Positions 1 to 43,276 of a stretch of DNA of 43,276 bases are shown in pieces (within the stretch, counting starts at the first letter, position 1; every line of letters starts with the position of its first letter). The notes under the pieces are model-generated. The model did not search any database. It saw nothing but the letters and a program-made list of their open reading frames with translations, and had not been told where the DNA came from. The stretch comes from Bacillota bacterium (lineage in GTDB: Bacteria; Bacillota; Sulfobacillia; JAUYEG01). The stretch lies in NCBI GenBank assembly GCA_030691505.1, contig JAUYEG010000010.1, positions 1-43,276 on the forward strand, given 5' to 3'. The position numbers and the translations under genes were made by a program.

Positions 1-650
1 CCCGACAGTCTGAGTCCCACGTCGGCCCGGGAGTACTTCATGTCCGGCATGTAAATGTCCACCACGCCGTCGAGCAGGCGTAGGGTCGCGAGAGCGTCGT
101 ACCCGCCGGTATTATAGACCAGCGGCAGCGTAAGCCCGCCCGCCGCCGCCATTGCCAGGGCGTCCAGTATCGCTGGCACGACGTGGCTTGGCGACACCAG
201 GTTGATGTTCTCGCAGCCCCGAGCCTGGAGAGCGAGCATTATCCGGCCGAGTTGCTCGCCGCTAACCTCGAGCCCCTCGTCGAGCTGGGAGGTCTCGTAG
301 TTCTGGCAGAAAACGCAGTTGAGGTTGCATCCGCCGAAGAAGATGGTGCCCGAGCCGCCCTGCCCCACCAGCACCGACTCCTCACCGAAGTGCGGCCCGT
401 AACCTGTCACCACCGCCCGTTCGCCGCTGCGGCAGCGACCGGTCGCCCCGGCGGTGCGGTCCACGCCGCATTGGCGGGGGCACAGGCAACAATCACTGAG
501 CAGTCGCCTGGCATCTACTGTCCTCGCCGCAAGCTCGCCCGCCGGAAGCTGCCGGTAAAGAGGCAGAGGCCTGGGCGGGGGCGCGGGCGGGTCGCCAGCC
601 CGGCGTCTCAGCCTCCGCCCGATGACCGTGAGCTTCCTTCTAAGCCTCAA
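1..650 (-). CDS. Radical SAM protein, PflA-like (C-terminus outside window)
   Basis: This is the N-terminal part, about 217 residues, of a radical S-adenosylmethionine protein of the PflX/MJ0021-like type; family members are usually about 300-340 residues. I read it on the minus strand from a TTG at 650 (a second TTG lies at 653), just downstream of a GAGGGTGA ribosome binding site. An early Cys-rich stretch (CCLCPRQCGVDR) is followed by VVTGYGPHFGEE, then the cluster motif CNLNCVFC (C-x3-C-x2-C), which would bind the 4Fe-4S cluster that cleaves SAM. The substrate is unknown for this family, which resembles pyruvate-formate-lyase activating enzymes without a fixed partner. The frame stays open to position 1, so the protein continues beyond the window. 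The alternative would be a true glycyl-radical activase; no glycyl-radical enzyme is visible here. Confidence 0.9.
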   Translation of the reverse strand, partial: MRLRRKLTVIGRRLRRRAGDPPAPPPRPLPLYRQLPAGELAARTVDARRLLSDCCLCPRQCGVDRTAGATGRCRSGERAVVTGYGPHFGEESVLVGQGGSGTIFFGGCNLNCVFCQNYETSQLDEGLEVSGEQLGRIMLALQARGCENINLVSPSHVVPAILDALAMAAAGGLTLPLVYNTGGYDALATLRLLDGVVDIYMPDMKYSRADVGLRLS

Positions 651-684
651 CAATTCACCCTCTTGGTTCAGTGGCAGGTGGTTA

Positions 685-750
685 TCAGTAGCCCAAGGCT
701 ATTGTTACGCAGCAGACGGGTTTCCGCCAAATCCGCCGGTACGTGAGCAT
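685..750 (-). CDS. Possible 21-residue leader peptide
   Basis: A short frame reads ATG at 750 to TGA at 685 and encodes MLTYRRIWRKPVCCVTIALGY. It has a convincing AGGAGGG ribosome binding site about four bases upstream of the ATG and ends about 35 bases before the radical SAM start. It is basic, with a CC pair. Nothing but the ribosome binding site and position supports it; it could be a leader peptide or a chance frame. Confidence 0.3.
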   Translation of the reverse strand: MLTYRRIWRKPVCCVTIALGY

Positions 751-879
751 AAACCCTCCTATGGATCAAAAGCCTACCGATGGGCTCAGGCATCTGCTCT
801 TCACCCGACGGTTGCTGCACCGAACCGCCGCCTGGTGAGCAATAGCCTCCCACGGGAACCCGTCAGCGTAGACCGCCAA

Positions 880-910
880 AGGCCGGCCCGGGGTAGACCC
901 GGGCCGGCCT
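880..910 (-). terminator. Perfect 13-bp hairpin after the CBS-domain gene
   Basis: AGGCCGGCCCGGG (880-892) and its exact complement (898-910) enclose a five-base loop. The hairpin starts 30 bases beyond the stop codon of the CBS-domain gene. On the minus strand only TTT follows the stem, so it is a strong stem with a poor U-tract. It probably ends the acyl-CoA synthetase operon. Confidence 0.65.
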
Positions 911-939
911 GTTGAACACGTCTGTCTCTGCGAAAAAGG

Positions 940-1431
940 CTACTTGGAGAACAGCCCGGGCCTGAGCTCGCACAGGTTGGCCATCGCCCAGACCAGGTCC
1001 GCACGGCTGATGATGCCCACCAGATTGCCGCCGCTCAAGACGGGCACCCGGTTGATCCGCCGCTGCGCCATGAGCAGCGCGACAGACTCAAGAGTATCGT
1101 ACTCCTCGACCGCGATGACCTTGCGGGTCATGGCATCCGCGACCCTGGTCTCGCCAACCTCGCAAAGCCCGCGCGTGAAGACGGCGATGTCACCGACGCT
1201 GCTGTGCGGCGACACCCAGGCAAACGGGTTTCGCCGTGCAATCTGGACCTGTTGGCTGCGGCGGATCAGGTCGAGTTCCGAGATGATGCCGACCATGTGG
1301 CCGGCGTCGTCCACCACAGGCATGCCGCTGATGTCGTGTTCGTCGAGAAGGCGGGCGACCTCGCCCAGCGTGGCGGTATCCTGCACCGTGACAACCGGGC
1401 TCTTCATCACGTCCCTGGCAAGCATGCTCAT
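940..1431 (-). CDS. CBS-domain pair protein
   Basis: A 163-residue protein made almost entirely of two CBS motifs: residues about 5-60 (ARDVMKSPVVTVQDTATLGEVA ... GIISELDLI) and about 97-155 (VADAMTRKVIAVEEYDTLESVA ... GIISRADLV). Such pairs bind adenine nucleotides or SAM and usually act as energy sensors for a partner protein. Its ATG overlaps the stop codon of the DRTGG protein upstream (ATGA at 1428-1431), so the two are translationally coupled. It is the last gene of a three-gene operon with an ADP-forming acyl-CoA synthetase; I infer that it conveys adenylate status to that enzyme or to the DRTGG protein. No catalytic domain is attached. Confidence 0.92.
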   Translation of the reverse strand: MSMLARDVMKSPVVTVQDTATLGEVARLLDEHDISGMPVVDDAGHMVGIISELDLIRRSQQVQIARRNPFAWVSPHSSVGDIAVFTRGLCEVGETRVADAMTRKVIAVEEYDTLESVALLMAQRRINRVPVLSGGNLVGIISRADLVWAMANLCELRPGLFSK

Positions 1432-2531
1432 ACCTCCGATTGATCCGGCTCGGCGTGGGCAGGCTCTTCAAGGCCCGCACGCAGCCGCGGCCAGTCAACG
1501 TAGTCGTTGAAACCGCGCCGCACCAGTTCCAAGCCCTCAGTGTCCCCCGCGGCGAGCTTGCGCGACACCTCATGCAGCCGCTGGACGGTGCTGTAGGTGT
1601 CGTAGCGGACCAGGAGCACCGGGACCCCTTTCTCTTCCGCCCGGGCGATCACCCGCACGTTGGGGTAGAGCCCGCCCGTAAGAATGAGGGCCGACGTGTT
1701 GGTCTCCAGCGCCGCAAGGCACAGGTCCGAACGGTCTCCGCCGGTGATGACCGCCTTGTTGGTCGCCCGGCGCATGTAGCGGAGGGCGCTCTCAAGGGTC
1801 ATCGCGCCGATCTGGACGTCCTCGACCAGGTTGTCAAGACGGTTCTCGCCGGTCAGCACCTCGGCGTCGAGCACGTCGCGGAACTCGCGGACGGTCGGCG
1901 CGGTGATCTCCAGGCACTTGGGGATGACGCCCAGCACCGGGTAGCCGCGCTGCTCGAGGATCGGCCGGTACAGCCCCTCGCACTTGTCGTGTATCTGCCG
2001 GGGCACGTTGTTCATGATTACCCCGATCAGTTCGACTCCCCGGAACTTAAGGCTGTCGCAAAAGAGCAGGATGTCGTCGAGGGAGTAGTCGTTCTCGACC
2101 TTGTTGACCAGCAGGGCGGGCGTCCCCAGCTTGCCCGCCAGGCTCATTGCGTCCATGCCCAGCGCGGACATGACGTGCGGTGAAGCGGTGCCCTCGACGA
2201 TGACGACATCGCATGTAGCGCACATCCGCCGATGGGTATCGAGTACGCGTTGGATGCACTCGTCCGACTTCTCGTACCGGGTGAGGTAATATGGGCTGGT
2301 GGCGTAGAGTGAGATGTCCTGTGTTGTGCACCCGAGGCCGAGAAGACTGCGCATCAGCAGAGCGTCATCGTCCTCCCGGTTGGCCGCGGCCACGGGGCTC
2401 CAGACGGGCTTGAAGTACGCGACCCGCTTGTTTTCATCCTTGAGCTGCATGGCCAGCGCCGCACAAATGGCGGTCTTGCCGCTGGAGAACGTCCCCATCA
2501 CGTAGACACTGCGCAAGTCGACCCACCTCAC
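1428..2531 (-). CDS. BioD-like P-loop / DRTGG-domain protein (phosphotransacetylase-N family)
   Basis: A 367-residue protein with an N-terminal dethiobiotin-synthetase-like P-loop domain (GTFSSGKTA at residues about 13-21; VVIVEGT near 110) and a C-terminal DRTGG-type domain (residues about 215-330, containing the ITGGDRSDLCLAAL stretch). The architecture matches the stand-alone 'phosphotransacetylase N-terminal' family (COG0857), which lacks the acyltransferase domain and is thought to be regulatory. The start is GTG in a GTGA overlap with the stop codon of the acyl-CoA synthetase gene, and its own stop overlaps the CBS gene. The three genes therefore form one tightly coupled unit. A role in sensing acyl-CoA or nucleotide levels is inference; a biotin function is unlikely given this context. 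Confidence 0.88.
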   Translation of the reverse strand: MRWVDLRSVYVMGTFSSGKTAICAALAMQLKDENKRVAYFKPVWSPVAAANREDDDALLMRSLLGLGCTTQDISLYATSPYYLTRYEKSDECIQRVLDTHRRMCATCDVVIVEGTASPHVMSALGMDAMSLAGKLGTPALLVNKVENDYSLDDILLFCDSLKFRGVELIGVIMNNVPRQIHDKCEGLYRPILEQRGYPVLGVIPKCLEITAPTVREFRDVLDAEVLTGENRLDNLVEDVQIGAMTLESALRYMRRATNKAVITGGDRSDLCLAALETNTSALILTGGLYPNVRVIARAEEKGVPVLLVRYDTYSTVQRLHEVSRKLAAGDTEGLELVRRGFNDYVDWPRLRAGLEEPAHAEPDQSEV

Positions 2532-4630
2532 GATATGGTGATTTTTACGTCCAATGCTGTGACTCCGTCCACGTATGCGAACAGGGGGTTGATATCGAGC
2601 TCGGATATCTCCGGGAAATCGGTGACGAGCGCGGCCACCCGGGCGATGGTATCCGCCACCGCGGGGATGTCGGCCGGTTTCTCCCCCCGGAAACCGCGCA
2701 GCAGCTCAAAAGCCTTGGTTTCCTGAATCATGGCGTCGATCTCCGTCCGGTTGAGACCCCGCACGAGGCGGAATGACACGTCCTTGAGCAGATTGACGTA
2801 GATGCCGCCCAAGCCGAACATGATCAGCGGCCCGAACTGGACATCCTTGCTGAGACCGACAATGCACTCCCTGCCCGGGGGCAGCATGTGCTGCACCTCG
2901 ACCCCGTAAACCGGCGCCTCGGGCATAAGCCGGGATACGCTCTCAAGTATGTCGAGGTAGCCCCGCCGGACCTCGTCCGCCGACTTGAGCCCGACCTTGA
3001 TGCCGCCCACGTCGGTCTTGTGGAGGATGCGGGGCGAGGCAATCTTGAGCACGACGGGGTACCCCGCCCCCTCAGCGTACTGCACCGCCTCGTCGGCGCT
3101 CCGGGCCAGCTTTAGCATAGGCACCGGGATGCCGTAGGCCGCGGCGACCTCGGCCGACTCGCTGCCCAGCAGGACCACGCGGCGGTCGGCCCGGACGGCG
3201 TCAAACACGGCCCGGACCCGGTCGGGATCCTTGCCCGGCGCCTCGGTCGTGCCGAGCTGATAGGGTTTCCGGGTGGCCTTGCCGTACCGGACAAGGCCGG
3301 CGAGCGCGCCCACGGCCCGCTCCGGGAAGACGTAGTTGGGCACCCCGCCCGCCTTGAGAAGCCGCGCAGCCTCCTTGATGTTGAGCCCGCCGATGAAACT
3401 GGCGATGACGGGCTTGGCCGGGTGCTTGGCCTTCATTTCCACGAGATGGCGCGCCGTCTCCCTGGTGTCGATGACGGCTGTCGGCGTCAGCAGCACGACG
3501 ACCGCATCCACGTTGGGGTCCGCGAGCACATGCTCAAGGGCAAAGCGGTACCGCTGGGCGTCCGCGTCGCCGATCACGTCCACCGGGTTGTAAAGGTTGG
3601 CCGTGACCGGCAGCCCCGCGCGCATGGCATCGATGGTTTCCCGCTCAAACCGGGCCATGGTCAGCCCCACGCCTTCAATGCGGTCGGTGGCCACGATGCC
3701 GGGACCGCCTGAATTGGTGACGATGGCCACGCGGTCGCTGACAGGTACCGGCTGGCTGGTGAACACCGTCGCGAGATCAAAAAGCTCCTCCATGGTCGCC
3801 GCGCGGACCACGCCGGTCTGGCGGAAAGCGATATCGTAGGCCACGTCGCTCCCGGCGAGGGCGCCCGTGTGCGACGAGGCGGCCCGCGCACCGGCCTGGC
3901 TGGTACCCGACTTCAGGATCACCACGGGGGTCTTGCGCGCGGCCTTGCCGACAACCTCAAGGAACCTCTGACCGTCGGCAACATCCTCGAGATAGCAGAG
4001 GACAACTCTGCTGTACTCGTCCTCGGCGGCGTCGGCGATGAAATCGACCTCGTTTAGGTCGGCCTTGTTACCGAGGCTGACGAACTTGCTGAACCCCAGC
4101 CTCTCGGCGAAACTCCAGTCTAGAATGGCCAGGCACAGAGCGCCGCTCTGTGAGAGAAATGCAATCTCTCCCTTAAGCGCGAAATCCTTGGAAAAGGAAG
4201 CGTTGTACGGCGCGTGCGTGTCCATGACCCCGAGGCAGTTTGGACCGACCATGCGCATCCCAAAGCGGCGGCACACGGAAACCAGCTCGCGTTCGCGCTG
4301 CAGTCCTTCGGCGCCGACCTCCTTGAATCCCGCGGTGATCACGATCAGGTACTTGACCCCCGCCTGCCCGCAGCGCTCGGCGACCTGGATGACGAGCGGC
4401 GCCGGCACCGCTATGACGGCGATTTGGGCGAGCCCGCTCAGGTCAGCTATATCACGGTAGCACCGGTAGCCGAGGATCTCGTCTTCCTTTGGATTGACGG
4501 GGTAGAGCTCTCCTTTGTAGCCGCTGGCAATGATGTTGGCGAGCACGGAGTGCCCGATTTTGCCGGGTGTTCTTGATGCGCCGATGACTGCGATGGACTT
4601 AGGATCGAAAAAGGAAGAAAGCTCGCCCAT
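2528..4630 (-). CDS. ADP-forming acetate/acyl-CoA synthetase, fused alpha-beta
   Basis: A 700-residue NDP-forming acyl-CoA synthetase that interconverts acyl-CoA + ADP + Pi with acid + CoA + ATP. Domains in order: CoA-binding Rossmann domain (IAVIGASRTPGKIGHSVL from residue about 13; ELYPVNPKE), succinyl-CoA-ligase-like domains with the conserved SHTGALAG stretch that carries the phosphorylated histidine, and a C-terminal ATP-grasp domain (VVLKIASPRILHKTDVGGI). The length equals a fused alpha plus beta subunit. The start ATG has an AAGGTGAAG ribosome binding site. It heads an operon with the DRTGG and CBS proteins, a plausible regulated acetate- or acyl-CoA-dependent ATP-forming module. The specific acyl substrate cannot be read from sequence. 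Confidence 0.93.
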   Translation of the reverse strand: MGELSSFFDPKSIAVIGASRTPGKIGHSVLANIIASGYKGELYPVNPKEDEILGYRCYRDIADLSGLAQIAVIAVPAPLVIQVAERCGQAGVKYLIVITAGFKEVGAEGLQRERELVSVCRRFGMRMVGPNCLGVMDTHAPYNASFSKDFALKGEIAFLSQSGALCLAILDWSFAERLGFSKFVSLGNKADLNEVDFIADAAEDEYSRVVLCYLEDVADGQRFLEVVGKAARKTPVVILKSGTSQAGARAASSHTGALAGSDVAYDIAFRQTGVVRAATMEELFDLATVFTSQPVPVSDRVAIVTNSGGPGIVATDRIEGVGLTMARFERETIDAMRAGLPVTANLYNPVDVIGDADAQRYRFALEHVLADPNVDAVVVLLTPTAVIDTRETARHLVEMKAKHPAKPVIASFIGGLNIKEAARLLKAGGVPNYVFPERAVGALAGLVRYGKATRKPYQLGTTEAPGKDPDRVRAVFDAVRADRRVVLLGSESAEVAAAYGIPVPMLKLARSADEAVQYAEGAGYPVVLKIASPRILHKTDVGGIKVGLKSADEVRRGYLDILESVSRLMPEAPVYGVEVQHMLPPGRECIVGLSKDVQFGPLIMFGLGGIYVNLLKDVSFRLVRGLNRTEIDAMIQETKAFELLRGFRGEKPADIPAVADTIARVAALVTDFPEISELDINPLFAYVDGVTALDVKITIS

Positions 4631-4752
4631 GCTTCACCTTCACCTTTGTGTGTGGCCGCCGGTCGTTCTTGGCGGAGAACTCATATGCCAGCTATCCAGC
4701 CGCTGCCCGTACTACTTCCATAGTGCCCTCGGGTTCCCTGCCTTGGCGCCGC

Positions 4753-6387
4753 TCAGAACGCCGCCGCGGACGACAGTTCCTCGACGATGTGGCGCGCGTC
4801 GAGAGCGGTGCCCGTCGCCGCCCGCAGCGCTTGGCCCAGGGGCAACAGCCTGCCCGGACGCCAAAAGTACTCCACCAGGAACTCCCCTGTGCGCCGGTCT
4901 CCCATCAGTTTGCCGTGTTCGCGGCGAAGGAAAGCCCGCGCCTGCCCGGCCGCCAGTTCGCACAAGAAAACGGAGGGCCAGAAACCGGGCTCGTCGAGCG
5001 TTGCCAGGTCGAGCGCGTAGGTGTGGCCGTCCACGCTCCCGGCGCCCCCCGCGCGCGCCAGCAGCTCGGCGGCGGCCGGCGCGGGGTCGAGGTCGGGATT
5101 AGCCATGATCCCCCACGCGAGCGCGGCGCGTGCAGCGATTTGGCGGAGCAGCGCGGTCTGCAGGAGGCCTGCCCGAAGGCACCCAACGGACAGAAAGCGT
5201 GACACCTCGCTCCGTGCCAGCGACGTCTGCCCGGCCAGCCAGTTGGGCTCGGTTGACAGGTCGGCCACGATCAGAGCCGCCGGGTCGAGGCGCGGCGGCG
5301 CAGACCGTTCGGCCAGAAACCCTCCGCGGCCGTAAAGCACTCCCAGAGCTGCTCCGGTCGCCTTGGCCAACTGCACCCAACCGTACTGCGAGCCCAGAAG
5401 GTAGTCGGCGACGACAACCGTCCGGGGACGAACACGCGCTCTTGTCACCGCCGGCTCATCGCCCCGCCCGCTCTGCAGCGCCGCCTCGCCGGGAACAGCC
5501 AGGACCGTCCAGCCCACCCCTGGCAGACCCCTTAGCTCAGGCGGCCACCATCTGGGCTGCAGTTCCGGGATGATCGGCAGCCCGTCGATGTGCAGTCCAC
5601 AGGCACGCATCCCGCGCACGAGGCCCGCGCTGGCGTCTGCCGGCGGGAAATGGGCATCGTGGGCCCGGGATAGCTGCAATACCGCATGGTCGAGATCCCA
5701 TGGCCTCAGGCTGCGCAGACCCAGGGCTCTCGTGGCGAAGTGGGCAAATCGCCCGGCGAGCTCATCCGTCGCCGCCAGAAACCCCTCGACGATCGCCGGC
5801 AGGTCGACCTCCCCCCAGTCCAACCGGAAGGGAGACAACGGCTGGTGCCAGTAGCGCACAGCGTTTTCGCCCGGCCTGTCCGGAGACCACGCCTGGGCCA
5901 GACCAGCGAGAGCGTCACGGACCATCGGCGCCAGCGACCGGGCAAGACCTGCCAGGGCTACGTGTGCCTGTTCGCGGCGGCCCCGGTCGGGGTCACGGGC
6001 CGCGACAAGCCGCAGGTCGTCCGCCGCCAACCGGTCCCTCCCCACCTGGCCCCGGAATGAGTCCACGACGGCCGCCGCCTGGCGCAGCAGCCGCCGTTGG
6101 CCGGACTGCGCGGCCGCCTGCTGCCCTAGAGCCAGGGATAGCCAGAGGGCCGCCCGGCGGCCCAGAGGTGTCGCCCCGCTGCTGCTGCGATAGAGGTTTT
6201 CGAGCCGGAACATGACCTGTTCGTCGGCCAGGAGCGCCGCCCGGCGGCCCTCGTAGCTGCCCCCGGTCCCGGTCGGGGCGCCTCCCTTGCGCACGCCGGT
6301 CCACAGCGCGTCAGCCTCCTCACGCGCGTTACAGCAAAGCTCAGCTTGGGCTTGAGCCAGGAGATCCTCGATCTGCAGGGTTGGCAT
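4753..6387 (-). CDS. Unknown 544-residue protein, faintly M3/M32-peptidase-like, no HEXXH
   Basis: I do not recognise this gene with confidence. It is 544 residues, mostly helical in appearance and rich in Ala, Arg and Leu, with no signal peptide or membrane segment. Some stretches recall the layout of helical M3/M32 metallopeptidases: RPWDLDHAVLQLSR mid-protein, FWPSVFLCELAAGQARAFL near the C-terminus, and an end LRAATGTALDARHIVEEL similar to the end of M32 carboxypeptidases. No HEXXH zinc motif is present; the place where one would be expected reads LGSQYGWVQLAKATGAALG. If the resemblance is real, it is a catalytically dead relative. It lies 24 bases downstream of the histidine kinase gene, so the two may be cotranscribed, and 122 bases before the acyl-CoA synthetase start. 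The reading frame is well supported by length and GC-rich third positions. Confidence 0.75.
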   Translation of the reverse strand: MPTLQIEDLLAQAQAELCCNAREEADALWTGVRKGGAPTGTGGSYEGRRAALLADEQVMFRLENLYRSSSGATPLGRRAALWLSLALGQQAAAQSGQRRLLRQAAAVVDSFRGQVGRDRLAADDLRLVAARDPDRGRREQAHVALAGLARSLAPMVRDALAGLAQAWSPDRPGENAVRYWHQPLSPFRLDWGEVDLPAIVEGFLAATDELAGRFAHFATRALGLRSLRPWDLDHAVLQLSRAHDAHFPPADASAGLVRGMRACGLHIDGLPIIPELQPRWWPPELRGLPGVGWTVLAVPGEAALQSGRGDEPAVTRARVRPRTVVVADYLLGSQYGWVQLAKATGAALGVLYGRGGFLAERSAPPRLDPAALIVADLSTEPNWLAGQTSLARSEVSRFLSVGCLRAGLLQTALLRQIAARAALAWGIMANPDLDPAPAAAELLARAGGAGSVDGHTYALDLATLDEPGFWPSVFLCELAAGQARAFLRREHGKLMGDRRTGEFLVEYFWRPGRLLPLGQALRAATGTALDARHIVEELSSAAAF

Positions 6388-6410
6388 TGCTCTGAAGCCA
6401 GACCTCCGGT

Positions 6411-7142
6411 CTAGCAGGGCAGGCAGATGCGGACTGTGGTGCCGCCACCCGGCTTGCTGCGCAGACTCAGCCGGCCGCCGTGAAGGACCTCGATGATCTC
6501 ACGGGCCGTCGACAGCCCCAGTCCGTAGCCGTCCGACCTGGTCGTATAACCTGGTTGCCACACCTTGGCAAGGACGTCTTTAGGAATGCCCGTCCCGGTG
6601 TCCTGCACCCTGATGACCGCCTGGGGAGGACGGCGGGAGGAGGCCGCGGTCAGCGTCACGCTTCCGCCGCAAGGGGTAAAGTACAGCGCGTTGTCCAGCA
6701 GGTTGACCAGGACCTGTTTGAAGGCCATCGGAGCCAGCCTGATGCGGGGAAACACAGCGGGACAGTCGACTGTGAGGCCGACGCCCTTTTGCTCGAACCT
6801 CGGCACGAGCAAATCCGCCACGTCACGCAGCAGCCTGCGCATCCCGCCGGGCTCCAACTCCTCCCGCGGGTCGCGGGTCTGGTCGGTAAGCATGTCCCTC
6901 AGCATCACGGCCATCTCCTGCACCGCGGTTTCGATGCGGTACAGGTAGGAGTCCTTGGCCTCACCGGCCTGGACCAGAAGGCCGACCTGGGCGAGCCCGC
7001 TGATCGCAGTCAGGTAGTTGCAGAGATCGTGGGCCAGCCGCTCCGGTGTCTGGACCGGGCGGACGTCTTCGCGAGTGGCTGCCACCGGGGCGCGGGCACT
7101 CCACGCCGGATCCTGTTGCCGCGGCAAAGCATGTGCTTCCAT
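6411..7142 (-). CDS. Soluble histidine kinase without a sensor domain
   Basis: A 243-residue sensor-kinase core. The dimerisation/phosphoacceptor segment is LAHDLCNYLTAISGLAQ with the candidate phosphorylated His38. The ATPase domain has an N box (LVNLLDNALYFTP), G1 box (DTGTGIP) and G2 box (GYGLGLSTAREI). There is no transmembrane segment and only about 35 residues before the phosphoacceptor His, so any signal must come from the short N-terminus or a partner. No response regulator gene is next to it; the downstream neighbour is the unknown 544-residue protein. The HDLxN form of the His box is typical of Spo0B-like or NtrB-like kinases. The ATG follows a GGAGGAG site at rather long spacing (about 12 bases). 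Confidence 0.9.
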   Translation of the reverse strand: MEAHALPRQQDPAWSARAPVAATREDVRPVQTPERLAHDLCNYLTAISGLAQVGLLVQAGEAKDSYLYRIETAVQEMAVMLRDMLTDQTRDPREELEPGGMRRLLRDVADLLVPRFEQKGVGLTVDCPAVFPRIRLAPMAFKQVLVNLLDNALYFTPCGGSVTLTAASSRRPPQAVIRVQDTGTGIPKDVLAKVWQPGYTTRSDGYGLGLSTAREIIEVLHGGRLSLRSKPGGGTTVRICLPC

Positions 7143-7478
7143 GGCTCTGCTTGCTCCTCCGCGCTACGCGCGACACCCTGGGTCTCTTGCCCATCGGGCA
7201 ATGGAGAAGTGCTGACCCACAGCTCTTGCTTCGCTCCGCCCCGCTTTGGTTGGATTGCCCGCTCAGCCGGGTTTCCTCGTGAAACGGCGATGCCCGGCCA
7301 CTTCACCGCCGTCACACCTGGGTTGGCAACCAGTGCCATCCCGTCCGTTCAGGCCGTCATTCGGGCTGCCGCTGCGGCGGTCCTGCAATTCGAAGCCTCA
7401 TTTTGCATGCCGGGGTTCGACAGTCTTCTACAAGGGGTTAGGGAGACGCCGCAACCGGGCCGCCTGTCCTGAACGGTT
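7143..7478. other. 336-base intergenic region upstream of the histidine kinase
   Basis: No convincing gene is seen here. It lies between the ycf46 stop and the kinase start, both on the minus strand, so it should carry the ycf46 operon end and the kinase promoter. A small perfect hairpin TTGCCC-ATC-GGGCAA sits at 7187-7201, and the minus strand around 7230-7300 is structured. I could not identify a promoter, terminator or known riboswitch with confidence. Confidence 0.5.
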
Positions 7479-9152
7479 CTATCCGAGCTCGAGGCCCATT
7501 TCCTGCTCCAGATTGTCCAGGAAGCTCTGGTCGTCGGTGAACTTCCGCGCCTGCTCGAGGCAGGTCTCGATCGTCTCCCGGCGCTGTTGCTCGTCCACGC
7601 GGAAGGTGCGTGCGGCCCAGATCAGATCCTGCGGGCCCAGGCCGGCCGCCGCTCGGTCAAACGCATGCCGCTTTGCCCGTATGACCAATTCCTCCAGCTC
7701 GGCGCCGGAGAAGTTGCGGGTAACCGGTACGATGTCCTCGAGGAGGAAGGCTCCTAGCTCCTCATCCGAAAGCGACATCGGCGCCCGGTTGCGGTGCCCG
7801 CCCCGCATTCCCAAGTGCACCATCAGGATCTCGAGCCGTGCGCTTTCGCCCGGGTACAGGAACGGGATCTTGTAGTCGAAACGGCCGGTCCGAGTAAACG
7901 CCTCGTCGAGGTGCTCAGGTACGTTGGTCGTGCCCACGATGATCGACTGGCGGTCGGTCCTTCCCAGCCACTCGAGAAACTGCGAGAAGACCCGCCTCGT
8001 TTCCTCGCCCGCCGAGTCGGCCGATCCCCCGCGTTTGCCGAAGCGATCGATCTCATCAATGAAGACAATGGCCGGGGACATCTTCTCGGCGAGCGTGATT
8101 GCGTTTTTGAGGTTCTGTCCGGACTCTCCCAGCCACTTGGAGTAGATGTTCTCCGTCACCAGATTAATGAACGGCAGGTTGACCTCACGGGCAAGTGCAT
8201 TGGCAAAAAGGCTCTTGCCTGTGCCCGGCGGTCCGAAGAGCAGGATGCCCCGCGGCAGCGGCAGGGCGAAGCGCTTGGCCCGCTCCGCGTAACGCAGGAC
8301 GTTAATCACGTATTTCTGGATGAATTCCTTGATGACCTGGTACCCGCCTATATCCTGAAAGCCTAGCTCCGGGTCCTTAACTTCCAGAACACCGGACCGT
8401 TTGACCAGGTTGGATTTGAGGTTCTTGATGGTGAAGAGGGGGAAACCCTTGGTGGTGAAGTACGCTTCGAGCAGGATGCTCTCCATCTGGTGCAGGTTTA
8501 GCCCGGCGGTCGCCATGACCAGCTCGGCCCGCTGCTCGTCGTCGAGCTTGACCTCAAGTTCTCGGGCCGTGGAGGTGATTATCTGCTCCCGCTCGGCTTT
8601 CGATGACGCGTCGACAGAAATGATCACCGTGAGCTCGCGCGTGAACGAATCGAGGATCCGGTCGACTTCGGCGGTGACCAGGAAGATCATGGACCCCTTT
8701 GAGACCAGCAGGGGGTCGATAGCCCAGGAACGCAGCGCGGCCTGCAGGCCGGTCTCGGCCTCGCGGTGCTCGGCGACGTTCTGGATGATGAAAAGGCACT
8801 TGTGCTTTTTGAGGAACCCGTCGACCTCTTTGAGGACCGCTTTGAACTGCGTGAGCGCCCCGCCCTCTTCGCCAAGGCGCTGCATAAGGGCCGTGCTCCC
8901 GACGTTCCTTTTGTACGGCTCCTCGGCAAGGCCGGCAGCCGAGGGGGCGAGCCGGTAGAGGCCGTTCCACTGATCGTATACGAACAGGTATTCAAAGCGC
9001 TTGAGCTCACCGTCGTTGGCGATGAAGGTGCGAAGCTGCTGCAGCCGCTTGGGATCCGTCGTCTCGAAACAGATCACCGGCGAGTAATTGCTGCGCCGCT
9101 TTAGCAGGCCGTCCTCTATCCATTTCCTGTCCATCTGGAGCAGCCAGGACAC
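7479..9152 (-). CDS. ycf46: AAA+ ATPase of the Ycf46 type
   Basis: A 557-residue AAA+ ATPase. The N-terminal ~270 residues resemble a decayed first ATPase-like domain (YSPVICFETTDP; CLFIIQNVAEH). A classical AAA domain follows, with Walker A GPPGTGKS near residue 306, Walker B IVFIDEID near 360, sensor stretch IIVGTTNVPEHLDEAFTRTGRFD with arginine finger candidates, and the lid (NFSGAELEELVIRAKRHAF). This layout matches Ycf46, known from plastids and cyanobacteria and of unclear function. It starts at GTG after GGGAGG. The same operon holds Ycf35/DUF1257 and DUF2997 proteins, which co-occur with Ycf46-type ATPases elsewhere, so a shared complex is likely. An FtsH protease is ruled out: there is no HEXXH peptidase domain and no membrane segment. 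Confidence 0.88.
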   Translation of the reverse strand: MSWLLQMDRKWIEDGLLKRRSNYSPVICFETTDPKRLQQLRTFIANDGELKRFEYLFVYDQWNGLYRLAPSAAGLAEEPYKRNVGSTALMQRLGEEGGALTQFKAVLKEVDGFLKKHKCLFIIQNVAEHREAETGLQAALRSWAIDPLLVSKGSMIFLVTAEVDRILDSFTRELTVIISVDASSKAEREQIITSTARELEVKLDDEQRAELVMATAGLNLHQMESILLEAYFTTKGFPLFTIKNLKSNLVKRSGVLEVKDPELGFQDIGGYQVIKEFIQKYVINVLRYAERAKRFALPLPRGILLFGPPGTGKSLFANALAREVNLPFINLVTENIYSKWLGESGQNLKNAITLAEKMSPAIVFIDEIDRFGKRGGSADSAGEETRRVFSQFLEWLGRTDRQSIIVGTTNVPEHLDEAFTRTGRFDYKIPFLYPGESARLEILMVHLGMRGGHRNRAPMSLSDEELGAFLLEDIVPVTRNFSGAELEELVIRAKRHAFDRAAAGLGPQDLIWAARTFRVDEQQRRETIETCLEQARKFTDDQSFLDNLEQEMGLELG

Positions 9153-9170
9153 GGGCAGTCCTCCCGGGGA

Positions 9171-9440
9171 CTATCCGCACGGGGTGCGGAAGATGATCTC
9201 GCCGGCGACACCAAGCCCCCGCAGAGCCCGGACCAGCGCGGCGGTGCGGTCATGGGTCAGATGCTCGTTGACTTCGATGCGGTCGGCGCAAACCCTTATT
9301 AGAAGCACGCTTTGAGGGTCGCGCGGCAAGCTGTCGGGCGGCACGCCGGCGCCCTGCAAGCCGTCAGCGGGCGGGCTGTCAAGCAGGCTGTGTCTGCCCA
9401 CCAGCACCGCCGTCGCACCGGGGCCGTCAGGGCCAGTCAC
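9171..9440 (-). CDS. Unknown 89-residue protein in the ycf46 cassette
   Basis: A small protein I do not recognise. It starts with GTG in a GTGA overlap with the stop of the DUF2997 gene and ends 18 bases before the ycf46 start, inside the operon, which is the main evidence that it is real. The N-terminal half is Gly/Pro-rich. The C-terminal half looks like a small alpha/beta unit (SVLLIRVCADRIEVNEHL ... LVRALRGLGVAGEIIF). No metal-binding motif or membrane segment is visible. Confidence 0.7.
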   Translation of the reverse strand: MTGPDGPGATAVLVGRHSLLDSPPADGLQGAGVPPDSLPRDPQSVLLIRVCADRIEVNEHLTHDRTAALVRALRGLGVAGEIIFRTPCG

Positions 9441-9679
9441 GAAGTACCCTTGACCGGACGCGCCTCGCCGGTGCGGACCTCTTCCTCGACCCCGGTCTCG
9501 GCCGCGATTTGCGCCGGGTCTTTGCGCTCCACCGCCGCGGGCTCGACCAGCAGGCCAAACCCCGCCAGGACCTCGCGCAGTCTTTCGGCCTGGTCGATAC
9601 AGTCATCTCCGGCAAAGCCGGAGAACTCAGCCTTCATGGTTCCGTCGCGGTTGATCTGCACATCTATGCGCTTGGGCAT
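9437..9679 (-). CDS. DUF2997-family small protein
   Basis: An 80-residue protein whose first ~45 residues match the DUF2997 pattern: MPKRIDVQINRDGTMKAEF, then GFAGDDCIDQAERLREVL. The family usually ends there (about 45-65 residues); this one carries a charged tail of about 35 residues. DUF2997 genes commonly sit beside DUF1257/Ycf35 genes, as here (12 bases downstream). It has an AAGGGG ribosome binding site. The function is unknown; I infer a small partner of the Ycf35/Ycf46 module. Confidence 0.82.
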   Translation of the reverse strand: MPKRIDVQINRDGTMKAEFSGFAGDDCIDQAERLREVLAGFGLLVEPAAVERKDPAQIAAETGVEEEVRTGEARPVKGTS

Positions 9680-9691
9680 CTCGACAACCCC

Positions 9692-10126
9692 TTACTGCAC
9701 AGCCCTGACCATTACCCGCCGCTCGGACCCCTGCCCATGTTCCTCGATATCCACCTCGTACGCCATGGCGCGCAACGCGCGGGCGACGGCGACTGTGGTG
9801 TAGGACTGCGTGACAAGGTCGCATATCCGTTGGGCATGGCGCTTATACCCGCCGTAGGCATCGTACATGAAGCGCACCTCGCCGCTAGGTGAGACGGTTA
9901 TCCCGACACCGCGCGGAAACTCGGGCGTTACAATTGCGAAATCGCAGGTCTTGGTCGTCCCGTTGTAGTCGGAAATCTCCGCGCGCACCTCGCCGCGCAG
10001 TTGCGCCGCCACCGAAACGACCGCCTCGTGCAGCATCTGCCAGGTAGGGTCAGTCCGGGAGCCCACACCGCGGGCGGCCCGGGGGGCGACGCGGATCTTC
10101 GTCGAATACGAACTAATGATGCTCAC
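9692..10126 (-). CDS. ycf35: Ycf35 / DUF1257-family protein
   Basis: A 144-residue protein starting MSIISSYSTKIRVA, close to the family's typical start (MSHFSxIKTKI). Further conserved-looking features are DFAIVTPEFPRGVGI, VRFMYDAYGG and a C-terminal VARALRAMAYEVDIEE. I chose GTG at 10126 because AGGAGGTG lies eight bases upstream; an in-frame GTG at 10135 falls inside that ribosome binding site. The family is known from plastids, cyanobacteria and scattered bacteria without a proven role. Here it lies between the membrane coiled-coil gene and DUF2997, in one transcription unit with ycf46. Confidence 0.85.
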   Translation of the reverse strand: MSIISSYSTKIRVAPRAARGVGSRTDPTWQMLHEAVVSVAAQLRGEVRAEISDYNGTTKTCDFAIVTPEFPRGVGITVSPSGEVRFMYDAYGGYKRHAQRICDLVTQSYTTVAVARALRAMAYEVDIEEHGQGSERRVMVRAVQ

Positions 10127-10166
10127 GGAGAGCACCTCCTCTCAGAGGGAGTTGCGGGTGGGAAGA

Positions 10167-10997
10167 TCAGTTCCCCAGCACGATCTGATCGGCCAGGAAC
10201 TCGTCGCGCCGGCGCTCCCAGTCCGATAGTTGCAGGCGTATCGCCTCGAGCCTCCGCTCGGCCTCGGCCTTATCCGCAGTGGCCTCGTTCGCCTTGCGTT
10301 CGAGCCCGCCCAGCTCCGAATTTGGCTGGGCAAGCGTCCCGCCGAGCAGCACCAGACTCGCGACGCTGACCTGGGCGCGCAACTGCTCGACCCGCTCCTG
10401 CAGCCCCGGCTCGTCGCGCATCTTGACCTCGGTCTCGTCCAGTTGGGCACATAGCTCGGCGCGGCGCTGCTCCAGATCCTCACGCGACATGCCGCCGAAA
10501 CCCTCGCGCCACTCCTGGATCTTTATCGAGCGGATACGGGCCAGACCGTTGCCGCGCTCCCACGTTTCGAGGAAGTCGCGGATCCGCCGCTGGTCAGACA
10601 GCTTTTCCCGATGGAGTTGCTCCAGAGTCTGCCTCTTGTGCTCCGCGAGCGCCAACTGCTGCTGGTTGCGGGTGATGGTCTCGAGGATGCGCTCCTCCTC
10701 GCTGCGGAGGGCCCCGATGCTGGCGTCAAACAGCGACTGCTTGCGCTTGCGCCACGCCTCGACGATGGCCAGGGCGATCAGGGAGTACACCGGCAGGAAC
10801 ACGCCCGCCACGGCCAAGATCAGGTAGAGCAGGTTTAGGCCCGGGAAGAGCCACAGGTTGAAGATGACGGATATAACCAGGGCACCCGCCGCGGACAGCG
10901 ACAGGACGCGCTGCGCCTTTTGCGAGTACTTGTAGCGCGTGCTCAGTCGCCAGGCCGCCACGAGCACAATGGCTATCAGAAAGATAACAAACTGCAT
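10167..10997 (-). CDS. Membrane-anchored coiled-coil protein, first gene of the ycf46 cassette
   Basis: A 276-residue protein with an N-terminal membrane region: segments at residues about 2-17, 33-52 and 55-82 (FPGLNLLYLILAVAGVFLPVYSLIALAIVEAW). A long charged, heptad-rich cytoplasmic part follows from about residue 90 to the end (RKRKQSLFDASIGALRSEEERILETI onward), a probable coiled coil. I do not know the family. It lies just upstream of ycf35 and reads first in the operon. I infer that it tethers the Ycf35-DUF2997-Ycf46 proteins to the membrane or forms the structure the ATPase remodels. The start ATG has AGAGGGG about nine bases upstream. Confidence 0.8.
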   Translation of the reverse strand: MQFVIFLIAIVLVAAWRLSTRYKYSQKAQRVLSLSAAGALVISVIFNLWLFPGLNLLYLILAVAGVFLPVYSLIALAIVEAWRKRKQSLFDASIGALRSEEERILETITRNQQQLALAEHKRQTLEQLHREKLSDQRRIRDFLETWERGNGLARIRSIKIQEWREGFGGMSREDLEQRRAELCAQLDETEVKMRDEPGLQERVEQLRAQVSVASLVLLGGTLAQPNSELGGLERKANEATADKAEAERRLEAIRLQLSDWERRRDEFLADQIVLGN

Positions 10998-11118
10998 CCC
11001 GTCAGACCCCTCTAGCTATCGTGCCCCGCATCGCCGACGTTAGACGCAACGCGAGGCTGCGGACTAATCGCGATAGGCGCCTTAGAGCCCTGTGGTGCTG
11101 CGGCTATTTGCTCTAGGA

Positions 11119-11877
11119 TTACGTTTGGGGGCAATGAGAAGTTTCCCGGGCGGGGTCAGCCTTTTTGGCCCGCTCGTCATGTCTGGCCCTGAGCAGCGCA
11201 GCAATCTCACCGAGCCCCAGACCCGCTGCCTCGAACGCCACGATCAGGTGGAAAAGGACGTCCGCGGCCTCCTCGCGCACCTGCCGGGCTGTCTTCTCGG
11301 ACGCGCCCCCCGGCGCCCCCGCGGCGGCGGCGGCGAGAATGAACTCCACTGTTTCCTCACCGACCTTTTGCAGCACACGGGATAAGCCGGCGCCGAGCAA
11401 CCCGGACACATACGAGCCGGCGGGGCGGGCGCGAGCGCGGTCCTGAATCAACCGCTCGAGCGTTCCGAGAAACTCAAGGTCGCCCGGCCCTTGGAAGCAC
11501 ACGTCCGCCAACTCGGCGGGGCCCAGGGGCCGGAAAAAGCACGACCGGGCACCCGTGTGGCAGGCCGGGCCGGACTGTTTGACCCGCAGCAGGACGGCGT
11601 CCGCGTCGCAGTCGAGCCAGGCCCCGACGACGCTCTGGGTGTTTCCGGACGTTTCACCCTTGCGCCACAGGCGGCCCCGGCTGCGGCTGTAGTACCACCC
11701 CTGACCGGTGCCGATGGCCCGCGCCAGAGCCTCGGGGTCGGCGTAGGCCAGCATGAGGACGGTGTTATCCCCGGCGTCCTGGACGATGACGGGCACCAGC
11801 GCAGGTGGAGGCGACGGGGCCGGGGACGGGGCCGAGGACGGGGTTTGCGACGGCGACGAGGTCGGAGTCCAGGTCAT
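11119..11877 (-). CDS. hisIE: Bifunctional phosphoribosyl-AMP cyclohydrolase / phosphoribosyl-ATP pyrophosphatase
   Basis: Catalyses steps 2 and 3 of histidine synthesis. The HisI part (residues about 28-135) shows [17 protein letters not shown] and the zinc-binding cysteine stretch [19 protein letters not shown]. The HisE part (about 140-230) shows [11 protein letters not shown] and [16 protein letters not shown] chose ATG at 11877 (MTWTPTSS) because GGGGAGAGGG precedes it; a longer frame exists upstream but would lie in the repeat region. Its start overlaps the stop of the extended hisA by four bases (ATGA). Residues 2-25 are Ser/Pro/Thr-rich low complexity, unusual for this enzyme. It is the last his gene of the operon. 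Confidence 0.93.
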
Positions 11878-12974
11878 CTGGGATCCCTCTCCCCTGAGGG
11901 GTTTGCTGTACGTCTTTTGAGCAGGTGTGGGTGAGGACCTGCTTCCCACAGATCAGGTCTGCCGGTTGACCTGCTCGTTTCCAAGCAGCACGGGCCGACC
12001 TGCTCTGTACAGAGCAGGTCGGAAGTGGGACCTGGGCGCTGGAGAGCAGGTTGCGGGCGGCATCTGCTTTGTGGAAAGCAGTTGGTCCGCGACCCCGGCT
12101 CCCCGTCCGTTTGGCCTGTCGGCTTCGCGCCTGCCCGCAGAGGCTCACCAGCTGCTGCTGCTACCGCGGCCGCAGCGTCCGCCGCATCCGCGGCCGCCCC
12201 GTCCGCGGCCGCCTGCGCCGCCGCAAGTGTAAAACGTCCCTGCAGCAGAGCGCTGCCGCTGACGATGCCGGCAAGGCCCCGCCGAGCCTGCGCCGCGAGA
12301 GCCCGAACGTCTTCCAGCGTCGACACCCCGCCCGCCGCGATGACCTCAAAGGGCCGGTCCAACATTTCCGCGAGTATTCCCAGGTCGATGCCCCCCAGGG
12401 TTCCGTCAGCGGCAGTGTCGGTGACCAGGACGGTGTGCACGCCATGCTGGACGATCATCGCCAGCGCGTCCTGGAGCCCGACGGCCGCGCCGCTCTGCCA
12501 ACCCCGGACAGCCGGCCTGCCGCCGCGGAGGTCCAGGGCCACGATCAAGCGGTCGCCACAGGCCGCGACCGCCTCCGGCAGAAAATCCCTGTCCTCAAGA
12601 GCCGCCGTCGCGCTGATGATCCAGGACGCGCCGGCCGCGAGGGCCGCCTGAAGGGCGTCTATGCTGCGGATGCCGCCGCCAAACTGGACCGGCACTCCCG
12701 ACGCCCGAATCACCCGCCGAAGGACGGCGATCCCGCGGGCCGGACGCCGCCCCAGAGCTGCATCAAGATCGACAAGGTGCAGCCGCCGCGCGCCGGCGGC
12801 CGCGAACCGGGCCGCCACCGCCGCTGGGTCGGGATCGTACACGGTGACCCGGGCGGGGTCGCCCTGGTGCAGGCGCACACAGCGTCCGCCCATCACGTCG
12901 ATCGCGGGGATCACCACCGGAGACGGAGACGCGGGCACGGGGCGACGCGCGCCGGATGGCATCTCGCCGCTCAT
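11874..12974 (-). CDS. hisA: ProFAR isomerase with an abnormal ~110-residue C-terminal extension
   Basis: Phosphoribosylformimino-AICAR-P isomerase (HisA), step 4 of the pathway. It is a TIM barrel with the catalytic Asp near the N-terminus ([18 protein letters not shown]), VQFGGGIRS, the second catalytic Asp ([12 protein letters not shown]) and phosphate-binding loops ([25 protein letters not shown]). A normal HisA is about 245 residues and would end just after GRFTLAAA; here the frame runs to 366 residues. The tail is first Ala-rich ([19 protein letters not shown]) and then Cys/Pro/Arg-rich, encoded by a cluster of palindromic repeats (11919-12081). The tail is probably loss of the native stop into repeat DNA. 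The gene overlaps hisB upstream (ATGA) and hisIE downstream (ATGA). hisF, which usually follows hisA, is missing. Confidence 0.9.
11919..12081. repeat. Cluster of AGCAGGT/ACCTGCT motifs and palindromes
   Basis: At least six copies of GACCTGCT or AGCAGGTC-like octamers lie in both orientations (near 11919, 11936, 11968, 11998, 12011 and 12044). A perfect 28-bp palindrome spans 11995-12022, each half reading CCGACCTGCTCTGT. A further hairpin CTGCTTT-GTGG-AAAGCAG lies at 12064-12081. The block lies inside the 3' extension of hisA, just upstream of hisIE. It resembles small REP/MITE-like intergenic repeats, or a recombination scar where hisF would normally be. Confidence 0.75.
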
Positions 12975-13636
12975 CTGACCTGCATCCTCACAGGTCCTTT
13001 AGTGGAAACCGGCCCCCCCGCGCCGCATGCCGCCGGGTCCGGGGCCCAGGCGCGGCGGAGGGCGACGCCCAACGATTTGGCGGCCGCCTCAAGCACATGA
13101 TGTGTGTCGTCGCCAGCCAGCACGCGCAGGTGCAGGCCCAGATGCCCCGCCGTGGCAAGGGCCCGGCAGAGCTCGAGAAAAAGCGCCGGCTCGAACCCGC
13201 CGGCGGCCTCGCGTCCGGCGATCCCGGCCGCGGCAAAGAAAGGCCGTCCGCCGAGGTCGACCGCCGCCATGACGAGGGCATCGTCCATCGGGACTGTGGC
13301 GTCCCCGAAACGCGCCACACCCGGCGCCGCGTCGCCCACGGCACCGCCTCCGGCGCCGCATAACGCGACGCGCACCGCCTCGCCGAGGCCAAGGCCGGCA
13401 TCCTCGGCCGTATGGTGCGCACCCCTGCACAGATCGCCGCGCACCCTCATCCGCAGGCCGAAACGGCCGTGCCTTGCCGCCGCCGTCAGCAGGTGGTCCA
13501 GAAACGGGACCCCCGAGTCAACCGCGATGCCGTCCGGGGCCCCTTGGCCATCGAGGGCGAGCGTGACCGCGACGCTGGTTTCGCCGGTCTGGCGGGACAC
13601 CTCCGCCGCCCGTGGGGGCGGCAATTGAGGCGTCAC
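12971..13636 (-). CDS. hisB: Imidazoleglycerol-phosphate dehydratase
   Basis: Monofunctional HisB of 221 residues; removes water from imidazole glycerol phosphate to give imidazole acetol phosphate. Key motifs are LDHLLTAAARHGRF, the first metal-binding HHTAEDAG and the second DDTHHVLEAAAKSLGVALR; GHLGLHLRVLAG is also typical. No histidinol phosphatase domain is fused. It starts at GTG in a GTGA overlap with hisC and ends in an ATGA overlap with hisA. hisH would often lie between hisB and hisA in Bacillota; here there is no room for it. Confidence 0.95.
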   Translation of the reverse strand: MTPQLPPPRAAEVSRQTGETSVAVTLALDGQGAPDGIAVDSGVPFLDHLLTAAARHGRFGLRMRVRGDLCRGAHHTAEDAGLGLGEAVRVALCGAGGGAVGDAAPGVARFGDATVPMDDALVMAAVDLGGRPFFAAAGIAGREAAGGFEPALFLELCRALATAGHLGLHLRVLAGDDTHHVLEAAAKSLGVALRRAWAPDPAACGAGGPVSTKGPVRMQVR

Positions 13637-14733
13637 TTGGCGGACCCTCCGGCAGCGGGCGGCGCAGCCAGCGCTGTCAGGGTTTCGCCCAGAGCTGCGG
13701 CAACGCGCAGGTTGGCCTTGCCGTTGCCTACGCTCACGCGCACGCTCCGCTCCAGGCCCGCCTCGCCCGGGTAGTGACGGATGATGATGCCCCGCGCGGC
13801 GAGCGCCCGGACCACCGGCTCGGCCCGACAGGGCAGCGAAAGCAGCATGAAGTTGGTCTGGCTGGGATGGACAAGGACGCCGGGCAAGCGCGACAGATCG
13901 GCCGCGAGGAGATCGCGAAGCCGGTTGAGCGCCGCGGCGGTGCGGCGGGCGATCTGCGGGTTGGCCAGCACGCCGAGGCCCGCGACCATTGTCGCCGCGC
14001 TGACGTTGTAGAGCAGGCGCGCCCGCTCCAGTTCCTGCGCCATCGGCCCGGAGGCTATCGCGTAGCCGAGCCGGAGGCCGGCCAGGCGGAAGGCTTTGGA
14101 CATCGTGCGGAGGATGACAAGGTTTTTGCGCCCGCCGCCGATCACCTCATCGGCCATTGTCTCGCCGCAAAACTCGAAATAGGCCTCGTCCACAATCACC
14201 CTGGCGTCGCGCTGCTCGAGGGTACTAACCAGCTCTATCACCTGCTGGCGTGGAAAGACGTTGCCCGTCGGGTTGTTGGGCCGGCACAGGAAGACGATGT
14301 CCCCGGGGCCCGCCGCGTCAGCCAGTTCGCTTGCCGGCAGGCCGAAACCGGGCGAGCGAAGCGGCACGTCAACGAACGGCAAGCGCAACGCCCGGGCGAC
14401 CTGCCCGTAGACCACAAAGGTCGGACTGGTGCAGATGACCCTCGTGCCCGGGCGCGAGAGGGCGATCTGGCAGAGCTGGATGAGTTCGTCGGCCCCGTTG
14501 CCGGGGACTATGGCCTCGGGGGGCGCTCCCGTGTAGTCCGCCAGGGCCTTTAGCAGGCGCGGGCGGAGGGCGAAATCGTACCGGCTAAAGGGCAGGTCAC
14601 CAAGCGCCCGCAGTATCTCCAGCTTGAGCTCCGGGGGCAGATCCCACGGGCTCTCGTTATCCTTGAGGCGCAGTCGTCCGCCGCCCAGCCCCTCGCGCCA
14701 GCCCCGCCGCAAGTCAACCGTCCAGTTTGCCAC
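13633..14733 (-). CDS. hisC: Histidinol-phosphate aminotransferase
   Basis: PLP enzyme of 366 residues, fold type I, converting imidazole acetol phosphate to histidinol phosphate. Visible motifs are ALADYTGAPPEAIVPGNGADELI, the PNNPTG loop (FLCRPNNPTGNVF), DEAYFEF and the PLP-binding lysine in RTMSKAFRLAGLRLGY. It starts at GTG with GGAGGTG upstream, overlapping the 3' end of hisD by 20 bases. The stop overlaps hisB. A related aromatic aminotransferase is unlikely given the operon. Confidence 0.95.
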   Translation of the reverse strand: MANWTVDLRRGWREGLGGGRLRLKDNESPWDLPPELKLEILRALGDLPFSRYDFALRPRLLKALADYTGAPPEAIVPGNGADELIQLCQIALSRPGTRVICTSPTFVVYGQVARALRLPFVDVPLRSPGFGLPASELADAAGPGDIVFLCRPNNPTGNVFPRQQVIELVSTLEQRDARVIVDEAYFEFCGETMADEVIGGGRKNLVILRTMSKAFRLAGLRLGYAIASGPMAQELERARLLYNVSAATMVAGLGVLANPQIARRTAAALNRLRDLLAADLSRLPGVLVHPSQTNFMLLSLPCRAEPVVRALAARGIIIRHYPGEAGLERSVRVSVGNGKANLRVAAALGETLTALAAPPAAGGSAK

Positions 14734-16141
14734 CTGAGGCCACCTCCGTGCCGGTCATCTGCTGCAAAGTACGTTCATGTGCCCAGAACCCCTCGTACCG
14801 GGCGATCACCGCGGCGGCCCGGCCGACGGCCGGCGTGTCTTCGGGCCCGAGATCCACCCAGCTCACGCGACGCATGAAATCCAGCACGCCCAGCGGCGAC
14901 GCCCACCGGGCGGTACCGCCGGTCGGCAAAACGTGGCTCGGGCCCGCGGCATAGTCCCCCGCCGCCACCGGCGAGCCGGGACCGATGCAGACGGCCGCGG
15001 CATGGGCCGCTACGCGCCGTCCGAAAGACGCCGAAGCGCTCCGGTTCCCCAGATCGATCCAGAGGTGCTCGGGCCGCACCGCGTCAACGACCCCGGCGGC
15101 CTGCCGCAGGCCGTCAGCGCTGATTACGGCCCCGCGCGACGCCAGCGCAGCGGCGGCCGCGTCGCGGCGCGCCGGCGGCATTAGGCTCAGGCCATCGCCG
15201 ATCAGGCCCACTACCTCCCCGGCGGAAAGCGGCGGCAGGACCACCGCCAGCGGCAGGGCCAGCGGGTCGTGCTCCGCCTGGGCAAGCAGCTGCCACGCCA
15301 GGGGCCGCGCGGCCCCGCGGTGCCCCGCGACTCCCAGTACCTCGCTCGGCCCGGCCAGCCCGTCAAGGCCCACAAGACCGTACAGCTGACGCTTGGCCTC
15401 GGTGACGAATGCGTTGCCGGGCCCTACCAACTTGTCCACACGCGGAACCTCGCCGGCCCCGAAGGCCATCGCCGCCACGGCCTGTGCGCCGCCGAGCCGG
15501 AACACCCGGTTAACGCCGGAAAGCAGCGCCGCCGCGGCCACCGCCGGAGGCACCGCGCCCCCGGGCCCTGCCGGTGGTGTGCACAGCACGATCTCGCCGA
15601 CGCCGGCGACCTGCGCCGGCACAGCGGCCATGAGCACCGAGGACGGATACGGGGCCCGACCGCCGGGCACGTAGATCCCGACCCGCTCAACCGGGCACCA
15701 AACGTCGTGCACCGAGGACCCCGCCCGGCCGTCATCCGGGCCTTGTCCCTGCACGCTCCCATGTGCGGCGGGCGGGTCTATGTTGAGGCGCTCCAGCGCA
15801 CGAACCGCGAACTCCCGGATACGCCCGGCCGCAAAGGCGAGAGCCTCGGAAAGCTCGGCGGGCACATGCCCGGCAGCCCGGATCAGTTCGTCTCGCCCGA
15901 CCTCGAGACATGTGAGATCGACGCCATCGTAACGTGAGGTCAGCTCAAGCAAAGCCCGCTGCCCCCCGCGGCGCACCTGCTCGATGATCGCGGCGACCGC
16001 CGGCCCAATGCGGGCGGGCTGCGCAGCTTCCGGGGCGCCCGTCGCCCGTTCAGGGTAATTCGACCCGGACCAGGCCCCGTCCCGCCAGAGCGACAGGAAT
16101 CTCTCCGCCGTCACCGTGCGCACAACGCCCGGCCCGGTCAT
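14714..16141 (-). CDS. hisD: Histidinol dehydrogenase
   Basis: 475 residues; the last two oxidation steps, histidinol to histidine. Motifs include the NAD/zinc-site stretch VGPGNAFVTEAKRQLYG, GPSEVLGV, AQAEHDPLALPLAV, RPEHLWIDLG and the C-terminal AGPSHVLPTGGTARW ... SPLGVLDFMRRVSWVDL. The frame stays open well upstream, but I chose ATG at 16141 (MTGPGVVRTVTAERF) because it forms an ATGA overlap with the hisG stop and gives a normal length. A Gly/Ser/Asp-rich insert lies near residues 120-140 (HGSVQGQGPDDGRAGSSVHD). Confidence 0.95.
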   Translation of the reverse strand: MTGPGVVRTVTAERFLSLWRDGAWSGSNYPERATGAPEAAQPARIGPAVAAIIEQVRRGGQRALLELTSRYDGVDLTCLEVGRDELIRAAGHVPAELSEALAFAAGRIREFAVRALERLNIDPPAAHGSVQGQGPDDGRAGSSVHDVWCPVERVGIYVPGGRAPYPSSVLMAAVPAQVAGVGEIVLCTPPAGPGGAVPPAVAAAALLSGVNRVFRLGGAQAVAAMAFGAGEVPRVDKLVGPGNAFVTEAKRQLYGLVGLDGLAGPSEVLGVAGHRGAARPLAWQLLAQAEHDPLALPLAVVLPPLSAGEVVGLIGDGLSLMPPARRDAAAAALASRGAVISADGLRQAAGVVDAVRPEHLWIDLGNRSASASFGRRVAAHAAAVCIGPGSPVAAGDYAAGPSHVLPTGGTARWASPLGVLDFMRRVSWVDLGPEDTPAVGRAAAVIARYEGFWAHERTLQQMTGTEVASGGKLDG

Positions 16142-16809
16142 GCCTGGGGTCCCGCGGCTGCCAGGCCGGCGCGGGCGCTGACGGTTTGGCGCAGGCGTTC
16201 GAGGCAGCGCTGCAGTTCGGGGGCCATGACCCGAAACGCCACGGGGTTGACCACGAGGCGCGCGGACGAAGAGACTATGACGGCGGTTTCGACAAGACCG
16301 TTGCTCTTGAGGGTGCGCCCGGTCTGCACAAGGTCGACGACGGCGTCGGCCAGGCCCAGCGCGGCAGCCATCTCGACCGCCCCATGAACCTCGACCACCT
16401 GGGCCGAACTGCCACCGGCCTGCAAGAATCCTTCGGTCAAGCGGGGGTACTTGGTCGCCACCCGGCGTAGCGCGCGCAAGTCGGTGGGCGCCGTCCGCGC
16501 ATGGGCGGCGGCCGCCGGCACGGCAAGTACCAGGCGGCAGCACCCGAATTTGAGATCCAGCAACTCAATGACCTGCCGGGGGTGCTCGAGCAGGGTGTCC
16601 TTGCCCGCCACGCCCAGGTCCGCCACGCCGTTCTCAACGTACAGGCCCACGTCGCGGGGACGCGCAAGCAGAAACCGCCACCCCTCGCGCTCGATCACGA
16701 GGTCCGGTGACCCGGCGTCCCCCGCGTCCACCGGCAGACCGGAGGCTGCCAGCAGGCCGAGCGCGTCAGGGAGCATCCTGCCGCGAGGCAGGGCCACGGC
16801 GATGGGCAT
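16138..16809 (-). CDS. hisG: ATP phosphoribosyltransferase, short (HisZ-dependent) form
   Basis: First enzyme of histidine synthesis: ATP + PRPP to phosphoribosyl-ATP. At 223 residues it is the short form that lacks the regulatory C-terminal ACT-like domain and needs HisZ, whose gene lies just upstream. Motifs are MPIAVALPRGRMLPDAL, DLGVAGKDTLLEH, the FGCCRLVLAVP stretch and the PRPP-binding AVVDLVQTGRTLKSNGL. ATG at 16809 has GGAGGTG upstream; longer frames upstream are not needed. It overlaps hisD by ATGA. Histidine feedback would act on the HisG-HisZ complex. Confidence 0.95.
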   Translation of the reverse strand: MPIAVALPRGRMLPDALGLLAASGLPVDAGDAGSPDLVIEREGWRFLLARPRDVGLYVENGVADLGVAGKDTLLEHPRQVIELLDLKFGCCRLVLAVPAAAAHARTAPTDLRALRRVATKYPRLTEGFLQAGGSSAQVVEVHGAVEMAAALGLADAVVDLVQTGRTLKSNGLVETAVIVSSSARLVVNPVAFRVMAPELQRCLERLRQTVSARAGLAAAGPQA

Positions 16810-16870
16810 GGGGTACACCTCCGGATTAGTTTGGGCTGCTCCCCCTGCGGGCACGCGGAGGGATGTGCAG

Positions 16871-18154
16871 CTAGTGGATGCTCTGATGGCCCGCGGCCAT
16901 CGCAGGAGGGTCGTCGGTGAACCCCGGCGACGCCGCAAGAACCCTGATCTCGCGGTAGGCGCCGCCCTCACAATAGAGGAGGCGCACCGCCCCACGGGCG
17001 CGGCACGCGTTCAGGGCTGCCGAGAGCGGCTCCGGCACGAGGCGGGTTTCAACCCGGAAGCCCGCGGCGCGGAGGGTGGCCGCGATGGCCATCGCGCTCC
17101 GGCGCTCACCCCGGCAGGCTGTGGCCACGACGACCGGCCCCCTGCCGTCTGGCTCTCCCTGCCCACGCCCCGGGTTCGCCGCAGCGGTGATGTCGAGCGC
17201 AAACCCGGTCGCCGGTACGGCCAGGCCGAATCGCTCCAGCAGGCGGTCATAGCGCCCTCCCCCGGCGATAGGCCTGGCCAGACCATTGACTGTAACCTCG
17301 AACACCATCCCCGTGTAGTAGTCAAGATCGCGGAGCAGGGACAGATCGAGCGCGAGGTCCTCGACGCCGTAGTCCTCAAGCGCGCCAAAAAGGGCCTCCA
17401 GCTCGGCGGCCCCGGAGGCGAGGCCCTCACCCGCCCTGCCCAGCCCGGCGAGGATTGCACCGGCCTGCGGACGGGCGTACGGACCGCCCGCGATCAGGGC
17501 GGCCAGCTCGGGGCCGAGCAGGCCCTGAAGCGCCACAAGGTCACGCTGGCGGGCGGCGGCGCGGAACTCGGCGGCGCGTTGGGCGGACGGCGCGGCGGCA
17601 GCGGCTAGGGCCTGCCAGGCGAGGCCGGCGTGACCCACCACCACCCGGGCGCGCCCGGGCAGCAGCGCGTTGACCGCTGCAAGAGCCACGGCGATGACCT
17701 CGGCGTCGGCCTCGGCATCAGCGCCGGCGGCAGCCATGCCTATGAGCTCCACCCCGCCCTGCTGAAATGAGTGTGGGGTGCCGCTGCCAGGGCTCTCCGA
17801 ACGAAAGACGGGCCCCGCGTAGCACAGCCGCAGCGGAAGGGCGGCGGCCAACTCCTGCTGCGTCGCGCCGGAAAGCTGCGCGGCCGCCATCCGGGCGATA
17901 CCGGCCGTCATCTCGGGACGAAGCGCTAGCAGCTTGCCGTTGCGGTCCAGGAAACGGTAGACGCGCTCCTCCGAAAAGGATGCGCCACCGCAGGCAAACG
18001 TCTCAAAGTACTCAAACACGGGGGGCTCTACCCGCCGGTAACCCCAGTTGGCGAAAAGGCTGACCAACTGAGCCGTCAGGGTCTCGATGGCCTCCCGCTC
18101 CGCGGGCCCCTGGTCCACGACGCCGGCGGGAAGGCGGTAGCGCGCCTGTTCCAT
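16871..18154 (-). CDS. hisZ: ATP phosphoribosyltransferase regulatory subunit
   Basis: HisZ is a histidyl-tRNA-synthetase-like protein (427 residues) that forms a hetero-octamer with short HisG and gives histidine feedback. Class II synthetase-like motifs are seen: LLALRPEMTAGIARM, LCYAGPVFRSESPGSGTPHSFQQGGVELIG and the C-terminal AGGGRYDRLLERFG. The last ~110 residues look like a degenerate anticodon-binding-like domain (VVVATACRGERRSAMAIA ...). A true HisS is less likely because of the missing synthetase signature details and the his-operon position. ATG at 18154 follows GGAGGTGAACCGGC. It is the first gene of the his operon. Confidence 0.94.
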   Translation of the reverse strand: MEQARYRLPAGVVDQGPAEREAIETLTAQLVSLFANWGYRRVEPPVFEYFETFACGGASFSEERVYRFLDRNGKLLALRPEMTAGIARMAAAQLSGATQQELAAALPLRLCYAGPVFRSESPGSGTPHSFQQGGVELIGMAAAGADAEADAEVIAVALAAVNALLPGRARVVVGHAGLAWQALAAAAAPSAQRAAEFRAAARQRDLVALQGLLGPELAALIAGGPYARPQAGAILAGLGRAGEGLASGAAELEALFGALEDYGVEDLALDLSLLRDLDYYTGMVFEVTVNGLARPIAGGGRYDRLLERFGLAVPATGFALDITAAANPGRGQGEPDGRGPVVVATACRGERRSAMAIAATLRAAGFRVETRLVPEPLSAALNACRARGAVRLLYCEGGAYREIRVLAASPGFTDDPPAMAAGHQSIH

Positions 18155-18192
18155 GCCGGTTCACCTCCGTGGCTTTGGGGATGTCGTTTCTT

Positions 18193-18216
18193 TATCATAG
18201 TATCATGATATCACGT
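18193..18216. promoter_or_regulatory. Tandem 8-bp TATCAT repeats before hisZ (candidate YerC/HisR operator)
   Basis: Three direct repeats with an exact 8-bp period: TATCATAG, TATCATGA, TATCACGT. The centre contains the palindrome TATCATGATA. This AT-rich patch stands out in GC-rich DNA about 40-60 bases upstream of the hisZ start. On the minus strand it contains TATGAT and TATCAT, either of which could be a -10 element. TrpR-family dimers bind tandemly at 8-bp spacing, and a TrpR relative (YerC) is encoded just upstream. Operator function is inference. Confidence 0.5.
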
Positions 18217-18400
18217 CACACTGCGGAGCCTAACACGCTTGGCAGCGGGGCGTCAATAGGTCGCGAGACGACGCGACGCGGCTTTGGGGGACGCAGATCG
18301 AGGTCGAGAGACGTGGGCCGAGTTGCGCAGTGACGCAGGTCGAGGGAGGAGAGGAGGACGAGAGGATGAGAGGATGAGAGCAAATTGACAAAGCCAACGG

Positions 18401-18421
18401 CCGGGCGGGCAATCCGCCCGG
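18401..18421 (-). terminator. Hairpin downstream of yerC
   Basis: CCGGGCGG-GCAAT-CCGCCCGG, an 8-bp GC stem with a five-base loop, begins 15 bases beyond the yerC stop codon. On the minus strand it is followed by CCGTTGGCTTTGTC, a weak U-tract. It may partly separate yerC from the his operon. Confidence 0.5.
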
Positions 18422-18436
18422 GACGTCAGCGGGAAG

Positions 18437-18742
18437 TCACTCGGGCTCGCCTGTGCTGCGTGCGTGCGCCAACTGGTAGCCGCCGGAGCCGTACTCCACG
18501 AACCGCTTGACCCGGCTGATTGTCGCGCTGCTTGCGCCGGTGGCGCGCTCGATGTCGTCATACTTGGCGCCCTGGAGGATAAGCCCGGCGACGGCAAACC
18601 GCTGAGACATGGCTTTGAGCTCAGCGACGGTACACAGGTCGTCAAAGAACCGGTAGCACTCCTCCACGTCGCGCAGCGCCAGCACTGCCTCAAGCAGCTG
18701 CTCCAGGCCAGGGAGACCTCTAAGCCGGCCGGTGTATGTCAC
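18437..18742 (-). CDS. yerC: YerC/YecD-type TrpR-family regulator, probable his repressor
   Basis: 101 residues of a TrpR-like all-helical DNA-binding protein: LLEAVLALRDVEECYRFFDDLCT, AELKAMSQRFAVAGLILQG, then the helix-turn-helix YDDIERATGASSATISRVKRFVEYG. I chose GTG at 18742 (VTYTGRLRG) because GAGGTGG lies about seven bases upstream and the length fits the family (about 95-105); a longer in-frame start at 18838 would add 32 atypical residues inside the GNAT gene. It overlaps the GNAT gene's end by 23 bases and lies directly upstream of hisZ. YerC-type proteins have been proposed as histidine-responsive repressors in Bacillota; that role here is inferred from position. Confidence 0.9.
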   Translation of the reverse strand: MTYTGRLRGLPGLEQLLEAVLALRDVEECYRFFDDLCTVAELKAMSQRFAVAGLILQGAKYDDIERATGASSATISRVKRFVEYGSGGYQLAHARSTGEPE

Positions 18743-19724
18743 TGCTCTCCACCTCGCTCGTCCATGAATAGGAACCAAACTCGCCCGCGCACCAGAACCC
18801 GGTCCGCTCGTAAAGCCGCAGGGCGGCCGCGTTTGCACGGGTCACGCCCAGACTCACGTCGCTAACGCCGCGGCTCGCCAGCAAGTCCAGGGCCCGCGCG
18901 ACGAGCGCCGTGCCCACCCCACGCCCCTGCCAATCGGGGGCAACGGCTACTTCGACGATGAAAGCCTCTCCGGGCCGGCACCGGGAGCATAGCACCACGC
19001 CGATCGAGGTCCCGTCCGGGGTTGTGGCGACCCCCGTGCACCGCCGGTCAAACCGGCCGCAGCTGCCCGCGGCGATGCCGCGCACCGCCGCCCCCGCCTG
19101 CTCCGGATCTAGCAGCTCGGGGTAGATATCCCTGTCCACCGAGCTGCCGTTGGCCCTGCGCAGAACCTCGGTGATCGGCCGGACGTCCGCCGCCTGCCAG
19201 CCCCGCAGCCGGAATGGCCGCCCGTCGCGGCTTATCGCGTCACGGGTGAGGGGCATCCGGGTGCGAGTGGCCGGACGCACAAGCGTCGTCCGCATGATGA
19301 GCCGCGGGACCACGGAAAACCTGCGGTTGGCCCACAGCGCATCCTGGTTGGAGTGGCTCACCATCATGGCCTCGGAGAGAATCCTGCGCGGGGGCAGCCG
19401 CGCCGGGTCATCGCGCAGGTCGGCCAGCGTGGCGTCAAGCAGCCGCTCCTCAACGCCCCGGTTTCGCCACTCATGACCAACATGCAAGAGGCTGATCCGC
19501 GCCGTGCCCCGGTATTCAGCATAGGCAACGATCCCGGCGGTCCGCCTGCCAGCCTGAGCCACATACCCCTCAAACCGGCCGGCCGCAAGTCCCTTGACCA
19601 GCGGACGCATGAGGCTTCTGACGAACCACCCAAAACGCTCGCCGGCCTCCGTCCCGTACTCGGTCAGCAGCGGCCGGAAGCGAAATCCCACCTCCGAGAG
19701 CGGGTGAAGCGGAAACCCGGACAC
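18720..19724 (-). CDS. Tandem GNAT acetyltransferase
   Basis: 334 residues with two GNAT-like domains. The N-terminal one (about 1-150) is divergent (ARISLLHVGHEWRNRGVEERLLDATLADL). The C-terminal one (about 170-325) is clear, with acetyl-CoA-binding motif A (VEVAVAPDWQGRGVGTALVARAL) and motif B (LGVTRANAAALRLYERTGF). The substrate is unknown. It starts at GTG after TGGAGGGGG and overlaps yerC by 23 bases, so both are probably cotranscribed. A link to histidine metabolism is not evident. Confidence 0.88.
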   Translation of the reverse strand: MSGFPLHPLSEVGFRFRPLLTEYGTEAGERFGWFVRSLMRPLVKGLAAGRFEGYVAQAGRRTAGIVAYAEYRGTARISLLHVGHEWRNRGVEERLLDATLADLRDDPARLPPRRILSEAMMVSHSNQDALWANRRFSVVPRLIMRTTLVRPATRTRMPLTRDAISRDGRPFRLRGWQAADVRPITEVLRRANGSSVDRDIYPELLDPEQAGAAVRGIAAGSCGRFDRRCTGVATTPDGTSIGVVLCSRCRPGEAFIVEVAVAPDWQGRGVGTALVARALDLLASRGVSDVSLGVTRANAAALRLYERTGFWCAGEFGSYSWTSEVESSDIHRPA

Positions 19725-19930
19725 CGGCGGACCCCCTCCATCGCCCCAGCCGTTGCGAGTTGTGAGCTGTATGCCGGGAGGTTGGCTTTCTCTGAACCCA
19801 CAGAGCTATCCTGCCCGTTGCAGGCAGGTCCGGCCGGGATGCGGCCGGGGTCCGGCCGCCGCGGAGGAGGAGCGGGGCCACGCGGGCGGAAAGGAGCCAG
19901 TGCATACTCACGTGAGCAGGAGGTAGTGGA

Positions 19931-20758
19931 ATGGCTCAGACGGCCAAGCGGGTCTTCATATCTTGCGACATCGAGGGGATAACGGGTGTGGTCGGACGAG
20001 AACAGGCCGGCCAGACGGGCAAGGACTACGAGCGCGCGCGGCGGCTCATGACGGGCGATGTCAACGCGGCCATTGCCGGCGCGCTGGCCGCCGGGGCGGA
20101 GCGGATTGTCGTCAGCGACGGCCACGGCAACATGCAAAACGTCATCCTCGAGGAACTCGACCCGGCCGCCGAACTGGTGTCCGGCTCACCCAAGCCGCTG
20201 ACGCAGGTGGAGGGCATCGACGAGGGCTTCGACGTGGCCTTCTTCGTCGGCTACCACGCCCGCATGGGAAGCACCGGCGTGCTCTCGCACACCATCTCCG
20301 GCAGCACGGTCGCCAACATATGGGTCAACGAAGTGCTCATGGGCGAAACGGGCATCAACGCCGTTCTGGCCGGCCATTTCGGGGTGCCCGTCGGGCTGGT
20401 GTCCGGCGACCAGTGTGTCTGCGCTGAAGCGCGCGAGCTGCTCCCGGCCGTCAAAACGGCTGTCGTGAAGCATGCCATCACGCGCTATTCGGCGCGGTGC
20501 ATGCACCCTGAGAGGTCGCGCGAGCTCATTCGCGGCGCCGCCGAGGCGGCGATGCGCGATGTCGAAACGATGGCTCCCTACCAGGTTGTCACTCCCGTCA
20601 CGTTTGCGATTCAGTTCAAGGACACCGGGATGGCCGAGGCGGCGGTGAGGATGGCCGGGGTCAAGGTCATCAACCCGTCGACGCTCTCGTTCACGCATGA
20701 TAGCCCGGTGGTGGGATTCAAGACGCTCCGTGGCATGATCGGACTTGCCGCCGGCTAG
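19931..20758 (+). CDS. M55-family D-aminopeptidase (DppA-like)
   Basis: 275-residue zinc D-aminopeptidase of the DppA type. Metal-site motifs are the N-terminal FISCDIEGITGV (Asp and Glu), VVSDGHGNM (Asp-Gly-His) and GYHARMGS; MGETGINAVLAGHFGVPV is also typical. DppA releases N-terminal D-amino acids, mostly D-Ala, from short peptides and is linked to peptidoglycan peptide use. ATG at 19931 has AGGAGG upstream. The 206-base divergent region before it contains the 10-bp palindrome CTCACGTGAG near the start. No peptide transporter lies next to it; the downstream neighbour is a LexA-controlled small gene. Confidence 0.92.
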   Translation: MAQTAKRVFISCDIEGITGVVGREQAGQTGKDYERARRLMTGDVNAAIAGALAAGAERIVVSDGHGNMQNVILEELDPAAELVSGSPKPLTQVEGIDEGFDVAFFVGYHARMGSTGVLSHTISGSTVANIWVNEVLMGETGINAVLAGHFGVPVGLVSGDQCVCAEARELLPAVKTAVVKHAITRYSARCMHPERSRELIRGAAEAAMRDVETMAPYQVVTPVTFAIQFKDTGMAEAAVRMAGVKVINPSTLSFTHDSPVVGFKTLRGMIGLAAG

Positions 20759-20780
20759 GAGGAGTACGTGCGCCACCTGG

Positions 20781-20811
20781 AGAACATATGTTCGTAAAGA
20801 ACGCATGTTCA
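20781..20811 (+). promoter_or_regulatory. Two LexA (SOS) boxes
   Basis: AGAACATATGTTCG (20781-20794) and AGAACGCATGTTCA (20798-20811) match the Gram-positive LexA consensus CGAAC-N4-GTTCG at 9 of 10 and 8 of 10 fixed positions. They are spaced 17 bp centre to centre. They lie between the aminopeptidase stop and the GTG of the zinc-ribbon gene at 20825. I could not place a confident -35/-10 pair. Confidence 0.75.
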
Positions 20812-20824
20812 GGGAGGCGGGCCG

Positions 20825-21181
20825 GTGTCTACCCTCGGGCCGGCAGATCATCACGGCGACCGCATTGCCGCGAAATACCAGACCGCAGGCGCGATCGTAA
20901 GCTCGGCGGGACAGGGACACGCCGCTGCCAGGCGGCGGCTGGCTGGCTCGCCCTGGCTGCGGTGCATCGCGGGCGCCAATACACCGGAGGCGCGGGCCGC
21001 GTCCGCCGCACAGGCGGGACCAGCCGCATTCGCCGTACCGGCCGTGCCGGTCGGATTTGCTGCACAAGCTGTGCCGGCCCCGCGTTCGCATTCAGGCGGG
21101 TGTCCCGAATGTGGGGGTACCCTCGTACGCGCCGAGGGCTGTCAGCTGTGCAGATCCTGCGGTTTTTCGCCGTGCAGCTGA
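20825..21181 (+). CDS. Small zinc-ribbon protein under LexA boxes, NrdJ-tail-like
   Basis: 118 residues. The N-terminal two thirds is Ala/Pro-rich low complexity. The last 26 residues form a cysteine motif CPECGG...EGCQLCRSCGFSPC (Cys 93, 96, 106, 109, 112 and 117). This closely recalls the C-terminal zinc/redox tail of the B12-dependent ribonucleotide reductase NrdJ. The start GTG has AGGGAGG seven bases upstream, and two LexA boxes lie 14-44 bases upstream. It could be a remnant of an nrdJ gene or a free-standing SOS-induced zinc-ribbon protein. I do not know a characterised homologue. Confidence 0.65.
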   Translation: MSTLGPADHHGDRIAAKYQTAGAIVSSAGQGHAAARRRLAGSPWLRCIAGANTPEARAASAAQAGPAAFAVPAVPVGFAAQAVPAPRSHSGGCPECGGTLVRAEGCQLCRSCGFSPCS

Positions 21182-21193
21182 TCTAGGGGGCCG

Positions 21194-21706
21194 CTACCCG
21201 CGCGCCTTCCCGGAGACGTGCTCCATGTCCAGCGCAAGCACCACGGTCTGCGCGGCACGCTCAGCGTAGGCCGCCGCTGCGGGCGTGCCCGCCGTAGGCA
21301 CCGCAATGCCGTGGTGACGGCAGATTGCGTCCAGCGCCGCCAGCTTGGCCTCGCCTGCAGTCAGCTCAAAGACCCGTCCAAACACCAGCACGCTGCGGTA
21401 GGTAATCGTCGTGGCGCACGGGGTTTCGCCCGGGTCCACCGCCCCGGGCTCGGTCACGCACAGCACCGCCAGGGGGTTGTCCCGCAGGAAGTCGAGCTTT
21501 TGCCCGGATGTGGCGCAGTGGAAACAGATACGGTCGCCGTCGCGTCCGTAGCTCAGCGGGATGGCGTAGGGCTGTCCGGCGCGATCAGCCATGGCGAGGA
21601 TCCCGAAGGTGGCCCGGTCCAGCAGGGCCACCGCCCCCTCCCTGTCCATCGTCCTGTCCTTGCGGCGTGCAGGACGGTACCATGAGCCTGGCTTCGTTTC
21701 GTCCAA
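21194..21706 (-). CDS. PNPOx-like flavin-binding protein (NimA-type)
   Basis: 170 residues of the split-barrel pyridoxamine-phosphate-oxidase-like fold. Features are ARRKDRTMDREGAVALLDRATFGILAMAD, GQPYAIPLSYGRDGDRICFHCATSGQKLDFLRDNP and later TYRSVLVFGRVFEL. Members bind FMN or a related cofactor; the nitroimidazole-resistance proteins (Nim) belong here. I prefer TTG at 21706 with GAGAGGAGAGG upstream because the RRKDR segment is conserved near the family's N-terminus; an ATG at 21649 with AAGGA is the alternative. It is convergent with the zinc-ribbon gene (12 bases apart). Confidence 0.85.
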   Translation of the reverse strand: MDETKPGSWYRPARRKDRTMDREGAVALLDRATFGILAMADRAGQPYAIPLSYGRDGDRICFHCATSGQKLDFLRDNPLAVLCVTEPGAVDPGETPCATTITYRSVLVFGRVFELTAGEAKLAALDAICRHHGIAVPTAGTPAAAAYAERAAQTVVLALDMEHVSGKARG

Positions 21707-21867
21707 TCGGTTCCTCTCCTCTCGGGGTCGCGCGCGCGGCTTGACCCCATGGCTCCTTTCCCCATGCTAACAGAAAGCTAGGCGGCGCATGCGCCGGTCC
21801 CATTGAGCAGGATGGCGCGGCGGCTCAGAGAATGTCCAGCCAGACAAGGTCGCGAGGAGGAACAACC

Positions 21868-23049
21868 ATGGTCAAGCCGCCAGCCTATGACCTCGAAAAG
21901 GTGCGCGCCGATTTCCCCGCCGCCACGAGTTGCTGCTATCTCAACACAGGGACGCTCGGCCCGTCGCCGACGGTAGTCACGGACCGGTTCCTCGCCGCAT
22001 ACCGGGCCTGGCAAGACAGCTACCCAGGCCAGCCCGACCAGTACGGCGCGACGCGCGCGCTCATGGAGCTTGCCCGGCCGCGCGTGGCCCGCCTGATCGG
22101 CGCGCAAGCCGGGGAGATTACCCTCACGGGAAACAGCACCGACGGCGTCAACATCGTTGCCCAGGGGCTGGACTACAGCCAGCGCAACGAGGTCGTCATC
22201 ACCGATCAAGAACACCCCGCGGTTTTCGTTCCCTGGCTCAACCTGGCCGCCCGCGGGCTGGTTGAGGTGAAGATGCTTCATTGGCACAAGGACCCGGCGC
22301 ACACGCTGCGCGGGCTGCGCTCGCTCCTGGGGGCCAAGACCGCCCTCGTGTGCCTGAGCCACGTGTCCTCGATGACGGGCATGGTCTTGCCGGTGCGCGA
22401 GGTATCCGACCTGGCCCATGAGGCCGGGGCGCTGGCCATGTACGACGGCGCCCAGGCGGCCGGGCAGGTGCCGGTGGACGTTCGCGCGGACGGCTGCGAC
22501 CTGTATACCCTAAATGGGCACAAGTGGCTTCACGGCACGGTCGGCACGGGGGCTTTGTTTATCAGCCGCGAGCTGCTCCCTCTGGTGCGGCCGGCCGCGG
22601 TGGGCAGCGGCACTGCAACCAGCTACGGGTACCCCGGCTCGACGGATATGGCCTGGCGCGAGGACGTGACCAAATTCGAGTTTGGCACGCGCAATTGGAC
22701 CGTTTACGCCGGGTGGGCCGAATCGCTGGACTACCTGGACCGGCTCGGCCTCGACAAAATCAGGCGGCACCAGTTGGAGCTCGGCGACTACCTGCGCGGT
22801 GGGCTCGAATCCATGCCGGGCATCAAGGTTGTCGGAGCGGACCAACCGGAGCTGCGAAGCGGTCTCGTCGCTTTCAGCGTGGAGGGGCACGATGCGGCCG
22901 AGCTGTGCGCTTCCCTGTGGCGTGACCACCGAATCGCCACACGCCCCGCGCGCGAGATCAACGCCGTGCGGGCTTCGCTCGCTGTGTTCACGACCCCCGG
23001 GGACGTCGACGAGCTGCTACGCGCGCTCCGCACGATGGTTCGCGCGTGA
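21868..23049 (+). CDS. Class V aminotransferase / cysteine-desulfurase-like PLP enzyme
   Basis: 393 residues, fold type I, class V. Motifs: CCYLNTGTLGPSP at the N-terminus, LTGNSTDGVNIVAQGL, TDQEHPAV, LSHVSSMTGMVLPV, YDGAQAAGQVPVDV and the PLP lysine in LNGHKWLHG. The class includes isopenicillin-N-epimerase-like and desulfurase-like proteins; the substrate cannot be assigned. I start at ATG 21868 (MVKPPAYDLEKV) with GAGGAGG upstream. Its stop overlaps the LysE gene (GTGA at 23046), suggesting that the exporter handles an amino acid related to this enzyme's substrate. Confidence 0.9.
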   Translation: MVKPPAYDLEKVRADFPAATSCCYLNTGTLGPSPTVVTDRFLAAYRAWQDSYPGQPDQYGATRALMELARPRVARLIGAQAGEITLTGNSTDGVNIVAQGLDYSQRNEVVITDQEHPAVFVPWLNLAARGLVEVKMLHWHKDPAHTLRGLRSLLGAKTALVCLSHVSSMTGMVLPVREVSDLAHEAGALAMYDGAQAAGQVPVDVRADGCDLYTLNGHKWLHGTVGTGALFISRELLPLVRPAAVGSGTATSYGYPGSTDMAWREDVTKFEFGTRNWTVYAGWAESLDYLDRLGLDKIRRHQLELGDYLRGGLESMPGIKVVGADQPELRSGLVAFSVEGHDAAELCASLWRDHRIATRPAREINAVRASLAVFTTPGDVDELLRALRTMVRA

Positions 23050-23810
23050 AACGTCCCGCCTCGGCGAGGCTTCGAGGGGGCGGCGCGCCCTGGGGGCGGC
23101 GGCCCTGGATACGCGTCTTCGCCACCGCCTTCGTGGTCGGGTTTTCCGGCGCGCTGTCACCCGGGCCGCTCACGGTGGCCACAATCCACGAGGCCGCGCG
23201 GATCGGCTGGGTGGCCGGACCTCTTGCGACCCTCACCCACGGCCTGCTGGAATTGCTCATGGTTGCGGCTTTGGGCCTGGGGCTGTCGCGGGTGCTCCGG
23301 CGAGGCGCCGTCGCCGGGACGATAGCGCTTGCCGGGGGCCTGGTGCTGGTGTGGATGGGCTGGACCATGATCGCCGGGGCGCCGGCCGCCGTGCTGCCGG
23401 GGTTGGGGTGCGGTCCTGAAGAAGGCTCGTCCTATGCCCTGGGCGGCCCGCTGCTGGCCGGGATTCTTGCCACCCTGGGCAACCCGTACTGGTTTCTGTG
23501 GTGGGCGACTGTGGGCGCATCGCAGCTGGCATGGTCACGCGAAAGGACGCCCGGCGGCCCTTTGACCTTTTGGGCCGGGCACGTGATGGCCGACCTGGTC
23601 TGGCTGGCGGCGCTCGCTGCAGCCGTCGCCACGGGCCGGCGTCTCTTGACGGACGCGATCTACCGCGGGCTGCTGTACTTGCTCGGCGCGGCTATGGTCC
23701 TGCTCGGGGTGTATTTCGCCGCAAGCGCGGCGCGGCTCTACCGGGGACCGGCGGGCAGCGGGCGACAGAGTGCCGGCCCAGGCGGCATCGCCGGCACCGG
23801 CCGCGAGTAA
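23046..23810 (+). CDS. LysE/RhtB-family amino acid exporter
   Basis: 254 residues with about six membrane segments. The N-terminal family signature is FATAFVVGFSGALSPGPLTVATIHEA, and the mid-protein ILATLGNPYWFLWWATVG stretch is typical. LysE-type proteins export amino acids or derivatives. It starts at GTG, overlapping the aminotransferase stop by four bases. The C-terminal ~25 residues are a hydrophilic Gly/Arg-rich tail. The substrate is unknown. Confidence 0.9.
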   Translation: MKRPASARLRGGGAPWGRRPWIRVFATAFVVGFSGALSPGPLTVATIHEAARIGWVAGPLATLTHGLLELLMVAALGLGLSRVLRRGAVAGTIALAGGLVLVWMGWTMIAGAPAAVLPGLGCGPEEGSSYALGGPLLAGILATLGNPYWFLWWATVGASQLAWSRERTPGGPLTFWAGHVMADLVWLAALAAAVATGRRLLTDAIYRGLLYLLGAAMVLLGVYFAASAARLYRGPAGSGRQSAGPGGIAGTGRE

Positions 23811-23868
23811 CACTGGCTACCCCGCCGATCTGGAGATTTGGATAACGCCATTCGGCGCTGCGCGGCGC

Positions 23869-25056
23869 CTAGCCGCCGCTGCCCAGGTAGTCGAGTGCCG
23901 CGCGGACCATTACGGCGGCCCCAACCGGCATGCACTCCTCATCAAAGTCAAACCCCGGATGATGTCCCGGCAGGACCATGCCACGCGATTCGTTGCGGGC
24001 CCCGAGGCGGAAGAAACATCCCGGCGCCAGCTGGGCGAAATACGAGAAGTCTTCGCCGCCCATGCTCGGCTTGGGTATGAGCAGGACCTTGTCTTGCCCG
24101 AGGACCGACCGGCCGGCGGCCTCGACCAGCCGGCACATCCCCTCTTCGTTGACGACCGAGGGGTATCCGTAGCTGTATTGCATCTCAAGCTCGGCGCGCA
24201 TGGCGGCGCAGATGCCTCCGGCCAGCCGGCGCATCCGGCTCTCAACCGTGACCCTGAGCTCGGGATCAAGTGTCCGCACGGTACCAGTCATGGTGACTTC
24301 GGGGGCAATCACGTTGCCGCGGAAACCGCCTTGGAAGGTCCCTACCGTGATCACCAGCGGGTTGACCGGGTCCACCTCGCGGCTGACGATGGTCTGCAGC
24401 GCCGTGACGACCTGGCAGCCTACGGCGATGGCGTCAACGGACCGGTGCGGGTGCGCCCCGTGGCCGCCCACGCCGCGGATCGTGATCTGAAAGCCATCCG
24501 GGGCCGCGCTGGTCACTCCGTGTCCGACACCGATCCGGCCGGTGGGTATTTCGGTGTTGATGTGGAGGCCGATAACGGCATCGACGTGCGGGTTCTCCAT
24601 CGCGGCGTCCGCGATCATCGGCTGGGCGCCGCCGGGCCCCTCCTCGGCCGGCTGGAAAAGGAGCTTGACCTGGCCGTCAAACTCCCCGCGCAGTCCGTGC
24701 AGCAGCGTGCCCACGCCGAGCAGGATCGCGGTGTGCCCGTCGTGCCCGCAGGCATGCATCTTGCCCGCAACCCGCGATGAGTAAGGCCGATCCGGCTGCT
24801 CCTGTACCGGCAGCGCGTCCATATCCGCTCTGATGGCGATGGTCCGTCCCGGGCGCCGCCCCCGGATCAGGCCGACGACGCCGGTCCCGCCCACTCTTTC
24901 GCGAACCTCGATGTCGAGCGCCCTGAGGGCGGCGGCAACCGCGGCTGCGGTCTCAAACTCCTCCATCCCCAGCTCCGGATGCTGGTGAAACTGGCGGCGG
25001 TGGGCCACCATTTCCGGCAAGACCGCCGTTGCCCTGGCTAGCATCGTGTCGGTCAT
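23869..25056 (-). CDS. M20D amidohydrolase
   Basis: 395 residues of the M20D amidohydrolase family (N-acyl-amino-acid, hippurate or N-acetyl-diaminopimelate type). Motifs: RRQFHQHPELGMEEFET, ADMDALPVQE, GKMHACGHDGHTAILLG, LLFQPAEEGPGG and the dimerisation-domain GVGGHGAHPHRSVDAI, then MGGEDFSYFAQ. These hold the usual metal-binding His, Cys and Glu residues. Its ATG overlaps the stop of dnaE2 (ATGA at 25053-25056), so it is translationally coupled to the SOS mutagenesis operon. Whether that has meaning is unclear. The exact substrate cannot be read. Confidence 0.93.
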   Translation of the reverse strand: MTDTMLARATAVLPEMVAHRRQFHQHPELGMEEFETAAAVAAALRALDIEVRERVGGTGVVGLIRGRRPGRTIAIRADMDALPVQEQPDRPYSSRVAGKMHACGHDGHTAILLGVGTLLHGLRGEFDGQVKLLFQPAEEGPGGAQPMIADAAMENPHVDAVIGLHINTEIPTGRIGVGHGVTSAAPDGFQITIRGVGGHGAHPHRSVDAIAVGCQVVTALQTIVSREVDPVNPLVITVGTFQGGFRGNVIAPEVTMTGTVRTLDPELRVTVESRMRRLAGGICAAMRAELEMQYSYGYPSVVNEEGMCRLVEAAGRSVLGQDKVLLIPKPSMGGEDFSYFAQLAPGCFFRLGARNESRGMVLPGHHPGFDFDEECMPVGAAVMVRAALDYLGSGG

Positions 25057-28000
25057 GTCTCAACCTCCCGAGGTTTGGTCGTCCAGGCTTCGGCGGCCGC
25101 CGTCTCTGCTCCTTTGCGCCCGCCGGCCGCAGCCGCTCCCCCTACGACATCCGCCAGGTCGTGTATCTCCTCCGCCCGGACCGACACGCCGTTGCCGCGG
25201 CGGTCGAGCCGTCCATAGACCGCCAGCGGGGGGGCCGGGTCGCGGAAGATCAGCTTGCCGTAGCGGTCATACACGTTCTCGAAAATAGTCACGTCAATCA
25301 GGCCCGCCTCGTCCTCCAGGGACAGGAACACGACGGTGCGGCCGCTGCGAGTGGGCGGGCGGTGAGGCCTGAAAGGCACCCCGGCGACCATGACGCGGGC
25401 GCCCGGCGCGAGGCGGCGCCTGGTAAGACGCGCACTGTCCAGATAACTGAGAGCTGCCAGCCGTCTGCGGAAAAACGACATCGGGTGCGGGCCGGTGGTA
25501 AAGCCGAGGATTTCGTATTCGTACCGGAGCCTTTCCCATGGGGAGAAATCGGGCACCGCCTCGCCGCCGTGTACCTGCGGCGAGGCCGGCGGCTCCTCCC
25601 TTACTGAGCGATAGAGGGGCAGGTCCCGGGCACGGGCCGCCTGGAGCAGCGGGCCGGCATGCCACACCATTTTGCGGCGGTTGCCGCCGTCGGCCAGGCC
25701 GTCGAGGGCGCCGCACAGAATGAGGTTTTCGGCGATGCGCGTATCAAGCCCCGCGGCGGCGGTGCGCGCGAGAAAATTGGCAAGATCAAGGAATGGCCCC
25801 CCGATTCTGGCTTCAAGCAAGGCCGCGAGGACCGGCGGGGACATGGCCTTAACCTGCCTGAGACCGACACGGATCGCCGGGGCATCCTCTCCCTCAACGA
25901 CGAAATCGCCCTCGCTGCGGTTGACCGACGGGGGCAGGATGCGGACCCCCCTCCGCCGCGCCTCGACGCACAGAACGTGCGGCGGGTAGTAGCCCATCGG
26001 CTGCTGGCTTAAAATGGCCGCGAAGTAATGCGCGGGATGGTGGCGTACCAGATAGGCGGTCTTATAGGCGATATCGCCGAAAGCCGCCGCGTGGGCTTCG
26101 CAGAAACCGTAGCTGGCGTAGCCGACCACGTAGGAGAAGATCGTTTCCGCCACCTGCGCCTCGATGCCCCTGGCCGCGGCCTTGGATACGAAAAACCTGC
26201 CGATATCCTCCATCGCCTCGTGCGAGCGCCCGTGGGTCATCACCCTGCGCAGCCGGTCGGCCTCGCCCGGGGTGAAACCGGCGACGGTGATCGCGATCTC
26301 GATCACCTGTTCCTGAAACAGGACGACGCCATAGGTCTTCTTGAGAATGGGCTCGAGCAGCGGGTGCAGGTAGGTTACCTCCTCCTGCCCCTTGCGGCGG
26401 GCGATGAACGGCTCGACCATGTTGCCCTTGATCGGGCCCGGGCGGATCAGGGCCACGCTGGCGACGATATCCTCAAACGTTTCCGCCCCCAGCCGCGCCT
26501 GCAGGGCGCGCTGCGCCGGCGATTCAAGTTGAAAGGCCCCGACGGTTTCTCCCCGGTGAAGCATGGCGTAGGTGTCGGGGTCGCCGTGCGGGATGCGCTC
26601 ATAGCCCAGGCGTTCGGACGCAATCCGGCCGCGGTTGATCCCCAGGAGGGCATCGTCGACGGCCCCCAGGGTGCGCAGGGATAGGAGGTCCAGTTTGACG
26701 AGCCCAAGTTCCTCGACGCCCACCTTGTCAAACTGGGTGACGACAACGCCTTTGGCCGCCATCTGCAGCGGGGTGATCTCGGTAAGCGGCCGGCTGCTGA
26801 TGACCACTCCGCCGAGGTGCGTGCTGAGGTGCCGCGGAAAACCCGCAACCGCCGCGGCGGCCGCCGCCAGCCGGCGGTACTTCACGGCCGGAATGCCGCT
26901 GTCGCGCAGTTCGGGCAGTTCTTCGAAGGCCGAGTCAACCCGGCGGGCATTCATCCCCCAGGGCAGGGTCTTGGCTAACCGGTCCAGCTCCGCCGGCGAA
27001 AACCCCATCGCCTTGCCCAAATCGCGCACCGCCGAACGGGCGTGAAAGGTGTTGTAAGTGGCAACGGTGGCAACATGGTCCTTCCCATACCGCTCATAGA
27101 CGTAGCGGGTAACGTCGTCCCGCTTGCGGGCGTCGAAATCGACGTCTATATCCGGAAGCTCGGCCCGCTCCAGGCTCATGAAGCGCTCAAAGAGCAGCCC
27201 CCGCCGGATCGAGTCCACATCGGTGATAAAAAGGCAGTAGGCGACCGCCGAATCCGCCGCCGAGCCGCGCCCTGCGCAGCGGATCCCCCGCCGCCGGGCG
27301 AAAGCCACGACATCCCACACGAGCAGGAAGTACTCCTCGTAGCCGAGCCGGCAGATGACGTCCAGCTCATGCTCCAGGCGGCGGCGGATCGTCGGGCTGA
27401 TCTCACTGTACCTGGTCCGGGCCCCCTCGTAGGTCAACCGGCGGAGCATCGCGGCGGCACTCTCCCCATCAGGGGAGCCGAACCGGGGCTGCCGCACCTG
27501 CCCCAGCCGCAGGACCGGTTCGCAACGGGCCGCGATATCGAGACTGGCCCGCAGAGCTCGATCGATGACCACGGGGGGCAGATCCCAGAGTGAGGCGGCC
27601 ATATCGCCTCCGGACTTTAGATAGTTTTGGGCATTGAGCCGCCGCTCGGGGTGGACCTGGTCGAGCCGCGTCAAGGTACGCACACAAGTTAGCAGATCGT
27701 GCGTCGGAAAGTCCTTGGCCTCAAGGTAGTGGACGTTGTTGGTCGCCACGTACCCGACGCCGAGCTCCTCCGCAAGCTCAACGAGACGGGCGTTGAGGCC
27801 GCGCGTCCCCGGCAACATGCATCCCTCGAGCTCGACGAACAGGCCGGCGGGTCCGAAGATATCCCGCAGTCTGCACCCAAAGCGCAGAGCGGCCGGATAA
27901 TCGCCCGCGAGGATAGAGCGGGCGATCAGCCCCCGCCGACAGCCGGTAAGGGCGATGAGGTTACCGCCCACGTCCTCACCGTTTCCCCAGTATTTTCCCA

Positions 28001-28355
28001 GGTCAAGGGCGGGCTGCAGCCGCGGGTTGCCGAGGTGGGCGGCCGTGAGCGCCCCGCAGAGCATGGCATATCCGGCCGGGCCCGTCGCCAACAGAGTAAG
28101 GTGTCCGGCGTCCCTGACCGAGACCTCAGCCCCCTGGATAGCCTTGATGCCCAGCGCCGCCGCCCCGCGCGCGAACTCGGTTGCCGCGCAGACGTTGTCG
28201 TGGTCGGTGAGGGCAATTGCCGGCATGCCGAGAGATGCCGCCCGGACCAGCATGCTCTCCAACTCACAAGCCCCGTCCAGAAAGGAGAACGGCGAGTGAA
28301 CGTGCAGGTGTACGAAAGCCCGATCCTCGTGCCAGGGATGGCCCCTCTCAGGCAT
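25053..28355 (-). CDS. dnaE2: Error-prone DNA polymerase III alpha subunit
   Basis: 1,100 residues of a C-family polymerase. The N-terminal PHP domain has HLHVHSPFSFLDG (residues 16-28) and ALTDHDNV. The polymerase catalytic Asp pair lies in LPDIDVDFDARKRDDV near residue 400, and KLDLLSLRTLGAVD gives the third site. Finger and HhH regions follow (FYVVGYASYGFCEAHAAAF form), then an OB-like domain (VMVAGVPFRPHRPP). It lies downstream of imuB and a DUF6504 gene under LexA control, which marks it as DnaE2 rather than the replicative DnaE1. I chose ATG at 28355 over GTG at 28364, because AGGGGG lies eight bases upstream and would overlap the earlier codon. That ribosome binding site lies inside a hairpin (28360-28380). 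Its stop overlaps the M20 gene. Confidence 0.94.
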   Translation of the reverse strand: MPERGHPWHEDRAFVHLHVHSPFSFLDGACELESMLVRAASLGMPAIALTDHDNVCAATEFARGAAALGIKAIQGAEVSVRDAGHLTLLATGPAGYAMLCGALTAAHLGNPRLQPALDLGKYWGNGEDVGGNLIALTGCRRGLIARSILAGDYPAALRFGCRLRDIFGPAGLFVELEGCMLPGTRGLNARLVELAEELGVGYVATNNVHYLEAKDFPTHDLLTCVRTLTRLDQVHPERRLNAQNYLKSGGDMAASLWDLPPVVIDRALRASLDIAARCEPVLRLGQVRQPRFGSPDGESAAAMLRRLTYEGARTRYSEISPTIRRRLEHELDVICRLGYEEYFLLVWDVVAFARRRGIRCAGRGSAADSAVAYCLFITDVDSIRRGLLFERFMSLERAELPDIDVDFDARKRDDVTRYVYERYGKDHVATVATYNTFHARSAVRDLGKAMGFSPAELDRLAKTLPWGMNARRVDSAFEELPELRDSGIPAVKYRRLAAAAAAVAGFPRHLSTHLGGVVISSRPLTEITPLQMAAKGVVVTQFDKVGVEELGLVKLDLLSLRTLGAVDDALLGINRGRIASERLGYERIPHGDPDTYAMLHRGETVGAFQLESPAQRALQARLGAETFEDIVASVALIRPGPIKGNMVEPFIARRKGQEEVTYLHPLLEPILKKTYGVVLFQEQVIEIAITVAGFTPGEADRLRRVMTHGRSHEAMEDIGRFFVSKAAARGIEAQVAETIFSYVVGYASYGFCEAHAAAFGDIAYKTAYLVRHHPAHYFAAILSQQPMGYYPPHVLCVEARRRGVRILPPSVNRSEGDFVVEGEDAPAIRVGLRQVKAMSPPVLAALLEARIGGPFLDLANFLARTAAAGLDTRIAENLILCGALDGLADGGNRRKMVWHAGPLLQAARARDLPLYRSVREEPPASPQVHGGEAVPDFSPWERLRYEYEILGFTTGPHPMSFFRRRLAALSYLDSARLTRRRLAPGARVMVAGVPFRPHRPPTRSGRTVVFLSLEDEAGLIDVTIFENVYDRYGKLIFRDPAPPLAVYGRLDRRGNGVSVRAEEIHDLADVVGGAAAAGGRKGAETAAAEAWTTKPREVET

Positions 28356-28359
28356 CGTG

Positions 28360-28380
28360 AGCACCCCCTGAAGGGGGGCT
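28360..28380 (-). promoter_or_regulatory. Hairpin covering the dnaE2 ribosome binding site
   Basis: On the minus strand AGCCCCCC and GGGGGTGCT pair around a short TTCA-centred loop (one mismatch). The right arm contains the GGGGG ribosome binding site of dnaE2 and the left arm overlaps the DUF6504 stop codon. Ribosomes finishing DUF6504 would open it, so it could couple dnaE2 translation to the upstream gene. This is inference from sequence. Confidence 0.5.
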
Positions 28381-28630
28381 AATCGTAGACACGATACAGC
28401 CGCCAGCCACCGCGGGAGTCCCGAACCAGCTCAAATACCCTGCCCTCTCCGCCCATGACGCGAAAGAACAAGACCTCCCCTTCCCCATCCCACCAGGCAC
28501 CGGTGTCTGTCCAGACATCAAGCACTGCTTGGACGGCGTACTCACTATGACGCCAACGGAAACCCACCGGTGCGCAGAACGGGCCCACAGCGCCATGGAC
28601 CTCTATGGGCTGATCGATTAGCCGCGTCAA
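28379..28630 (-). CDS. DUF6504-type small protein of the imuB-dnaE2 operon
   Basis: 83 residues with the pattern GFRWRHSEYAVQAVLDVWTD, GAWWDGEGEVLFFRVM and a C-terminal VFELVRDSRGGWRLYRVYD. This matches the small family (DUF6504, name from memory) encoded beside imuB/dnaE2 in Actinobacteria and others. It starts at TTG in a TTGA overlap with the imuB stop. The function is unknown; a mutasome accessory role is inferred from constant gene context. Its stop codon lies in the hairpin that covers the dnaE2 ribosome binding site. Confidence 0.82.
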   Translation of the reverse strand: MTRLIDQPIEVHGAVGPFCAPVGFRWRHSEYAVQAVLDVWTDTGAWWDGEGEVLFFRVMGGEGRVFELVRDSRGGWRLYRVYD

Positions 28631-29979
28631 TCGGCGGGAGCGCCTCGCTCATGCCTCCGTACCGGATCTATCAGGGCCAACATCCGCTCGCGGCGGCTGG
28701 CGGGTGCAGTGCCGATCCTGACCACCCCGCCGGGGAATCTGCGCTCAAGGAAAGACACGGTCCGCAGCAGGTTGGACTGCTGATCTCGGCTTACCGCCTC
28801 AGGGAGGAAACTGAGCTGGCGGCCGGGGTCACGATCAAGTCCCGCGCCGATAACCTCAACTCCCAGCACCGGGCGGTGGACCTTTACCCCCTCCAACATA
28901 GCGGTTACCGCGGCGCCTAAGGTGCGGGGATCGCCCTGCGGGCGGCTGAAGATTCGCTCACGGGTCAAATCGAGGCCGTCATCCAGGCGCAGAATGAGCG
29001 TTAGTGACCTGCATCCCTGGAACTCGGCGCGGAGCGATTGCCCCAGATCCTCGCCCAGCGCCTGCAACGAGCTCTTGAGGGCCAGCTTGCCGCTTATCGG
29101 ACCATCGAAGTCGACCCGCCGGACGATCTCGTCCCGGCTGTAGGACGGGCAAACGCAGTCCTGGTCCTGACCCTGCGCCAGGTCAGCGAGCCGGTGGCCC
29201 TCGGCCCCAAACAGCCGGGACAGCTCAAGCCGGTTGACCCGTCCCACATCACCACAGGTCTTGAGGCCCAAGCGGTATAGGCGCTCACGGGTCTCTTCAG
29301 TGGCCGGCCACATGTATCCCACGGGCAGGGTTGCAAGAAAGGCAAGCTCGCCCGGCCGGCCGCCACATTGCAGGTCTGCAATCGTCAGAACCGGCCCCTG
29401 GCCCTGGCCGTCATCGCAGTTGCAGCAGTTATCGCAGTGATGGGTTGTGCGCCCATGGTCAACATTTATGCGGACGGCTTGAGGTGCGGTCGGAAACATA
29501 AACATCGGCCGCTCGTGGTCAGAAACCGCCCCCAACAGGGCTAAAACCGCGGCCCGGGCCACAAACTTGCTTGCGGCGAGGCCGGCCACCAGCTCAAATC
29601 CGCCAAACCCATCCGCCGCCAGACCCTTAATCGCCTGGGCGGGATCGCCGCCCCCGGCAAAGTCGACGAACAGGGCATTGGGCCCGTCAAGCTCAAAGCG
29701 GTTTGTCTCCCGCTTGAGCAGAGAAACCAGCGGCCTGATGCGAGCCTCGTAATCGGGCGCGTCAAACTCCACCGTCCCCAGGGCGGGAGATGCCTGTTTG
29801 GCCTGCCGGAGATGGCTACCCAGCAAGACTCCGGCCGCAGCCGCTGCAACATTGAGGTCGAACACCCGGCCCCGGCGAATCACAGCCTGGGGCGCTGGTC
29901 CGGACGCACCGGATGACAGGGTTAATCCAGGCCGGCCAAAGGGCAATCCTCTAAGGTAAAGATATCCGATAGGTGGCAT
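28627..29979 (-). CDS. imuB: ImuB-like Y-family polymerase homologue, catalytically inactive
   Basis: 450 residues of the Y-family fold but without catalytic acids. The first motif, normally containing Asp-x-Asp, reads IGYLYLRGLPF, and the later acidic pair is replaced. Recognisable parts are FVDFAGGGDPAQAI, FELVAGLAASKFVARAAV, an HhH segment (LYRLGLKTCGDVGRVNRLELSRLFG) and the little-finger-like region. QLSFLP near residue 388 fits a beta-clamp-binding motif. An unusual insert HCDNCCNCDD (residues 181-190) gives four clustered cysteines that could hold zinc. It is first in the SOS operon, overlapping DUF6504 by TTGA. ImuB normally acts as a scaffold for DnaE2. No imuA (RecA-like) gene is present in this operon. 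Confidence 0.88.
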   Translation of the reverse strand: MPPIGYLYLRGLPFGRPGLTLSSGASGPAPQAVIRRGRVFDLNVAAAAAGVLLGSHLRQAKQASPALGTVEFDAPDYEARIRPLVSLLKRETNRFELDGPNALFVDFAGGGDPAQAIKGLAADGFGGFELVAGLAASKFVARAAVLALLGAVSDHERPMFMFPTAPQAVRINVDHGRTTHHCDNCCNCDDGQGQGPVLTIADLQCGGRPGELAFLATLPVGYMWPATEETRERLYRLGLKTCGDVGRVNRLELSRLFGAEGHRLADLAQGQDQDCVCPSYSRDEIVRRVDFDGPISGKLALKSSLQALGEDLGQSLRAEFQGCRSLTLILRLDDGLDLTRERIFSRPQGDPRTLGAAVTAMLEGVKVHRPVLGVEVIGAGLDRDPGRQLSFLPEAVSRDQQSNLLRTVSFLERRFPGGVVRIGTAPASRRERMLALIDPVRRHERGAPAD

Positions 29980-29994
29980 TATCCATCACCGCCG

Positions 29995-30066
29995 CGAACG
30001 TATGTTCGTAAGTTGAGTATACCCCGGAGGGCGGAGATGGTCAACATATATACGAACAAATGTTTG
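29995..30066 (-). promoter_or_regulatory. SOS promoter of imuB: sigma-A elements between two LexA boxes
   Basis: On the minus strand TTGACC (30039-30044) and TATACT (30016-30021) are exactly 17 bp apart, a near-consensus sigma-A promoter. A perfect LexA box CGAACGTATGTTCG (29995-30008) overlaps the expected transcription start, 16 bases before the imuB ATG. A second box, CGAACAAATGTTTG (30053-30066, one mismatch), lies just upstream of the -35. Two-site LexA repression is strongly implied. The upstream box may also affect the divergent nitroreductase gene. Confidence 0.88.
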
Positions 30067-30157
30067 GGGCTGGTGGGTGACTGAATGGCAGGGCGCGAAG
30101 GAACAATCACCCCGCGCGTGAAAAGGATAGCGGCCACAGGAAGACTGGAGGTAAGCG

Positions 30158-30817
30158 ATGGGCCGGCAGGACCTGCTCGATACCATCCGAAGCCGCCGCA
30201 CGGTCCGCGTCTACGAGGCGCGCGAGATACCCGAGGAAATGCTGCTCAAGCTGGTTGAGGCCGCCCGCTGGGCCCCAAGCGCGGCAAACAGCCAGCCGTG
30301 GTCGTTCGTTCTCGTCCGCAACCGCGAAAGCATCGCCACGATTGGCGATCTGGCCGATCGCGTCCTTTTCAACACGCATGTCCGGCGCTCCGCGGCGATT
30401 GTGGTCATCTGCGCGGACCCGCGGGGCAACCGCTACTACGAGATGGATTGCGCTTTCGCCGCGCAGAACATGCTGCTCGAAGCCCATGCGCTGGGGCTTG
30501 GGGCTTGTTTTGTCGGAGCGTTCAATGAAGCCGGGACCAAGAAGCTCTTAGCGGTGCCGGAGGTCCTGCGCGTGGTCGGGATGGTCACCCTGGGCTGGCC
30601 GGCCGAAGAGCCACCGCCTCCGCCGCGGCTCGCCCTGGCCGAGATCCTCCGGCTCGAAAGCTACACCGGGCAACGACCGCCGTCGCGGTGGCGCCGCGCG
30701 ACAAACGCCGGCTCGTTTTCGCTCGCAAAGCGCTTTGCCAGGCACCGCCGGCGCCGGCAGCCAAGCCTGGACTCAGCCGGGCCTCACGAAGGGAAGGAGC
30801 CGACGGATAATGAGTAG
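30158..30817 (+). CDS. Nitroreductase-family FMN oxidoreductase
   Basis: 219 residues. Nitroreductase motifs are IRSRRTVRVYEAREIPEEMLLKLVEAARWAPSAANSQPW at the N-terminus, DCAFAAQNMLLEAHALGLGACFVGAF mid-protein and VVGMVTLGWPAE near the fold's end. The last ~50 residues form a basic Arg/His-rich tail (RHRRRRQ) beyond the family's normal end. It probably binds FMN and reduces quinones, nitro compounds or similar; the substrate is unknown. It is divergent from imuB, about 90 bases from the upstream LexA box. Its stop overlaps the next gene by eight bases. Confidence 0.9.
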   Translation: MGRQDLLDTIRSRRTVRVYEAREIPEEMLLKLVEAARWAPSAANSQPWSFVLVRNRESIATIGDLADRVLFNTHVRRSAAIVVICADPRGNRYYEMDCAFAAQNMLLEAHALGLGACFVGAFNEAGTKKLLAVPEVLRVVGMVTLGWPAEEPPPPPRLALAEILRLESYTGQRPPSRWRRATNAGSFSLAKRFARHRRRRQPSLDSAGPHEGKEPTDNE

Positions 30818-31274
30818 ACCCGTGCGGGTCGTTTTGGGGGCCGTGCAGTTCGGAGACGAACCCAGCCTGACGCCAATGGTCTGCCTGGAGTGCGCAGACG
30901 CGGCCCAGGCGGCCGATCTCGCCGCTTTCCTGCTGAGCGTGCAAACCGGCGAGCAAACCATGGCGCGCCAGGACGCTGCCTTTCACACCGGTGACATAGC
31001 GATAAAGATCGAGGTGGCCCGGCACCCGACCAGACCTAAAGAGGCCGTCCTGGCAAGCGCGCGCGTGCGCAGCGACCCCGGACACCTGACCGAAGCCCTG
31101 TACGCCTGCTCTGCCGTCACCGCTGACGCCGCACAGGTTTTCCGGTTCTTTCAGCAGGCGCTCCGGCACTTTGTAGTCACAGTCAGCGTCAATGAACAAC
31201 CGCTATGTGACCTGCTCTACCTGATCAAGTACATTCTGACCTGGACCTCGCCGGTGGAGTCGTCACCGCCGTAG
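30810..31274 (+). CDS. Unknown 154-residue protein downstream of nitroreductase
   Basis: I do not recognise it. It starts MSRPVRVVLGAVQFGDEPSL (ATG at 30810 with AAGGAG about ten bases upstream) and overlaps the nitroreductase end by eight bases, so both are cotranscribed. It appears to be a soluble alpha/beta protein with no signal peptide. Stretches such as MVCLECADAAQAADLAAFLLSVQ and ALRHFVVTVSVNEQPLCDLLYLIKYIL look like regular secondary structure. No metal or nucleotide motif is visible. Confidence 0.75.
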   Translation: MSRPVRVVLGAVQFGDEPSLTPMVCLECADAAQAADLAAFLLSVQTGEQTMARQDAAFHTGDIAIKIEVARHPTRPKEAVLASARVRSDPGHLTEALYACSAVTADAAQVFRFFQQALRHFVVTVSVNEQPLCDLLYLIKYILTWTSPVESSPP

Positions 31275-31334
31275 CCGCGCCCGGGTAGCCCGTCGTCCGG
31301 AGATGCCGCGCCGCGTGCGTCCGTGCCCACCGGA

Positions 31335-32150
31335 TCAAGGGGCGCCCGGCGCCCCGGGGCCAGGTCCGTAGAAATTCAAGCGGCTGATGATCAAGCTGAG
31401 TGAGGGCAGCAGCCGGGAGTCAACGAGCCACCGGCCGTCGGGCGAAGCCGGGCGAGTGCGCATCACGCCGTCCCGGCTCTTGGGGCTAAAAAAGACGGAA
31501 TCGGAATCGTGGTCCGGATAGGTGTCCAGGCGTTCTTCGCGCCGCACTGCTCCGCCGGCCTCCAGGACCAGCAACGTCGCTCCCCCGGCGGCGTCCTCGA
31601 CAGCGATCTGAACGCAGCCCTCCCCCTCCTCCGCGCCCGGCGCGATCGCCGTTCTCGGCGCAGGACCGTAGGGAACCCGCTCGCCGCTCCAGATTACCTC
31701 CCCCGTGGGCGAAAACAAGAAGTACTGGTCGTAGCGGCCCCGGACAGCCCGCACGAGCACAAACCCCCCGTCCTCGACCACGGGCCACATGCGGCCGCCG
31801 GGAAACCAGGCCGACCAGCGCAGAACGGTTGCCGGCGCAGGACCGGCCACCGAGCCGCGCGCCGCCACAAACTGCGGAGGATCGGTGTTTTCCATCAAGG
31901 TCACGTAGTATCCGTGACAGACTGTGACGAACCCTCCCAGGATCGCGAGCAGCGAGAACGCGACGGCCCAATTGAGGAGTTCGTGCCTGCGGATGATGGC
32001 CATCTTACGGTCCCAGGGCATCTGCTCTGCCACATCGCCGGGGCGGACCGGCCCCATTGCCGCCAGAAACCGGCGCTTGAATTGCCGCTCCGCGAGGGCC
32101 CACAATAGAATGACGGCCGCCAGGGCCAGGAGGAGCAGCAGAGCGGCCAT
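31335..32150 (-). CDS. Unknown membrane-anchored protein
   Basis: 271 residues. I chose ATG at 32150 (MAALLLLLALAAVILLWALAE), with GAGGTG six bases upstream; a longer frame reaches 32261. There are two membrane segments: residues about 2-20, and about 60-80 (LLNWAVAFSLLAILGGFVTVCHGYYVTL). An outside domain of about 180 residues, rich in beta-type patterns, follows (FVLVRAVRGRYDQYFLFSPTGEVIWSGE; PDGRWLVDSRLLPSLSL), reminiscent of beta-propeller or PQQ-like repeats. The function is unknown. It is divergent from the DUF362/ferredoxin gene. Confidence 0.8.
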   Translation of the reverse strand: MAALLLLLALAAVILLWALAERQFKRRFLAAMGPVRPGDVAEQMPWDRKMAIIRRHELLNWAVAFSLLAILGGFVTVCHGYYVTLMENTDPPQFVAARGSVAGPAPATVLRWSAWFPGGRMWPVVEDGGFVLVRAVRGRYDQYFLFSPTGEVIWSGERVPYGPAPRTAIAPGAEEGEGCVQIAVEDAAGGATLLVLEAGGAVRREERLDTYPDHDSDSVFFSPKSRDGVMRTRPASPDGRWLVDSRLLPSLSLIISRLNFYGPGPGAPGAP

Positions 32151-32247
32151 CCGGTTCACCTCAGACCGCTTGTTTGGACATCCATGGCGCCATAACCTGT
32201 TGCGCCGGGCGGTGATGCCGCGAACCCGCGCCGGCAGAGGAGGAGCG

Positions 32248-33459
32248 TTGACCAGATTCACCGTCGCCCTGACCCCTTGCCCTGATTACGAGACCTCGCA
32301 AGTCCGCGGGGCTGTGAGGCGCCTGCTTTCGGCCATCCCCGGCGCCCTTGAGGGGCTGCCCTACGGGGCGCGGGTGTTCCTCAAGCCAAACTTGCTGATG
32401 CCGCGCACTCCGGATCTCTGCGTGACCACGCACCCGGAGGTCGTCTCCGCCGTGGGTTTGGAAGTGCGCGGCCGCGAGCTGCACCCCGTAATCGGCGACA
32501 GCCCCGGCGGTCCGTTCACTCCCGCGCATTTGAGCCGCCTATACGCCGAAACCGCCATGGCCGAGGCTGCAGCGGCGTGCTGCGGGGAGCTCAACCTCGA
32601 TACAAGCACCGCCGAGGTCGAAGGGCGCGGCCTTTCAGTTCCAAGGCGCTTCACTTTCTGCCGCGCGATGGTTGAGTCAGCGGCCATCATCAACCTCTGC
32701 AAACTCAAAACCCACGGGCTGACCGGGCTCACCGGGGCGGTCAAGAACCTCTTTGGGTGCGTTCCGGGGCTGCTCAAGACCGAGTACCACATGACGCAGC
32801 CGACCGTGGAAGCATTCAGCGACATACTCGTGGACATCGCCAGGGTGCTGGCGCCCAGACTGACGATCATGGACGCGGTTGACGCGATGGAAGGGGCAGG
32901 ACCGTCGCACGGTACGCCGCGCCGCGTGGGTCTGCTATTGGCGGCCGCCGACCCGTTTGCGCTTGACTACGCAGTGGCGCGTATGCTCGACGCCAAGCCG
33001 GAGGGGTTCACGACCTTTGCGGCGGCTCTGCGGCGGGGATACGGACCGCAGGACGATGGGCAGCTTGAGGTGTTGTGGCTGCCCCCGGGCGATGAGGGCC
33101 CCGTCGCGCTTACCGGTGACGATGGCGTCCGCCTGCTGCGCGGGCTCGCCCCGGAGTCATTCCGACTGCTGGAGCCGGAGAACCTGTCGGGGCTGCACGG
33201 GCGGGGGATCGTCCGGCGCGTGCTCAGGACGGTTCAGCCGTGGCTTCGCACCCGGCCGGTGCTCACTCCCGGGCTCTGCACCGGGTGCGGCACTTGTGCC
33301 CGCGTATGCCCGGCCAAGGCCCTCGTTCTTAAGTCGCGGCGTCCCAAGATCGACCTCCGGCGCTGTATCCGTTGCTACTGCTGCCACGAACTGTGCCCGC
33401 ACGGGGCGCTGCGTATCGGACGCCCCCTGGGGAACCGCCTCCTCTACCGCCGGTCATAG
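32248..33459 (+). CDS. DUF362-domain protein with C-terminal 2x[4Fe-4S] ferredoxin
   Basis: 403 residues. The N-terminal ~300 residues match DUF362: VFLKPNLLMPRTPDLCVTTHPEVV, VIGDSPGGPF, INLCKLKTHGLTGLTGAVKNLFGCVPG and MDAVDAMEGAGPSHGTP. The C-terminus holds two ferredoxin motifs, CTGCGTCARVCP and CIRCYCCHELCP, each able to bind a 4Fe-4S cluster. These proteins are widespread in anaerobes, with no settled function. I start at TTG 32248 (LTRFTVALTPC) after GAGGAGG; an ATG at 32213 would add about 12 residues. It stands directly upstream of the novel membrane operon, in the same direction with only 19 bases between them. Confidence 0.9.
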   Translation: MTRFTVALTPCPDYETSQVRGAVRRLLSAIPGALEGLPYGARVFLKPNLLMPRTPDLCVTTHPEVVSAVGLEVRGRELHPVIGDSPGGPFTPAHLSRLYAETAMAEAAAACCGELNLDTSTAEVEGRGLSVPRRFTFCRAMVESAAIINLCKLKTHGLTGLTGAVKNLFGCVPGLLKTEYHMTQPTVEAFSDILVDIARVLAPRLTIMDAVDAMEGAGPSHGTPRRVGLLLAAADPFALDYAVARMLDAKPEGFTTFAAALRRGYGPQDDGQLEVLWLPPGDEGPVALTGDDGVRLLRGLAPESFRLLEPENLSGLHGRGIVRRVLRTVQPWLRTRPVLTPGLCTGCGTCARVCPAKALVLKSRRPKIDLRRCIRCYCCHELCPHGALRIGRPLGNRLLYRRS

Positions 33460-33478
33460 AAACCTTGACGGGGTGGTG

Positions 33479-33811
33479 ATGGGTTCTAGCTGGAGTTTTT
33501 CCTTGGATAACTGGTCTCCCCGTGAAATGGCAGCTTTTCCTTTGTGGGGCAGGAACAGCGCCCATACCCGACGAAACCCCAAAGAGCCGGGAAACCGCAT
33601 CGCTCCATTATTCGTGGCTCTCACTGCACACCTCGCCATTCTAGCCGGTGCCGTGTATGGATATGTATTACTGGTCCAGGCGGTTTCCCCTCGCAACACA
33701 ACTCCTGTTGGGAGGTGGTGGACCGGCAGCCGGACTGACCGTGGCTCGTTTTGTTCTCCGCAGTTCTCCAACGGTAAAGGGGAGGTGACATTGTGGTGGT
33801 GTTTCAACTAG
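33479..33811 (+). CDS. Small single-span membrane protein, possible first gene of the DUF6754 operon
   Basis: 110 residues from ATG at 33479 (GGGGTGGTG just before it). The hydrophobic segment IAPLFVALTAHLAILAGAVYGYVLL, about residues 47-71, would span the membrane once. Before it lies a basic stretch (RNSAHTRRNPKEPGNR). It overlaps the following GTG by 19 bases. Base composition is visibly lower in GC than its neighbours. I do not know a homologue. The alternative is an untranslated leader of the operon with a chance frame; the clean membrane segment argues mildly for a gene. Confidence 0.5.
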   Translation: MGSSWSFSLDNWSPREMAAFPLWGRNSAHTRRNPKEPGNRIAPLFVALTAHLAILAGAVYGYVLLVQAVSPRNTTPVGRWWTGSRTDRGSFCSPQFSNGKGEVTLWWCFN

Positions 33812-34614
33812 CCGCCGATCCTGTCCTGGGCATCCTCTATGCGGGCAGGACCATGCAGCTTCTGACCATGATCATCTTCAGCGCCTTCGTCTACGTCATG
33901 ATCCGCCGTGCCAGAGCGGGCCTTCCTGTTCCCGCGATCCGCAAGATCCCGGGCCTGGAAGCCGTTGACGAGGCCATCGGCCGGGCGACGGAAATGGGCC
34001 GTCCAGTGCACTTCGCACCGGGAATCGGTGGTATCACGAACGCCGACACTTTCGCGGCGTGGGCCTTCCTCGGGCACATCGCGAAGCTGTGCGCCCGGTA
34101 CGATACCAGGCTGATCAACACCAACCGCGATTATCTGGTCCATACGATCAACGAGGAACTTATCCGGCAGTCATATCTGGAGGCCGGCAGACCTGACTCC
34201 TACAACCCCGACGATGTCCGCTATCTGACCGGGTCGCAGTTCGGCTACGCGGCCGGCGTCCTCGGAATGATGCAGCGCGAGCGCCCCGCAGCCAACATCC
34301 TTATCGGATACTTCTTCGCCGAGTCCATGCTCTTCGCCGAGGGCGGCGCCAACATCGGCGCAATCCAGATCGCCGGCACGACCAACACTGTCCAGCTGCC
34401 GTTCTTCCTCGCGGCCTGCGACTACACGCTTCTGGGCGAGGAGATCTACGCCGGTGGGGCCTACCTGTCCAAGGAGCCCAACCTGATCGGCACGGTGGTG
34501 GGCCAGGACTGGGGCCGTATCCTTACGTTCGTGGTCATGGTGATCGGCTGTGCGCTGGCAAACCTGGCGGCGGCGCAGGGCACGGCGTTCAAGAACTACC
34601 TGTTGACCAAATAG
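33793..34614 (+). CDS. DUF6754-type membrane protein
   Basis: 273 residues with an N-terminal membrane segment (residues about 17-38, RTMQLLTMIIFSAFVYVMIRR) and a C-terminal one (about 245-265, ILTFVVMVIGCALANLAAAQG). The central ~200 residues look globular with Rossmann-like patterns (GRPVHFAPGIGGITNADTFAA; ANILIGYFFAESMLFAEGGANIGAIQIAGTTN; GEEIYAGGAYLS). I recall such proteins as DUF6754, function unknown. The start is one of three successive GTG codons (33793, 33796, 33799) after GGGGAGGTGA. It is followed 21 bases later by the next membrane gene. It is the most conserved-looking member of the operon. Confidence 0.85.
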   Translation: MVVFQLAADPVLGILYAGRTMQLLTMIIFSAFVYVMIRRARAGLPVPAIRKIPGLEAVDEAIGRATEMGRPVHFAPGIGGITNADTFAAWAFLGHIAKLCARYDTRLINTNRDYLVHTINEELIRQSYLEAGRPDSYNPDDVRYLTGSQFGYAAGVLGMMQRERPAANILIGYFFAESMLFAEGGANIGAIQIAGTTNTVQLPFFLAACDYTLLGEEIYAGGAYLSKEPNLIGTVVGQDWGRILTFVVMVIGCALANLAAAQGTAFKNYLLTK

Positions 34615-34635
34615 GCCGCGTGAGGAGGTGCGAGA

Positions 34636-35259
34636 ATGCGTAAGCAACTGCCCCTGCTCTTGACGGGCACCGCGGCCCTCTGGGTCGTGCTCTGCCAGTA
34701 CATCCACCAGTTCAACGCGCTTAAGATGATGGGCACCACCGACCAGTGGCAACAGATTATCGTGGCAACGATGACTCTGGTCGGCGCCGTCAACCTGACC
34801 CGGATTCACGGGACCAACATCCAGCGGCGGCGTTCAGGGTATTACAACTCGATCGCCCTGCTCGTTGCGCTGTGGGCGTACATCGCCATGGGTATTTACC
34901 TGACCAACAAGCACGTTACCTATCGCTGGGTTTACGACGCTACCTGCGTTCCCTGGGAAGCTACGATGTTTTCCATGATCGCGTTCTTCATCGCTTCCGC
35001 GGCCGTCCGGACGTTCCGCATCAGGACCGCGGAGGCTGCTGTGATGGGTCTGGTTGCAGCGTTCGTTATGCTTGGCAACGTCCCGCTGGGCCCGGTGATC
35101 TCGGACAAGATCCCCCAGCTCAAGGACTGGCTAATGAATATCCCCAACGGGGCGGGGTTCCGTGCGATCCGTATCGGCATTTACATTGGTACTTTCGCCG
35201 CGGCCATGCGCATTGCGCTTGGTCTTGAACGTGCCCATCTGGGCAGCGGCGCCCAGTAG
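34636..35259 (+). CDS. Unknown polytopic membrane protein, DUF6754 operon
   Basis: 207 residues with about five or six membrane segments: residues about 6-24, 40-58, 72-92, 108-126, 132-152 and 175-195. Loops contain the polar stretch RIHGTNIQRRRSGYYNS. No known transporter or enzyme motif is visible. ATG at 34636 has a strong GAGGAGGTG site. It lies 21 bases after the DUF6754 gene and 24 bases before the next gene, clearly one transcription unit. Confidence 0.82.
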   Translation: MRKQLPLLLTGTAALWVVLCQYIHQFNALKMMGTTDQWQQIIVATMTLVGAVNLTRIHGTNIQRRRSGYYNSIALLVALWAYIAMGIYLTNKHVTYRWVYDATCVPWEATMFSMIAFFIASAAVRTFRIRTAEAAVMGLVAAFVMLGNVPLGPVISDKIPQLKDWLMNIPNGAGFRAIRIGIYIGTFAAAMRIALGLERAHLGSGAQ

Positions 35260-35283
35260 CCGGCGGGAGGAGGTGCGCAAATC

Positions 35284-36120
35284 ATGTGGGAGAAACTGCA
35301 AGATCTTGACCGCAGGTGGATCTATCTGGTCTTCGTGATCGCCCTGCTGTTCCCCCTGTTCAAACCCCTCGGCCTGCCGATCAAGGTCGGGGCCGACGTG
35401 CAAAATTTCTACACTAAGTTTGACAAACTGCCCGCCGGCGCCGTGGTCTGGCTGTCGCCGGACTACAGCCCCGGCGCCTCGGCGGAGCTAAACCCGCAGT
35501 TCGAGGCGGTCCTGCGTCATTGCTTCAAGAATAACTACAAGCTTCTCATGTACAGCATGTGGGAGCAGGGTTCCTTCCTTGGCCGCGACATCATGGAGAG
35601 GGTCGCCAAAGAGTTGAACAAGGTCCACGGGGTGGATTGGATCTACCTCGGATGGCGGGCCGGTGGGAACACCGTCATCCGCCGGGCCAGCGAGGACCTG
35701 TGGGGCGCGATGGAGAACCTCGATGGCTACGACAAACCGCTCGCCGATTCGCCGCTTATGGCCAACATCAGACGGCTGTGGACGCCGGACGTTGACGCCA
35801 TCGTATGCTTCAGCTCCGGCAGCCCGGGCGACGGTGACTACATGACCTACGTCACCGACCCGGCCGCCAAAGAGGCCAAGCCGGTACTGCTGTTCACGGG
35901 CCAGGTGGCCGTGCAGGCTCCATCACGCATTCCGGTCATCCGTTCCGGCCAGATACAGGGCATGATCCCGGGCATGGGCGGCGCGGCGGAGTACGAAACG
36001 CTCAACAAGATCCCCGGCAAGGCGGCGGGGCTGATGGATGCCCAGTCGCTGGCGCACGTGGTTATCCTTGCGTTCATCGTCTTGGGCAATATCGCCTATC
36101 TTGCGTCGCGCAAGAAATAG
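35284..36120 (+). CDS. Unknown protein with N- and C-terminal membrane anchors, DUF6754 operon
   Basis: 278 residues. Hydrophobic segments lie at residues about 11-30 (RRWIYLVFVIALLFPLFKPL) and about 252-272 (LAHVVILAFIVLGNIAYLA). Between them is a ~200-residue globular domain with alpha/beta rhythm (KLPAGAVVWLSPDYSPGASAEL; NYKLLMYSMWEQGSFLGRDI; GVDWIYLGWRAGGNTVI; VDAIVCFSSGSPGDGDYMTY; AKPVLLFTGQVAVQ). The topology matches that of the DUF6754 protein, two anchors around one Rossmann-like domain. That suggests two paralogous or partner subunits. The ribosome binding site is GGGAGGAGGTG. The function is unknown. Confidence 0.85.
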   Translation: MWEKLQDLDRRWIYLVFVIALLFPLFKPLGLPIKVGADVQNFYTKFDKLPAGAVVWLSPDYSPGASAELNPQFEAVLRHCFKNNYKLLMYSMWEQGSFLGRDIMERVAKELNKVHGVDWIYLGWRAGGNTVIRRASEDLWGAMENLDGYDKPLADSPLMANIRRLWTPDVDAIVCFSSGSPGDGDYMTYVTDPAAKEAKPVLLFTGQVAVQAPSRIPVIRSGQIQGMIPGMGGAAEYETLNKIPGKAAGLMDAQSLAHVVILAFIVLGNIAYLASRKK

Positions 36121-36142
36121 CCCAGGCAAGGGGGTGAAGTGA

Positions 36143-36760
36143 ATGTCAACGACACAGATCTGGATCGCAGCGCTGGGCACACTGGCCCTGTTCTCCTTCC
36201 TGTGGAAAGAGAACCCGGCCTACCGCTTCGTCGAACACATCTTCATCGGGCTGACGGCTGCGCACGTCGTCGTCATGAACTACGACAGCTACATCAAGCC
36301 GGTCTGGCGCGACAGCGTCATGCGCGACGGCAAGTATGTGCTGATCATCCCGTTCCTCATCGGCCTGCTGATCTACACGCGGTATAGCAAGAGCATCAAC
36401 TGGCTCGCGCGCATCCCGATGTCCCTGCTGGTGGGCTACGGCGTCGGGTACACCCTGGCGTTCAATCCCCTGCCCTTCCTGCGGCAGGTGACCGACAACT
36501 TCGTCAAGTTCCAGGGCAAGACCGCGACCATCACAGCAAACAACGTGCTCTTCTTCGTGATGTCCATGGCCGGGCTGGCGTACTTCTTCTTCACCGTGTC
36601 CCGGGAGAAGTACGGCCTGCAGTACATTTCGACCCTGGGCCGCTACACGATCGTCATCGCCCTCGGCGCCTCGTATGGCAGCACCGTGCAGGGCCGTATC
36701 TCGCTGCTGCTCGGCCGCATGCAGTTCCTGCTCAAGGACTGGCTGGGCGTGCTGCAGTGA
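36143..36760 (+). CDS. Unknown polytopic membrane protein, last gene of DUF6754 operon
   Basis: 205 residues with about six membrane segments (near residues 5-22, 30-48, 70-88, 93-112, 130-150 and 163-185). A polar loop MNYDSYIKPVWRDSVMRDGKY follows the second. No recognised motif is visible. ATG at 36143 has GGGGGTGAAG upstream, 22 bases after the previous stop. A strong hairpin follows the gene by about 50 bases, so this is the operon end. It could pair with the other polytopic protein (34636-35259), which has similar size and span count. Confidence 0.82.
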   Translation: MSTTQIWIAALGTLALFSFLWKENPAYRFVEHIFIGLTAAHVVVMNYDSYIKPVWRDSVMRDGKYVLIIPFLIGLLIYTRYSKSINWLARIPMSLLVGYGVGYTLAFNPLPFLRQVTDNFVKFQGKTATITANNVLFFVMSMAGLAYFFFTVSREKYGLQYISTLGRYTIVIALGASYGSTVQGRISLLLGRMQFLLKDWLGVLQ

Positions 36761-36813
36761 CATAGGGCATCAGTGACGCCGGCTTTGCCCGGCCGCACTG
36801 GGGTGAGTTGGGG

Positions 36814-36862
36814 CTGGGCCGAAGGCCGCACATGGCAGCCTTCGGCCCAGTCTTTGTCTTGC
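36814..36862 (+). terminator. Intrinsic terminator of the DUF6754 operon
   Basis: CTGGGCCGAAGGC (36814-36826) pairs perfectly with GCCTTCGGCCCAG (36838-36850) around an 11-base loop, followed by TCTTTGTCTTGC. The 13-bp stem with a T-rich tail lies about 50 bases after the last gene. Confidence 0.8.
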
Positions 36863-36892
36863 CCGCCTGCTTGCTTGCCCGCCTGCTTGCTT
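36861..36892. repeat. Tandem 16-bp repeat, two copies
   Basis: GCCCGCCTGCTTGCTT occurs twice back to back (36861-36876, 36877-36892), then GCCC begins a partial third copy. It lies between the operon terminator and the end of the DUF1540 gene. It is probably slippage-derived. Confidence 0.8.
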
Positions 36893-36903
36893 GCCCTGGC
36901 TGC

Positions 36904-37188
36904 CTAGCGCTGCTCCTCGCCGCTCCGCATCTTGTTACGCTCGTTGCCCAACCCGCGCGGCGCGAAGGTCTCGCACGCGGTTTCCCTGGACGTCCGGGCG
37001 CGGCGATGGCCTTGCTCACGCTCGCCGACGAGCGTCCCGATCTCCATGTCGCCCCTGCCCGCAACGCTGCCCGAGCTGTTGTCAACCTCGATCTGCTTGG
37101 CCTCGCACCGGTTGCCGTTGCCCCAGTAATCGCAGTTGTCGACGTAGCACCTGATGCGGTGTGTCACATCCTGCTCCTGTCTGTCCAC
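36904..37188 (-). CDS. DUF1540-family cysteine-motif protein
   Basis: 94 residues. The N-terminal RIRCYVDNCDYWGNGNRCEAKQIEVD (Cys 14, 19 and 28) with a later ETACETFAP is the DUF1540 pattern, a small probable metal-binding fold common in Bacillota. GTG at 37188 has GGAGGTG about seven bases upstream. The start overlaps the end of the small gene upstream by 25 bases. A long polar linker (residues about 38-70) and an Arg/Glu-rich tail are additions to the core. The function of the family is unknown; some members occur with sporulation genes. Confidence 0.82.
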   Translation of the reverse strand: MDRQEQDVTHRIRCYVDNCDYWGNGNRCEAKQIEVDNSSGSVAGRGDMEIGTLVGEREQGHRRARTSRETACETFAPRGLGNERNKMRSGEEQR

Positions 37189-37376
37189 CCGCGCACCTCC
37201 ATGCTGGCATAGTAGGACTGCGCCCCTAGTTTGCTCCAGAACACGGCCAGATACTGCTCAAGCTCCCACTGGTGGACCTGGGTCCGGTATACGTCCGCCT
37301 CGATGCGCTTGGCATCGACGAATCTGGCCAGGATATGCTCGCCAAGGGCCGCAGGTCCAAGCCTGCTAACGCCCAA
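37164..37376 (-). CDS. Small unknown protein upstream of the DUF1540 gene
   Basis: 70 residues from TTG at 37376, with weak AAGGGC upstream. It looks helical and amphipathic (LGEHILARFVDAKRIEADVYRTQVHQWELEQYLAVFWSKLG). Its 3' end overlaps the DUF1540 start by 25 bases, which suggests coupling. I do not recognise it. It could also be the surviving C-terminal piece of a longer gene. Confidence 0.5.
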   Translation of the reverse strand: MGVSRLGPAALGEHILARFVDAKRIEADVYRTQVHQWELEQYLAVFWSKLGAQSYYASMEVRGWTDRSRM

Positions 37377-37729
37377 ATGCCCTTAGGCAGAGCAGAACTG
37401 CGCTAAATCAGGCAGATCCCGAATCGGATCTGACGGATTCTGGGCAGATGTTGGGTCGGACCTGACTGTTCTTGAACACCAAAACGGCTTCGTGCGCGGC
37501 ACCTGTCCAGAATCAGGCAGATCCGCAGCGCCCCCTAACCGGCCGCCAACCGTGCCTAGGGCTATGCGCCATCAAACTATCCAGCCCAGACCCCTGCCGG
37601 CGCGCCGGACCGGACATAGCCGCAGGCAGGACCCTGGCCCTTGCCCGCGGAAACGCTGGTAGGGCAGGATGACCGCAAAGCGTAGCTTGTCTTCGCCACC
37701 TGACATAGCACCGCCCGGGAGGATCGCCG
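37377..37729. repeat. Repeat-rich intergenic region before the lipoprotein gene
   Basis: No gene is supported in these 353 bases. AATCAGGCAGATCC occurs twice (37406-37419 and 37511-37524), and TCGGAYCTGAC twice (37424-37434, 37455-37465). A hairpin CAGATCC-CGAATC-GGATCTG lies within the first part. The last ~80 bases (37648-37715) are structured and contain GACCGCAAAGC, loosely like part of a c-di-GMP-I riboswitch, but not enough to call one. Confidence 0.55.
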
Positions 37730-39250
37730 ATGCAACTCGCAGGGACACCACGCGCCGCGGGCACTATGCGGCGAAGGCCCGGCCACAGCGACAGCGCCGC
37801 CCGGCCGCTTCGCCTCGCCGCGGTACTGTCCGTCACCTTGCTGGTGGTCGCCGCCCTTGTGGCAGGATGCACGCTTGACGGTCCACAGCTCGTCTCCACG
37901 ACCCCCGGAGCAGGCTCAGCCGGCGTGCCTGTCAGCACATCGATACTCGTGCGATTTGACCGGGCGATGGACGAGTCCTCGCTGCCCAAGGCAGTGGTTT
38001 TGACCCCTGCCCCTCCCGGCGGTGTTGAGCTTGCAATGGGCGACGGGCTCACAGCTGTGGAGTTGATTCTCCGAGGGCCGCTCAAGCCCGATACCGCATA
38101 CACGCTGACCATCAGCAGAGAAGCCCGCGATCAGGATGGCCGCCGGCTGCGCAAGTCAACTGCCGTCACCTGGCGCACGGCCCCAGCGCGGCAGGTCGCC
38201 TGCAGCTGGCCGGTCTGGTCACCCGACGGCAGCCGCCTGGCGTGGCTGGAAGATGCCGCAGATGGCCGCACACTCTGGACCGCCAATGCGGACGGCACTG
38301 GCATCCGACGGCTGGCTTCGGGCATATGGCCGGAGAGCAAGGCAACGTGGGCCCCGGACGGTACGGGCCTGATCGTGGCCGTTATTGCCGGCAGCGGCGA
38401 GGGCAACCGCGCCGTGTTGGAGCTCATCAGCTTGCAGCCGGACGTTTTGGCGGAGCCGCTGGCCCTGAACAGCGCCCTTGTGAACCCCGGGAAGCTTACA
38501 GTGACCTTCTCGCCGGATGGCTCCAGGATGGCCGTGCAGAACAACATGTACATGGTCGACGCTCACTCGGATTTCTACCGCCAGTTGGGCGTTGCCCAGG
38601 CAGACGGAACGAGCATCGCGTTCTTCGGAAACCTCCTGGTTGGCTGGGGACCGGACGGCTCCTCGCTCATCTTCCTGGACATGCCCGGCATCGGCGAGGC
38701 CCACGATTTTGACTACGACATCTGGCGGTACACCCTCTCAAACCAGGCCAAGACCCTCGTCGGGGCCGCCGGCAAGGTAAAGAACCTCGGGTCCGTGGCC
38801 CGGCAGCCCTCCGGCACCCACTTCGTGTTCGCCGACTGGATAGCTGAGGATGTGAAGACCGCCGACGGATGGGAAATAACGCGCCTGCCCCGAGACCTCT
38901 GGACCATGACATCGGACGGCACGAGCGTGACCCGGCTCACCCGGGACTGCGGCCACAATGCCGACCCCTCACCCGCGCCCGGCGGAAAGGTGGCCTTTGC
39001 GTCTGACCGCGGCGAAGGAACGTCTACCGGAGACTGGGATATCTGGCTGCTCGACGCGCCGGTGCCCGGCGCCAGGGCGACGAACCTGACCCGGCGGGCG
39101 GGGTATGATGGCCAGCCATCGTTCTCCCCCGACGGGAGCCTGATCGCGTACGTCTCGGACGCAACCGGCAGCCGCGAGGTATGGGTCATGGTCTACGATT
39201 CCGGGCAGACACGCGTCATCAGCGGCATTGAAGGGAGTGCGGGCCCGTGA
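37730..39250 (+). CDS. Secreted lipoprotein with Ig-like domain and TolB-like propeller repeats
   Basis: 506 residues. The signal peptide ends in a lipobox (VAALVAGC, acylated Cys47). A bacterial Ig-like (Big_5) domain spans residues about 50-145 (VSTTPGAGSAGVPVSTSILVRFDRAMDESSL ... TAYTLTISREARDQDGRRL). Repeats typical of a TolB/PD40 beta-propeller follow: WSPDGSRLAW, WAPDGTGLIV, FSPDGSRMAV, WGPDGSSLIF, FSPDGSLIAYVSD. It should sit on the outer face of the membrane as a binding or scaffold protein. ATG at 37730 has GGGAGG seven bases upstream; an in-frame ATG at 37766 is possible. Its stop overlaps the next small gene (GTGA). Confidence 0.9.
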   Translation: MQLAGTPRAAGTMRRRPGHSDSAARPLRLAAVLSVTLLVVAALVAGCTLDGPQLVSTTPGAGSAGVPVSTSILVRFDRAMDESSLPKAVVLTPAPPGGVELAMGDGLTAVELILRGPLKPDTAYTLTISREARDQDGRRLRKSTAVTWRTAPARQVACSWPVWSPDGSRLAWLEDAADGRTLWTANADGTGIRRLASGIWPESKATWAPDGTGLIVAVIAGSGEGNRAVLELISLQPDVLAEPLALNSALVNPGKLTVTFSPDGSRMAVQNNMYMVDAHSDFYRQLGVAQADGTSIAFFGNLLVGWGPDGSSLIFLDMPGIGEAHDFDYDIWRYTLSNQAKTLVGAAGKVKNLGSVARQPSGTHFVFADWIAEDVKTADGWEITRLPRDLWTMTSDGTSVTRLTRDCGHNADPSPAPGGKVAFASDRGEGTSTGDWDIWLLDAPVPGARATNLTRRAGYDGQPSFSPDGSLIAYVSDATGSREVWVMVYDSGQTRVISGIEGSAGP

Positions 39251-39462
39251 ACCCAGCGGGAGTTGCGGTAAGCGCAGTTGTGGTCCTGTTCCTGCTTTCT
39301 GCTCCGCGTGGCAAGAACAAGTACTACCCTCTCGGTTTCGGCGTCTTCCTTGGCCTGTTGTCCTCGGCCTACGCGGCGGTCAACGGCGAGTGGATGTTCT
39401 ATGTCCTCGGCGTCCTGGCGCTCGCAAGAGGGTACTGGCAGCACCGCCGCTGGCAGGAGTAG
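39247..39462 (+). CDS. Small two-span membrane protein coupled to the lipoprotein gene
   Basis: 71 residues, GTG at 39247 in a GTGA overlap with the lipoprotein stop. Hydrophobic segments lie at residues about 3-18 (PAGVAVSAVVVLFLLS) and 28-60 (LGFGVFLGLLSSAYAAV, then WMFYVLGVLALARGY). No motif is recognised. The overlap argues for a functional pairing with the lipoprotein. Confidence 0.75.
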   Translation: MNPAGVAVSAVVVLFLLSAPRGKNKYYPLGFGVFLGLLSSAYAAVNGEWMFYVLGVLALARGYWQHRRWQE

Positions 39463-39488
39463 GGCTCCCGCCCCCGATCCGATTATCC

Positions 39489-39544
39489 GCACCGCTATCG
39501 GGCCCAACCGGACCGACCGGCCCGGCCGGGCCCGATAGCGGTGC
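39489..39544. terminator. Bidirectional terminator, 17-bp perfect stem
   Basis: GCACCGCTATCGGGCCC (39489-39505) pairs exactly with its complement at 39528-39544. The 22-base loop is itself GC-rich and partly self-complementary. It lies between the convergent small membrane gene and the PRK06851-type gene. No strong T-run follows on either side. Confidence 0.75.
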
Positions 39545-39556
39545 ACGCAACGAGAG

Positions 39557-40726
39557 CTACTCCAGGGTCTTGATGACCGAGGCTTTGGCCTCGGCGGCAT
39601 AGTCCAGGATGCGCAGTAGCGTGCGCTTCCACAGGTCCTCGACGCCTTTGAAATTCATGTTGGGGACGTAGTACCCCTCAAGCACGTCGTGGGCGTGCTT
39701 GGCTCCGGCCAGGAAGCCGAAGGCCCGCTGGAGCAGTTCGTCGTACAGGATATGGTCGTCGCGCAGCAGTTCGGCGTGCTTGGCGGCCGTCGCCGGGTTG
39801 AGGCACTCGTTCATGTCGACGACCCGGTCGTTTGGGCCCGGCCGGGTCGCGTGGGGCTCGATCGATTTGGTCAGGACAAGGCTCATGCCCGGCACGACGA
39901 CGTGCTCGATCTTGCTCGGGTTGAGGGCGCAGTGGTACATTGCGACGAAGTAACCCCGCTCCAGCGCCGCGGTCGCCACCTTGTGCAGCAGGGTCGACTT
40001 GCCGGTGCCGGGCTCACCCTCGATGATGTACCGGTGCTTCATCGGGCTGATGATCGTGGGCAGGTAGTGGACCACGCCTTTGGGCGTATTGGCAGAGGCG
40101 AAAAGATGCCGTTGCCTCCCCACCAGCGGCGACACGTGGATACCCGTGAAGAGCTCACGAAGCAGGTGATCGGCGATTTTGTTGACGAGGCCGAAGTTCA
40201 TGCCCTCCATGTTGGCGGCCTCGATGTCGTCGTACACCGCCCTGGCAGCCCGGAGAAAGCGGTAGGCGCGTTCGAACAGCCGGCCGACCTCGCGGTTGAC
40301 CTCCTGGATCTTTTGCCGCTTGGCCCGCATGGCGGGTTCGTCCCAGAAGTCGCCGAGATGCAGGATTTCATCAACAGCGCCGGGGTTACGCGGGTCGACA
40401 ACGTGCGGCGCCGTCCCGTCTATGAGGGCGACGCCGATCTGCGGGAACACCACCGCGTCCAGCGAACCGGGATCAGACGAACAGAAGTGCAGCTCAACGT
40501 CAAAGCCCCGTTCAAGCAGAGCGTCCGCCGTCCGCCGCATGAACGTCGACTTGCCTACACCGGGGCCGCCCTTGATGATTATGATGCGCCGGGCGTCCGG
40601 GCCGACGATGTACTCGTAGAAAGAGTAAAACCCCTGAGCGGTGTTGTTGCCCGGGAAGACCTTCGTTACATGGCCCGGCCCTCCCCGGGATTCGTTGCCG
40701 AAACCGCCCTCTGCCGCATCTGCCAC
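39557..40726 (-). CDS. Two-P-loop ATPase of the PRK06851 type
   Basis: 389 residues with two P-loop NTPase halves. The first Walker A is GGPGVGKST (residues 53-61), with VELHFCSSDPGSLDAVVFP after it. The second is GEPGTGKST near residue 237, followed by the parallel AMYHCALNPSKIEHVVVPG. The internal duplication is clear from the matching HFCSSDP/YHCALNP and FP/VP segments. This is the family I know as PRK06851, common in spore-forming Bacillota, function unknown. GTG at 40726 follows GGAGGAG. It is convergent with the lipoprotein unit and divergent from pheA. Confidence 0.9.
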   Translation of the reverse strand: MADAAEGGFGNESRGGPGHVTKVFPGNNTAQGFYSFYEYIVGPDARRIIIIKGGPGVGKSTFMRRTADALLERGFDVELHFCSSDPGSLDAVVFPQIGVALIDGTAPHVVDPRNPGAVDEILHLGDFWDEPAMRAKRQKIQEVNREVGRLFERAYRFLRAARAVYDDIEAANMEGMNFGLVNKIADHLLRELFTGIHVSPLVGRQRHLFASANTPKGVVHYLPTIISPMKHRYIIEGEPGTGKSTLLHKVATAALERGYFVAMYHCALNPSKIEHVVVPGMSLVLTKSIEPHATRPGPNDRVVDMNECLNPATAAKHAELLRDDHILYDELLQRAFGFLAGAKHAHDVLEGYYVPNMNFKGVEDLWKRTLLRILDYAAEAKASVIKTLE

Positions 40727-40874
40727 CGTCTTGTCTCCTCCCCGCCAAGTCAGCCGAGTCTGGTCCAGTCTATGAGCGGCGGGGGCCCGGAGTGTTGGTC
40801 CAGGGAGACGCGGCGGAGACGGCGCCCGGCAGAGCGGTTGAGGCGGAGTGGTCGTAGACGGAGTGACCGCAGGC

Positions 40875-40904
40875 TTGTCAGGCGGTGCGCCGGCGAATTA
40901 GAAT
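40875..40904 (+). promoter_or_regulatory. Candidate sigma-A promoter for pheA
   Basis: TTGTCA (40875-40880) and TAGAAT (40899-40904) are 18 bp apart, about 28 bases upstream of the preferred pheA start. This is the only promoter-like pair I see in the 205-base divergent gap. Confidence 0.5.
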
Positions 40905-40931
40905 GCAGGAAATCAGTAGGGGGTGCATTCC

Positions 40932-41864
40932 GTGTCCAGGTCAGACGAACATGGCGGCGGTGCTGCCGTAGCCGGGCACCATAAGAGCCACAACGGGGGA
41001 CCGGTGGTTGCCTACCTGGGGCCCGCCGGCACCTATACCGAGCAGGCTGCCATAGACCTCGCCGGGCCTGGCGCCGAGCTGCTTTCCTGCCTTTCGGTCC
41101 CCGCCGCGATACGGGCCGTGATGGACGGCACCGCCGCGGCGGCCGTCGTTCCGGCCGAGAACGCGCTGGAAGGTGCGGTCAGCGCCACAATGGACTTCCT
41201 GGCACATGAGCCGCGCGCCCCGCAAGTCACGGGCGAGGCGGTGGTCGCCGTCCACCACCTGCTCGCGGCCCCGGCCGGCGCGGTGCTGTCGAGGATCACG
41301 GTGGTTTACTCTCACCCTCAGGCCCTCGCCCAGTGCCGCGGCCGCCTCGAAGCACTGCTCCCCCACGCCACGCAGGTGGCGGCGGCGAGCACCGCAGAGG
41401 CCGCCCGGCTTGTGGCCGCGGGCCATGCCGGAGTGGGCGTAAGCGGCAACCCGGCAACGGCAGCCTGCATCGCCTCGAGGCGTGCGGTAGACCTCCATGG
41501 ACTGGCCGTCATCTCGGATGACGTGCAGGACGAGCCGGCAAACGCGACACGCTTCTGGCTGCTCGCCAGGGATCAGGCCCCTCCCACCGGAAGGGACAAG
41601 ACGTCAATCGTATTCTCCGTCCCGCACCGTGCCGGCACACTCCACGAGGCGCTCGGCGTATTTGCAGGCATCAACCTGACCCGTATTGAGTCAAGACCGT
41701 CGCGCCGCAGCCTGGGCGAGTACCTCTTCTTTGTGGACTTCGAGGGCCACGCCGGGGACCCGGCGCCGAGCCGGGCGCTGGCACAGTTGCAGGGCATCGC
41801 TGACTGGGTCCGCGTGCTGGGATCCTACAGAAGCGCGGGCGGGCTTGGGTCCATACAACGGTAA
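40932..41864 (+). CDS. pheA: Prephenate dehydratase
   Basis: 310 residues; converts prephenate to phenylpyruvate in phenylalanine synthesis. The catalytic domain shows VVAYLGPAGTYTEQAA, VVPAENALEGAV and the active-site NATRFWLLAR (Thr-Arg-Phe). A C-terminal ACT domain for Phe feedback follows (SIVFSVPHRAGTLHEALGVFAGINLTRIESRPSRRSLGEYLFFVDFEG). I chose GTG at 40932 with AGGGGGTG about seven bases upstream; GTG at 40923 lies inside that site. No chorismate mutase domain is fused. Confidence 0.94.
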   Translation: MSRSDEHGGGAAVAGHHKSHNGGPVVAYLGPAGTYTEQAAIDLAGPGAELLSCLSVPAAIRAVMDGTAAAAVVPAENALEGAVSATMDFLAHEPRAPQVTGEAVVAVHHLLAAPAGAVLSRITVVYSHPQALAQCRGRLEALLPHATQVAAASTAEAARLVAAGHAGVGVSGNPATAACIASRRAVDLHGLAVISDDVQDEPANATRFWLLARDQAPPTGRDKTSIVFSVPHRAGTLHEALGVFAGINLTRIESRPSRRSLGEYLFFVDFEGHAGDPAPSRALAQLQGIADWVRVLGSYRSAGGLGSIQR

Positions 41865-41871
41865 GGGGTTT

Positions 41872-41889
41872 ACCATCCACGAGGATGGT
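41872..41889. terminator. Weak hairpin between pheA and the dehydrogenase gene
   Basis: ACCATCC-ACGA-GGATGGT, a 7-bp stem with a four-base loop, begins eight bases after the pheA stop and lies just beyond the convergent dehydrogenase gene. There is only a short TCCTGGCTGTT tail. It may be a weak bidirectional terminator. Confidence 0.4.
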
Positions 41890-41898
41890 TCCTGGCTG

Positions 41899-42915
41899 TT
41901 AAGTGGCTGGCGTACGCCATGCCGCGGGATTAACCAGGCTTGGCGGGCGAACCCCTGACGCCCCCGCCAGTGCATTGCGCGCCGCGAGACGGGCCATCTC
42001 GTTGCGCGTGACCACGCTGGCGCTGCCGATGTGCGGGGTGCAGATGACGTTCTCCAGTTTGAGCAGCGGTTCATCGAGAGGCAACGGCTCTGTTTCGAAG
42101 ACGTCTATCCCCGCAGCGAAGATCACCTTGTCCCTGAGGGCCCTGTAGAGAGCGCCCTGGTCGACGATCGGCCCGCGTGACGTGTTCACGAATACCGCGG
42201 TGGGCTTCATCATCCCAAACTCACGGTCCCCGAACAGGCGCGACGTATCCCGGGTGAGCGGGATGTGCACGCTCACAAAATCGGCCTCACGGAGCAGGTC
42301 GGGCAGGCTGCGGTACTCCGCTCCGGACTCCGCCGCCGCCTCGGGCCGGGGCGCCTCGTCGGTATACAGCACCCGCATGCCAAACCCCCTGGCCCGGCGG
42401 GCCATGGCCTGCCCGATGCGTCCCAAACCGACGAGGCCGAGCGTTGCGCCGTGGATGTCCTGCCCCAGCAGCGCTTGCGGCTCCCACGTCTTCCACTCAC
42501 CGCGCCCCAGATACCCTTGAGCGGCAACGAGCTGCCGCCCCGCCGCCATCATCAACAGCCAGGCCAGGTCCGCCGTGGTCTCCGTGAGCACGCCGGGCGT
42601 GTTGGCGATCAGGACGCCGCGATCCGTGGCCGCCGCCAGGTCGATGTTGTCAAATCCCACGGCCATGTTGGCCACCACCCGCAGACCGGGACAGGCGTCG
42701 AGCAACTCCGCGTCGACCCGTTCGGTGAGAGTCGCCACAATCCCGTCCCAGCCCTCACGGAAAGCCGATAGAAGCTGCTCGCGGGCCGGAGGCAGGGAAC
42801 CGCCAAGCACGCGGCAGGTGCTGTCGGCCGCAAGAAGATCAAGCCCGGCCTGGGGGATCCGCCGCGTAACCAGGATGCGCGGACGCCGGCCTGCGCCGCC
42901 TGTTGTGGAGGACAC
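41899..42915 (-). CDS. D-2-hydroxyacid dehydrogenase (glyoxylate/hydroxypyruvate reductase type)
   Basis: 338 residues, NAD(P)-dependent. The Rossmann motif is LGLVGLGRIGQAMARRA; catalytic segments are VFVNTSRGPIVDQ (Arg), GIDVFETEPLP (Glu) and CTPHIGSAS (His). ANMAVGFDNIDLAAATDRGV and TPGVLTETTADLAWLLMM are typical of GyaR/GhrB-like enzymes; a phosphoglycerate dehydrogenase is less likely because there is no C-terminal ACT domain. I start at GTG 42915 after AGAGAGG; an ATG at 42948 has no ribosome binding site. It is convergent with pheA and in the same direction as the acetyltransferase gene upstream. Confidence 0.92.
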   Translation of the reverse strand: MSSTTGGAGRRPRILVTRRIPQAGLDLLAADSTCRVLGGSLPPAREQLLSAFREGWDGIVATLTERVDAELLDACPGLRVVANMAVGFDNIDLAAATDRGVLIANTPGVLTETTADLAWLLMMAAGRQLVAAQGYLGRGEWKTWEPQALLGQDIHGATLGLVGLGRIGQAMARRARGFGMRVLYTDEAPRPEAAAESGAEYRSLPDLLREADFVSVHIPLTRDTSRLFGDREFGMMKPTAVFVNTSRGPIVDQGALYRALRDKVIFAAGIDVFETEPLPLDEPLLKLENVICTPHIGSASVVTRNEMARLAARNALAGASGVRPPSLVNPAAWRTPAT

Positions 42916-42995
42916 ATTCAGAACCTCTCTCGTCTGTTGGACATCCATGTGGATGGTACATGGCTGGTGTCTGGACGGCGCCGGGCTGGGCTAGG

Positions 42996-43276
42996 CTAAA
43001 CCAGACCTAACCTGCGGCCCACAACGGTGAAGTGCTCCACCGCGAAGTCCAGATCCTCGCGGTTGTGCACCGCGGAGATCATGGCCCGGATGCGCGCCTT
43101 GCCCCGGGCTACCGTCGGGAAGCTGATGGACTGCGCATAGACGCCGGCCTCAAACAACTCGCGGCTCAGCTGGCTGGCTTTGGCCGCATCGCCGATCATC
43201 ACGGGGGTAATTGGGGTTTCGCTCTTGCCCGTGTCAAAGCCGGCGGCGTGCATCTTGCCTTTGAAATAGCGTGCGT
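42996..43276 (-). CDS. kbl: Glycine C-acetyltransferase / AONS-type enzyme (5' part outside window)
   Basis: Only the last ~93 residues are in the window, starting [29 protein letters not shown] and ending [15 protein letters not shown]. The SETPITPV stretch and the [25 protein letters not shown] segment are typical of the alpha-oxoamine synthase family. The match is best to glycine C-acetyltransferase (2-amino-3-ketobutyrate CoA ligase), with 8-amino-7-oxononanoate synthase as the alternative. The PLP lysine lies outside the window. The stop is about 80 bases from the dehydrogenase start. Confidence 0.85.

What the first reader, a model, noticed from the sequence alone, without database searches (positions are those of the whole stretch)
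33479..36760. Uncharacterised operon of small membrane proteins around DUF6754
Four, possibly five, closely spaced plus-strand genes with strong ribosome binding sites end in a clear terminator, and none has a known function. Two proteins (33793-34614 and 35284-36120) share one topology, an alpha/beta globular domain between two membrane anchors. Two others (34636-35259 and 36143-36760) are polytopic with about six spans and near-equal size. This 2+2 pattern suggests one membrane complex built from alternating anchored and polytopic subunits. The operon follows a DUF362/ferredoxin gene by only 19 bases, so a redox link is possible. Topology is read from hydrophobicity; the complex is inference.
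Basis: partly seen in the sequence, partly recalled or inferred. Interest (0 to 1): 0.75.

Follow-up and report, generated by a model that had tools for sequence, protein, structure and literature searches.

The report
Unrecognised four-gene bacterial amino-acid importer
Four neighbouring genes of unknown function form a fixed membrane-protein set that some bacteria carry in up to 27 diverged copies; because three copies in a related genome sit behind RNA sensors for tryptophan or lysine, the set is most likely a previously unrecognised kind of amino-acid uptake machine.

Summary
The four genes (33793-36760) are real and form an obligate cassette. P2 is DUF6754. P3, P4 and P5 have no relatives in Pfam, NCBIfam or the PDB. 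The same order P2-P3-P4-P5 holds in 110 of 122 loci examined; 11 of the rest are cut by contig ends and one is decayed. Subunits P2 and P4 occur in the same 31 of 398 genomes of the phylum. The window's genome has 9 diverged copies and a relative (G013) has 27.

In G013 three cassettes sit directly behind amino-acid-sensing leaders: two Trp T-boxes (specifier UGG, T-box UGGC) and one lysine riboswitch with terminator. Operonic neighbours are enriched in amidohydrolases; peptidases and histidine-catabolic genes also occur. Best reading: a new four-subunit amino-acid (or small-peptide) importer family, each copy with its own substrate; that of the window copy is unknown.

Not supported: the fifth gene (coding score about zero, no homologue) and the redox link. 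The two "same topology" proteins have their domains on opposite membrane sides, by charge. Cassette genomes almost always also carry a GlmL-like ATPase and a barrel-sandwich protein, possible partners. Transport is inferred, not shown. Fold, energy source and substrate range remain open.

The parts
33793..34614 (+). P2, DUF6754 subunit (273 aa): N-terminal anchor (about 19-37), conserved alpha/beta domain predicted cytoplasmic, C-terminal anchor (about 240-258)
   Evidence: PF20539 E=1.2e-97; 51 homologues aligned, 9 invariant columns; topology; codon score
34636..35259 (+). P3, polytopic subunit (207 aa, six predicted spans, N-in), conserved Arg125, Arg176, Arg192, Arg199
   Evidence: no recurrent Pfam transporter match; found downstream of P2 in every locus not cut by a contig end, truncated in one decayed copy
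35284..36120 (+). P4, anchored subunit (278 aa): domain between two anchors, predicted extracytoplasmic; the most variable soluble domain of the set
   Evidence: no Pfam or NCBIfam match, no PDB relative
36143..36760 (+). P5, polytopic subunit (205 aa, six or seven predicted spans, N-out)
   Evidence: no recurrent Pfam match, no PDB relative
36810..36855 (+). GC-rich hairpin after P5, probable terminator with a weak T-tract
   Evidence: minimum free energy -50.5 kcal/mol for 76 nt, z=-4.45; not found by the strict scan
33460..33792 (+).
   Evidence: no homologue; codon score -0.04; no Rfam match; no similarity to other cassette leaders

Best explanation
The four genes encode one membrane complex that imports amino acids or closely related small compounds (short peptides, N-acyl or D-amino acids). 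P3 and P5 would form the membrane pathway. P4 would present a recognition domain outside. P2 would hold a conserved working domain on the cytoplasmic side. Each paralogous cassette would serve its own substrate, with its catabolic enzymes often encoded next door. Shown: fixed four-gene unit, deep paralogy, amino-acid-sensing leaders on three cassettes, catabolic neighbours. Inferred: topology (from charge), that it transports, the direction (inward), and the roles of the subunits. Not known: energy source and the window copy's substrate.
For: 1) Unit: order P2-P3-P4-P5 in 110 of 122 loci, exceptions being 11 contig ends and one decayed copy; P2 in 32 and P4 in 31 of 398 phylum genomes, all P4 genomes among the P2 genomes. 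2) Paralogy: up to 27 copies per genome, mean P4 identity 33-35% within the multi-copy genomes G000, G005, G013, G030 and G047, with orthologous pairs kept between genera. 3) Leaders in G013: T-box 51 nt before P2 in L050 (106.5 bits) and about 70 nt before P2 in L178 (87.3 bits), both with specifier UGG and T-box UGGC, the same pair as the T-box of the Streptococcus suis Trp uptake operon trpXYZ (PMC9382623). Pro, Leu, Tyr and Met T-boxes from these genomes read correctly in the same way. Lysine riboswitch (84.8 bits) plus terminator 172 nt before P2 in L054, no gene between. Chance of 2 of 15 T-boxes landing so: about 5e-5. Both leader types have been used to assign transporter specificity (PMC2494555; PMC5584792), and both favour import or synthesis over export. 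4) Operonic neighbours: amidohydrolases 10 of 72 against at most 1 of 72 background genes (p=0.009), M24 4 of 72, also M81, M19, GGT, HAL, urocanase, LamB/YcsF. 5) P4's outer domain is more variable (2.25 bits) than P2's inner domain (1.56 bits), as expected if P4 meets the substrate.
Against: No leader was found at the window's own cassette. All three leaders are in one MAG (listed contamination 6%), and the T-box list was cut off for some genomes. No homology to any transporter family was found, and no reliable structure could be made (pLDDT 36 and 48). No conserved acidic residue among the best-conserved positions of P3, only E31 in P5, and no consistent Walker motif point to an energy source. 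Genomes with many cassettes do not have fewer peptide-binding ABC proteins.
Confidence: 0.77

Rival explanations
1. A membrane-bound enzyme complex that hydrolyses or modifies peptides or amino-acid derivatives at the cell surface, with P2 or P4 catalytic.
For: P2 has many invariant charged or polar residues (E60, R64, E67, E183, Q201, D210); neighbours are hydrolases.
Against: P4, the outer domain, has few invariant polar residues (E238, N269); two polytopic subunits with six or more spans are costly for an anchored enzyme; the hydrolases are already encoded next door; Trp and Lys sensors do not normally control hydrolases.
Confidence: 0.1
2. A receptor or sensory complex for amino acids, such as a germinant-receptor-like system (multi-copy, membrane-bound, amino-acid-responsive).
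For: Multi-copy membrane cassettes with soluble domains are known for germinant receptors (from memory).
Against: No germinant-receptor Pfam match for any member; catabolic operon neighbours and amino-acid starvation leaders do not fit a germination receptor.
Confidence: 0.05
3. An exporter or osmolyte channel.
For: Two orthologous cassettes lie in blocks with a c-di-AMP riboswitch upstream of a cell-wall hydrolase.
Against: T-boxes switch genes on when the amino acid is scarce, and a lysine riboswitch followed by a terminator switches them off when lysine is plentiful, which fits import or synthesis. The c-di-AMP element precedes another gene.
Confidence: 0.04
4. A redox or electron-transfer membrane complex.
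For: A DUF362/ferredoxin gene precedes the window's cassette.
Against: DUF362 is near 3 of 122 cassettes only; no cofactor-binding domain in P2-P5; the 19-nt spacing rests on a non-gene.
Confidence: 0.02

Closest known systems
DUF6754 (Pfam PF20539)
   Same: P2 is a full member (E=1.2e-97)
   Different: Pfam gives no function. The obligate P3-P4-P5 partners, the copy number and the amino-acid link are not part of its description as shown by the tool, and no paper in the held library mentions DUF6754
T-box-controlled Trp uptake operon trpXYZ (Streptococcus suis, ABC type)
   Same: Same kind of control: T-box with specifier UGG and T-box UGGC directly before a multi-gene membrane operon (PMC9382623)
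   Different: trpXYZ is an ABC transporter with an ATPase and a binding protein; the DUF6754 cassette has neither
TRAP and tripartite tricarboxylate (TTT) transporters
   Same: Multi-subunit, multi-copy, each copy with its own substrate and enzyme neighbours; two membrane subunits plus a soluble recognition part (analogy from memory)
   Different: No DctM, DctQ, TctA, TctB or binding-protein homology; the outer domain is anchored at both ends; an extra cytoplasmic-domain subunit is present
ECF transporters (shared energising module, many substrate units)
   Same: Many diverged copies beside a widely co-occurring ATPase (GlmL-like, ASKHA type) that is often encoded elsewhere
   Different: No ECF domain; the ATPase is not ABC type; a physical link is untested

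Membership tests
DUF6754 (PF20539) | Whole-protein score above the curated cut-off | tested here: met
   P2 326.5 bits against cut-off 27
ABC importer | Nucleotide-binding subunit with Walker A motif in the unit | tested here: not met
   No ABC_tran match; Walker A pattern absent or sporadic (0-5 of about 115 sequences per subunit)
ABC importer | Substrate-binding protein in the unit | tested here: not met
   P4 matches no SBP family; none is conserved next to the cassettes
TRAP / TTT transporter | DctM/DctQ or TctA/TctB membrane subunits | tested here: not met
   49 P3 and 49 P5 homologues scanned against Pfam without such matches
Known secondary amino-acid transporters (APC, NSS, LIVCS, DAACS and others) | Sequence match to the family profile | tested here: not met
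   No such family for P3 or P5; scattered weak hits only (best: TMD0_ABC 1e-5 and Nucleos_tra2_N 2e-4, each in a minority of members)
Known secondary amino-acid transporters (APC, NSS, LIVCS, DAACS and others) | Shared three-dimensional fold | not testable with these tools
Amino-acid uptake system (by function) | Control by an amino-acid-sensing leader | tested here: met
   For three cassettes of G013: two Trp T-boxes, one lysine riboswitch; none at the window copy
Amino-acid uptake system (by function) | Measured transport | not testable with these tools
   Needs an uptake assay
Germinant receptor (GerA/B/C) | GerA, GerB or GerC domain | tested here: not met
   No such Pfam match

The most novel reading that the evidence does not exclude
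A new transporter class in which many substrate-specific four-subunit units share a common energising partner: a roughly 600-residue GlmL-like ASKHA ATPase plus a barrel-sandwich protein (c4). P2/P3 and P4/P5 would be duplicated half-complexes inserted in opposite orientations. Support: 30 genomes share cassette and c4 out of 32 and 31 among 398 (p about 1e-41, not corrected for relatedness); single-copy loci have cassette, GlmL-like and c4 genes side by side; P2 and P4 align collinearly but weakly. Against: GlmL-c4 pairs also lie beside other amino-acid catabolic genes, and P3-P5 homology was not found.
Probability: 0.18. Interest if true: 0.93.

Novelty: categorically new. Interest (0 to 1): 0.8.

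Why it matters
Amino-acid uptake is one of the best-mapped areas of bacterial physiology, so an importer family that shares no sequence with the known ones, and that some lineages have multiplied to 27 copies, would be a real surprise. It would give a function to DUF6754 and to three families without any name, allow annotation of hundreds of genes in poorly cultured bacteria that appear to live on amino acids and peptides, and offer a direct test through the Trp- and Lys-controlled copies. It also raises a testable question about what a GlmL-like ATPase does outside coenzyme B12 mutases.

Tried and rejected
Fifth gene at 33479: rejected. Redox complex: rejected. P3-P4 fusion in L080: seen, then shown to be an ORF-picking artefact; a separate P3 is there. 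P2-P4 homology: hhalign p=0.0038 over 81 columns, collinear over the full length with a shared AQ[D/S]-x12-G before and in the last span, but an unrelated control family reached p=0.0052, so only suggestive. P3-P5 homology: the reversed control scored better. Structure prediction with the only three sequences allowed: pLDDT 36 and 48, so no fold search was run. Replacement of peptide ABC importers: no anti-correlation. Viral contigs and plasmids: no relatives. Leaders: no Rfam family and no shared motif at the window copy; no leader at gathering score in nine loci of the tandem-array genomes and others. PDB profile searches: only chance-level hits. Raw gene calling by longest ORF misplaced some neighbours, so neighbour counts were redone with a codon score.
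Full report
1. What is there. Four plus-strand genes lie at 33793-34614 (P2), 34636-35259 (P3), 35284-36120 (P4) and 36143-36760 (P5), 21-24 nt apart, each after a G-rich ribosome-binding site. Their codon scores (0.26-0.36 per codon) are those of real genes; the proposed fifth gene at 33479 scores -0.04, like its opposite strand, and has no homologue. A strong hairpin follows P5 (z=-4.45), with a T-tract too weak for the strict scan. P2 is DUF6754 (E=1.2e-97); P3, P4 and P5 match no family in Pfam or NCBIfam, and profiles of about 50 sequences each find nothing credible in the PDB. No paper in the held library mentions DUF6754.

2. It is an obligate and paralogous unit. DUF6754 occurs 9 times in the window's own genome and in 24 of 61 relatives (own genome included), with 27 matches in G013. 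I fetched 108 stretches holding 122 copies of P2. In 110 the order is P2-P3-P4-P5; 11 are cut by contig ends and one (L151) is decayed. In a phylum sample of 398 genomes P2 is in 32 and P4 in 31, the P4 genomes all among the P2 genomes. Distances of the four proteins correlate (r 0.72-0.77) and the copies within the multi-copy genomes of the class are old (mean P4 identity 33-35%), with orthologous pairs kept between genera, e.g. window with L045, or the G005/G047 pairs. G362 instead has a recent tandem array. This is the pattern of a family whose copies have separate jobs.

3. Topology. Averaged over 112-120 homologues, the positive-inside rule puts the P2 domain in the cytoplasm and the P4 domain outside; P3 has six spans with its N-terminus inside, P5 six or seven with its N-terminus outside. 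P2 and P4 align collinearly (hhalign p=0.0038; an AQ[D/S]-x12-G match at the last span), though an unrelated control reached 0.0052; P3 and P5 do not beat the reversed control. This is inference, not demonstrated homology. The outer P4 domain varies more (2.25 bits) than the inner P2 domain (1.56 bits).

4. Amino-acid sensors in front of cassettes. In G013 a T-box leader lies 51 nt before P2 in L050 (106.5 bits) and another about 70 nt before P2 in L178 (87.3 bits, below the gathering score but E=2e-19). Both read specifier UGG (Trp) and T-box UGGC, where C would pair with G73 of tRNA-Trp (textbook knowledge). T-boxes of ProRS-, LeuRS-, TyrA- and MetRS-like genes from the same set of genomes (genes named by eye), read in the same way, give Pro, Leu, Tyr and Met. 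The same UGG and UGGC pair is reported for the T-box of the Trp uptake operon trpXYZ of Streptococcus suis (PMC9382623). A third cassette (L054) lies behind a full lysine riboswitch (84.8 bits, E=2e-20), followed by an intrinsic terminator and, 172 nt downstream of the aptamer, by P2 with no gene between. T-boxes have been used to assign substrates to transporters, and appear on only one or a few members of each family, in few species (PMC2494555); lysine riboswitches sit before lysine biosynthesis and transporter genes (PMC5584792). The probability that 2 of 15 T-boxes in G013 fall there by chance is about 5e-5 (a rough estimate). The cassettes hold membrane proteins and no known biosynthetic enzyme, so import is the natural reading. 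Genome-wide T-box scans of G000 and other cassette genomes showed no further case, but part of the output was cut off.

5. Neighbours. Same-strand genes close to cassettes, compared with genes at least five positions away in the same loci, are enriched in amidohydrolases (10 of 72 against at most 1; p=0.009), with 4 M24 peptidases and single cases of M81, M19, gamma-glutamyltranspeptidase, aromatic amino-acid (histidine-type) lyase, urocanase and a LamB/YcsF protein (further examples). The gene 24 nt after the Trp-controlled L050 cassette is an amidohydrolase. The DUF362/ferredoxin gene is near only 3 of 122 cassettes, so the redox link is dropped.

6. A possible partner. In single-copy genomes the cassette lies in one cluster with one or two GlmL-like ATPases (PF13941, about 600 residues), a 370-480 residue protein with a weak RnfC-type barrel-sandwich match (c4) and a small protein (c3). 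c4 is strongly present in all 24 cassette genomes among the relatives and in 3 of the other 37 (weaker in 2 more); in the phylum sample 30 genomes share both, of 32 with cassettes and 31 with strong c4. These p-values ignore relatedness. GlmL-c4 pairs also lie beside histidine-degradation, threonine-aldolase-like and ornithine-cyclodeaminase-like genes and MacB-like ABC permeases (by eye), so they may serve amino-acid metabolism in general.

7. Verdict. Best explanation: a four-subunit amino-acid (or small-peptide) importer family, each copy with its own substrate. Shown: the unit, its paralogy, its sensors in three cases, its neighbours. Inferred: transport, direction, subunit roles, opposite orientation. 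Unknown: fold, energy source, the window copy's substrate. All three leaders come from one metagenome-assembled genome with a listed contamination of 6%; this weakens the count but not the physical adjacency, which is within single contigs.

Noticed in passing
L121:7780-13990, L236:4066-12102, L070:12032-17901: An uncharacterised set of a ~600-residue GlmL-like ATPase, a barrel-sandwich protein (c4) and a small protein (c3) is conserved with cassette genomes and also stands alone beside amino-acid catabolic genes. The large GlmL-like proteins score well below the NCBIfam cut-offs for GlmL and Or-4.
   Followed up: partly
L249:6856-15999: GlmL-like and c4 genes sit in what looks by eye like a histidine-degradation cluster (HAL-like, urocanase-like, imidazolonepropionase-like, formimidoyltransferase-like).
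   Followed up: no
L118, L119 (G362:C1:2070000-2104000): Tandem array of at least seven cassettes head to tail in one genome, with P2 copies up to 98% identical: recent amplification, unlike the old paralogues elsewhere.
   Followed up: partly
L162:6149-6284 and L156:11425-11619: c-di-AMP riboswitch before a cell-wall hydrolase gene (PF07486 in L156) in a block upstream of orthologous DUF6754 cassettes; whether it also controls the cassette is unclear.
   Followed up: no
L041:5608-5703: Glycine riboswitch about 2.5 kb from a cassette of the window's genome, on the other strand.
   Followed up: no
window 25053-29979 (minus strand): DnaE-type polymerase, small gene and Y-family (ImuB-like) polymerase genes in a row, by eye a mutagenesis (DnaE2/ImuB-like) cluster.
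   Followed up: no
window 39557-40726 (minus strand): 389-residue protein with two P-loop motifs, apparently a duplicated ATPase domain.
   Followed up: no
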